A stretch of DNA of 38,464 nt from Oscillospiraceae bacterium (GTDB lineage Bacteria > Bacillota > Clostridia > HGM11514), in contig SVJP01000005.1 in assembly GCA_015068925.1 (NCBI GenBank), positions 1 through 38,464 on the forward strand, written 5' to 3'. The notes beneath the pieces were generated by a model. That model did not search any database and was not told where the DNA came from. It saw only the letters and a list, made by a program, of their open reading frames with translations. Of the stretch, positions 1 to 38,464 are shown in pieces; position 1 is the stretch's first letter, and every line of letters begins with the position of its first letter. Made by a program: the position numbers and the translations under genes.

Positions 1-127
1 CAAGCAACCGCCTGGAAAATTCAATATTTTCCAGGCGGTTTTTACGGTTTTATTATAGATGAAACATCCATAATTCAATCTCTTTTCCTTTTGTGTGCTT
101 GCGGTAGACCGACTTTTTCGACGGTCT
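1..127. repeat. Partial copy of the 245-bp insertion element (right half, cut by window start)
   Basis: CAAGCAACCGCCTGGAAAATTCAATATTTTCCAGGCGGTTTTTACGGTTTTATTATAGATGAAACATCCATAATTCAATC...GACCGACTTTTTCGACGGTC closely matches about 9816-9942. Confidence 0.85.
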
Positions 128-128
128 A

Positions 129-153
129 AATCATTCAACAAAGTTGAATGATT
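129..153. repeat. Perfect 11-bp-arm hairpin AATCATTCAAC-aaa-GTTGAATGATT
   Basis: Directly abuts the right end of the insertion element copy at 1-127. Confidence 0.8.
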
Positions 154-159
154 ACTGCT

Positions 160-345
160 CCGGGGCATAAGCCTTTCTCTGTCTGGCATCCAGCCCCTCC
201 ACGGACAGTCGCCTAAGCGATTCCGTAGCTCGAAAAACAGAAAACGAAAAGGCGTGTTTTCTTGGTTTTTCAAGCGTACTCATGGCTTAGCCTCCTTGCT
301 CCGGGGCATAAGCCTTTCTCTGTTCGGGGCATAAGCCTTTCTTTT
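160..345 (-). repeat. GGGGCATAAGCC family repeat, copy A (putative structured RNA in minus orientation)
   Basis: CGGGGCATAAGCCTTTCTCTGT at both ends; shared layout with copies B and C; CTAAGC/GCTTAG and AGAAAAC/GTTTTCT stems. Confidence 0.7.
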
Positions 346-440
346 CGAAAATTTTTCGAAATCTAAGGTTTCTATTGACAAAGGGTTGAAATTATAATAT
401 AATCAAACAAAAAATAAACCGAATCGAAAGGAAGAAAATT

Positions 441-1541
441 ATGATTACACCAAATCAAACCATGGGCTCTACAGACCATGAAAGCATTCAAAATGCCATT
501 GCTTTGGCAAAGGAAACGGGTGCAAACGAAATCACCATTCCAAAAAGAAACGAGCGGACAGGCAAAGAGCTTTGGGTGATTGAAGATGCCATTTTATTAC
601 CTGATGATATGAAAATTACGGTTGACGGTGCCCATCTGATGCAGGCAGACGGTGTGTTTTGTAATATGTTCGTGACGGAAAATTATGGTACAAACAACGG
701 AAAAGAGCAAAAAAATATTACGATTACAGGAAAAAACGGGGCAATTTTGGACGGCGGTACCTATAACGGACTTTGTGAAGGAAACAGTAATAAAAACGGT
801 ATGCCACATATCAGCAAAAACACGATGTTACTGTTTTATCATGCCACAGGGGTGGAGGTCAGTTCTTTGAAAATTATCAACCAGCGTTGGTGGGCAATCA
901 CCAATATTTTTGTGACCCATTCCAAGTTTTCTGATTTGGAATTTCAGGCAGATTTTTCACGAGTGGATGAAAACGGTGTACACCATCCTGATGAGCAGCC
1001 TCAGACTTATGCAGAGGTTTATGTCAAAAATGCAGACGGTATTGATTTGAGGGTGGGTTGCCATCACATAGAAATTGAAAATATCAGCGGTTTTACCGAA
1101 GATGATACGGTGGCGTTAACTGCTTTGAAAGGTACTTTGAATTGGGCACCTGCCATTGAAGGATTGGATTTGGATATCCATCATGTCACCATTCGCAATG
1201 TGGTTTCCAACCCCTATTGTTGCGCAAATCTGCGGTTGCTTTGCGCAGAAGGAACAAAAATCTATGAAGTGCTGGCAGAAAATATTAAAGATTTAAGAAA
1301 GGAACACACCTATTCCACAGCAAGTGTTAAAATCGGAGATATGGGCTACAGTACCCAATACGCCACACCTGAGGATGTGCATCATATTACCGTCAGAAAT
1401 GTAGATTCCCGTGCTCCCTATGGAGTAATGGTCAGCAACGGGCTGGGGGATTCCCTCATTGAATCGGTAACAGGTACGGGAGCACCCTTTGGAATTGGCG
1501 GTCAAGGGACTCTCAATAACGTAACGGTACGGTTAACATAA
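441..1541 (+). CDS. GH28-like / pectate-lyase-fold right-handed beta-helix protein
   Basis: 366-aa ORF; beta-helix style repeats, motifs NADGID and EDDTVAL resembling the GH28 NTD/DD acidic motifs; promoter TTGACA(375)-17-TATAAT(398) and GAAAGGAAG ribosome-binding region upstream. Confidence 0.75.
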   Translation: MITPNQTMGSTDHESIQNAIALAKETGANEITIPKRNERTGKELWVIEDAILLPDDMKITVDGAHLMQADGVFCNMFVTENYGTNNGKEQKNITITGKNGAILDGGTYNGLCEGNSNKNGMPHISKNTMLLFYHATGVEVSSLKIINQRWWAITNIFVTHSKFSDLEFQADFSRVDENGVHHPDEQPQTYAEVYVKNADGIDLRVGCHHIEIENISGFTEDDTVALTALKGTLNWAPAIEGLDLDIHHVTIRNVVSNPYCCANLRLLCAEGTKIYEVLAENIKDLRKEHTYSTASVKIGDMGYSTQYATPEDVHHITVRNVDSRAPYGVMVSNGLGDSLIESVTGTGAPFGIGGQGTLNNVTVRLT

Positions 1542-1631
1542 AATCGGGTTTTGATCAGAGAATACGGATTGACAAATTGATGATTTAATGGTACAATGAA
1601 AGAAAGAGAGAATCAGAAAGGAAATGATGAA

Positions 1632-2072
1632 ATGAAAAAGACCTTATTGATTGCAGTCATCTGTTTGTCCATGTTGTTTTCGGTCAGTGTATTTGCAACG
1701 GAGCAACCAATCACCGTTACAGTAAACGGAGAGGTGTTGGAAACGGATGTTTCTGCACAAATTGTAAATGACAGAACCGTTCTTCCCATGAGAGCTGTTT
1801 TTGAAGCCTTGGGTGCCACTGTTACATGGGTGGCTGAGGATCAATTGATTCTTGCTACAAAAGGAGAAGAAATGATTGTCATGAAGATTGATTCTGATGA
1901 AATGACGGTGCAACCGGCAGAAAACACAGAACCCACCGTTATTGCCTTGGATACCGCCCCCTTTATTCTGGACGGACGGACGTTAGTACCCGTTCGTGCG
2001 GTGGCTGAGGCGTTGCATGCAACGGTTACCTGGGTTGCCGATACAAAAACAGTAGAAATTGTATTACAATAG
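1632..2072 (+). CDS. Secreted stalk-domain protein (copper amine oxidase N-terminal-like domain)
   Basis: Signal peptide MKKTLLIAVICLSMLFSVSVFA; paired VNGEVLETD...RTVLPMRAVFEALGATVTW and LDGRTLVPVRAVAEALHATVTW repeats; start moved from 1596 to the ATG at 1632. Confidence 0.85.
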   Translation: MKKTLLIAVICLSMLFSVSVFATEQPITVTVNGEVLETDVSAQIVNDRTVLPMRAVFEALGATVTWVAEDQLILATKGEEMIVMKIDSDEMTVQPAENTEPTVIALDTAPFILDGRTLVPVRAVAEALHATVTWVADTKTVEIVLQ

Positions 2073-2088
2073 AGATGTTGAAAGGAGC

Positions 2089-2379
2089 TGTAGCAAAATG
2101 AATTTCATTTACTACGGCTCCTTTGGGGTGGACGGAAAATAGCACAGATTGGACAAACTGAGCCAACAAAGCCCATTTCAAGGGCTTTGTTGGGTTACCC
2201 GAAGGCGTACGTAGGTACGTCGAGAGGCGAAGTTTGTTCAAAACACAAGGCATTTTATCATCGAAATTCGTCATTTGACGAATTTCTTCCTTAAGTTTTT
2301 CTTTATTTTGATTTATCGGATGCATTAAAAGGCTTTGTTAAGCGATTTTTGCCTTGTGTGGTGTGTGCATTTTGCTACA
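2089..2379. mobile_element. MITE-like element, copy 1 (291 bp, 12-bp perfect terminal inverted repeats)
   Basis: TGTAGCAAAATG at 2089-2100 and CATTTTGCTACA at 2368-2379; internal hairpins CAACAAAGCCC/GGGCTTTGTTG, CGTAC-GTAG-GTACG, GAAATTCGTC/GACGAATTTC; homologous to 9599-10157. Confidence 0.75.
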
Positions 2380-2398
2380 CCCCCTTTTTTTGTAATGA

Positions 2399-2602
2399 TT
2401 ACAGTACGGAATATCCTTGATCCTCAATGGTCTTTTTCAACACATCGTCAGGCAGGTCTTGATGTAACGTAACAATTGCCGTTCCTGTTTCATGGCTGAC
2501 CTCGGCTGAAGTGACCTGAGGCAATTCCTCTAACACTTTTTTCACTCTTGCTTCGCAATGAGGGCACATCATTCCCTCAATTTTCAATGTTTTTTTCATC
2601 AT
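2399..2602 (-). CDS. Possible internally initiated CopZ-like copper chaperone (67 aa), in frame within copA
   Basis: AGGAG (minus strand, 2613-2609) sits 6 nt upstream of an in-frame ATG at 2602; the product is one complete HMA domain ending at the copA stop. Confidence 0.45.
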
Positions 2603-4846
2603 TTTTTTCTCCTGTTCTATCGTTTTTGTTTGCGTTTCGACGGAAATAAAATTCAATCGCAATGCATTGGTCACAACAAAAATACTGGATAAGCTCATTG
2701 CCGCAGCTCCAAACATAGGGTTTAATTTCCAACCAAATAAGGGAATCCAAACCCCTGCTGCTAAGGGAATGCCAATGACGTTGTAGAAAAATGCCCAAAA
2801 TAAATTTTGGTAAATATTCTTTAAAACTGCCCGACTCAGGCGAATTGCCCCTACAACATCGGATAACCTGCTTTTCATCAATACCACATCGGCCGAATCA
2901 ATGGCAATATCCGTTCCTGCACCGATGGCAATGCCCGTATCTGCACGAGTCAGGGCGGGGGCATCGTTGATGCCGTCTCCTACCATTGCGGTTTTGCCTA
3001 TGGCTTTCAAATCACGAATCACCTGCTCCTTGCCGTCGGGTAACACACCTGCAAACACTTCATTTACCCCTGCTTGCATTCCCACGGCATCAGCGGTTTT
3101 TTGATTGTCACCTGTGAGCATGACCACACCAATTCCCATGCTTTGCAAGTCTCGGATTGCTTGAGGACTGTCCTCCTTGATGGTATCCGCTACTGCAATC
3201 AACCCCAATAAAATATTGTTTTTCGCAAAAAACAAAGGGGTTTTTCCCATATCTGCAAGCTGTTCTGCAGATTGAAGAAGGTGGGAGGGAATGGAAGCAT
3301 ATTGGTTGATAAAGGCTTGATTTCCTCCTGCTATGATTTCTGTTTCAAGGGTTGCAGTTAAGCCGTTTCCGGGAAAAATTTGAAAGTCGGTAACCTCCCT
3401 TATAGTCATTCCCTCACTCTGCTCCATAATGGCTTTCGCAAGGGGATGTTCGCTTTTTTGCTCTAAGGAAAGAGCAGTTTCCAGTAATTGTTGTTCCGTT
3501 ACCGAAGAGACGGGAATGATATCTGTTACTTTCGGTTTGCCCTGTGTAATGGTGCCTGTTTTGTCCAATGCAACCAGTTTTGTCTTTCCCGTTTCTTCCA
3601 GAGAAGCAGCCGTTTTAAATAAAATTCCGTTTTTGGCACCCACACCGCTTCCTACCATAATGGCAACGGGGGTGGCAAGTCCCAAGGCGCAGGGACAACT
3701 GATGACCAAAACAGAAATTCCCCTTGCCAATGCAAAGCCCATGGATTCGCCTGCTATCAGCCACACAACTACAGTTAGCAGGGCAATGACCATCACAATG
3801 GGAACGAATACGGCAGAAACCTTGTCTGCCGCCTTGGCAATGGGTGCCTTTGTGGCACTCGCATCGCTGACCATACGAATGATTTGAGAAAGGGTAGTAT
3901 CCTCTCCCACCTTTGTTGCTTTGCATGTTAAAAATCCTGATTGGTTGATGGTTGCGGCAGAAACCTCATCACCCTTTCTTTTGTCTACGGGAATGCTTTC
4001 TCCCGTCAAGGTGCTTTCGTTTACCGCGCTCATGCCTTCCAAAACCACACCGTCTACCGGAATATGTTCTCCGGGACGAACCGCAAAAACAGTTCCCGTT
4101 GTAACCTGTTGGATGGGAACGGTGACCCATTTTTCGTCTTTGAGGACGGTTGCCGTTTTGGGAGTCAGCTCCATTAAGCCTTTGAGGGCATCGGTGGTTT
4201 TTCCTTTGGAACGTGCCTCCAGCATTTTTCCTACCGTAATCAAAACCGGAATCATGGCGGCGGATTCAAAATAAAATTCGTGCAAATAATGGATGGCGTG
4301 AACAGAATCCGCATTGGTCATGGCAAAGAGACATGCGGTGCTGTAACAAAAGGATGCACCTGAGCCTAATGCCACCAGAGTATCCATATTGGGTGCTTTG
4401 TGAAACAGTCCCCGAAAGCCGCTGATGAAAAACTTTTGGTTGATGACCATCACACTTGCAGATAAAAGTAATTGCAATAACCCGATTGCTACGGGGTTAT
4501 TTTCCAGAATTGAGGGAATCTTCCAATTCCACATGATGTGCCCCATGGAGACATACATCAGAGGAAGCAACAACAAGACAGATACAATCAAACGAAGCCG
4601 TATGGCTTTTTCTTCTGAATCCATCGTCTGTTTTTTCTGTTCTGTTCCCTTTTTAAAGGCACCGTATCCTGCCTGCTCTACTGCGGATAAAATGGCTTGT
4701 TCGGAGGCGGTTCCTTCTGTTATCATGGAGTTGGTCAACAGATTGACCGAGCAGGAGGTAACACCTTCCACGTTTGAAACCGCTTGTTCTACTCTTGCAC
4801 TGCATGCCGCACAGCTCATACCGGTTATGGTATATTGTTCCATCAC
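2399..4846 (-). CDS. copA: Copper-translocating P-type ATPase with N- and C-terminal HMA domains
   Basis: N-terminal [42 protein letters not shown]-terminal [13 protein letters not shown]. Confidence 0.95.
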
Positions 4847-4863
4847 ATCACCTTCTTTCTCAT

Positions 4864-5685
4864 TTATTCCGAAATTAATTCTTCCTTTTTGGTAATCAGG
4901 TAGATAAAGAAAAATCCTGCAACTGCCATAATCAGGCTGATTATGATAGTGAGAAGATTGACGGAAATTCCCATGGGGAATAATTCCGGTAGGGAACCAA
5001 GCAAAAAGCCCAGAACCACAAGGTAGGTAAACTGAGGAGCGCGGTTCATTGCCTTTTCCATCACCTTTGCAGTCAATAAAATTCCGCCTACCACACCAAT
5101 CCCCAAAGGCAAAACGGATAAAATATCTAAATTCCCTACCGCCGTTGTCACCGTTTCATATAAGCCTAACATGTAGAGCATATGAGAAACACTGATTCCC
5201 GGCAGTACCAGCGCAATGGCAATCAAAATGCCTCCAATCAATTGCAGTAAGATTCCCAAAAATCCGCCTTTTGATACAAACAAGCCTTTGGGAATCATGG
5301 CAATCAGAGTTACCAGTAAAATTCCAAACAGTAAATAGACCACGATTTTCCATGAAAATTTGGTTACCTTTGCCGCACGGAAAATCATGGGAATCCCTCC
5401 TGCCACACAACCGATAAAGAAAAAGTGCATGGGGAAGGGGAATTGGGTAAGTAAATAGGGAACTGCTTTGGAAAACAGAACCAAGCCTACTACTGCACCG
5501 ATTAAAAACTGAATTAAAAATAAAATACTTTCTTTTTTGAACTTAATGGCATTGTTTACGGCTGAAATCAAGCGGTCATAAATGCCTAAAATCATGGCCA
5601 TGGACCCACCGCTGACACCGGGAACTGTCATGGTTCCTCCAATCCAAAGTCCTTTTAACATGGTAACAATACTGTCTTTTTTCAT
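4864..5685 (-). CDS. DUF368 family membrane protein (PopT-type undecaprenyl phosphate translocase family)
   Basis: [32 protein letters not shown] and [21 protein letters not shown] are characteristic of DUF368. Confidence 0.85.
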
Positions 5686-5688
5686 TGG

Positions 5689-6543
5689 TTATTCTCCTTG
5701 TAAATAAGCTTTTAGTTCTGTTAGACGGTGTTGCATTTGTGCCACACCGCAATCATACATTTCCTGTAATTTTTCAGGCTCACGTTCCGTTCTGGTCCAG
5801 CCTTTCGTATTGTCGGGAGCAATGAGGAAAATTTCTCCCCGTTGTTCCATTTCTAAGATTTTTTTATGGGCAATGTTATATTCCTCCGCCCGTCTTGCCA
5901 ATAGCTTGCGGAATTTGGGATAACGGTACAATAGAGCACCTGCCAATCCCGCTCCTTGCTCTTTTTCCTTGTGGTAACTGCGTTCACGGGTGATAATCAC
6001 AATGTTTTTATCGCATCCCCGTCGCATTGCCTCGTCCACAGGAATGGGATTGGAAATGCCCCCGTCCATATACTTCTTTCCGTCCAGCTTCACAATGGGA
6101 AACATCAGGGGAAGAGAGCAACTTGCCACAAGCGTTTTCCAGGTGCAGTCCTCTCCCGTAACGGGTAAGTATTCGGTTTTTGCGGTTTTGATGTTGGTGA
6201 CTGCCGCCAGCACCTCGCCTTCGTATTCCCGAAAGGCACGGTAATCAAAGGGCAGATATTGATTGGGCAGTTCATCAAACACAAAGGAAATATTATAATA
6301 GCTTTTGTTTTTGGGATTGAGTAAATGACGAAAGCCCATGTATCGTTTGTCGGGAAGGTATCGAAGTCCTAATTCTAAACTTCGTCCCTTTTGACGTGCC
6401 ACATAGCTGACACCGTTGGCAATCCCTGCCGATGCACCGATGACCACGTCTGCCATGATGTCCTCTTGCAACAGCACATCCATGACCCCTACAGAAAAAT
6501 AGGTTCGGCTTGCACCGCCTTCCAATGTTAATCCAAGTTTCAT
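5689..6543 (-). CDS. Patatin-like phospholipase
   Basis: MKLGLTLEGGASRTYFSVGVMDVL, GASAG (GxSxG), DGG; start moved to 6543 because the longer ORF overlaps the GH2 gene. Confidence 0.88.
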   Translation of the reverse strand: MKLGLTLEGGASRTYFSVGVMDVLLQEDIMADVVIGASAGIANGVSYVARQKGRSLELGLRYLPDKRYMGFRHLLNPKNKSYYNISFVFDELPNQYLPFDYRAFREYEGEVLAAVTNIKTAKTEYLPVTGEDCTWKTLVASCSLPLMFPIVKLDGKKYMDGGISNPIPVDEAMRRGCDKNIVIITRERSYHKEKEQGAGLAGALLYRYPKFRKLLARRAEEYNIAHKKILEMEQRGEIFLIAPDNTKGWTRTEREPEKLQEMYDCGVAQMQHRLTELKAYLQGE

Positions 6544-6556
6544 TGCATTGCCTCTT

Positions 6557-8215
6557 TTATTCTTTTTTTGTAAACCATTTTTTGACAACCTCAAATGCCA
6601 ATTTGGGTCTGCGGTATTCATCCACGACGCCCTTATTGTTAAAGGTTCTGGGACGACCGTACCACCAATTTTCTTCCGAAACACGGCAATCGGAAAACTG
6701 CCAGATAAACACACCCGAAACCTGGGGTCTGCTCATAAAAGCACCTAACATATGGTCTAAAATTTCTGCCTGTCTGTCCTCGCTCCATTTGGGTTTTCCC
6801 GGTTCTCGGAATCCGTAAATTCCTCCTGCACCAAATTCGCTCAAAAGAAAGGGTTTTCCTTTTCCTTCTGTGGTTTGCACCCAATCATATAACTGTTCAA
6901 AGTATTCCCCTGCAGGTTGTTTAACATACCATTCGGGATAAATATTATAGGATACCACATCGGGTAACCCTAAGCAAATATCCTTGAAAAATTTACAGGA
7001 AGCAAAGGTCATGGGGCGGCTTTGATCTAATCTCTTGATTTCCTCAAACAATGCCTGATAAACGGTTTTGCCCCATTCGGTATCGCTGGCACATTCATTG
7101 AGGATTCCCCAGATGACAATGGACGGATGATTGTAGTGATATTCTATCATTTCCCGCACATTTTCTTTGCTTTGCGTTAAAAAGTTGGGTAATCGCATTT
7201 GGGCTTCGGAAAGACCTCTTGCATGACCTTCCTCCCATACCAAAAATCCCATTTCATCGCACAAATCCAAAAATCGTTCATCATTGGGATAGTGAGAGGT
7301 TCGCACGGCGTTTGCTCCCATCTGTCGCATCAGGCTTAAATCCTTTTGCATGAGGGAGAGGGGAATGGCACAGCCTACAACCCCGAAATCCTCATGACGG
7401 TTAAAGCCTTTGATGAATATTTTTTCACCGTTTAGATAAAGAGAGGAATCTTTCCATTCTATTTGACGGAATCCGATTCGCTCAATCAAATCATCAACAG
7501 GAGTGTTTTCTTCCCATAATGTAAGCTTCATTTCATAGAGATTGGGTGTTTCGCAATTCCAAGGGAGAACATCCTCAAACATTACTTCCTTTGTCAGAAG
7601 TGTTTCAGATTGCCCTGTTACGGTAATGGGTTCAAAGGAAAAATCAGTATGATGCAAGGTTCCCTGAACACAAACGGTTTTTTCTTGTGAGGACAGATTT
7701 TTCACGGTCACCTGAACCAATCCTGACCATTGTCCCTGATACGAAGGGGTAACATGAAGGGAAGAAAGGAAAACATCGCTGATTTCTTCTAAGAAAACAG
7801 GCCGAACCAATCCGCCGTAATGATAATAATCGTTGGAAATATGCAGTGCACTTTCTTCGGAAATCCGATTGTCTGCAATGACCTCCAAAACATGCTCCCC
7901 CTGACTTAACCGAGGCAACGAAACGGAAAAGGGGGTATGGGCATCATAATGGGTTGCCAGCGAGACACCGTCTACCAACACCTCAGCCCAATGACCAACT
8001 CCTTTGAAAATCAGGTTCACAGCAGTATCTTTTGTCAGAAAAAAAGATTTTTTGTAGCTTGCCTGTCCTTCGTAGGAATACAACTCCCCTTCCTGTTCCC
8101 AACAGGAGGGAACGATAACAGTAAAGATATTTCCTTCAGGTAAGGTGGTCAATTTCCAGGTTCCGCCCAGTTCTCTGCTTTTTCTGATAGCATGATTCTC
8201 AAAAATACGTTCCAT
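6557..8215 (-). CDS. Glycoside hydrolase family 2, probable beta-glucuronidase
   Basis: GH2 motifs GFNRHED, RTSHYP, WGILNE, LSEFGAGG; FNNKGVVDEYRRPK aligns with the E. coli GUS NKKG region, keeping the NxK motif. Confidence 0.85.
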   Translation of the reverse strand: MERIFENHAIRKSRELGGTWKLTTLPEGNIFTVIVPSCWEQEGELYSYEGQASYKKSFFLTKDTAVNLIFKGVGHWAEVLVDGVSLATHYDAHTPFSVSLPRLSQGEHVLEVIADNRISEESALHISNDYYHYGGLVRPVFLEEISDVFLSSLHVTPSYQGQWSGLVQVTVKNLSSQEKTVCVQGTLHHTDFSFEPITVTGQSETLLTKEVMFEDVLPWNCETPNLYEMKLTLWEENTPVDDLIERIGFRQIEWKDSSLYLNGEKIFIKGFNRHEDFGVVGCAIPLSLMQKDLSLMRQMGANAVRTSHYPNDERFLDLCDEMGFLVWEEGHARGLSEAQMRLPNFLTQSKENVREMIEYHYNHPSIVIWGILNECASDTEWGKTVYQALFEEIKRLDQSRPMTFASCKFFKDICLGLPDVVSYNIYPEWYVKQPAGEYFEQLYDWVQTTEGKGKPFLLSEFGAGGIYGFREPGKPKWSEDRQAEILDHMLGAFMSRPQVSGVFIWQFSDCRVSEENWWYGRPRTFNNKGVVDEYRRPKLAFEVVKKWFTKKE

Positions 8216-8232
8216 TCTATCATCTCCCATTG

Positions 8233-8258
8233 AACATGATATACTATTATATCATGTT
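8233..8258. promoter_or_regulatory. 26-bp palindrome AACATGATATA-ctat-TATATCATGTT over the GH2 gene promoter
   Basis: Perfect 11-bp arms; overlaps -10 TATAAT (minus, 8251-8246), which lies 17 nt from -35 TTGACG (minus, 8274-8269). Confidence 0.6.
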
Positions 8259-8295
8259 TTCTTGTGAACGTCAATTGAGGAAAGGTTAATTTTTA

Positions 8296-8324
8296 TTGAC
8301 AAAAAAGGAAGAATTTGATACAAT
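8296..8324 (+). promoter_or_regulatory. Sigma-A-type promoter for the SGNH hydrolase gene
   Basis: TTGACA 8296-8301, 17-nt spacer, TACAAT 8319-8324. Confidence 0.7.
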
Positions 8325-8351
8325 ATACAAAACAAGAGAGGAGGAATTTGG

Positions 8352-9581
8352 ATGATAAAAGAGCTTACCATTATTTTGCCAAAGGTGTTACCAATTGTAA
8401 GAGATCAAAAGAATCAGGACATTAAAAATGATTTTTCGGAATACAATTTGTATTTTTCCAATATGATTTATCCTTATTCGGAGGATTATGATATTCAGAT
8501 AGCTTGTGAATACGGAAAAAACTATGGTGACAGATGGTGTATCAACGAATTTCCCAATGATGTTACTCAATTTCCTTTGGAAATTTCGGTATATGGGAAT
8601 TATGGGGAATTGTTAAAAACAAAGAGCTGTACGGTAGAATTATATGAAAAAAGCTTTAACGAATCACCGGTTTCACTTCTTTGCATTGGAGACAGTATGA
8701 CGCATAACGGTACCTATGTTACCCATGTTGCCACAAAGCTGTATCAGGTGCTTACCAAGGGCTGCCGTTCCTTCAATGGCTTGATAAGGCATGAAGGACG
8801 GGGTGGTTGGAAACTGTCTGATTATTTTACACGTTATGAAGAGCAATGGGGAATTTCACCCTTTTTATTTCCAAAGGGAATTGACAATTATTATGGGGAT
8901 GTTGCTTTTTTTGAGCAAATAAAGCATTTGGACGGAAACACCTATTCTTATACCGGTTTTTCTTATGAAACACCTTCTGAGGGTCAGTGTTATTACCGTG
9001 AAGGGAAATTGTATCAACGAGGAAAGAAGGAAGACATCTTATTTCAGGAAAATCCCGAATTTGAATTTCATTTCGGAAAGTATTGCAAGCGGTATCAGAT
9101 TGGAAAAATAGATATTGTGTCTTTGTTAAGCGGTTGCAATGAATTGCAATATGCCTCTTATCATGAGGCAGAAGAAATCATAGATTCCTACCTTTCCTAT
9201 GCAAAACAATTGATGGCATCTGTTTGGGAGTATGATTCTTCGATTCAAATCATTGTGAATTTGCCTGTTTTGGGTGCAGATTCTTATTCCTGGGGATGTA
9301 AACTGAATTGCTGGAGCTCCTTAAAACAGTATAATTATCATATTATGTGCTTGGGACAAGCAATTTTGGATGAATTTGACGGAATGGATAATGTGTTTAT
9401 TTCTCCCATGCTGTTGACCATAGACCCTGTTCACGGCTTTCCCGTTCAAGCGGTTCCTGCGAATCTGTATCATCCTACCCTTGTCAACCACCTGAGCAAC
9501 TGGGTGCATCCCAATGAATTTGGGTATCGCCAAATGGGAGATGCATTGGCGGGAGTAGTGCAAAAAATCAGAACAAAGTGA
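8352..9581 (+). CDS. SGNH/GDSL-family hydrolase
   Basis: Block I CIGDSMTHNGTY; late block HPNEFGYRQMGDAL. Confidence 0.8.
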   Translation: MIKELTIILPKVLPIVRDQKNQDIKNDFSEYNLYFSNMIYPYSEDYDIQIACEYGKNYGDRWCINEFPNDVTQFPLEISVYGNYGELLKTKSCTVELYEKSFNESPVSLLCIGDSMTHNGTYVTHVATKLYQVLTKGCRSFNGLIRHEGRGGWKLSDYFTRYEEQWGISPFLFPKGIDNYYGDVAFFEQIKHLDGNTYSYTGFSYETPSEGQCYYREGKLYQRGKKEDILFQENPEFEFHFGKYCKRYQIGKIDIVSLLSGCNELQYASYHEAEEIIDSYLSYAKQLMASVWEYDSSIQIIVNLPVLGADSYSWGCKLNCWSSLKQYNYHIMCLGQAILDEFDGMDNVFISPMLLTIDPVHGFPVQAVPANLYHPTLVNHLSNWVHPNEFGYRQMGDALAGVVQKIRTK

Positions 9582-9598
9582 ATCAGTACTATAAGACC

Positions 9599-10157
9599 TG
9601 TAGTAAAATAATTTATGCTATCGCCCCGGATCGTTTCAGGGTGGGAGAAAAACAGTGCAGAATGGACAAAACGAGCAAAAGCAAGGGATTCCCTTGCTTC
9701 AGCCTGTCGATAAACCTATCGACAGGCTGGCAGACCAAGAAAAAGGAAGGGATATTTTGTCAAAATGAATCGCAGACAGTACGTTGGTACGGCAAGTGTT
9801 CATTTTGGCAAAAAGCAAGTAACCGTCTGGGAAATTCAATATTTTCCAGACGGTTTTTTACGGTTTTATTATAGATGAAACATCCATAATTCAATCTTTT
9901 TTCCTTTTGTGTGCTTGCGGTAGACCGACTTTTTCGACGGTCAGAAGCAAGGGATTCCCTTGCTTTTGGTTACCCGAAGCCGTATGTGGATACGACGAGA
10001 GGTGAGTTTTGTTCATAGCGCATAGCATTCATTGAAATGAAATTCGTTGTATCACGAATTTTTACCTCTTGTTTTCTGTTATTTGTGAAACTTTAGTTTG
10101 TCTGAAAGGCTTGAATAAAGGGTTTTTTGCTTTGTGCGATCTGTGCATTTTGTTACA
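9599..10157. mobile_element. MITE-like element, copy 2, split by a nested insertion
   Basis: Terminal repeats TGTAGTAAAAT (9599) and ATTTTGTTACA (ending 10157); flanks GAGC[hairpin]GGTTACCCGAAG match copy 1; 559 bp minus 245-bp insert and 21-bp duplication = 293 bp, close to 291 bp in copy 1. Confidence 0.72.
9700..9944. mobile_element. 245-bp nested hairpin-rich insertion flanked by a 21-bp direct repeat
   Basis: AAGCAAGGGATTCCCTTGCTT exact at 9679-9699 and 9945-9965; right half closely matches window positions 1-127. Confidence 0.68.
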
Positions 10158-10175
10158 CCCTCTATGTGATCAAGA

Positions 10176-11078
10176 TTATAATGCTGTTTGGGTATCATTG
10201 GGGTCCCCGTTAATTGCTAAGTCATATTCCTCTGACCAGTCAAGATCACGGTAGGGGATACCTCTGTCGTCCGTTTTAATAAAATCCATGAGTAAATCAA
10301 GCATTTCAACGGTCCAGGTATTTCTGTCAATCTGCGCCGTTGTAAATTTATTCTGCGTAATCATTTCAAACCCGAAAATATCCTTTACCTGAGTTTTGGA
10401 AGCACCGTCTACTACCTCTGCTACCAGGTGAGAGGGAATGAACAATACACCGCCTCCTGCACCAAACACAATGTCCCCCGGCAGTACAATGGCATTTCCG
10501 ATTCGGGTGGGTGTGTTAAAGCCGGTCATAATAAAGTCACGGATGGGAGTGGGGTCGATACCGCGGTAATAGACCTGCACACCTTCCACCTTCTTCATTT
10601 GTTCCACGTCACGGACACCGCCCCAGATGACGCCACCGCCTGTTTTTGTTTTTGTTTTAATAGCGGTGGTCAGATTGCCGCCTAAGAAGGTTCCTTTGTA
10701 AATTTTATCGTACATATCGGCAACCACCACGTCCCCTTCTACCAGACTGTCGATGACCCATTGGTTGTAGTTGCCTTTTCTTCCTTCCTTCATTCCGATG
10801 TCAAACATGGTTTCGTGAAGGTCAGGTCTTGTGGGAACAAAGGTAGAGGTCACCGCACGACCCACTAATTTTCTGCCGTCGTCGTGCAAGGTTTGTAATC
10901 TGCCTTCAAACTGGTTTTCGTAGCCCTTGACAAAGATGGGCTTCCATACTTCTTCCAACGTCAGGCTTTTGAGTGCTTCTAAGTATCTGTCTGCTACCTT
11001 TGGTCTGCCATCGGGAAACCGTTCTCCCTTCCATTGAGGGGTGATTGCAATAATGTCTTCTTTATTGTTGAATTTCAT
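10176..11078 (-). CDS. RraA-like / HMG-CHA aldolase family protein
   Basis: VVVADMYDKIYKGTFLGGNLTTAIK, GGGVIWGGVRDVEQM with the GxRD motif; ATGA overlap with the upstream SDR gene. Confidence 0.82.
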   Translation of the reverse strand: MKFNNKEDIIAITPQWKGERFPDGRPKVADRYLEALKSLTLEEVWKPIFVKGYENQFEGRLQTLHDDGRKLVGRAVTSTFVPTRPDLHETMFDIGMKEGRKGNYNQWVIDSLVEGDVVVADMYDKIYKGTFLGGNLTTAIKTKTKTGGGVIWGGVRDVEQMKKVEGVQVYYRGIDPTPIRDFIMTGFNTPTRIGNAIVLPGDIVFGAGGGVLFIPSHLVAEVVDGASKTQVKDIFGFEMITQNKFTTAQIDRNTWTVEMLDLLMDFIKTDDRGIPYRDLDWSEEYDLAINGDPNDTQTAL

Positions 11079-11800
11079 AATTTCATTCCTCCATCGATAA
11101 AAATCGTTTCTCCTGTGAGATATCTGCCTTCCTCTGAACAGAGCAACAGCACTTGCCCTGAACAGTCTGAAGGTTTTCCTGCATATCCGCATGGGATTCC
11201 TGCTAACACAAGGCTTTCATATGCCTTGTCGCTCAGAGCTTCAGAATTTCTGGGTGTTTCAATCACACCGGGTGCTACATTGTTGACCGTAATCCCAAAG
11301 GGAGCCAATTGCTTTGCCAGATTTTTGACCATATTGGCTTGAGCGGCTTTCAAAGCGGCATAAATCAGCATATCCTTGTGAGGCTTTTGTTCCTGAACAC
11401 TTCCGATGGTCACAATTCTACCCCAATTGTTTTGCTTCATAAAGGGTGCATAGGTCTGAATCAGCTTTAAGGATGCTTTGAAATTTACTGCCGTTTGCTT
11501 GTCAAATTCCTCATCCGTAATCTGATTCCAGGGTGTTCTGAACTGAATGGATGCATTGAGCACCAAAATATCCACATCCCCTGTTATTTCGTACAGAATT
11601 TTGTCGCAGTCAGGCAAGGATAAATCGCAAACCGCTGCAGTAGCACCGGAAATTTGTTCTGCGGCCATCTCTGCCTTTGCTCCGTTTGAGCCATTGATAA
11701 AAACCTTTGCACCAAATTCTGCTAAGGATTTTGTAATCTCAAAGCCGATGCCCTGACTTGCACCTGTGATCAAAGCTTTTTTTCCTGATAAGTCAAACAT
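11075..11800 (-). CDS. SDR family oxidoreductase
   Basis: GASQGIG cofactor motif, YAALK catalytic YxxxK, NNVAPGVIETPRN, ETIFIDGGMKL. Confidence 0.92.
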   Translation of the reverse strand: MFDLSGKKALITGASQGIGFEITKSLAEFGAKVFINGSNGAKAEMAAEQISGATAAVCDLSLPDCDKILYEITGDVDILVLNASIQFRTPWNQITDEEFDKQTAVNFKASLKLIQTYAPFMKQNNWGRIVTIGSVQEQKPHKDMLIYAALKAAQANMVKNLAKQLAPFGITVNNVAPGVIETPRNSEALSDKAYESLVLAGIPCGYAGKPSDCSGQVLLLCSEEGRYLTGETIFIDGGMKL

Positions 11801-12752
11801 CAAACCTCCTCCTTTCCACACTTTCTAAAATTCCTTTTAAATAGCCAATGGCATAAAGCCGTCCCAGAGCCGTATATCCTACTGTACCCTCTGATTCTCC
11901 TGCCATCAGAGGTACGTGGTCCACCCGAACGGGAACATTGATGCCACATTTGTGATAAAGAGCCATGATATCTGCCATGGGAATCAGACCGTTGTCGTGA
12001 AAGGTTTCATGGAACTGATGTTGATTGCCCACCACATTTCTGAAATGAATAAAGAAAATTTTATCCGCAAGCTTGGGGATGATGCTGTACAAATCCTCTC
12101 CCATCATCAGATAGGTTGCCTGACACATGGTAACACCTAAATTGGGACTGTCCACCACCGAAATTGCCCGTTGGATGTTTTCAAAGCTAATCATAATCCG
12201 TTCCACATCCCCTAATTTCGGCAAGGGAGGGTCGTCAGGATGAAGTGCAAGCTTGACATCATATTGTTCTGCATAAGGAATGACGGCTTTGATAAAGGAT
12301 TCATAATTGTCCCATAATTCCTTTGCGGTTATTGTTTTGTCTATGGACTGAAAATCACGATGGTCAAAGCCTGTGACTAAGGCACCGCCCCGTTCTTGGA
12401 TTTTGTCTGAGGTGCGAAGCCAGCCGATATGTGCCATCCAGTTAAAGCAAAGGATTTTGATACCGAAGCGATTCATGTATTCCATCATCTTGATGGTTTT
12501 TTCAATACATTCCTCCCGTTTTTCATCCCCTGTCTTAATATGGTCGTGCAGCTCGTTGGGAAGAGGTTCGATAATCAAAGGCTTAATTCCGAAATCTGTA
12601 AATCCTTTTATGACCTGTTCCCAATGGGCAAGATTGGTAATATCAAAATCCTGATGTTCGGGAAGGCGGATGGTGCCGTATTTCACACCGCACTGCTTTG
12701 CATAGTCCCAAGTCAAATCATGCTCACTTCTGAAATAATCTGTCAGTATCAT
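11793..12752 (-). CDS. uxuA: Mannonate dehydratase (UxuA-type)
   Basis: CFNWMAHIGWLRTS, ALVTGFDHRDF, LALHPDDPPLPKLGDVERIM, FFIHFRNV, RVDHVPLMAGE. Confidence 0.9.
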   Translation of the reverse strand: MILTDYFRSEHDLTWDYAKQCGVKYGTIRLPEHQDFDITNLAHWEQVIKGFTDFGIKPLIIEPLPNELHDHIKTGDEKREECIEKTIKMMEYMNRFGIKILCFNWMAHIGWLRTSDKIQERGGALVTGFDHRDFQSIDKTITAKELWDNYESFIKAVIPYAEQYDVKLALHPDDPPLPKLGDVERIMISFENIQRAISVVDSPNLGVTMCQATYLMMGEDLYSIIPKLADKIFFIHFRNVVGNQHQFHETFHDNGLIPMADIMALYHKCGINVPVRVDHVPLMAGESEGTVGYTALGRLYAIGYLKGILESVERRRFDV

Positions 12753-12775
12753 AGCAACGCTCCTTTCAATTGTAA

Positions 12776-12815
12776 TTGACATGGTAAGCTTGTTTTGATA
12801 TAATGTATTATATCA
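12776..12815 (+). promoter_or_regulatory. AraC-gene promoter with overlapping palindrome TGATATAAT-gt-ATTATATCA
   Basis: TTGACA 12776-12781, 17 nt, TATAAT 12799-12804; 20-bp perfect palindrome 12796-12815 in the uxuA/araC divergent region. Confidence 0.65.
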
Positions 12816-12886
12816 GAAACAAACAAGGAAATCCAGTCAAATCTTACTTTTTTATAGTGAAATGTTATGGAATTGAAGGTGTGCTT

Positions 12887-13723
12887 ATGAAAAAGAATTA
12901 TTATACCCAACTGAACAATCAATTTATCTATTCTTTGTTTTACAGCTCCAAGAAAAGGAAAGTGAATCAGTTCAAACACCATCATCATACTGAAATAGAG
13001 TTGGGGCTGATTTTGAGCGGAGAAGGAGAGTATGTGTTAAACGGACAGACTTTTTGTGCAAATGAAGGAGATTTGTTTATTGTGCGGTCCAATGAACCTC
13101 ACTGTATTCCGGTTGTGACAAGCAACACCCTGGTGGCATTTAACATTCAGCTTTCCACCTTCTTTTTGTGGAATATTTGTTCTGACTATCTTCCTCCCCA
13201 AAAAATTTTGGCATTGATAAATTCTGATATTGAAATTTATCATAAATTGCATGATACCAAGCTGACCCATTGTATCAAAAACATTGCAAAGCTGATGGAA
13301 TCGGAGGAGGAGACTGCGGTGTTTGCGTTACGAAGTGAAATGCTTCGGGTTGTGATGATGATTTGTGAAAAAATAGAGGCTGATGAAGCAATCCAAATTC
13401 CGTCTGCAGCACGCCTTAACGACATTCAAGCGTCGATTGACTATATCAAGCGGAATTATCAAAAGCCTATCAGCCTTTTCGATATGGCAAAAAGTGCTGC
13501 CATGAGTCCTTCTTACTTTTCCAATACCTTCAAAACCATCAGCGGTATGACACCCTATCATTATTTGATGACAACCCGTATCGAACACGCCCTGGACAGC
13601 TTGAAAAATTCAGATAAAACGGTGATGTCTATTGCATTGGAATGTGGCTTTCCGTCTTTAACCTCTTTTAATAAGGCGTTTAAGAAATTTGTAGGTGTGG
13701 TACCGTCTGAGTTTCGCAAATAA
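12887..13723 (+). CDS. AraC-family transcriptional regulator with N-terminal cupin
   Basis: HHHHTEIELGLILSGEGEYVLNGQ; C-terminal double HTH AKSAAMSPSYFSNTFKTISGMTPYHYL. Confidence 0.9.
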   Translation: MKKNYYTQLNNQFIYSLFYSSKKRKVNQFKHHHHTEIELGLILSGEGEYVLNGQTFCANEGDLFIVRSNEPHCIPVVTSNTLVAFNIQLSTFFLWNICSDYLPPQKILALINSDIEIYHKLHDTKLTHCIKNIAKLMESEEETAVFALRSEMLRVVMMICEKIEADEAIQIPSAARLNDIQASIDYIKRNYQKPISLFDMAKSAAMSPSYFSNTFKTISGMTPYHYLMTTRIEHALDSLKNSDKTVMSIALECGFPSLTSFNKAFKKFVGVVPSEFRK

Positions 13724-13744
13724 GTGCCGAAAAAGCAAAAAATA

Positions 13745-13781
13745 CCGATTCTTTCCCGGGACAAACCGGCGAAAGAATCGG
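13745..13781. terminator. Strong hairpin between convergent genes
   Basis: CCGATTCTTTC...GAAAGAATCGG, 11-bp perfect stem; no clear U-tract. Confidence 0.5.
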
Positions 13782-13797
13782 ACTTCATAATTTTAAC

Positions 13798-14733
13798 TTA
13801 ATCACATTGATTGATAATTTTCTTTTGTTCCCCGTCGTATAAAATCATACCGTGGCCGTTTCCGAAGGTTCCGCCGTTGTTGATATAAGAAATAAAATTA
13901 CGGCGAAGGGTGTTATCGGCAGGCAAACCATCTGTGGTTCCTTCATATCGTTTTCCGAAAATTCTCCAGCATTCCGTAAATTCTGCTCCGGTGCAAGTAT
14001 AAACATCAAACATACGAGCAAATTTTTGCAGATTGGAGCCTTCCGGAAATACCTGTTCCACATAAGGTTCATATAACAGCCAGGACTGACACAAAATGGG
14101 AAGAACAGTTCCCTTCAAGTCAGATTTAAAAAATTCATAGGCTCTTTGTAAAGAATCCATGCAAAGCTCCGTGGTCAATTTCCCGGAGGAGGGAATATGG
14201 CAGGAATAAACGGTATCCCCTTTTTTGATTACATAATCCCCGTAGGTATATTCCTGTGCAGGGAATTTGTTGACATGATACTGCAATCTGCCAATTTCAA
14301 ACAACTTCAAATCAAAATTCAAAAAGAAGAAATCAACAAACACACCGCAAACACCATTTACAACTTTACATTCCTCAACCTTGTAAGAAATATCCTTCAT
14401 GGTGGAAATAAAAATGGATTCATCAATTCCAAGCTCTTCATAACGTTCCTTCAGATAAGGGATTAAATGAAGCCAGGCGAGAAGCTGAAGCATATAAGTA
14501 TTATCAGCATCGATTGCTATGGCATCATCTACATATTGCCGTCTTCTCTCATAAGCCTTTATGGTTTCTTCCTCTGTTGCATAGGGCAAAAAAGGACGGT
14601 GTCCCAATGTTTTGGCATATTCCGTAGCCAAAGGTTTAATTTTTTCACTGTAAATGGCATCCTGTTCCAGAATCAAAGAAATATCTTCAGGCAAAATGCC
14701 GATGGTTTCCAAAAGGGTTTGATTGAATGTCAT
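13798..14733 (-). CDS. Acyltransferase-domain (GNAT_C / DUF5596-type) protein
   Basis: FEIGRLQYHVNKF, HIPSSGKLTTELCMDSLQRAYEFF, SWLLYEPYVEQVFPEGSN; family assigned from memory. Confidence 0.6.
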   Translation of the reverse strand: MTFNQTLLETIGILPEDISLILEQDAIYSEKIKPLATEYAKTLGHRPFLPYATEEETIKAYERRRQYVDDAIAIDADNTYMLQLLAWLHLIPYLKERYEELGIDESIFISTMKDISYKVEECKVVNGVCGVFVDFFFLNFDLKLFEIGRLQYHVNKFPAQEYTYGDYVIKKGDTVYSCHIPSSGKLTTELCMDSLQRAYEFFKSDLKGTVLPILCQSWLLYEPYVEQVFPEGSNLQKFARMFDVYTCTGAEFTECWRIFGKRYEGTTDGLPADNTLRRNFISYINNGGTFGNGHGMILYDGEQKKIINQCD

Positions 14734-14798
14734 ACTACGTCACTCCTATAGATTATTTTACCAAAATTATACCACATGAAACACCAATTGTCAAGGAA

Positions 14799-15689
14799 TC
14801 AGCAGCAACATAAAAGCAAGATGGAAGCCACACCGAATAAAATACCAACCCACTGCTGTTTCGCAAGACGTTCTCTGAAAATAATAATGGAAGAAATCAA
14901 GGTTAATGCAATACCGCCGCCGTTTACAATGGGAAAAAATACTGCGCTGTCCATGGTGCCGGACAGGAATAAATTCAGCTTGTTGTTCAGCGCCACGCAG
15001 ATACCGCTTATCACCATAAAAAAGAGGGGTAACAATGCGGTAATGCTTTGTTTGCCGTCTTCTGCCTTTTCTTCCTTGTTTTTTCGTCGGAATATCGTCC
15101 ACATAACAAGAGAAGAAGCAAAGGAAAAGGCAAAGGAAATCACTAAAAATACATCCAATTCCTCTTTGTAAGGGGAGCTTTGGTGCCACTTTTGCATAAC
15201 GCCGATGAGCCCTGTGCAAACAAATGCAATCCCGCAGCTAATCAGCCATTTTCGATTGACACTGTTTCCCTTTTCTTTAAAATCAACGGATAAAACAAAG
15301 CAGACCACCATCAACAAAATTCCCACGATTTTCCCTGTTGATAAGGTTTCATGCCAAAACAGAACCCCTGATAATGCAGGAATGAGGGTGGACAGGGAAA
15401 TGATGACAGTTGTGTAGGACAAGGGTCCTACCTCTAATGCCTGCAAATTGGTAATTTGCTGAAGGAAGGTGACCAACCCAAATGCCAGCGCCAACAAAAC
15501 CGTAAAGGAGGAAACAGTTGAAATATCTGACATCAAAAGTAAGGTAACCGCAGAGGCAAGAGACACAATGATATTGTATAAATATTGTGTGTTCATACCA
15601 TTTTCGTAACGATTGCAGATATGCTTTCTCAGGATGCTGCCCCCAAGGTAAGCTGCCATTGAAATGATTAGTAATGTAATGTGATTCAT
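14799..15689 (-). CDS. EamA/DMT-family transporter
   Basis: Ten-helix hydrophobic pattern with duplicated EamA halves (GVLFWHETLSTGKIVGILLM; RERLAKQQWVGILFG). Confidence 0.8.
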   Translation of the reverse strand: MNHITLLIISMAAYLGGSILRKHICNRYENGMNTQYLYNIIVSLASAVTLLLMSDISTVSSFTVLLALAFGLVTFLQQITNLQALEVGPLSYTTVIISLSTLIPALSGVLFWHETLSTGKIVGILLMVVCFVLSVDFKEKGNSVNRKWLISCGIAFVCTGLIGVMQKWHQSSPYKEELDVFLVISFAFSFASSLVMWTIFRRKNKEEKAEDGKQSITALLPLFFMVISGICVALNNKLNLFLSGTMDSAVFFPIVNGGGIALTLISSIIIFRERLAKQQWVGILFGVASILLLCCC

Positions 15690-15815
15690 CGTTTGTACCT
15701 CTCTTTATCCTATAACATCGTATTACCATAATATCAGATTTTTTTCGTGATTTCTATTGACAAAATCAGAAAAAATATGGTAAAATCGTCATAATAAGAG
15801 GAAAAATCACACGAA

Positions 15816-17939
15816 TTACAGAGAATGCATATTGCGGTCAATGATTTCCTGTTGCATTTTGGGGGTTAACAGTACAAAATTTGCGCTGAAGCCTCCCACC
15901 CGAACCATCAGGTCCCGATATTGTTCAGGATGCTTTCTTGCCTCCTCCAATTGTTGGTTGGAAGCGGCATTGATTTGCATTTCAAAGCCTTTTCTTGCTA
16001 AAAATACTTTCAGTAATGCAAGAAATTTATCTAAGGTTTCGTCATCGGTACGGTTGGATTCAAATTTCATATTTACTGCAACACCGCCTAAAAAGGAACG
16101 GTGATCCCAGGAGGTAGCAGACAGCATCGCCGATGTGGGACCGTCTGTTTCTCTGCCTTGAACGGGACTGGAACCGGAGGAAAGGGGATAACCTGCCTTT
16201 CTGCCATCGGGTGTTGCGCCTGTTTTCAGACCGTGTCTTTCATGTTCCAGATAAGAAAAACAACCGGGACTAAGGAAGGAGCCGCGGAAGGTGGTCAAGC
16301 CTTTGCAACATTCCACAATGGCATCTGTTATGCGCTGTACCCATTTGTCTGCCCGCTCCTGATTGGTACCGTAATGGGGAATCTGATGAAGGATTTTAGA
16401 ACGCAAGTGCTCGTAGCCTTCAAAATCCTGTTCTAAAATCCAACAAAATTCTTCTAATGAATATTCTTTGGAATCAAACACCAATTCTTCCAATACGGTA
16501 AAGGAATCGGCAACATTGGCAAGCCCTAAAAAATTCGGTTGAATCTGATTGTAACGAGCACCACCCTGGTCAATGGATTTTCCCTGTTTGATGCAATCGT
16601 CTACCAAACAGCTTAACCTTGCTACTTCTCGACTGACTCTTGTTCGTTCCAATTGATAACGGTTCTCTGTGCGTTGTCCCAAAACAATTTCCCGTCTCAG
16701 AATTTTTTTAAATTCCTCAAACAGTTCTTCTGTGGAATGAACCTGCTGTTTCATAGCTTCTAACAGCATTTTTGCCATGTTATGATAAGGACTGACCACA
16801 AAAATGCCTGATTTTCCAATGGGCGTAATTTCCACACAGCCTGTGTTTGCCCAATTTCGGGCATCTTCTTCGGGGAAACCTGCCTGCATCATCCCTTCTG
16901 TAATCACATCGTCATTGAGCAGGGAGGGTAAGGTAAATCCTTTCAGATTCAATTCAATGGCATAACGAAGCAGTTCGTCGCTTGTTTCCGAAGAAATGGC
17001 AAATTCTACTTTATGCATGGTGCGGATGTTTTCCACACTAACCAAAAACATTTCCGTCAGTTCATTTTCTACCAAATTTCCTTGAGGGTCTCTTCCTCCC
17101 ACCAATACATTGACAGAGGTATCCGGATGCATGTAACTCACCGCAATCAGACGGAAACAGTCAATCATCTCCTGTGCTTTTTCCTTTGTCAGAATCCCTG
17201 CTTGAATATCTTTTGTGTAATAAGGCAAAAGAAACTGGTCCACCCGACCGAAATGACACCCGTTCCAAAGGGAAAAATGATAAAAATGAATGCTTTGCAG
17301 CGCTTCCCGAAAGGTTCTGGCAGGTTTGGCAGGAACCCAATCCATGACCTTGGCAATCTCTTCTAAATTTCTCTTAATTTCTTTATCTGTTTCTTTTTCT
17401 GCCATTTCACGGGCATGCTGGGCATAGCGTTTTTGCAGAACAAGCAGACCCTCCAATTCTGCTTCGCAGCATTCGTAAAATTCATCCTTTACCAAATCCT
17501 CTTGGGGATTGGCATCAATGTCCAATTGAGAACGGTAGTGTCTGATTTCTTGTAAAATTCCTTCTACGCCTAATCGCAACAGCTTAGGATAATCCGGTAC
17601 CATGTGACCCTTCATGCCGCTGCCCTCCGGGGCAACCGTCATTTTTGCTTCGCATTCGTCACATTCCTTTTGTTCTTCCTCTGTCAGAGGATAGAAATCA
17701 AATTTTCCCACAATCAGTTCTTCTTTTTCGATGATGGGATTCATTTGCTTGAGCATTTCCCCTTCGGCATACGATTTTCTTAACAAGACCGAAGGCTTGG
17801 GATTGGCAAGATATGCCTTTATATAATTCAGATATTGACGACGAATACGATAGTAGGGCAACTGTTCCTGAAAAACGGGACCGTTGTAATAAATTTCCCG
17901 CAATCGTTCAATTCTTGGGGAAACGGGTATTTTTAACAT
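15816..17939 (-). CDS. Glycyl radical enzyme (PFL-like, GCVE/dehydratase-type active site), substrate unknown
   Basis: ANTGCVEITPIG (Cys-Val-Glu), LVRVGGFSANFVLLTPKMQQEIIDR glycyl loop, GRVDQFLLPYY. Confidence 0.9.
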   Translation of the reverse strand: MLKIPVSPRIERLREIYYNGPVFQEQLPYYRIRRQYLNYIKAYLANPKPSVLLRKSYAEGEMLKQMNPIIEKEELIVGKFDFYPLTEEEQKECDECEAKMTVAPEGSGMKGHMVPDYPKLLRLGVEGILQEIRHYRSQLDIDANPQEDLVKDEFYECCEAELEGLLVLQKRYAQHAREMAEKETDKEIKRNLEEIAKVMDWVPAKPARTFREALQSIHFYHFSLWNGCHFGRVDQFLLPYYTKDIQAGILTKEKAQEMIDCFRLIAVSYMHPDTSVNVLVGGRDPQGNLVENELTEMFLVSVENIRTMHKVEFAISSETSDELLRYAIELNLKGFTLPSLLNDDVITEGMMQAGFPEEDARNWANTGCVEITPIGKSGIFVVSPYHNMAKMLLEAMKQQVHSTEELFEEFKKILRREIVLGQRTENRYQLERTRVSREVARLSCLVDDCIKQGKSIDQGGARYNQIQPNFLGLANVADSFTVLEELVFDSKEYSLEEFCWILEQDFEGYEHLRSKILHQIPHYGTNQERADKWVQRITDAIVECCKGLTTFRGSFLSPGCFSYLEHERHGLKTGATPDGRKAGYPLSSGSSPVQGRETDGPTSAMLSATSWDHRSFLGGVAVNMKFESNRTDDETLDKFLALLKVFLARKGFEMQINAASNQQLEEARKHPEQYRDLMVRVGGFSANFVLLTPKMQQEIIDRNMHSL

Positions 17940-18121
17940 AGTATCATCCTCCTTTTTCTCATTATATCATCTTGTTACAATTGCGTCTATAAAAACCATA
18001 GCACATTTGTATTTTATAGCACTATCATTTTCGTTGAAAAAACTTATTTTCTCTTGACAAGGATTTTCTGAACTGATATAATTTTTACAAAGAAAGGTGT
18101 TTGGGAAGAGGGGAGAAAAAG

Positions 18122-18928
18122 ATGGATATTTACAGTATTTCTAATCTGAAAATCAAATCTGTTGTTAAAGTAACAAACAAAGTGACAGGGTCTCAATCCA
18201 TTCATTACGGTACGTTTTTGAATTTTTTTCAGTTGATTTTTGTGGTAAGCGGCGAGGCAAAAGTTGTATTTGATAATACTGTGATTCACAATCAACCCGG
18301 TACCGTTGTTTTTTTGCCTCAAGGGAAATGCACCAATTATTATGCACAAATTCTCGAGGAGGAAGAATGTATTGCCGTTTTTTTTGAAGCAGAGTTTCCT
18401 GCACCAACCTCTTTGTTTTGTCAGAGCTTTATCAAAAACACCAAGCTTCCTGTTCTGTTTGAAAAGCTGTATCGGATATGGCAGAGAAAGGAGACGGGAT
18501 TTTATCATCAATGTATGTCCGTTTTCTATGCTTTGTTATCGGAAATGGAGCTTTCGTCATTAAAATATATCCCCAATCATAAGAGCGAAAAGCTGAACAC
18601 AGCCATTGAATATATTCATGCTCATTATACAGACAGTCAATTTCAATATGCTCTTTTGCCTTCTCTTTGCGGCATCAGTTATACCTATTTTAAAAAACTG
18701 TTTTTGGAACGGTTTTGCATGACACCCTCGGAATACATCAAAAACTTAAAACTCCGGCTTGCCTGTGAGTTACTGTTGTCCAATCAATTTTCGGTGACCC
18801 AAGTGGCGGAAGCCTGCGGTTTTCAGGACCTTTGTTATTTCAGCAAATTTTTTAAAGCAAATGTAGGCATTGCTCCGAGTCAATATTCTGGGGTGCAAGG
18901 GCTTAGAGGAGGAAGCGATGAAAATTAA
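18122..18928 (+). CDS. AraC-family transcriptional regulator
   Basis: C-terminal HTH LPSLCGISYTYFKKLFLERFCMTPSEYIKNLKLRLACELL; VTQVAEACGFQDLCYFSKFFKANVGIAPSQY. Confidence 0.88.
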   Translation: MDIYSISNLKIKSVVKVTNKVTGSQSIHYGTFLNFFQLIFVVSGEAKVVFDNTVIHNQPGTVVFLPQGKCTNYYAQILEEEECIAVFFEAEFPAPTSLFCQSFIKNTKLPVLFEKLYRIWQRKETGFYHQCMSVFYALLSEMELSSLKYIPNHKSEKLNTAIEYIHAHYTDSQFQYALLPSLCGISYTYFKKLFLERFCMTPSEYIKNLKLRLACELLLSNQFSVTQVAEACGFQDLCYFSKFFKANVGIAPSQYSGVQGLRGGSDEN

Positions 18929-19742
18929 AAAGCAAACATGGACCATTCCTTCTTTTGAAGAAATGAATTTCAGAATCAGTTGTACGGAGTCCTTTCAGAA
19001 GGAGCATCTTTTACCGGATTTATCTCCTCATATTCATGAGGAATGTGAAATTTATGTGAATCTTTCAGGAGATATCTCCTTTTTTTGCAATGACCATATT
19101 TATCCTATGACACGGGGAGATGTGCTGATTGCAAGACCGGGAGAATATCATCATTGTGTTTACCGTAGCAATGCGGCACATCAGCATTACTGGATTTTGT
19201 TTGACTATGAACCAAACCGTCCTATCTGGGAGTCCTTTTTTCGGTTGCCCTTTGAAAATGTATTACGGCCTGATTATGAACAAAAAGAAGAACTGTTACA
19301 GCTTTGCGAAGAATTGCTTGGAACAACGTTATCAGAGGGAGAACGGTTTTCACATTTTTGGAGTCTGATGACCATTTTAAAGCGTTCTCATTCGGTGGAG
19401 CAGGCAGACCATCTGATTCCCAAGGATTTTGTGACGGTGCTGGATTATATCAATACACATATTTATGAAAAGATAACAGTTTCTCAGATTGCTGAGAAAT
19501 GTTTTATCAGCACCAGTACCTTGGAACGGTATTTTATGAAATATACCCACAGTCGTCCCGTAGAGTATATTCGCCACAAAAAAATGACAGAGGCGGCTGA
19601 ACTGCTTCGACAGGGAATGTCTGTTTCTCGGACTGTGGAACAACTTGGTTATTGTGATGAATCTTATTTTATTGAGCTTTTTAAAAAGCATTTCGGTACA
19701 ACACCCCTGCAATATAAAAAACATCACCAAATAAAAAATTGA
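18918..19742 (+). CDS. AraC-family transcriptional regulator (overlaps the preceding gene by 11 bp)
   Basis: N-terminal cupin HIHEECEIYVNLSGDISFFCNDHIYPMTRGD; HTH ISTSTLERYFMKYTHSRPVEYIRHKKM; GAGGAGG before ATG 18918. Confidence 0.9.
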   Translation: MKIKKQTWTIPSFEEMNFRISCTESFQKEHLLPDLSPHIHEECEIYVNLSGDISFFCNDHIYPMTRGDVLIARPGEYHHCVYRSNAAHQHYWILFDYEPNRPIWESFFRLPFENVLRPDYEQKEELLQLCEELLGTTLSEGERFSHFWSLMTILKRSHSVEQADHLIPKDFVTVLDYINTHIYEKITVSQIAEKCFISTSTLERYFMKYTHSRPVEYIRHKKMTEAAELLRQGMSVSRTVEQLGYCDESYFIELFKKHFGTTPLQYKKHHQIKN

Positions 19743-19777
19743 CCTTCCAATCGTTTCAAGTGTAACGGTTGGAAGGT
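19742..19777. terminator. Hairpin between convergent genes
   Basis: ACCTTCCAA(t)CGTT...AACG(g)TTGGAAGGT; no immediate U-tract. Confidence 0.5.
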
Positions 19778-19797
19778 GAACGCAAGCGAAATATTTT

Positions 19798-20193
19798 TTA
19801 ATCATTTAGTATTGCCATGGTTTTATCCATTAATTCAAGAAGTCGATTTGTTTTTTCTTGTAAATACAAATATCCGATGAGGGCTTCAAAGCCTGTGGCT
19901 CTGTGATAATCTCCCACATTGGCATGCTTGGGCAATGTTGCAGGTTTTGCATTTCTGCCCCGTTTGTAAATCCGAAGCTCTTCTTCCGTTAATTCCGATT
20001 CCAAAGCAATCACCGCATCGCTTTGGGCTTTTGCCTGTACATAACGGACTGCGGCTTTGTGAAGCTCGTTTACCGAATAGTTTCCCTTTGCCAGAAGATG
20101 CCGTCTGACAAACAGTTCATAAACTGCATCTCCCAAGTATGCAAGGGCGAGGGAAGAATACTCGGTTGGTTTTTTGGTTACATCCGTTTCCAT
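19798..20193 (-). CDS. mrnC: Mini-ribonuclease III
   Basis: [42 protein letters not shown]; adjacent to cysS. Confidence 0.92.
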
Positions 20194-21572
20194 TTGACCC
20201 CCTGAGGTGTGTCCTCCAAAAGAATACCCTGTTCCTTTAACAAATCACGGATTCTGTCCGCTTCTGCAAAATTCTTTTCTTTTCTTGCTTGTTGTCTTTG
20301 TTCAATCAAAGCGGCAATTTCTTCATCCAAATTCTTTTCTGCTTTTTGCTCAAACAGACCTAAAACGCCTGAGAAACGAGCAAATAAATCTAAGAAATGC
20401 TGTGCCGCCTGGTGAGCATGAGGTGCTCCGTCGTTCATGAGGGTGTTTACATCTCTTACCATGTCGAAGACAACGGAAATGGCATCTGCAGTATTCAAAT
20501 CGTCATCCATAGCACCGTCAAACCGTGCCACATAATCTGTTTCCATCAAGGCTTTTTCCGCATCTGTTAACAGTGTATCTTCCCCTTTTAATGCAAACTG
20601 CAACGTTTCAATACAGGTCTGAATCCGTTCCAAAGAGGATTTTGCCTGAGTCATCAAATCCTTGCTGAAATTGATGGGACTTCTGTAATGAGCACTTAAC
20701 ATAAACATTCTCATCACAGGGTAATCAAATTCTTTGGTGATATCCCGTACGGTAAAGAAATTTCCTAAGGATTTGGACATCTTTTTATTATCAATGTTAA
20801 TGTATCCGTTGTGCATCCAGTAGCGGGCGAAGGGAACACCGTTACAGCATTCGCTTTGGGCAATTTCGTTTTCGTGATGAGGGAAAATCAAATCCCGTCC
20901 GCCACAGTGAATATCAATGGTTTTTCCAAGATATTCGTTTGCCATAACGGAACATTCAATATGCCAGCCGGGTCTTCCCATGCCCCAGGGACTTTCCCAT
21001 GCAGGCTCTCCTTCTTTTTGTTTTTTCCAAACGGCAAAATCCATAGCGTCTTCTTTTCGTTCATCAATGCTGATTCTTGCACCTGCTTCCAAATCTTCCA
21101 AAGGTTGATGAGAGAGTTTTCCGTATTCCTTAAATTCCTTGGTATGGAAATAAACGTCTCCGTCTACCTCATAGGCAAAGCCTTTTTCTATCAGAGTTTC
21201 AATCATAGTGATAATCTGGCTGATATGTTCGGTTGCTCTGGGATGCACGGAGGCAGGACGGATTCCCAAGCCTTCTGCATCCTTTTTGTATTCCCCGATA
21301 AACCGTTCTCCCAGCTCCGCCACCGTAATTCCTTCTCGGTTGGCACGTTGAATCATTTTATCATCAATATCAGTAAAGTTTTGCACGAAGGTGACTTCAT
21401 AGCCCTTGTATTCCAAATATCTGCGAAGGGTATCAAAAATAATGAAGGGACGTGCATTACCGATATGAAAATAATCATAAACAGTAGGACCGCAGGCATA
21501 AATGCTTGCCTTTCCCGGTGTGATAGGGACAAACTCTTCTTTTTGCCCTGTTAAAGTGTTAAAAATTTTCAT
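20178..21572 (-). CDS. cysS: Cysteine--tRNA ligase
   Basis: [41 protein letters not shown]. Confidence 0.97.
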
Positions 21573-21758
21573 GGCGAAAATTCCTTTCTGCCCGCAAAAA
21601 ATGGAAAATGAAGGCTGACCTGCGAGCGAGTAATAGTCTTCTTTACCTATTTTATCAGCTTTTTCATAAAAAGTCAATTTTTACTTGACAAAAAAGTGTG
21701 TTTTTAATATAATTTTAGTAAGACAGTCAAATTTTATGTAAGAAGGGTGGTTCCGATT

Positions 21759-22247
21759 ATGGAAAAAAGAGAACAAATTTTAAGACTGCTGGAGCGAGAT
21801 GCTAAAATGGAAGCGGAGCAATTAGCGGTTATGGTAGATATGAAGACAGAAGAAGTAGAGGCAATCATCAAGGAATTTGAACGAAACGGAACCATTGTGT
21901 GCCGTAAAACGGTGATTGATTGGGAAAAAACCGATTATGAGCAGGTTTCTGCTTTGATTGAATTAAGAGTAACGCCCCAGATGGGAGAAGGCTTTGATAA
22001 GGTTGCAAAACGGGTGATGCAGTACCCTGAGGTTCGTTCCACTTACCTGATGTCAGGCGGATTTGACCTGATGGTAATTGTGGAAGGAATGACCATGAAG
22101 GAGGTTGCATTGTTTGTTGCCAACTGTCTGGCACCTATGGATGAAGTGATTAGCACTGCCACCCACTTTGTGCTGAAAAAGTATAAGCAGGAAGGGGTTG
22201 TATTTGGGGCGGATCACAAGGATGAAAGAAGGGTGATTACCCTATGA
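21759..22247 (+). CDS. Lrp/AsnC-family transcriptional regulator
   Basis: N-terminal HTH LLERDAKMEAEQLAVMVDMKTEEVEAIIKEFERNGTI plus RAM domain; overlaps next ORF start. Confidence 0.85.
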   Translation: MEKREQILRLLERDAKMEAEQLAVMVDMKTEEVEAIIKEFERNGTIVCRKTVIDWEKTDYEQVSALIELRVTPQMGEGFDKVAKRVMQYPEVRSTYLMSGGFDLMVIVEGMTMKEVALFVANCLAPMDEVISTATHFVLKKYKQEGVVFGADHKDERRVITL

Positions 22248-23419
22248 GTCAATTTTCGATGGAATCTCGGATTTCTTCTAAGGTAACCAATTTGCCACCC
22301 TCGGGAATCCGAAAATTTTTTGATATTGTGGCGGAAATGAAGGATGCCATTTCCTTAGGAGTGGGCGAACCTGATTTCGTGACTCCCTGGCATATTCGTC
22401 AGGCAGGTATTTTTTCCCTGGAACGAGGGCATACTTATTATACCTCCAATGCAGGTTTTATGGAATTAAGAAAGGAAATCTGTAATTACTTAAACCGTCG
22501 GTTTGAGCTTTCCTACAATCCCAAAACCCAGACAGTGGTTACAGTAGGCGGAAGTGAGGCAATCGATCTTTGTGTCAGAGCGATTGTGGAGCCGGGCGAT
22601 GAGGTGCTGGTACCCGAGCCCTGTTTTGTTTGTTATTCACCTATTGTGACATTGGCAGGTGGTGTTCCTGTTCCCATTGTGACAAAGGCGGAGGATCAAT
22701 TCAAAGTAACACCTCAACAGTTGAAGGCTGCCATCACACCAAGAACCAAGATGCTTGTGCTTCCTTTCCCCAATAACCCCACAGGGGCGGTGATGGAACG
22801 GAAGGATTTGGAAGCCATTGCCGAGGTGCTTCGGGGAACGGATATCGTGGTGCTTTCCGACGAAATTTACGCAGAGCTTACTTATGGAAATAAGCATGTT
22901 TCCATTGCTTCCATTGACGGAATGTATGAACGTACCGTTCTGGTCAGCGGATTTTCCAAGGCGTATGCCATGACAGGCTGGAGACTGGGGTATGCTTGCG
23001 GTGACGAAGCGGTAATCAGTGCAATGACAAAGGTGCATCAGTATGCCATTATGTCTGCTCCCACCACCAGTCAGCACGCGGCAGCAGAAGCCCTTCGTAA
23101 CGGAGATAACGACATTCAGATGATGAAAAGCGAATATAATTACCGTCGCCGTGTGATTTTAGACGGTGTGCGGGATATGGGGCTTGATTGTTTTGAACCC
23201 TTGGGAGCATTTTATATTTTCCCCAGTATCCAAAGAACAGGCATGAACTCTGTTGAATTTTGTAATCAATTATTAGAGGATCAGAAGGTTGCAGTAGTGC
23301 CGGGGGATGCCTTTGGAGCAAGTGGGGAAGGATTTATTCGTTGCTCCTATGCCTATTCCATTGAAAAAATCAATGAAGCATTGAATCGAATGGAGCATTT
23401 TGTGAAAAAACATATTTAA
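22244..23419 (+). CDS. Pyridoxal-phosphate-dependent aminotransferase (class I/II)
   Basis: SLGVGEPDFVTPWHIR, FPNNPTGAVM, LSDEIYAEL, VSGFSKAYAMTGWRLGY. Confidence 0.95.
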   Translation: MSQFSMESRISSKVTNLPPSGIRKFFDIVAEMKDAISLGVGEPDFVTPWHIRQAGIFSLERGHTYYTSNAGFMELRKEICNYLNRRFELSYNPKTQTVVTVGGSEAIDLCVRAIVEPGDEVLVPEPCFVCYSPIVTLAGGVPVPIVTKAEDQFKVTPQQLKAAITPRTKMLVLPFPNNPTGAVMERKDLEAIAEVLRGTDIVVLSDEIYAELTYGNKHVSIASIDGMYERTVLVSGFSKAYAMTGWRLGYACGDEAVISAMTKVHQYAIMSAPTTSQHAAAEALRNGDNDIQMMKSEYNYRRRVILDGVRDMGLDCFEPLGAFYIFPSIQRTGMNSVEFCNQLLEDQKVAVVPGDAFGASGEGFIRCSYAYSIEKINEALNRMEHFVKKHI

Positions 23420-23428
23420 GGAGAAACC

Positions 23429-24544
23429 ATGGTTTGTGTCAAAGCTTGTAACAGTTATCAGTCCGAAGAGGTCAGCAAAGCGGTAGACGGCATTTTGGAT
23501 GCATTGGGCGGAATGGAGTCTTTTGTCAATCCCGGAGATAAGGTGCTGATAAAACCGAATCTCTTGGCGGCAAAAGCAATTTCTGCTGCCACGACCACTC
23601 ACCCTGTTTTGGTTGCAGAAGTGGCAAAAAGAGTCATTAAAGCAGGTGGACAACCTGTCATTGCAGACAGTCCGGGAGGCCCTTTTCAAAGTGCTTTACT
23701 CAAGAACTTATACCATGTATGCGGCATGGACAAAGCGGCAGAAGAATCGGGTGCAACCCTGAATTTTGATACCACGGTCACGGAGGTTTCATACCCTCAT
23801 GGTCAGACCGCAAAAGGGTTTGCGGTGATCAAACCGTTTCTTGATTGTGATAAGGTGATTAATCTTGCAAAGTTGAAAAGTCACGGAATGACTTATTATA
23901 CGGGCGGTGTGAAAAATCTGTTCGGATTAATCGGAGGATTGACAAAGGCAGAATACCATTTGCGTTTTAAGGAAAAAGAAGCCTTTTGCAATATGTTGGT
24001 GGACTTGTGCGAGTTTGCCGCACCTGTGTTAACCATCATTGACGGTGTGGTAGGCATGGAGGGGGATGGCCCTTCCAACGGAACGCCCCGTGCCATCGGT
24101 GTGATGATTGGCAGTAAAAGTCCTTACCTATGTGATTTGGCGGCAATGAAAATCATTGGTGCAAAATTGGGGGATGTGCTTCCTCTTGCATTGGCGGCAA
24201 AGCGAGGACTTTGTCCTGAGCAGGTGGAGGAGCATCTTTGCGGTGATGCCTTGGAACAGTTTATGATTACGGATTTTGAATTTCCGAAAACAAAATCCAT
24301 TACTTTTGATGACCATTTACCCTCTTGGTTAATGAAGCTGGCAAATAAGGTGTTGTTGCCGTTTCCCCGATATGACCATACAAAATGTGTGGGCTGTATG
24401 CATTGTAAAACGGTGTGTCCGGCAGATGCACTGACAAAAAAAGGAGGCTATCCTTCTTTGAACAAGCGAAAATGTATTCGTTGTTATTGTTGTCAGGAGC
24501 TTTGCCCTAAGGATGCGGTGATTTTAAAGAAAAGGATTTTATAA
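23429..24544 (+). CDS. DUF362 domain protein with C-terminal ferredoxin domain
   Basis: VLIKPNLLAAKA, KLKSHGMTYYTGGVKNLFG; CVGCMHCKTVCP and CIRCYCCQELCP 4Fe-4S motifs. Confidence 0.92.
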   Translation: MVCVKACNSYQSEEVSKAVDGILDALGGMESFVNPGDKVLIKPNLLAAKAISAATTTHPVLVAEVAKRVIKAGGQPVIADSPGGPFQSALLKNLYHVCGMDKAAEESGATLNFDTTVTEVSYPHGQTAKGFAVIKPFLDCDKVINLAKLKSHGMTYYTGGVKNLFGLIGGLTKAEYHLRFKEKEAFCNMLVDLCEFAAPVLTIIDGVVGMEGDGPSNGTPRAIGVMIGSKSPYLCDLAAMKIIGAKLGDVLPLALAAKRGLCPEQVEEHLCGDALEQFMITDFEFPKTKSITFDDHLPSWLMKLANKVLLPFPRYDHTKCVGCMHCKTVCPADALTKKGGYPSLNKRKCIRCYCCQELCPKDAVILKKRIL

Positions 24545-24546
24545 AA

Positions 24547-25044
24547 ATGGGAATACATATTGTTTTGTTAGAGCCTGAAATCCCTCAGAACACAGGGAAT
24601 ATTGCAAGAACCTGTGCGGCAACGGGGGCGTCACTTCATTTGGTGGGACCTATGGGATTTCAGATAGACGATAAGAAGCTGAAACGGGCAGGTTTGGATT
24701 ATTGGAATCTGCTTGATGTTACTTATTATGAAAGCACAGAGGAGTTTTTTCAAAAGCATCCTGATGACGTGTTTTATTATGCCACCACCAAAGCGCCTCA
24801 GACCTACTGTGATGTAGCATATCCCGAGGACGTGTTTTTGGTGTTCGGAAAAGAAACGGCAGGAATTGATGAAGCAATTTTAGTCAAAAATCAGCCTTGG
24901 TGTGTGCGGATTCCCATGGTTGACGATGCAAGGTCGTTGAATTTATCCAATTCAGCGGCGATTATGGTCTATGAGGTCATGCGTCAGCACGGATTTTCCC
25001 ATTTGAAGCAACAGGGAAGTTTAACCAAATATGAATGGAGTTGA
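24547..25044 (+). CDS. trmL: tRNA (cytidine(34)-2'-O)-methyltransferase
   Basis: MGIHIVLLEPEIPQNTGNIARTCAATGA, LVFGKETAGI, RSLNLSNSAAIMVYE. Confidence 0.94.
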   Translation: MGIHIVLLEPEIPQNTGNIARTCAATGASLHLVGPMGFQIDDKKLKRAGLDYWNLLDVTYYESTEEFFQKHPDDVFYYATTKAPQTYCDVAYPEDVFLVFGKETAGIDEAILVKNQPWCVRIPMVDDARSLNLSNSAAIMVYEVMRQHGFSHLKQQGSLTKYEWS

Positions 25045-25048
25045 AGCT

Positions 25049-25933
25049 ATGAGCAAAATTAAAATTATTACAGATAGCAGCAGTGATATTCCACAGCATT
25101 ATGTGGAAGAGTTGGACATTGCTTTGGTTCCCTTGACGGTGGATATTGATGGAGAACTGTTTTTGGATCGTTATGAAATATCTTCGGAACAATTTTTTGA
25201 GAAATTGGCGGTTTGTAATAATTTTCCAAAAACCGCTTTGGCAGGACCTGATATGTTTTTGAAGGAATACCGGAAGGCGAAAGAAGAAGGATATGAAGGT
25301 GCGGTTGTAGTGACCATTGCGTCTGTTGCCAGCGGAACCTATCAGGCGGCAAAGATTGCGGTGGAAATGATGAAGGAAGAAACCCCGGAATTTGAAATCA
25401 CGGTAGTGGATTCTCAGGCACTTTGTTTTGCAGTGGGACTTCCTGTGATAGAAGCCGCAAAATTGGCAAAAAAAGGAGCATCCTTACAGGAAATTTTAGA
25501 CAGAATCCATTATGTTCTTGTTCATTTTCATGCATATTTTACGGTGGATTCTTTAGAATATTTGAAAAAGGGCGGCAGAATCAGTGCTGCAAAAGCAATG
25601 CTTGGTACCATGTTGGATTTAAAACCCATTCTTTCTTTGAAGGATGGTCTTGTGGTACAGGTGGAAAATGTTCGAGGTGAAAAAAAGGCCATGAGCCGTA
25701 TGGTAGAGCTGATTGCAGAACAGGTGGGAGATGCTCCCTTAGAATATGTGGCTCTCGGTCATGGTACTGTTCCCGGTAAGGTGGAATTTTTGGCAAAGAA
25801 GCTGGATGGAGCTTTAGGAATCAAGGAATATGACACCTTTGAGGTGGGTGTTGTGATAGGTGCTCATACAGGCCCCGGATTTTCCGCTATTTTTGTCATA
25901 AATCCTGAATTTACAAATGATTGGATAAAATAA
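25049..25933 (+). CDS. DegV family protein
   Basis: IKIITDSSSDIP, SVASGTYQAA, VDSLEYLKKGGRIS, IGAHTGPG. Confidence 0.94.
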   Translation: MSKIKIITDSSSDIPQHYVEELDIALVPLTVDIDGELFLDRYEISSEQFFEKLAVCNNFPKTALAGPDMFLKEYRKAKEEGYEGAVVVTIASVASGTYQAAKIAVEMMKEETPEFEITVVDSQALCFAVGLPVIEAAKLAKKGASLQEILDRIHYVLVHFHAYFTVDSLEYLKKGGRISAAKAMLGTMLDLKPILSLKDGLVVQVENVRGEKKAMSRMVELIAEQVGDAPLEYVALGHGTVPGKVEFLAKKLDGALGIKEYDTFEVGVVIGAHTGPGFSAIFVINPEFTNDWIK

Positions 25934-26022
25934 GAAAAAAGACTTGAAATTTTTTCTAAAATAGGGTAAAATAGTATCATTGAGATATTTTTAACAAATA
26001 AAATTTTATAGAGGTGAAGGTT

Positions 26023-27222
26023 ATGTTTAACAAAAAGTCTATCGAAGATATCGCAGTAGCCGGCAAAAAGGTTCTGGTTCGCTGTGACTTCAATGTTCCC
26101 CTGGATGATGACCTGAATATTACCGACGAAACCCGTATCGTAGGTGCGTTGCCTACCATCAATTATCTGATGGAACAGGGTGCAAAGGTAATTCTGTGTT
26201 CTCACTTAGGAAAACCAAAGGGAGAAGCAATTCCGAAATTTTCTTTGGCTCCTGTTGCAAAAAGATTGTCCGAAAAACTGGGCAAGGAAGTTGTGTTTGC
26301 AGCTGATGCAAATGTAGTTGGTGACAATGCCAAGGCTGCAGTTGCCGCTATGAAAGACGGGGATGTCGTTTTGCTGGAAAACACCAGATACCGTGCAGAA
26401 GAAACCAAGAATGTGGAAACCTTCAGTAAGGAACTGGCTTCCTTGGCAGAAGTATTTGTAAATGACGCATTTGGGACTGCTCACCGTGCACATTGCTCTA
26501 CCGTTGGTGTTGCGGAATTTATTGAAGGCGAAGCAGTTTGCGGTTATCTGATTGAAAAGGAAATTAAGTTCTTGGGTAATGCAGTAAACAATCCTGTTCG
26601 TCCCTTGGTTGCTATTTTGGGTGGTTCTAAGGTTTCCAGTAAGATTTCTGTTATTAACAATCTGTTGGAAAAGGTTGATACCCTGATTATCGGCGGCGGA
26701 ATGGCTTATACCTTTATGAAGGCACAGGGTTATGAAGTAGGAAACTCTTTGCTGGAAGAAGATTATATTGATTATGCAAACGAAATGATTGCAAAGGCAA
26801 AGGAAAAGGGCATCAAGTTGTTGCTCCCTGTTGATACTGTAGTGGCACAGGAATTTTCCAATGATGTTCCCTTCAAAACCGTTCCTAACGGCGGAATTGA
26901 ACCCGGTTGGGAAGGTTTGGATATCGGGGAAGAAACCATTAAACTGTACTCCGATGCATTGAAGGATGCAAAGACGGTTGTATGGAACGGACCTATGGGC
27001 GTATTTGAAATGTCCAATTTTGCAAAAGGAACCAATGCCATTGCTGAGATTTTGGCTGAAATTGATGCAACCACCATCATCGGCGGCGGTGACAGTGTTG
27101 CAGCAGTCAATCAGGCAGGCTTAGGTGACAAGATGTCTCATATTTCTACCGGTGGCGGCGCTTCTTTGGAATTCTTAGAAGGCAAAGTTCTGCCCGGTAT
27201 TGATATTCTGAACAACAAATAA
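26023..27222 (+). CDS. pgk: Phosphoglycerate kinase
   Basis: [41 protein letters not shown]. Confidence 0.98.
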
Positions 27223-27247
27223 TTCATACGAGAGGATTGAAATAAAA

Positions 27248-28009
27248 ATGAGTAGAAAATATGTAATTGCCGGAAACTGGAAGATGAACAAAACTCCTTC
27301 CGAGGCAAAGGTTTTGGTAAAAGAGGTTATCGAAGCAATCGGTGCAAAGCCTGAAAATGTAGACGTTATCGTTTGCCCTCCCTTCGTTGCAGTTGATGCA
27401 GCAATGGGTGCGGCTGAAGGAAGCTTTGTAAAGGTTGGTGCTCAGAATCTGCACTTTGAAGCAAAGGGTGCTTATACCGGTGAAATCGCAGCAGATATGC
27501 TCAACGATCTGGGTGTTTCCTATGTTATCATCGGTCACTCTGAACGCAGACAGTATTTTGCAGAAACTGACGAAACTGTTAACAAAAAGGTTCTGACCGC
27601 TTTTGAAGCAGGTTTGACTCCTATTATCTGTGTTGGTGAAACTCTGGAACAAAGAGAACAGGGCATCACCGCTGACCTGATTCGGATGCAGGTAAAAATT
27701 GCATTTGGCGGTGTAACTGCTGACCAGGCAAAGAAAGCAATTATCGCTTACGAACCTGTTTGGGCAATCGGTACCGGTAAAACCGCTACCAACGAACAGG
27801 CTGACGAAGTTTGCGGTATCATCCGTGAAACCATCGGCGAACTGTATGACGGTGCAACTGCTGAAGAAATCATCATTCAGTATGGCGGCAGCATGAATGC
27901 AGGAAATGCAGAAGCTCTCCTTGCTATGCCCAATATCGACGGCGGTCTGATTGGCGGCGCTGCATTAAAGCCCAACGATTTTGCAACTATCGTTAAAAGT
28001 GCGAAATAA
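27248..28009 (+). CDS. tpiA: Triosephosphate isomerase
   Basis: [49 protein letters not shown]. Confidence 0.98.
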
Positions 28010-28030
28010 AAAAATTGTAACCATGAAGAA

Positions 28031-28059
28031 AGCGGGTGCAGTGTTGTGCCCGCTTTTTT
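28031..28059 (+). terminator. Intrinsic terminator between tpiA and gpmI
   Basis: AGCGGGtgcagtgttgtgCCCGCTTTTTT. Confidence 0.8.
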
Positions 28060-28079
28060 AAGAGATTGGAGGATCTAAT

Positions 28080-29591
28080 ATGAAACAGTTGATGAGTTTA
28101 ATTATTCTGGATGGTTTTGGAATCAATAATGCAGAATCGGGCAACGCCATTCATTCTGCAAAAACTCCCAATTTGGATGCCTTGTTCCAAAAATATCCTC
28201 ACACCCAAATTGCCGCAAGCGGTATGGATGTAGGATTGCCTGACGGGCAGATGGGAAATTCCGAGGTTGGTCACACCAATATCGGTGCAGGAAGAATTGT
28301 ATATCAGGAATTGACCCGTATCACCAAATCCATTCAGGATGGAGATATGTTTGAAAATCCTGATTTAAAAAGTGCAATGCAAAATTGTATTGAGAAAGGT
28401 ACTGCCTTGCATCTTTTAGGATTGTTGTCTGACGGCGGCGTGCACAGTCATAACACTCACCTGTATGCCTTGATTGAAATGGCAAAGAAAATGGGTGTAA
28501 AGGATATCTGGGTGCATTGTTTCCTGGATGGCAGAGACGTACCCCCTCAGAGCGGTAAGGATTTTGTTCAGGAATTGCAGGAAAAATTGGAAGAAATCGG
28601 TGCAGGTAAGGTGGCAACCGTCATGGGTCGTTACTATGCTATGGACCGTGACAACCGTTGGGAACGCGTTGAAAAAGCTTATGACGCGATGGTAAAAGCA
28701 GAAGGAATCAAGGTTCCCTGTCCCGTTTGTGCCGTTGCAAATTCTTACAAGGAAGAAGTAACCGACGAATTTGTAGTGCCTGCAGTAGTAGAAGGCTTTG
28801 AAGGCATCAAGGAAAATGATTCCATGATTTTCTTTAACTTCCGTCCTGACCGCGCAAGAGAAATTACCAGAACCTTTGTAGACCCCGAGTTTGACGGATT
28901 TGAACGGGAATATTTCCCTGTTCAGTATGTGTGCATGACCCAGTATGATGCTGCAATGCCCAATGTGTCCGTTGCCTACAAGCCCGAAAGCTTAACCGAT
29001 ACCTTCGGAGAATATATCAGCAAGAAGGGACTAAAACAGCTCCGTATTGCTGAAACGGAAAAATATGCCCATGTTACCTTCTTCTTTAATGGCGGCGTAG
29101 AAAAAACCTATGAAGGAGAAAGCCGAATCCTGGTGAATTCTCCCAAGGTTGCCACTTATGATTTACAACCTGAAATGAGTGCTTACGAAGTAACCGAAAA
29201 GGTGTGCGAGCAAATCAGAAGCGGAGAATTGGATGTGATCATCTTAAACTTTGCAAACTGCGACATGGTTGGTCATACCGGTGTGTTTGAAGCGGCAGTT
29301 GCAGCAGTAGAAGCGGTTGACACATGCGTTGGCAAAGTAATGGATGAAATTGAAAAGGTAAACGGAATTGCAATCATTACCGCTGACCACGGAAATGCTG
29401 ATTGCATGGTGGATGACACCACAGGCGGACCCTTTACCGCCCATACCACTAACCCCGTTCCCTTGCTCCTCAATCAGAAGGATGCCAAGCTGAAGGAAGG
29501 CAGACTTGCCGATATTGCTCCCACCATGCTTGACTTGATGGGACTGGAAAAGCCTGCATCCATGACGGGTGAATCTTTGTTAATGAAATAA
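28080..29591 (+). CDS. gpmI: 2,3-bisphosphoglycerate-independent phosphoglycerate mutase
   Basis: [51 protein letters not shown]. Confidence 0.98.
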
Positions 29592-29606
29592 GAATTGAAA
29601 AAACGA

Positions 29607-29640
29607 CCCCTCATTCGAAAATTCGAGTGAGGGGATTATT
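29607..29640. terminator. Terminator between gpmI and the OB-fold gene
   Basis: CCCCTCATTCGAAAATTCGAGTGAGGGGATTATTTT. Confidence 0.75.
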
Positions 29641-30186
29641 TTAGTGAATACTATGGATATCGAGGCTATAACCAAGTACTTCTCCTACCGATTTCATTTT
29701 TCCTGTTAAGGTTACAATATCTCCTTTTGAAAGCTCTAAAATTTTGGCTTTTTGTTCTTCTGATTGAATATAACATTGTACTCCGGTAATGGCAAAATCA
29801 TTGTCAGTAGGATACAGAGAAATATAAGAACCGCTACTGTCAATGGTACTGAGTCTGCCTGTAATTTCTACATATTGTTTGTTATATTTCTTTTCAGCAC
29901 TCATTGCGTTTCCTTCCAAATCATTCATCATTTCCGAAACATCATAGCTGATATATTCTATTTGTTCCTGTTGTTTTGGTTCTTGTTGAGAAGTGGTGGT
30001 TTCGTTTCCGTTTCCTATATTGGAAATAATTCCAATGACTATGATAACCGCCAATGCAATAAACCACACTCTCTTATAGAATGGCTTTTTCACTTTTCCG
30101 CCACAGTGGGGACAGACTTTTGCGTTTTTTGCAATTTCCTTTTCGCAAGTGTTGCAAGTTGCTAATTTTTTCTTTTCGTTTGACAT
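29641..30186 (-). CDS. Zinc-ribbon membrane protein with C-terminal OB-fold (tRNA_anti-like) domain
   Basis: CNTCEKEIAKNAKVCPHCGG, single TM helix, YVEITGRLSTIDSSGSYISL...KGDIVTLTGKMKSV. Confidence 0.75.
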   Translation of the reverse strand: MSNEKKKLATCNTCEKEIAKNAKVCPHCGGKVKKPFYKRVWFIALAVIIVIGIISNIGNGNETTTSQQEPKQQEQIEYISYDVSEMMNDLEGNAMSAEKKYNKQYVEITGRLSTIDSSGSYISLYPTDNDFAITGVQCYIQSEEQKAKILELSKGDIVTLTGKMKSVGEVLGYSLDIHSIH

Positions 30187-30336
30187 CGTATGTTCCTCCA
30201 ATAAAATAGATTTTAGAAATTTTCTGTAATTATTATATCACACTATCCTTTAAAAAGCAATAGTATCTTATCAATTTATTTATTTTTTGTTTTATAAAGG
30301 ATATAATGAAAGGAGAATGTAAAAGGGTGATATAAT

Positions 30337-30669
30337 ATGGATTTAAAAATTATCGGAAAAAACGTGAAAAATTTGCGCTTAAAAAAAGGATTAACCCAGG
30401 CGCAATTAGCGGAAATGGCAGAAATATCAACGGTTCACATGTCTCATATTGAGACCGGTGCGGTGGCTATGAGTTTGGATTGTTTGATTAATATCAGTAG
30501 TAGTTTGGAGACAACTCCAAATAATATTTTGTTAGGAGAGATTCAATTGTCTTCCGATGGCGCGTTGGAAATACTAAAACAAAGTGTTTCGAATCTTTCT
30601 TCTGATGAAAGTGGCTTATTAATCAAAATTGCAGAATTGCTTGAAGAATTAAAAATAAATCGAAAGTAA
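30337..30669 (+). CDS. XRE-family HTH regulator
   Basis: LKKGLTQAQLAEMAEISTVHMSHIETGAVAMSLDCLINIS. Confidence 0.88.
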   Translation: MDLKIIGKNVKNLRLKKGLTQAQLAEMAEISTVHMSHIETGAVAMSLDCLINISSSLETTPNNILLGEIQLSSDGALEILKQSVSNLSSDESGLLIKIAELLEELKINRK

Positions 30670-30678
30670 ATGATAGGC

Positions 30679-31014
30679 ATGATTAAAAATTTGAAAAATT
30701 TAAGAAAAAGCAAAGGAATCAGTCAGCAACAGCTTGCTGATGTTATTTTGGTGAGCCAGCAATCAGTGAATAAATATGAAAATCATGATGTGGAACCGGA
30801 TATTGATGTTCTGATAAAGATTGCCGATTATTTTGATGTATCTCTTGATTATTTGGTAGGTAGGACGGACATTAAAGAAATGGTAACAAAACCGAAAATG
30901 TCAGATTTGAGTGAAAAGGAAGCAAAATTCGTTCAAAAATTCCGATGTTTGAAGGAAAACCAAAAAGATTTTGTATTTCAATTAATTGATAGTTATAAAA
31001 GTGATAAAGAATAA
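30679..31014 (+). CDS. XRE-family HTH regulator
   Basis: LRKSKGISQQQLADVILVSQQSVNKYENHDVEPDIDVLIKIADYFDVSLDYLVGR; start 30679 or 30670. Confidence 0.9.
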   Translation: MIKNLKNLRKSKGISQQQLADVILVSQQSVNKYENHDVEPDIDVLIKIADYFDVSLDYLVGRTDIKEMVTKPKMSDLSEKEAKFVQKFRCLKENQKDFVFQLIDSYKSDKE

Positions 31015-31136
31015 ACCCAGGCGCGGTGGGGGACAACAAAATCCTACGGATTTGATTGGGGGGGCTTGCTGTAGAGTCCCCTTTGAAATCAAAATTGTTT
31101 AGCAAAAACAAAGCACTGAGTCGATGTTCGCTGAAA

Positions 31137-31219
31137 CCGATATTGCTCCTACCATGCTTGACTTGATGTGGCTGGAAAAGCCTGCATCCATGACGGGTGA
31201 ATCTTTGTTAATGAAATAA
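31137..31219 (+). pseudogene. Duplicated gpmI 3' end (83 bp, 80 identical)
   Basis: CCGATATTGCTC..ACCATGCTTGACTTGATG..CTGGAAAAGCCTGCATCCATGACGGGTGAATCTTTGTTAATGAAATAA matches 29509-29591 with 3 mismatches. Confidence 0.95.
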
Positions 31220-31247
31220 AAAAAGTCCGAAACAGAAAAAAAGAAAG

Positions 31248-31303
31248 ATGAGCCGACCTCCCAATCGTTAGATTTTTGGTCTAACTTTTGGGGGTCGGCT
31301 CAT
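31248..31303. terminator. Strong terminator-like hairpin after the gpmI 3' duplicate
   Basis: ATGAGCCGACCtCCCAA...TTGGGGGTCGGCTCAT. Confidence 0.65.
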
Positions 31304-31321
31304 TTGACATCATCCCCTTTT

Positions 31322-31990
31322 TTATCTCATATTAAACTGCTTTAAGATTCGGTCTGCAAAAAAAACAGAAATGAAATTCACCGTGGCAAAATAGAAAAAA
31401 GCCAGTAAAAACAAAGATAAAAATGCAACGGAATACAATGCCCAAGAAACCAAACCGATGATAAATAAAATTCCTAAGGTCTGATAAATTTTGCTCAATG
31501 CAAGCAAAAATGCATTTTTATAAATATCCAAGACCGTATATCTACCTGTAATTAACAAAGGGTAAAGATAAATTTGCATCATCAAAAACACAATGGAAAT
31601 GATTCCCAAAAGACCTAAGATAATCATGGTAAACACAGAAAGTCTGCTGTATAAAATCAATCCGTCCAGGATCAACATAAACCATAAAATCGCGTTAATC
31701 AGTCCTACAAAAAAGCCCTGTTTAAAATGGCGCTTCATTGCTTTTCTGAAATCGTTCCACAAAAAAATGGGTCGTTCCTCCGACACCTCCCGAAAAATGA
31801 AGGTCATTGCAGCAGTCGCAGGACCGATAGTGATAATGGGGATGCAACAAATCAGATACACCACATTCATCTGCATAATGGTAAATAATTTTCTGCAAAA
31901 CAACTCTAAAAACAAAAAGAATGGTCTTTTTTTCGGAGCATTCGGGTCAATTCCTTTGCCCGGCTTTTCGTAATTGATAAATCGAAACAT
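31322..31990 (-). CDS. DUF624 (YesL-like) membrane protein
   Basis: NVVYLICCIPIITIGPATAAMTFIFRE...KRHFKQGFFVGLINAILW. Confidence 0.82.
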   Translation of the reverse strand: MFRFINYEKPGKGIDPNAPKKRPFFLFLELFCRKLFTIMQMNVVYLICCIPIITIGPATAAMTFIFREVSEERPIFLWNDFRKAMKRHFKQGFFVGLINAILWFMLILDGLILYSRLSVFTMIILGLLGIISIVFLMMQIYLYPLLITGRYTVLDIYKNAFLLALSKIYQTLGILFIIGLVSWALYSVAFLSLFLLAFFYFATVNFISVFFADRILKQFNMR

Positions 31991-32008
31991 ATTTTCTCTC
32001 CTTACGTA

Positions 32009-32782
32009 TTACATTTTTTCAACAAAATAATAAGGCTCTTGTTTTATTTTTTCCGTACCGACTTTCCACATTTCACGACAGTCAACCAAAGCACATTCTG
32101 CCGAAAGAACCTTGCCTCTTTGAAATTTCATAATATGTTCAAGTCTGCTGTATCGCTGCGCATATCCCCTCTGACCGATATAATGATAACGGTAGTCCTT
32201 TTCTGTTCGGTTTCCTTGCCGGTCAATCAGAATATACCGTTTTGTATCCGGACTTAACACATAGGGTGCTTTTGCATATTCCTCTACCCCGTGCATGGAG
32301 GTGTTGGAATCGGTAGAACATCCTAAAAATAACACCTTTCCTCCCCATTGCCCCAATTTGAAAAACGGTGAATTGGGACCAACAGGTTCATCATCAAGCT
32401 CATGATTTTTGATATATTCTTTCTGTCTTGCACCAAGGGCTGCCACCGAGTGAGTGGGATGCATACTGCGTACCACACCGTCCCATTTCATAAACACATT
32501 TGGCATGGCACCTACACAAGCAGGCGTATTTCGCACATCAAATAAAGGATTGTTAACAGGAGGATGGGGATTGACCGTTGCAAAACTGAGTGTAGGAAAC
32601 AACAAGGTTCCCTCATCTCCCAAAAGAGAAAGAAATGCACGAATGACCGTTTCAATTCCCCCATCAACCGGTCCTAACTGCTTATAAGCAGAATGAACCA
32701 GCACGTCATCACCCTTTTTGATTCCCAATTGAGCAAGGTCATCTTTTATTTTAATAAAATCTTCATTTTGTTCTATATCCAT
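32009..32782 (-). CDS. AAC(3)-family N-acetyltransferase
   Basis: VLVHSAYKQLGPVDGG, GTLLFPTLSF, MHPTHSVAALG, GPNSPFFKLGQWGGKVLFLGC, NTSMHGVEE; start moved to 32782. Confidence 0.85.
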   Translation of the reverse strand: MDIEQNEDFIKIKDDLAQLGIKKGDDVLVHSAYKQLGPVDGGIETVIRAFLSLLGDEGTLLFPTLSFATVNPHPPVNNPLFDVRNTPACVGAMPNVFMKWDGVVRSMHPTHSVAALGARQKEYIKNHELDDEPVGPNSPFFKLGQWGGKVLFLGCSTDSNTSMHGVEEYAKAPYVLSPDTKRYILIDRQGNRTEKDYRYHYIGQRGYAQRYSRLEHIMKFQRGKVLSAECALVDCREMWKVGTEKIKQEPYYFVEKM

Positions 32783-32930
32783 TTTGTCTCTTTCCTCCCT
32801 TCTTGTTTTCTTCATTTTATTATACCACAATCCCTTATTTCGGTCAATTCTTTTTCCCTTTTTCAAAAAAATTTTGTTTTTTTTTGCAATTAGGGGTAGA
32901 TTTTTGTTGAAAAATAGGGTATAATATAAG

Positions 32931-33128
32931 AAGTGCCTATGCACCGAGCAGTGAAACTTAAGCTGCAAGCACAAACGAGAAACCAAGAAAACATGATTTT
33001 TGTTTTCTGTTTTGAGTTTAGCGGAGCTGCTTAAGTGAGCGACCGAGAGGGGCTGGAGGCATGACAAAGAAGTGCCTGTGCACCGCTTTAGTGGACGGGC
33101 AGGGAAAGTAAGCCGTGAGCAAAGCTAT
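32931..33128 (+). repeat. GGGGCATAAGCC family repeat, copy B, plus a partial second unit (putative structured leader RNA)
   Basis: AAGTGCCTATGCACCG...AGTGAAACTTAAGCTGCAAGCACAA...GCGGAGCTGCTTAAGTGAGCGACCGAGAGGGGCTGGAGGC...AAGTGCCTGTGCACCG; starts just after TATAAT at 32920-32925. Confidence 0.7.
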
Positions 33129-33170
33129 TATGAAATTAAAAGTTATTGAAATACATAGGAGGTAACAATT

Positions 33171-34118
33171 ATGGCAACCATCACTTGCCCCAATTGTAAC
33201 GCACAATTGGACGAAAACAAAAAATTCTGTACCGAATGCGGAACAAAACTGTTAAAAGAACAACCGGTACAAACAGAACAACCCATAGCAGAAGAACCAA
33301 AAGACGAAATTGCATCTCAGGAAACACAAAAATTTTCATCTTGGGACGACCCGGATATGTCCTTTAAGGATGCTGTCAAGGCAGTATTTCAACAGGACGA
33401 AGAAGAGGAGGAACCCAAACGGAAACCCTTCTGGAAAAAAAGAAAAGAAGAAACTGAAGAGGAAGAAGCTGCATTTGAAGAGGAAGAGTTGGATGCCAAC
33501 CAGCAAACCATTGTAGATTTTTCTGCATTGGCAGGCTCCACCTTGGATGATTCTCCTTATGAACCTATCAGCGCTTGGGGTTTTATCGGTATCTTAGCAT
33601 TACTGGCAATTCCTGTAATCGGATGGATTTTCGCGATTGTCTGGGCATGCGGCGGATGTCGTAAGCTGAACAAGAGAAATTTAGCAAGAGGATATCTGAT
33701 GATTCTTGGCTTGATTGCCATTTTTATTGGTTGTGCATGTTTAGCAATATGGAAAATTGCCCCTGCATTGATTGATACCACCGTTCCTTCCGACCCTGCG
33801 GCACAAACGGAAACTGTTTACACCGTTGAAGGAACAAAGCCTTCTGAAGCAGAGGAAGAACAAATAGACGAAAACAATTCCTTGATTGCTCGGTTACGCG
33901 AAATCGGTCCCGGGATTTGGGATGCTTATTATGACAGAGAGTTAGACGGCGGAGCAGAACTGACTGCGGTATTAGATGGTGACAGGGATACTCTTCTGGG
34001 TATGGGCTACAGTGAAAAAAGTGTTGATCAGGTGTTGAATATAGTTAATGGCGATTTTGAAGCATTAAGCAGTTTGTTAAACCTTGTGGAAGGGCAAACC
34101 GAAGAAGCAACAGAATAA
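33171..34118 (+). CDS. Zinc-ribbon membrane protein with Glu-rich linker
   Basis: ITCPNCNAQLDENKKFCTECGTKL; Glu/Lys-rich segment; two hydrophobic helices; GGAGG before ATG. Confidence 0.75.
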   Translation: MATITCPNCNAQLDENKKFCTECGTKLLKEQPVQTEQPIAEEPKDEIASQETQKFSSWDDPDMSFKDAVKAVFQQDEEEEEPKRKPFWKKRKEETEEEEAAFEEEELDANQQTIVDFSALAGSTLDDSPYEPISAWGFIGILALLAIPVIGWIFAIVWACGGCRKLNKRNLARGYLMILGLIAIFIGCACLAIWKIAPALIDTTVPSDPAAQTETVYTVEGTKPSEAEEEQIDENNSLIARLREIGPGIWDAYYDRELDGGAELTAVLDGDRDTLLGMGYSEKSVDQVLNIVNGDFEALSSLLNLVEGQTEEATE

Positions 34119-34130
34119 GATTGTATAGGA

Positions 34131-34160
34131 AAAATCTCGATTTGATTCGAGGTTTTTCTT
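34131..34160 (+). terminator. Intrinsic terminator
   Basis: AAAATCTCGAtttgatTCGAGGTTTTTCTTTTTT. Confidence 0.8.
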
Positions 34161-34222
34161 TTTTATGGTGGAAATTCTTCGATTTTTATTGAATTTATTT
34201 TTCCGTAGGAAAAATTACCACT

Positions 34223-34375
34223 CGGGGCATAAGCCTTTCTCTGTCCGGCATCCAGCCCCTCTCGGCCACTCACTTAAGCAGCTCCGCTAAGCTCAAAACA
34301 GAAACCTACGATTTCTTCGGTTTCTCCCTTGTGCTTGCAGCTTAAGTTTCGTTGTTCGGGGCATAAGCCTTTCTT
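34223..34375 (-). repeat. GGGGCATAAGCC family repeat, copy C (minus orientation)
   Basis: Reverse complement aligns with copy B over most of its length (GAAACTTAAGCTGCAAGCACAA, TTAGCGGAGCTGCTTAAGTGAG, CCGAGAGGGGCTGGA). Confidence 0.8.
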
Positions 34376-34402
34376 TTCGAAAATTTTTCGAAACCAAATC
34401 TA

Positions 34403-34431
34403 TTGACAAAGAACTGAAAAAAGATTATAAT
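34403..34431 (+). promoter_or_regulatory. Promoter of the MFS gene
   Basis: TTGACA 34403-34408, 17 nt, TATAAT 34426-34431. Confidence 0.8.
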
Positions 34432-34452
34432 ACTGAACCGGAGGCGATAATC

Positions 34453-35721
34453 ATGCAAAAAGACAGTTATACATCCAGCCGTGTCTGTTATATTTTTGAG
34501 GCGGCATTTGAATATTTTATTTCCATTTTGATTTCGGGAGCATATCTGGCAAAGCTGACCTCATATTTGGGTTTTAGTGACGGTTTAACCGCCATTTTAT
34601 CCTCTTTTGTGGCATTGGGATGCAGTTTTCAACTTTTGACCCTGTTCTTTTTTCGCGGAGGAAGAGTGAAACGACGGGTGACCCTGCTTCATATCCTCAA
34701 TCAGCTTTTCTTTATGATGATTTATCTTGTACCCTTCGTTCCGGGGGGCATGGGATTTCGTGCAGGCTTGCTGATTTTCTTCCTGATGGGCGGTTATTTT
34801 ATCTCCAATATCATCAATTCTCCCAAAATCATTTGGTATATGTCCATGGTAGAAGACGGGAAACGGGGTATCTTTACTTGTATCAAAGAAATGATTTCCC
34901 TGATTGGCGGAATGATATTCAACCTTGCAATGGGTGCCATGATTGACCATTTTGAAGCAATCGGACAAATCCGCACCTCCTTTATTCTGGCGGCAGTTAC
35001 CATTTTTGTTTTGACAGTTGCCCATACGCTAACATTAATTTTAGCCAAAGAAAAAGAACCTATTGAACAACCCAAGCAAAATTCGGTTGTGCAACGGTTC
35101 CGTAATGTCATTACAGATTCTGTGATTATGAAGGTGATTGCCACTTCCGTGTTCTGGACCATTTCCAATCACATGGTAGTGTCCTTTTTTGGGACTTATC
35201 AGGTCAAAGAGCTTGGGTTTAGCATGAAATTCGTGGCATTTCTCAGTATTTTATATGCAGTTGCCAGAATTCCTGCTTCCTTTGTGTTGGCACGGTATGC
35301 CGACCGCCACTCCTTTGCCAAAATGTTAAAATTTGCATACGGCTTGGCAGCTTTGGGCTTTTTGGTTGCGGCGTTTACCGTTCCTGCCAACGGAACATTG
35401 TTTTTCCCGTTGTATCATATCTTAAATGCTGCTGCAATGGGAGGGATTAACAGCGCAGAAACCAATCTGATTTTGGATTATGCTCCTCCCGAAAAGCGGA
35501 GCGATGCTTTGGCAGTCAAGCAGACCATTTACGGGCTTTGTGGCTTTTTGTCCACCCTCGCCATTACTCCTTTGTTTGAATATATTCAGAGAAACGGCGG
35601 AATTTTTGGTATTCCCTTGTATGCCCAGCAGGCACTTTCCGTTTTGGCATTGATTTGCACCTTGTTGCTGATTTTGTATCTGGACAAGGTGGTACTGAAG
35701 ATGAAAAAAGAAGAAAATTAA
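34453..35721 (+). CDS. MFS transporter
   Basis: 422 aa, ~12 hydrophobic segments, LARYADRHSFAKML between helices. Confidence 0.85.
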   Translation: MQKDSYTSSRVCYIFEAAFEYFISILISGAYLAKLTSYLGFSDGLTAILSSFVALGCSFQLLTLFFFRGGRVKRRVTLLHILNQLFFMMIYLVPFVPGGMGFRAGLLIFFLMGGYFISNIINSPKIIWYMSMVEDGKRGIFTCIKEMISLIGGMIFNLAMGAMIDHFEAIGQIRTSFILAAVTIFVLTVAHTLTLILAKEKEPIEQPKQNSVVQRFRNVITDSVIMKVIATSVFWTISNHMVVSFFGTYQVKELGFSMKFVAFLSILYAVARIPASFVLARYADRHSFAKMLKFAYGLAALGFLVAAFTVPANGTLFFPLYHILNAAAMGGINSAETNLILDYAPPEKRSDALAVKQTIYGLCGFLSTLAITPLFEYIQRNGGIFGIPLYAQQALSVLALICTLLLILYLDKVVLKMKKEEN

Positions 35722-35773
35722 CAGAATGTCGGTCTAACAGCTGGTAAAAGGTGAGAATAATCAAAGCCGAAAG

Positions 35774-36489
35774 CTATGCATTTCCGGTCAGGTATTCGTA
35801 TTGCTCTACCGTCATGCCTTCCAAAACCATTTTGTATTGAAGCTGGGCAAGGTAGACTGCCTCTTCCTCGCTGACAGAATGCACTCTGTTTGCCGAAAAA
35901 TCCCTTTCCCATGGTTTGGAAAAGTCAAAAGCTTCCATTAGCATTTTTACAATATCATCCACAAAAAATGAAACGTCATTGTTTTGGTTTAAAATTGCAG
36001 TTTTACAGTTGCAATTAGGATGAAAGGGTGCTAAGGTTTTTCCCTGTTCTGCCTGAGCAATAGAAAAAATTTTGCCGTCTATTTTGGTACAGGCGTTACA
36101 GTTGTCTCCTTCCGTCACAATCTGATGCCGCATATATTCTTTTTTAATTGGGATGTCAAAGTTTTTATAAGTCGTTCCTCTGACTGTTTCAAACCGACGG
36201 TCAGAGCATTTTCCAAGCCGGGAACAGTTGTTATTGAGATGTTTTGATAAAAAGCAGAAACATTATCTTTTATCCCGGTTTGAATCACATCATAAGGTGT
36301 GACAAATTCTGCTTCCTGCAATGCTTTTGGTTCATTGACTCCGGAATACGAAATCAGTTTCCGTTTTCCCGGAATCATTCGGCTCGCCATAGGAGAAGCT
36401 CTGTCTGTTCCGGTATTGTTCGGCAATAATGCTTGGAAAACAAAAGTAATACTGTTTGCAATATCTTTTTTCAGTGCTTGTTCTTTCAA
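35774..36489 (-). CDS. Phage head-morphogenesis (SPP1 gp7 / Mu F-like) protein, split in two frames at A_AAA_AAG
   Basis: ORFs 36115-36489 and 35774-36133 overlap; MRHQIVTEGDNCNACTKIDGKIF...PFHPNCNCKTAIL resembles the C-terminal motif; a -1 slip gives ...SQLKK-EYMRHQIVTEGD... Confidence 0.55.
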
Positions 36490-36570
36490 AGGTTTCCTCC
36501 TGTTATCATAAAAATTTCTCTCTGTTTTTATGATAACACGAAACCACTTGAAATGACTTGTACTCTTGCG

Positions 36571-37752
36571 TTATCTCTTATTTTTGGGAGTGAGACAGGT
36601 TTTTAACCCTTTCATCAGCTTATTTTCTACAGGGCTAAACCACAAATAAAAGAGTACTCCTCCCATAAAGCAAATCAAAAGATTAACAGGCATGGTCAGA
36701 ATAATATTGTTTACCTTTGCATTCCAGTCATAGCCAATGATGTTATAATACAACATCTGAAACAAAAAGATATGATATGTGGCATTTGACAGAGTAATGA
36801 CCTGCTTACTGAATGTTGAATCGGTATAAGAAATTTTTTGAAATTGTGAAAGCAGAAATACAATAATGGGATATAAAAATATCGCAATCACCAAAGAGGA
36901 GCATCGCCACTGATAAAAAATGGGCAAGGGAACTGCTCGCAAGATGACAAATACCACAAGATAAACCAAGCCCACCAAAAACATTCCCCAATGGATCAGA
37001 GGTCGTCTTTGAAGATTGGTTAATCTGGCATAAATCCCAAACGCAAATTGGGGAAGCAGGCGAAGAATACAAAATTTATATGCTTTATCGGGAATGTGCA
37101 GGATTCCTGTGGCAACAATATCCCAAAGAAGAGTCAGACATAAAATAAAAATCAATCCTTTTGCACGCCACCTCTTTACAATCAGATACAATACGGGAAA
37201 TACGGGAATAAACTGTGCCATAATCACAATATAGTAGCTGCCCGGTTTAAAGCCGCCCAAAAACAGACGTTCCCCGATTTTGGCAAGATCGTAGGGCTTT
37301 TCCTGCAGGAAAATATGAACCAACACTCCCACGATTACAATAGGAATCAAGGTCACATAAAACCGCAAAATACGAGGAATTAAATTGTTCGGACGATACC
37401 ATTCCTTGATGGGAGATGCCCCTTTTTCCAATGAGCCGGTCAGCATAAAGCCGGAAATAATAAGAAAAAAGGAAACGGCATATTTACATAAGAAAAAGTG
37501 AGCAACCACAAACAACAAAGGGGCTGCAACCGCAATTCGCAAGGCGGACGGATTCCATTCCTGCTTTTTTCCGTAACCGTACAAAACAACAGAAAGAATG
37601 GCAGCTCCAATCAAAAAACCGCATATCATTCCTGCATATTTCATGTAAAACTCGGTGGTATACTGTACCTTATGATGAATAAAAATGACATAAAACGTCG
37701 CTGCAATTTTAATCAAATCCGGTCCAACCATTCTGCTTTTTGCTTCACTCAT
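36571..37752 (-). CDS. Acyltransferase 3 family membrane protein
   Basis: GPDLIKIAATFYVIFIHHKVQ, multiple TM helices, FFLIISGFMLTGSL. Confidence 0.85.
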   Translation of the reverse strand: MSEAKSRMVGPDLIKIAATFYVIFIHHKVQYTTEFYMKYAGMICGFLIGAAILSVVLYGYGKKQEWNPSALRIAVAAPLLFVVAHFFLCKYAVSFFLIISGFMLTGSLEKGASPIKEWYRPNNLIPRILRFYVTLIPIVIVGVLVHIFLQEKPYDLAKIGERLFLGGFKPGSYYIVIMAQFIPVFPVLYLIVKRWRAKGLIFILCLTLLWDIVATGILHIPDKAYKFCILRLLPQFAFGIYARLTNLQRRPLIHWGMFLVGLVYLVVFVILRAVPLPIFYQWRCSSLVIAIFLYPIIVFLLSQFQKISYTDSTFSKQVITLSNATYHIFLFQMLYYNIIGYDWNAKVNNIILTMPVNLLICFMGGVLFYLWFSPVENKLMKGLKTCLTPKNKR

Positions 37753-37815
37753 AATCAATTCTCCCGTCATGACATAAAAAAGGCTGTCGCATCCGTTGCT
37801 ACAACCTTTTTCTGT

Positions 37816-38464
37816 TTATTTTTTTCTGATATCCGTTCCGTAAAACTTCAACAATTTATATTCTCCGAAAATACGGGACTGCACCCGTTCGGAGTACTGC
37901 TCCTTCATTTGTGACAAGGTTAAGTTACTGCTGATGACGGTGCTTTTTTTGTTTTGTATTCTGGTATTTAACAAATCAAATAAAACCGCACTGGTATAAG
38001 AAGTAACAAATTCTGTTCCCAAATCGTCAATAATCAACACGGGAATTTCATAAAACTGCCGTGCCAATTCCTCACTCATTTCATCCTTTTTAAAACGGGC
38101 ATCCTCCAAAACGGTAAAAAGACGGTATGCCGTCTGATACAGAACAGGAACCTCTTGATTTAACAAATCCTGCGCAATACAGCTGCACAAAAAGGTTTTT
38201 CCCAAACCGGGATCACCATATAAAAACAAATTCACGCCCGTTTTGTATTGCTCAAGCTGAACAAAATTTCGGCAATCCTTATAAATGCCATACACATAAT
38301 CATAGGCGGAATGTCCGTTGGAAACCGGTTCCTTGCTGTAATAATCCAAACGAAACCGTTCAAAGGACTGTTGTTCCATAACGGGAGTCAGGTTTGCTGC
38401 TTGATATAAATAGTTCCGTTTTTTGTCCTTATAGCAAGTGCAGGGAGTGGTGTGAAGATATCCT
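37816..38464 (-). CDS. DnaC-like AAA+ helicase loader, N-terminus beyond window
   Basis: GDPGLGKTFLCSCIAQDLL (Walker A), VLIIDDLGTE (Walker B); reading frame stays open upstream of ATG 38379 (...CYKDKKRNYLYQAANLTPVMEQQ). Confidence 0.88.
   Translation of the reverse strand, partial: GYLHTTPCTCYKDKKRNYLYQAANLTPVMEQQSFERFRLDYYSKEPVSNGHSAYDYVYGIYKDCRNFVQLEQYKTGVNLFLYGDPGLGKTFLCSCIAQDLLNQEVPVLYQTAYRLFTVLEDARFKKDEMSEELARQFYEIPVLIIDDLGTEFVTSYTSAVLFDLLNTRIQNKKSTVISSNLTLSQMKEQYSERVQSRIFGEYKLLKFYGTDIRKK

Follow-up and report, generated by a model that had tools for sequence, protein, structure and literature searches.

A dispersed and tandemly arrayed family of intergenic repeats with a conserved hairpin fold in an Oscillospiraceae genome, with relatives in another class of the phylum

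Three copies of a dispersed repeat (A, B and C) in a 38,464-nucleotide stretch of an Oscillospiraceae genome (hereafter the window, meaning the whole stretch analysed) were identified as members of a large, apparently unnamed family of repeats of about 120-180 letters that have one conserved, RNA-like hairpin fold, and we hold this reading of family and fold with great confidence. On balance, we favour the broader view that the family is an unnamed, ERIC/bcr-like structured repeat, both dispersed and tandem, which probably spreads in a mobile-like manner and is partly carried as mRNA tails. The three copies had been reported on these strands in a first-pass annotation, and all were found again (Table 1). 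Chance was excluded as the source of their likeness because, in comparisons within the window, copies C and B were 80% identical over 159 nt (E = 3e-36) and copies A and C 74% identical (E = 8e-19).

Table 1. Repeat copies in the window and features beside them (DR, direct repeat; R1, covariance model of the own genome)
Feature	Position	Strand	Basis
Copy A, full unit, type-2 core	159-319	-	alignment; R1 170.7 bits
Copy A, DRs of the unit (own 5′ DR; trailing DR)	302-317; 161-176	-	DR positions
Copy A, extra 5′ DR ahead of the full unit	325-340	-	DR positions
Copy B, full unit, type-1 core	32929-33087	+	DR positions, alignment, R1 match
Copy B, DRs (GTGCCTATGCACC variant)	32931-32946; 33070-33085	+	
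Copy C, full unit, type-1 core	34221-34374	-	DR positions, alignment, R1 match
Copy C, DRs	34357-34372; 34223-34238	-	
Perfect TTGACA-17-TATAAT promoter match just past copy A, pointing away from it	375-403	+	
Perfect TTGACA-17-TATAAT promoter match just past copy C, pointing away from it	34403-34431	+	
Terminator-like hairpin 3′ of the zinc-ribbon gene (33171-34118), close to the 3′ side of copy C	34127-34160	+	

In the whole assembly (2.18 Mb in 220 contigs, 86% complete), 25 BLAST matches to copy B were obtained, and the covariance model R1 detected about 17 units of full or nearly full length as well as several that were truncated; further truncated copies were also found. Each unit consisted of a direct repeat (DR) of about 16-18 nt (AGAAAGGCTTATGCCCCG and variants) and a core of about 115 nt. 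The units formed arrays of one to three at a spacing of 134-141 nt, normally with n + 1 DRs for n units, a layout that the first-pass annotation had missed, and after the last DR the initial ~20 nt of a further core were often present. The end modules had been described as more alike within a copy than between copies, and the DRs were indeed identical within 13 of the 15 aligned units. Three core types were distinguished, of which types 1 and 2 were mixed within the C86 and C1 arrays, one DR variant being common to the units of each array. The family was multi-copy, intergenic and about 100-200 bp in unit length with a strong stem-loop, the features of MITE- and ERIC-like repeats.

The sense strand of each unit is predicted to form one long imperfect hairpin, in which pairing of the 5′ DR with the 3′ end of the core (P1, GGC-TTAT-GCCCC with GGGGC-TGGAT-GCC) would be followed by P3, GA-rich internal loops and an apical stem. 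In the alignment of 15 own-genome units (A1), P3 was CTTAAGC/GCTTAAG (or a CATAAG stem), the pairs of P4 switched among GC, AU and UA around a GA-rich internal loop, and the apex was an A/T-rich hairpin. This fold left 92.9% of the cells paired, with two-sided changes in 12 of 32 pairs, and its covariation score was 0.360 against 0.183 for shuffled alignments (0/500) and at most 0.148 for slid ones. Columns 6, 135 and 148, which lie in the 5′ DR, the core end and the 3′ DR, co-varied as a triplet (G-C-G, A-U-A or U-A-U) beyond every null value (G-test; 60 alignments simulated on the tree). Both the long-range CTTAAGC stem and the inner A/T-rich hairpin recognised earlier were kept in every copy. 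The mini-hairpin that had been placed at each end fared differently: as an isolated hairpin it was convincing in copy B only, and in place of two separate end hairpins the modules proved to be direct repeats whose main partner is the 3′ end of the core.

No family member was found in 60 genomes of the same class, nor in 391 searched with tighter filters, under which weak matches are lost. A phylum-wide model search of several hundred genomes gave one distant match (genome G773; E = 5e-5 for one genome), and a second copy lay 355 nt off. The end-module pattern derived from G773 was found in 30 of 121 genomes, covering 11 of 25 sampled genera, of f213, a family from a different class of the phylum, and the reversed control pattern gave 0 matches. 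This family is called Bacillaceae-like because two plasmid matches carry Bacillaceae names (Anoxybacillus and Cytobacillus); similar sequences may occur in other Bacillaceae genomes. The f213 copies were mostly in tandem layouts with a period of 119-177 nt and longer.

The relationship held in both directions. With R1, members were detected in 29 of 30 f213 loci at E < 0.05 (best 4e-8), the last locus giving 0.065. With the f213 covariance model (R2) run against 160 kb, the top ten matches were all own-genome units on the correct strand, with E values down to 9e-5 (0.004 for window copy C and 0.02 for window copy A); 31 kb of other DNA gave no more than 12.9 bits. A seemingly lineage-specific repeat, whose presence in another class had gone unnoticed in the first-pass annotation, shares with the f213 repeat its fold, its end module (TGGA-GCYRGACA-AGAAARGC), its DR-core-DR tandem layout and its stop-codon position; judged by sequence, an f213 unit that had lost a helix, AGCGCCT/AGGCGCT, from both sides would resemble that of the window family. 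Three matches of the strict end-module pattern in the contigs of the genome were set aside as chance, since the model gave at most 7.9 bits there.

Because there are only three core types, much of the remaining covariation in the own genome reflects few events, a worry answered by f213, because that clade covaries independently. In the alignment of 20 f213 units (A2), 94.0% of the cells were paired, two-sided changes occurred in 20 of 38 pairs, and the covariation score was 0.373 against 0.131 for shuffled and at most 0.110 for slid alignments. Covariation among further copies, which had been named beforehand as a test of the proposed RNA, was therefore strong in the own genome and strong again in an independent clade. 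Most units have two like DRs, so that either could pair with the core end. Arrays L127 and L146 of f213 are mixed, with DRs that differ from one unit to the next; there the core end matched the 5′ DR at 7/7 positions in both, against 4/7 (L127) and 5/7 (L146) for the 3′ DR. Across A2, pairing with the core end was 100% for the 5′ DR and 93.6% for the 3′ DR. The closing helix is formed by the 5′ DR and the 3′ end of the core, and switching of the core end between the 5′ and 3′ DRs was rejected as a conserved feature, only the 5′ DR matching in the mixed arrays.

The arrays frequently abutted stop codons, a position that had also escaped the first-pass annotation. Seven own-genome loci closely followed a gene in the sense orientation, and the array began -1 to +2 nt from the stop codon at six of 15 own loci; at C61, the upstream ORF extended 26 nt into the element. 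In f213, 12 of 25 arrays started between -2 and +4 nt of a stop codon ending a frame of at least 100 codons. Among non-ORF positions drawn at random from the own contigs, the expected share was 1.8%, even with a wider range of -30 to +10. The genes upstream of the seven own loci, which were identified with Pfam (the f213 frames being open frames by length alone), were unrelated: HisB, PyrI, fucose isomerase, DnaB_2, an AraC regulator, a PFL-like enzyme and an AMP-binding enzyme. A separate observation is that, at L049 (4930-7584), a single frame of 884 aa comprises an AraC-type HTH and a pyruvate-formate-lyase-like enzyme. Terminator-like hairpins on the same strand were found downstream of three of the seven own and five of the 12 f213 stop-abutting arrays (0/190 shuffles). 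Given this start at the stop codon, and a terminator downstream of some of them, these arrays are likely to be transcribed, forming the beginning of the 3′ UTR; several of them lie ahead of the terminator of the gene. Around half of the arrays did not abut a stop codon, and all three window copies were of this kind.

An effect of the repeats on mRNA can be proposed tentatively, by analogy: the most likely one would be that the strong structure caps the 3′ end of the mRNA and alters its decay, as the cases of ERIC (PMC2229807) and bcr3 (PMC3446304) suggest. A bolder and rather improbable proposal is a new class of structured 3′-UTR element, present at stop codons in two or more classes of one phylum and coupled to the ribosome as it terminates; by covering the 5′ DR, a ribosome on the stop codon would open P1 and expose the core, so that the fate of the mRNA would depend on translation and the array length would set the strength.

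Copies A and C stood back to back with the perfect promoter matches of downstream genes; in this opposite orientation they lie just outside the promoter and may insulate it. Between each of them and the promoter match lay a near-palindrome, TTTCGAAAAATTTTCGAAA (345-371 and 34372-34398), a possible operator. Copy B was located upstream of the zinc-ribbon gene, and no promoter match was found in front of it at the threshold of the tool.

Units appear to be gained and lost, in line with the unit-wise amplification suggested in the first-pass annotation. The loci C1, C86 and C218 shared their 5′ flank, and C1 and C218 also their 3′ flank, with three, three and no full units, respectively. The further DR after each unit is the start of a next unit, complete or truncated, and recombination between DRs would add or remove units. 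At copy A a DR-AACAG-DR junction was seen, and the extra DR there is probably the remnant of an internal deletion between short repeats.

The arrays adjoined other small repeats. A 61-bp palindromic repeat (GTGGTAATTTTTCC...TTTCCACCA; window 34161-34221) had four copies in the genome, all four adjoining or near arrays of the main family, and repeats of the form ATGAATTG-hairpin-ATGAATTG (L042 9352-9381, L048 5146-5195, L044 274-299 and L052 2050-2079) lay near such arrays in five of six genome matches. Two further repeats were noted in the window, namely an 86-bp direct repeat (29509-29594 and 31137-31222, 95% identical) and a longer dispersed repeat of ~190-250 bp with a terminator-like hairpin (1-127 and 9816-9942, 95% identical), which also occurred in C61, C190, C157 and C1 and in which several contigs ended.

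The family appears to be non-autonomous, as in the ERIC/bcr/BIME class, and probably spreads in trans like small mobile DNA. An alternative, that it is purely selfish MITE/REP-like DNA whose hairpins serve, as folded DNA, as recognition sites for a trans-acting transposase, with the adjacency to stop codons a target preference and the RNA structure a by-product, would account for copies dispersed between unrelated genes and nested with other repeats, for the patchy distribution in f213 (30/121 genomes) and for the gain and loss of units between paralogous loci; we nevertheless consider it unlikely. No target-site duplication was seen by eye in the flanks of the arrays, an empty site did not come to light, and no mobiliser was found among the IS200-type Y1 transposases of the genome, whose ends are unrelated to the family, a Y1/RAYT mobiliser from this source being rejected accordingly. 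In the stems, G-U was more frequent than A-C (27:9 and 41:8, the excess concentrated in few columns), and such a bias towards one strand favours RNA or a single strand. The family was also nearly absent from phage and plasmid collections: the window copies had no match there or among viral contigs, and the f213 relatives in plasmid records were one from Anoxybacillus and one from Cytobacillus. The position at stop codons makes the choice between selfish DNA and the tuning of mRNA decay directly testable in culturable Bacillaceae.

A trans-acting small RNA with its own promoter (a free, possibly polymeric ncRNA) would agree with the strong conserved fold, with the polymeric arrays and with the nesting, within long f213 units, of Bacillaceae-1 RNA, which Rfam classes as an sRNA gene, yet it is very unlikely given that no promoter-like site preceded copy B at the threshold used, that abutment to stop codons puts many arrays inside mRNA and that each genome has many diverged copies. 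Type-2 units (L041 3088-3247, L042 9408-9707 and window 159-319) were seen in a six-frame reading to have AAGGAGG, an ATG and a short ORF, of 47 codons with an ATGA overlap where another type-2 unit follows. That the unit encodes a small peptide is hardly credible even so, every frame being broken by stops in type-1 and type-3 units, copy A being frameshifted and the variation following base pairs, and a coding role was rejected with no frame open across the core types.

The earlier designation as a candidate unnamed structured RNA agreed with the comparison with Rfam 15, in which the window gave 0 matches at the gathering cut-off. Scans of arrays at low threshold yielded chance-like matches only; one to archaeal RNase P (18 bits against a cut-off of 84) did not recur in other copies and was discarded. 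Ribozyme and riboswitch classes likewise gave no Rfam match at threshold in the window, and the neighbours were unrelated genes of no one pathway. Among ten relative loci compared with Rfam, the sole match at threshold was Bacillaceae-1 RNA (RF01690), which lay inside the long 355-nt units of L114 (900-961 and 1255-1316); a whole 67-position match above the cut-off was absent from the window and the other nine loci. With respect to the present family, RF01690 is an extra arm in some relatives, and the RNA that Rfam calls Bacillaceae-1 thus seems to belong, in some genomes at least, to a larger repeat as one of its arms. This motif was listed as a Bacillaceae candidate (PMC2864571) and its strand was called uncertain (PMC4333381); its nesting in a larger tandem unit at L114 may help settle its strand and extent.

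A literature search for the sequence of the repeat returned nothing relevant, and no paper describing the family was found. Several known systems are nevertheless similar. REP/BIME elements, for which roles in transcription termination and mRNA stabilisation are proposed (PMC3733652), are palindromic intergenic repeats like the present ones when associated with RAYT (an IS200/IS605-type transposase), whereas the unit of the window family is much longer, the ends of the own-genome Y1 transposases are unrelated, and no repeats flanking a Y1 TnpA-REP gene were found in the own genome. Stem-loop families of other Bacillus species, e.g. Bhal-1, are listed in PMC2267715. ERIC/IRU, a 127-bp enterobacterial repeat co-transcribed with its neighbours and linked to mRNA stability (PMC2229807), is likewise a small structured intergenic repeat of ~100-200 bp; compared by description, the window family differs in being tandem with normally n + 1 DRs, in having no target-site duplication found and in often beginning between -2 and +4 nt of a stop codon. 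The repeats bcr1-bcr18 of the Bacillus cereus group are dispersed and often transcribed in UTRs, bcr3 being correlated with a longer half-life and bcr10 and bcr18 having conserved structure (PMC3446304). Whereas bcr elements are described for the B. cereus group, the window family is built of tandem DR-core units, and, set apart from bcr by description, it is apparently a new and unnamed family of small structured intergenic repeats.

Follow-up and report, generated by a model that had tools for sequence, protein, structure and literature searches.

Insertion of IS1272 and TnSha1, which belong to the IS1182 family, is directed to hairpins and terminators whatever their sequence; the hairpin is removed and no target duplication is produced (PMC5678879, PMC4923244). 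In the model proposed for IS1272, a duplication of the whole stem-loop is also drawn, as alternative pathway (b) (PMC5678879). We have analyzed a window of 38,464 nucleotides from an Oscillospiraceae bacterium (contig C75 of a 2.18 Mb genome in 220 contigs), in which two copies of a small repeat, element A, are found together with a second repeat, element B, that interrupts one of them. Like IS1272 and TnSha1, element A stands, at one locus, where orthologues have a terminator hairpin and shows no target duplication; like pathway (b), element B shows duplication of a whole stem-loop and has IS1182-type ends. Unlike those systems, both A and B are without a transposase gene, the ends of A differ, and IS1182 transposases are missing from most A-rich genomes; neither of the two papers cited describes a conserved folded core for these elements.

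Other small repeats offer a partial parallel. The pneumococcal BOX, RUP and SPRITE repeats, as presented in the passages of PMC3049150 consulted, are similarly small, multi-copy and non-coding, with folded predicted transcripts, and they also provide examples of an optional module (boxB), of a repeat nested in a repeat, and of a terminator-like sequence (SPRITE) at gene ends; their sequence, taxa and ends differ from those found here, and those passages do not mention hairpin replacement. REP/BIME sequences, which are linked to RAYT (Y1) transposases, are also high-copy hairpin repeats between genes, judging from the abstract of PMC2817692, but the core of A is not a REP palindrome and the occurrence of A is not matched by that of Y1 transposases. 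Small repeats and hairpin-directed insertion are known as such; the family reported here appears to be new, and its folded module undescribed.

Results

Layout of the two copies

Both copies lie on the + strand. Copy 1 extends from 2084 to 2384, and thus is longer than in the original prediction, which had recognized the element from the sequence but drawn its limits too tightly. It begins with a terminator-like 5' terminal hairpin (GGAGCTGTAGCAAAATG..CATTTACTACGGCTCC, 2084-2121), with A and T tracts on either side; the left terminal inverted repeat coincides with the left arm of this hairpin. The hairpin is followed by the 5' strand of a closing stem, P0 (GGGGTGGACGGAAAATAGCACA, 2125-2146), which has its partner in the 3' end of the element. 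The conserved folded core (2149-2241) consists of P1 (strands 2149-2159/2231-2241), a tandem GA, the P2 hairpin (CAACAAAGCCC-ATTTCAA-GGGCTTTGTTG, 2164-2192, with arms 2164-2174 and 2182-2192), the segment GGTTACCCGAAG, the P3 hairpin (GGCGTAC-GTAG-GTACGTC, 2204-2221) and the segment CGAGAGG. In the 3' arm (2243-2359) a stem P4 (ACACAAGGCA/TGCCTTGTGT) surrounds a further hairpin at 2263-2286, which matches its earlier description. The right end (CATTTTGCTACACCCCC, 2368-2384) serves both as the right terminal inverted repeat and as the 3' strand of P0; a convergent P-type ATPase gene has its stop codon about 13 bp away. In two distant genera (2384-2399 in the window; locus L314, G137:C19) a gene for a copper-type P-type ATPase is followed immediately, at its 3' end, by an A element.

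Several features of a MITE are present in copy 1: it is short (about 300 bp, within the 240-300 bp typical of A), devoid of long open reading frames, and represented by 23 core matches in its own genome, and its terminal inverted repeats (2081-2100/2368-2387) are 90% complementary over 20 nt. A target duplication of 2-9 nt is a feature that A does not share, as it was found in none of 38 parsed copies.

Copy 2 extends from 9598 to 10162. Its left half (9598-9699) contains a degenerate 5' hairpin, the 5' strand of P1 (9663-9672) and a first P2 (9677-9699); its right half (9945-10162) contains a duplicate of P2 (9945-9967), GGTTACCCGAAG (9968-9979), P3 (9979-9996), the 3' strand of P1 (10006-10015) and the right end (10146-10162). 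The two copies of this P2 (AAAAGCAAGGG..CCCTTGCTTTT) flank an insert at 9700-9944, which is element B. As originally noticed, the P2 hairpins of copies 1 and 2, both located between GAGC and GGTTACCCGAAG, differ in sequence and have arms of 11 bp each when copy 2 is joined across the insert.

Repeats of other kinds also occur in the window. A direct repeat of 95% identity (29509-29594 and 31137-31222) is formed by the 3' end of what is apparently a phosphoglycerate mutase gene (28080-29591); the intervening 1.5 kb or so includes two HTH genes, and the arrangement resembles that of a small element that has integrated at the end of a gene. Another repeat family (CGGGGCATAAGCCTTTCTCTGT...) has direct and inverted copies at 161-199, 302-403, 33004-33085 and 34223-34431.

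Structure and covariation of the core

About 20 relatives of element A were found in the same genome with a BLAST-type search; they share the order P1, GAGC, P2, GGTTACCCGAAG, P3, GAGAGG, P1', as read directly from the sequences. When a hand-written structure was applied to the own-genome alignment, 91.5% of the pair cells contained standard pairs, versus 39-47% if the partners were slid, and 14 of 28 pairs had changed on both sides. In an independent set, consisting of forms without P2, 93.2% of the cells were paired and both sides had changed in 13 of 21 pairs.

We have also scanned all column pairs in a sequence-only alignment of 104 non-redundant cores by means of an APC-corrected G statistic that ignores kinship among the copies. 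With this statistic the eight strongest covarying pairs all fall inside the proposed helices: P3 and P1 contribute three each, and the P1 extension and P2 one each. Standard pairs account for 86-99% of their cells, and the top-scoring pair is fully compensatory (GC 37, GT 36, CG 20, TA 5, AT 4). Between the two copies of the window, the covariation of P3 noticed originally holds (GGCGTAC/GTACGTC versus GCCGTAT/ATACGAC), in a stem of 7 rather than 5 bp. Within individual copies, P0 pairing amounts to 5.58 of 6 positions, and it falls to 5.08 ± 0.07 when the copies are permuted (n = 52).

G-U cells outnumber A-C cells by 160 to 27, which identifies the + strand as the selected one. Read on this strand, the core comprises P1, a tandem G.A, ACC/GGU, a purine-rich internal loop CGAA/GAGA, and P3, while the element is closed by the long stem P0, in front of which stands the terminator-like hairpin. 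The most conserved segments of all, CCCGAAG and CGAGAGG, are single-stranded. Conserved structure with covariation on one strand is what is expected of a functional non-coding RNA. Selection on structure, one of the two readings that the original prediction had offered, is well supported by these comparisons of sequence: the covariation reaches into helices far beyond P2, and strand-specific G-U pairs and conserved unpaired nucleotides point in the same direction.

P2 across the family

P2 behaves differently from the rest of the core. Among 103 distinct P2 segments from related loci, which include more than 60 arm sequences, the arms range from 2 to 14 bp, where single values may be off by 1-2 bases due to the mechanical nature of the parser. 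Another 26 copies could not be parsed, of which some 20 are 80-nt forms that have no P2 and the remainder are truncated or divergent. Together with the 5' hairpin, P2 is the most sequence-variable part of element A. It is therefore an optional side hairpin of any sequence and any length, and the equal arm length in copies 1 and 2, which had been taken as something that is kept, is a coincidence. The tabulation of arm lengths had been chosen beforehand as the test of arm replacement, with random lengths counting against it, and on this test the strong form of that reading fails. As a hairpin so free in sequence and length accounts for the apparent "replacement", no special arm-swapping process has to be invoked.

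The P2 types of the window are not confined to it either. The type of copy 1, CAACAAAGCCC, is present also in a sheep-gut MAG (L104, which carries CCAACAAAGCC), and that of copy 2, AAAAGCAAGG, also in L173 (genome G202) and in a goat MAG (L161). Since both types recur in other species, copies 1 and 2 represent old sub-lineages, for which an arm-replacement process is not needed. The two sequences are unrelated to each other as stated originally, but the type AAAAGC is shared by about 14 cores of the same genome.

Distribution of element A

No second genome from the same family or order was present in the sampled set, and therefore the searches were carried out at the level of the class Clostridia. 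With a covariance model the core of A was found 23 times in its own genome. Of the 291 Clostridia genomes sampled, 46 gave matches, which represent 28 of 180 genera, and many of the positive genomes have at least 13 copies. A pattern scan of named genomes returned at least 118 matching stretches; among the matches listed, nearly all are from ruminant-gut Clostridia or Oscillospiraceae MAGs. When the window and a set of diverse loci were compared with Rfam 15, no convincing match over the core was obtained at gathering or permissive thresholds; sub-threshold hits (to miRNA, RsaE and L20 leader models) scored far below gathering. A search of the open-licence literature did not find a description of the family. 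Element A is apparently an undescribed, large family of small non-coding mobile repeats in gut Clostridia. An A-type core sequence with a different P1 was also seen in a MAG labelled as Helicobacteraceae GH11 (L075, L081, L091), for which transfer, a mislabelled bin and convergence are alternatives.

Insertion sites of element A

Element A is found at the 3' ends of genes, preferentially where two genes converge: 42 of 77 gaps with the element (55%) are convergent, against a background of 21 of 171 gaps without it (12%), and only 1 of 77 is divergent, against 51 of 171. The right-hand neighbour is convergent in 67 of the 77 gaps, and the distance from the end of the core to its stop codon has a median of 142 nt (IQR 132-151), which places the stop just past the end of the element.

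Clean boundaries without duplication were seen in G137 and G052. In the 38 parsed copies the flanks consist of 62% A on the left and 54% T on the right; their pair-specific complementarity is weak, with p = 0.005 if no offsets are used and 0.068 once these are allowed. At one orthologous locus the element is present in G202, and simple hairpins (AAAAAGACACCGAAACG..CGTGTCGGTGCCTTTT and AAAAAAGCACCTTATCCGGTGCTTTTTT) occupy the same place in G060 and G160, behind an identical or almost identical flank, (C)CGATAAAA. This single locus is consistent with the replacement of a terminator hairpin as in IS1272. In a second orthologous comparison, of G102 with G172, G008 and G046, a remnant of A was found in G008 at the same gene end.

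Head-to-tail tandem arrays of A also occur (L226 1-1010 in G046:C27; L178; L227 in G197:C63; L016/L017 in G000:C185), with units of about 234-243 bp and, in the G046 arrays, an inverted left end only in the first unit; hairpin replacement does not account for them. In some A elements (L295 and L312 in G052, L314 and L298 in G137) a longer hairpin-rich sequence, which probably represents further nested repeats, interrupts the core or takes its place.

The search for a mobilizer of A gave negative results. A search for an autonomous partner, based on A ends without a core, returned diverged, deleted or further-interrupted copies and no transposase, and a conserved neighbour gene was discarded as a partner because no recurrent protein family was found among the genes adjacent to A. 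A non-autonomous element of IS1182 type was considered and rejected, as the IS1182 domain PF05598 is present in just 1 of 15 A-rich genomes and absent in the other 14. The same applies to an IS200/IS605 or REP (Y1/HUH) element, because the Y1 transposase PF01797 does not track with A, being absent in the A-rich genomes G046, G103 and G149 and present in many A-free ones.

Element B and its target hairpins

Element B, the "insert" of copy 2, is about 243 bp long and has more than 40 copies in its own genome. In the window, on the + strand, it consists of a 5' hairpin (9700-9729), a core-like stem (9757-9769/9799-9811), a strong hairpin with a T run (9821-9859) and a right end (9927-9944). A second, truncated copy, also on the + strand, occupies positions 1-128, with the hairpin AATCATTCAAC-AAA-GTTGAATGATT directly after its right end.

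In general, B lies in hairpins, with a whole copy of the hairpin on each side (ACCGAATGCCCTCATTGGCATTCGGT in L240 is an example). Of 43 B ends, 84% abut a hairpin with 8 or more pairs, versus 21% of random sites. In 7 of the 8 copies for which both ends are known, the hairpins on the two sides are identical or have diverged slightly. The duplicated hairpin is 21-30 bp long (window 9700-9944 and 1-128; L240, L241, L245, L259, L014). Elements of type A are themselves among the targets, either in their 5' hairpin (L005/L031) or in P2 (L014 and copy 2 of the window). It can be concluded that the whole P2 hairpin of copy 2 was duplicated when B inserted in it, which is hairpin-targeted transposition and not an exchange of arms.

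The IS1182-like terminal repeat CAGACYGTCGAAAAAG is present at the right end of B (CAGACCGTCGAAAAAGTC) and at loci L283 (CAGACTGTCGAAAAAGTCC) and L270 (CAGACTGTCGAAAAAGC). L283 is 93% identical to the IS1182 transposase of L270, and B-type ends occur on both of these transposase loci and, in degenerate form, on L268, a truncated copy and the only IS1182 locus of the own genome. All three loci are also flanked by hairpins, which differ between the two sides in L283 and L268. B is probably a non-autonomous element of IS1182 type.

A link between A and B is suggested by their cores. By eye, the B core CGCAGAC-AGTACGTTGGTACG-GCAAGTG resembles G137 variants, CCCGCAG-CTGTATGAGATACAG-CAAGTGG, and a series of elements in goat-gut MAGs (L076, L085, L150, L164 and others) combine IS1182-type ends with an A-type core; each of these directly follows a terminator hairpin. 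We infer that the two cores share common descent.

Discussion

Taken as a whole, these results are in our opinion likely to be explained by a mobile A family that has a folded core and an optional, unconstrained P2, that takes the place of terminators, and one copy of which was later entered by element B. The explanation put forward originally, an active replacement of both P2 arms by hairpin exchange, palindrome extension or inversion, appears very improbable. It could draw on the gain and loss of P2 as a unit, as seen in the 80-nt and long forms, and on the fact that P2 is hit by an element that targets hairpins, but B duplicates hairpins and does not swap them, sequences intermediate between P2 types exist, and neither the spread of arm lengths nor the presence of both P2 types in other species agrees with it. 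A purely mutational origin is also quite unlikely. In template switching during replication (quasi-palindrome correction) one arm is rewritten from the other, which would keep the arms paired as their sequence drifts, with no need for selection, and such events act on local palindromes such as P2 and the 5' hairpin, the very parts in which sequence varies most; yet template switching would not produce the excess of G-U over A-C cells, and it is at odds with the covariation of P1 and P0, which are long-range stems, and with the finding that the two single-stranded segments are the most conserved.

The nature of the folded molecule is a separate matter. The selected structure might be single-stranded DNA instead of RNA, with the folded + strand acting as the substrate of a mobilizing enzyme or of a replication-linked transposition. 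The strand bias is equally compatible with G-T pairs, no obvious promoter was seen between the 5' hairpin and the core, head-to-tail arrays are present, and HUH Y1 transposases occur in many A-rich genomes. We regard this alternative as unlikely, because the distribution of PF01797 described above does not follow that of A and because the ends of the element resemble those of DDE-type elements.

According to the explanation that we favor, element A would, like IS1272, take the place of terminator hairpins as it spreads, and would itself supply a terminator, so that its insertion may be nearly harmless. Conservation of the core would reflect the action of a folded molecule, most likely RNA, which aids the spread of the element or its tolerance by the host. 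P2 would lie outside the part that is recognized, and thus at most its pairing would be constrained; copies 1 and 2 would descend from two old sub-lineages rather than from a swap of arms. In a later step B, with its IS1182-type ends and distantly similar core, would have entered the P2 of copy 2 with duplication of the whole hairpin. A broader proposal, which we advance only tentatively, is that the core represents a novel class of folded RNA that aids hairpin-targeted transposition or guards the host against the loss of the replaced terminator. It would be found across the Clostridia in small mobile elements of at least three groups, which differ in their ends (TGTAGCAAAATG, GGGRATGTAAAAAAAG and the IS1182-type CAGCGTGTCGATAAA).

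One folded module occurs in dozens of copies per genome in about one sixth of the sampled Clostridia genomes and has no entry in Rfam; a common part of the intergenic DNA of gut bacteria thus appears to be undescribed. As element A takes over terminators between convergent genes, it may determine where many transcripts end. Finally, with A and B together, a single genome displays both proposed outcomes of hairpin-directed insertion, replacement and duplication of the whole hairpin, which makes this mode of insertion testable by comparative genomics.

What the first reader, a model, noticed from the sequence alone, without database searches (positions are those of the whole stretch)
9679..9965. 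Nested 245-bp insertion inside the variable hairpin, flanked by an exact 21-bp palindromic duplication
AAGCAAGGGATTCCCTTGCTT occurs exactly at 9679-9699 and 9945-9965. Removing the 245 bp between plus one 21-bp copy restores an intact 11-bp-arm hairpin and a 293-bp element, close to 291 bp in copy 1. The duplicated target is the hairpin itself, so the insert seems to recognise or duplicate a palindrome. The insert begins with another perfect hairpin (CAGCCTGTCGATA-aacc-TATCGACAGGCTG) and also holds TTTTGTCAAAATGAA...TTCATTTTGGCAAAA around a GTAC-GTTG-GTAC module, and a terminator-like hairpin. It has no plausible gene of its own, so mobility would need a trans factor.
Basis: partly seen in the sequence, partly recalled or inferred. 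Interest (0 to 1): 0.78.

Follow-up and report, generated by a model that had tools for sequence, protein, structure and literature searches.

The report
Miniature transposon that duplicates terminator hairpins
The 245-bp insert is one of about 45 copies of a gene-less mobile element that, with its full-length IS1182-type relatives in many gut Clostridia, inserts beside DNA hairpins (mostly transcription terminators) and copies the hairpin to both sides, so the length of the duplication is set by the shape of the target rather than fixed by the enzyme.

Summary
Observation confirmed, interpretation supported and extended. Window 9700-9944 is a MITE with imperfect terminal inverted repeats (CAGCCTGTCGATAAAC / CTGACCGTCGAAAAAG), exactly flanked by a 21-bp hairpin duplication. 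About 45 full or partial copies lie in this genome; 35 of 40 genuine ends abut a hairpin, and the hairpins differ widely from site to site. Three uninterrupted copies of the surrounding repeat align across the junction without a gap (in-genome empty sites). The likely trans factor is an IS1182-family DDE transposase. A deleted copy with the same terminal repeats lies in this genome. Full-length elements in other Clostridia show the same signature: 39 of 47 have a 20-64 bp target duplication that is a hairpin, cut symmetrically about its dyad in 36 of 39; 89 of 94 ends abut a hairpin against 0.5% of random positions. Published IS1272 (same family) deletes its target hairpin instead. Whole-hairpin duplication was drawn as a hypothetical pathway in 2017; I found no published dataset, though ISfinder was not searchable. 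Attack on the two 5' feet of a cruciform explains it best, but is inferred. Separately, the MITE carries a strongly covarying structured module, absent from Rfam and shared with the unrelated-looking outer repeat.

The parts
9679..9699 (.). Left copy of the duplicated target hairpin AAGCAAGGG-ATT-CCCTTGCTT (21 bp)
   Evidence: exact repeat
9700..9944 (+). MITE, 245 bp, non-autonomous element with IS1182-type ends
   Evidence: about 45 full or partial copies in genome; relatives in G052, G042, G047, G026, G060, G077
9700..9715 (+). Left terminal inverted repeat CAGCCTGTCGATAAAC
   Evidence: matches the ends of IS1182-family elements
9929..9944 (-). Right terminal inverted repeat (reverse complement CTGACCGTCGAAAAAG)
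   Evidence: as above; CAGACCGTCGAAAAAG in most copies
9700..9729 (.). Left-end palindrome CAGCCTGTCGATA-AACC-TATCGACAGGCTG
   Evidence: compensating changes in relatives, CAGCGTG../..CACGCTG
9755..9813 (+). Conserved internal structure: 18-pair stem closing a GTAC-NNNN-GTAC mini-hairpin
   Evidence: 12 of 18 stem pairs with changes on both sides, 98% of cells paired, 0/500 shuffles as high
9823..9853 (+). Terminator-like hairpin followed by T-run; sequence differs between relatives
9945..9965 (.). Right copy of the duplicated target hairpin
   Evidence: exact repeat
9597..10163 (+). Host repeat interrupted by the MITE: outer element with different end repeats (left hairpin like GGGGCTGTAGCAAAAT..ATTTTGCTACAGCCCC, right end ATTTTGTTACACCC); approximate limits
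9979..9994 (+). GSCGTAYNNNGRTACG core motif in the outer element
1..128 (+). Second, truncated MITE copy (right part) at the contig start; right end abuts hairpin AATCATTCAACAAAGTTGAATGATT
2081..2385 (+). Uninterrupted copy of the outer element (left hairpin 2081-2124, core motif 2204-2219)

Best explanation
Window 9700-9944 is a MITE mobilised in trans by an IS1182-family DDE transposase. SHOWN from sequence: MITE and full-length IS share end repeats (CAGnCtGTCrAaAAA), insert next to hairpins of unrelated sequence, and duplicate the hairpin; the duplication is 20-64 bp and centred on the dyad axis of the hairpin. INFERRED: the transposase recognises target shape, not sequence. A palindrome extruded as a cruciform brings its two 5' feet together at the four-way junction, whatever the arm length. 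The element's two 3' ends are joined to these feet, one per strand; each flank keeps one hairpin strand, and gap repair makes both double-stranded, so the whole hairpin becomes the target duplication. Targets are mostly intrinsic terminators, as these are common strong palindromes between genes, and duplication leaves a stem on each side, so insertion is probably nearly silent. In this window the target was the variable hairpin of another repeat.
For: Copies and flanks in this genome; in-genome empty sites without a gap at the junction; relic transposase with matching ends, hairpins on both sides; IS1182 assignment NF033551 385.9 bits against cut-off 270, Pfam DUF772 + DDE_Tnp_1_6; 39 of 47 IS copies with hairpin duplication, dyad shift 0 in 36 of 39, 89/94 ends at a hairpin against 44/8961 random positions; 21 of 24 IS ends in G026 next to 21 distinct hairpins; two complete genomes, CP092441 and AP018533, exclude assembly artefact; same signature in Enterococcus faecium and ISBspe1 of Alkalihalophilus; at least 6 T in 10 nt at one outer foot in 29 of 39.
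Against: No intact transposase in this MAG (86% complete), so trans-mobilisation here is inferred from matching ends and relatives. Cuts are symmetric but not always at the stem base: pairs continue 1-5 bp outward in 16 of 26 sites, and the outermost pair is open in 9 of 35. Some copies have different hairpins on the two sides (L002, L031, L034, L161, L191, L212, L216, L219) or none (L037). Cruciform extrusion is not shown; recognition of single-stranded hairpins during replication or of dyad-symmetric duplex is not excluded.
Confidence: 0.85

Rival explanations
1. The flanking hairpins belong to the element, or are placed by homologous recombination between hairpin repeats, rather than being a target duplication.
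For: Some targets are themselves repeats (outer-element hairpins, e.g. L005, L025); in CCNA10 the left hairpin of L161 resembles the right one of L180, suggesting exchange between copies.
Against: Hairpins differ between copies while the element is conserved; uninterrupted copies show one hairpin and no gap; 39 IS copies have matching left and right hairpins.
Confidence: 0.03
2. The transposase recognises transcription termination (a paused RNA polymerase or R-loop at terminators) rather than DNA hairpin structure.
For: Most targets carry a T-run at one outer foot (29 of 39).
Against: About a quarter of targets have no T-run, including a 64-bp inverted repeat (L155) and an AT-rich palindrome (L190); the cut is symmetric about the dyad, which transcription polarity does not predict.
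Confidence: 0.15
3. The target is bound as dyad-symmetric duplex DNA by a transposase dimer or multimer, without extrusion.
For: Symmetric cuts in 36 of 39.
Against: Duplication length runs from 20 to 64 bp in one group of enzymes; a rigid duplex complex should give a fixed stagger; target sequences share nothing obvious beyond a preference for A at the start and T at the end.
Confidence: 0.15
4. The MITE is mobilised by IS200/IS605, REP-associated or IS110-type enzymes.
For: Those enzymes can also use or target hairpins (general knowledge).
Against: The element has terminal inverted repeats and a long target duplication, which those groups lack, and its ends match a DDE element.
Confidence: 0.01

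Closest known systems
IS1272 / TnSha1 (IS1182 family, Staphylococcus; Furi et al. 2016 PMC4923244, Wan et al. 2017 PMC5678879)
   Same: Same transposase family; targets hairpins without sequence consensus, several of them confirmed terminators.
   Different: IS1272 deletes or replaces the hairpin and leaves no duplication; here the hairpin is duplicated. Wan et al. drew whole stem-loop duplication as a hypothetical pathway (attack at the 5' feet). The one IS1272 copy read here has no duplication and no abutting hairpin.
IS1182 family in general (Siguier et al. 2015 as cited by PMC4923244 and PMC5678879; PMC12056078)
   Same: Transposase above the NF033551 cut-off; some members are said to target palindromic sequences, with or without duplication.
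   Different: No dataset of the rule was found in the searchable papers; ISfinder entries could not be checked. Named members ISBspe1 and an E. faecium element fit the rule, so examples may be recorded there.
ISCfr1-type IS1182 elements of Pseudomonadota
   Same: Same family.
   Different: 4-bp GGCC duplications instead of hairpins.
Bacterial MITEs (review PMC10969869)
   Same: Short, gene-less, terminal inverted repeats, target duplication, many copies, intergenic.
   Different: That review does not mention IS1182; this MITE uses hairpins as targets and carries a covarying internal structure.

Membership tests
MITE | Short, multi-copy, with terminal inverted repeats and no credible gene | tested here: met
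   245 bp, about 45 full or partial copies, imperfect 16-bp repeats; the only ORF of 90 aa or more crossing it, 9578-9874 (98 aa, GTG), runs in from outside
MITE | Target duplication and an empty site | tested here: met
   21-bp duplication; gap-free alignment to three uninterrupted copies of the host repeat
MITE of the IS1182 family | Ends match an autonomous element of that family | tested here: met
   CAGACTGTCGAAAAA-type ends in relic L031 and in full-length IS
MITE of the IS1182 family | Active transposase present in the same genome | tested here: inconclusive
   Only an internally deleted 248-aa copy found; MAG 86% complete, many contigs end inside the repeat
MITE of the IS1182 family | Mobilisation by the transposase demonstrated | not testable with these tools
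   needs an experiment
IS1182 family (full-length relatives) | Family transposase profile above curated cut-off | tested here: met
   L073 product: NF033551 385.9 bits against 270; PF13751, PF05598, PF01609
IS1272-type hairpin replacement | Target hairpin deleted, no duplication | tested here: not met
   39 of 47 IS copies and most two-ended MITE copies duplicate the hairpin
IS200/IS605 and REP-associated enzymes | No terminal inverted repeats, no target duplication | tested here: not met
   both present
IS110/IS1111 | DEDD transposase with bridge RNA | tested here: not met
   associated transposase is DDE of the IS1182 family

The most novel reading that the evidence does not exclude
This branch of IS1182 transposases is structure-guided: they join DNA at the two 5' feet of an extruded cruciform, so the target duplication has no fixed length, and their MITEs carry an undescribed structured RNA or DNA module (long covarying stem plus GGCGTACNNNGGTACG hairpin), shared with a second MITE-like family with different ends, that serves mobilisation or has its own cellular function.
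Probability: 0.3. Interest if true: 0.8.

Novelty: new variant of a known kind. Interest (0 to 1): 0.62.

Why it matters
DDE transposases usually make a target duplication of fixed short length. Here it runs from 20 to 64 bp and follows the target hairpin, a natural dataset for the idea that a transposase can read DNA shape (a cruciform) instead of sequence. It supplies the duplication outcome that was only hypothetical beside the hairpin deletion published for IS1272, so one simple difference (5' foot or 3' foot attacked) becomes testable. Inserting beside terminators and leaving a stem on both sides would be a safe-site strategy that could let such elements reach dozens of copies, and explains where many of these assemblies break.

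Tried and rejected
Rfam found nothing credible for either repeat. L032, the second PF13751 hit, shows no matching ends and was set aside. The C-terminal part of the G026 transposase could not be found, probably lost at contig ends. A tree of transposases groups hairpin-duplicating copies in Bacillota, but IS1272 and one rhizobial row sit on very long branches, so no claim is made about the order in which the modes arose. RNAalifold did not recover the outer stem of the outer element, so for that family only the short core hairpin and the visible flanking arms are claimed. Inverted hairpin cores (L145, L164) were considered as a mark of hairpin processing, but the same inversion is seen inside MITE copies (window against C190), so it is not diagnostic.

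Full report
WHAT IS THERE. The window is contig 75 of a 2.18-Mb, 220-contig metagenome-assembled genome. AAGCAAGGGATTCCCTTGCTT lies exactly at 9679-9699 and 9945-9965, and the 245 bp between (9700-9944) begin CAGCCTGTCGATAAAC and end CTTTTTCGACGGTCAG, an imperfect inverted pair. A search of the genome with the interval found about 45 full or partial copies of the inner element and about ten of the surrounding repeat; many contigs begin or end inside the inner element. A truncated copy lies at window 1-128.

THE RULE IN THIS GENOME. Copy after copy is bounded by a different hairpin, and where both sides are on one contig the same hairpin usually stands on both: ACCGAATGCCAATGAGGGCATTCGGT, AGGGGCAGTAGCAAAATGATTTTTGCTACTGCCCCG, AGGTGTAGCAAAAACCATTTTGCTACACCC and others. 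By a strict criterion (stem of 7 or more, within 2 nt of the end) 35 of 40 genuine ends abut a hairpin; of the five others L053, L058 and L026 keep decayed hairpins, L011 and L021 show none. Five further rows of the 45 listed are false motif hits. The empty site is in the same genome: the flanks joined with one 21-mer align to three uninterrupted copies of the outer repeat at 86-88% with no gap at the junction.

THE LIKELY TRANS FACTOR. The genome holds an internally deleted 248-aa transposase of the DDE_Tnp_1_6 type on contig 175, bounded by CAGATTGTTGAAAAAG and CAGACTGTCGAAGAAC and by a hairpin on each side, different from each other. No other fragment was found, in an assembly 86% complete. 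A related IS in genome G034 (the record also found as Pseudoflavonifractor sp. An44) is full length: 1522 bp, ends CAGACTGTCGAAAAAC and CAGACTGTCGAAGAAC, a 484-aa product that passes the IS1182 family cut-off (385.9 against 270 bits) with DUF772 and DDE domains, and a hairpin of about 32 bp on both sides.

GENERALITY. One scan of genome contigs returned 80 relatives, nearly all in Clostridia. Of 47 copies with both ends recognisable, 39 have a target duplication, 20 to 64 bp long, median 29; 89 of 94 ends abut a hairpin, against 44 of 8961 random positions in the same loci, 0.49%. In 36 of 39 the duplication is centred on the dyad axis of the hairpin; the three exceptions are two copies with an inverted core (L145, L164) and one with an indel (L208). 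A T-run stands at one outer foot in 29 of 39. Two complete genomes, Chakrabartyella piscis CP092441 and Clostridiales bacterium CCNA10 AP018533, show the pattern, so it is not an assembly artefact. In genome G026, 21 of 24 IS ends abut 21 distinct hairpins. MITE relatives in G052 and G042 duplicate hairpins, and those in G060, G077 and G047 abut one at the left end. Outside Clostridia, an E. faecium plasmid element and ISBspe1 of Alkalihalophilus fit; ISCfr1-type elements of Pseudomonadota have 4-bp GGCC duplications; the one IS1272 copy examined has none.

MECHANISM. Shown: hairpin targets of unrelated sequence, symmetric cuts, duplication length following the hairpin, shared ends of MITE and IS. 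Inferred: the enzyme reads shape. In an extruded cruciform the two 5' feet meet at the four-way junction however long the arms are, so an enzyme of fixed geometry can join its two ends there; each flank keeps one strand of the hairpin, and gap repair turns both into duplex. That is pathway b in the model figure of Wan et al. 2017 (PMC5678879), offered there as an alternative to the hairpin replacement they observed for IS1272; Furi et al. 2016 (PMC4923244) likewise report hairpin targets with deletion and no duplication. The cut is not always at the very base: pairing continues outward by 1-5 bp in 16 of 26 sites and the outermost pair is open in 9 of 35, which fits partial extrusion but is not explained in detail. 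Copies with unlike hairpins on the two sides are best read as recombination between copies: in CCNA10 the left hairpin of L161 resembles the right one of L180.

A SECOND THING INSIDE THE MITE. Window 9755-9813 forms an 18-pair stem around a GTAC-NNNN-GTAC mini-hairpin. Across 15 aligned copies (13 distinct) from seven genomes, 98% of cells pair, 13 of 23 pairs have changes on both sides, and none of 500 shuffles and no slid control comes near. The core GGCGTACNNNGGTACG occurs in 15 of 99 genomes of the class, up to 53 times in one, with the reversed control at 0-1 per genome. It also sits in the outer repeat, whose ends are different, within CCCGAA[core]TCGAGAGG; there the 'variable hairpin' is an optional segment absent in L241, L249 and L261. 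Rfam has no match, and the exact motif was absent from the full-length IS loci held when it was searched. Why two repeat families with different ends share this core is unexplained.

NOVELTY. That some IS1182 members target palindromes, and that IS1272 targets terminators, is published. I rate it a new variant of a known kind.

Noticed in passing
window 9755-9813; A4; genomes G000, G026, G042, G047, G052, G060, G077: Strongly covarying internal structure in the MITE (13 of 23 pairs with changes on both sides), core GGCGTACNNNGGTACG, no Rfam family; candidate undescribed structured RNA or DNA element.
   Followed up: partly
window 9979-9994 and 2204-2219; L237-L266: The outer repeat, with different end repeats, carries the same core motif; its variable hairpin is optional. 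In G046 copies lie in tandem about 242 bp apart.
   Followed up: partly
L005, L025, L006 (C116), window 9676-9968: The inner MITE has used hairpins of the outer repeat as targets several times, both its left-end hairpin and its central hairpin.
   Followed up: yes
L145, L164; window against G000:C190 (L094): The core of a hairpin is inverted in one of two otherwise identical copies, in target duplications and in the MITE's own terminator-like hairpin.
   Followed up: partly
L161 and L180 (AP018533): Left hairpin of one IS copy resembles the right hairpin of another copy far away, suggesting rearrangement through IS copies.
   Followed up: no
L232, L233, L235: ISCfr1-type IS1182 elements have 4-bp GGCC duplications, a different target mode in the same family.
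   Followed up: no
window 29509-29594 and 31137-31222: 86-bp direct repeat, 95% identical.
   Followed up: no
window 151-403, 32928-33085, 34214-34431: Another dispersed repeat family, 71-80% identical, in both orientations.
   Followed up: no
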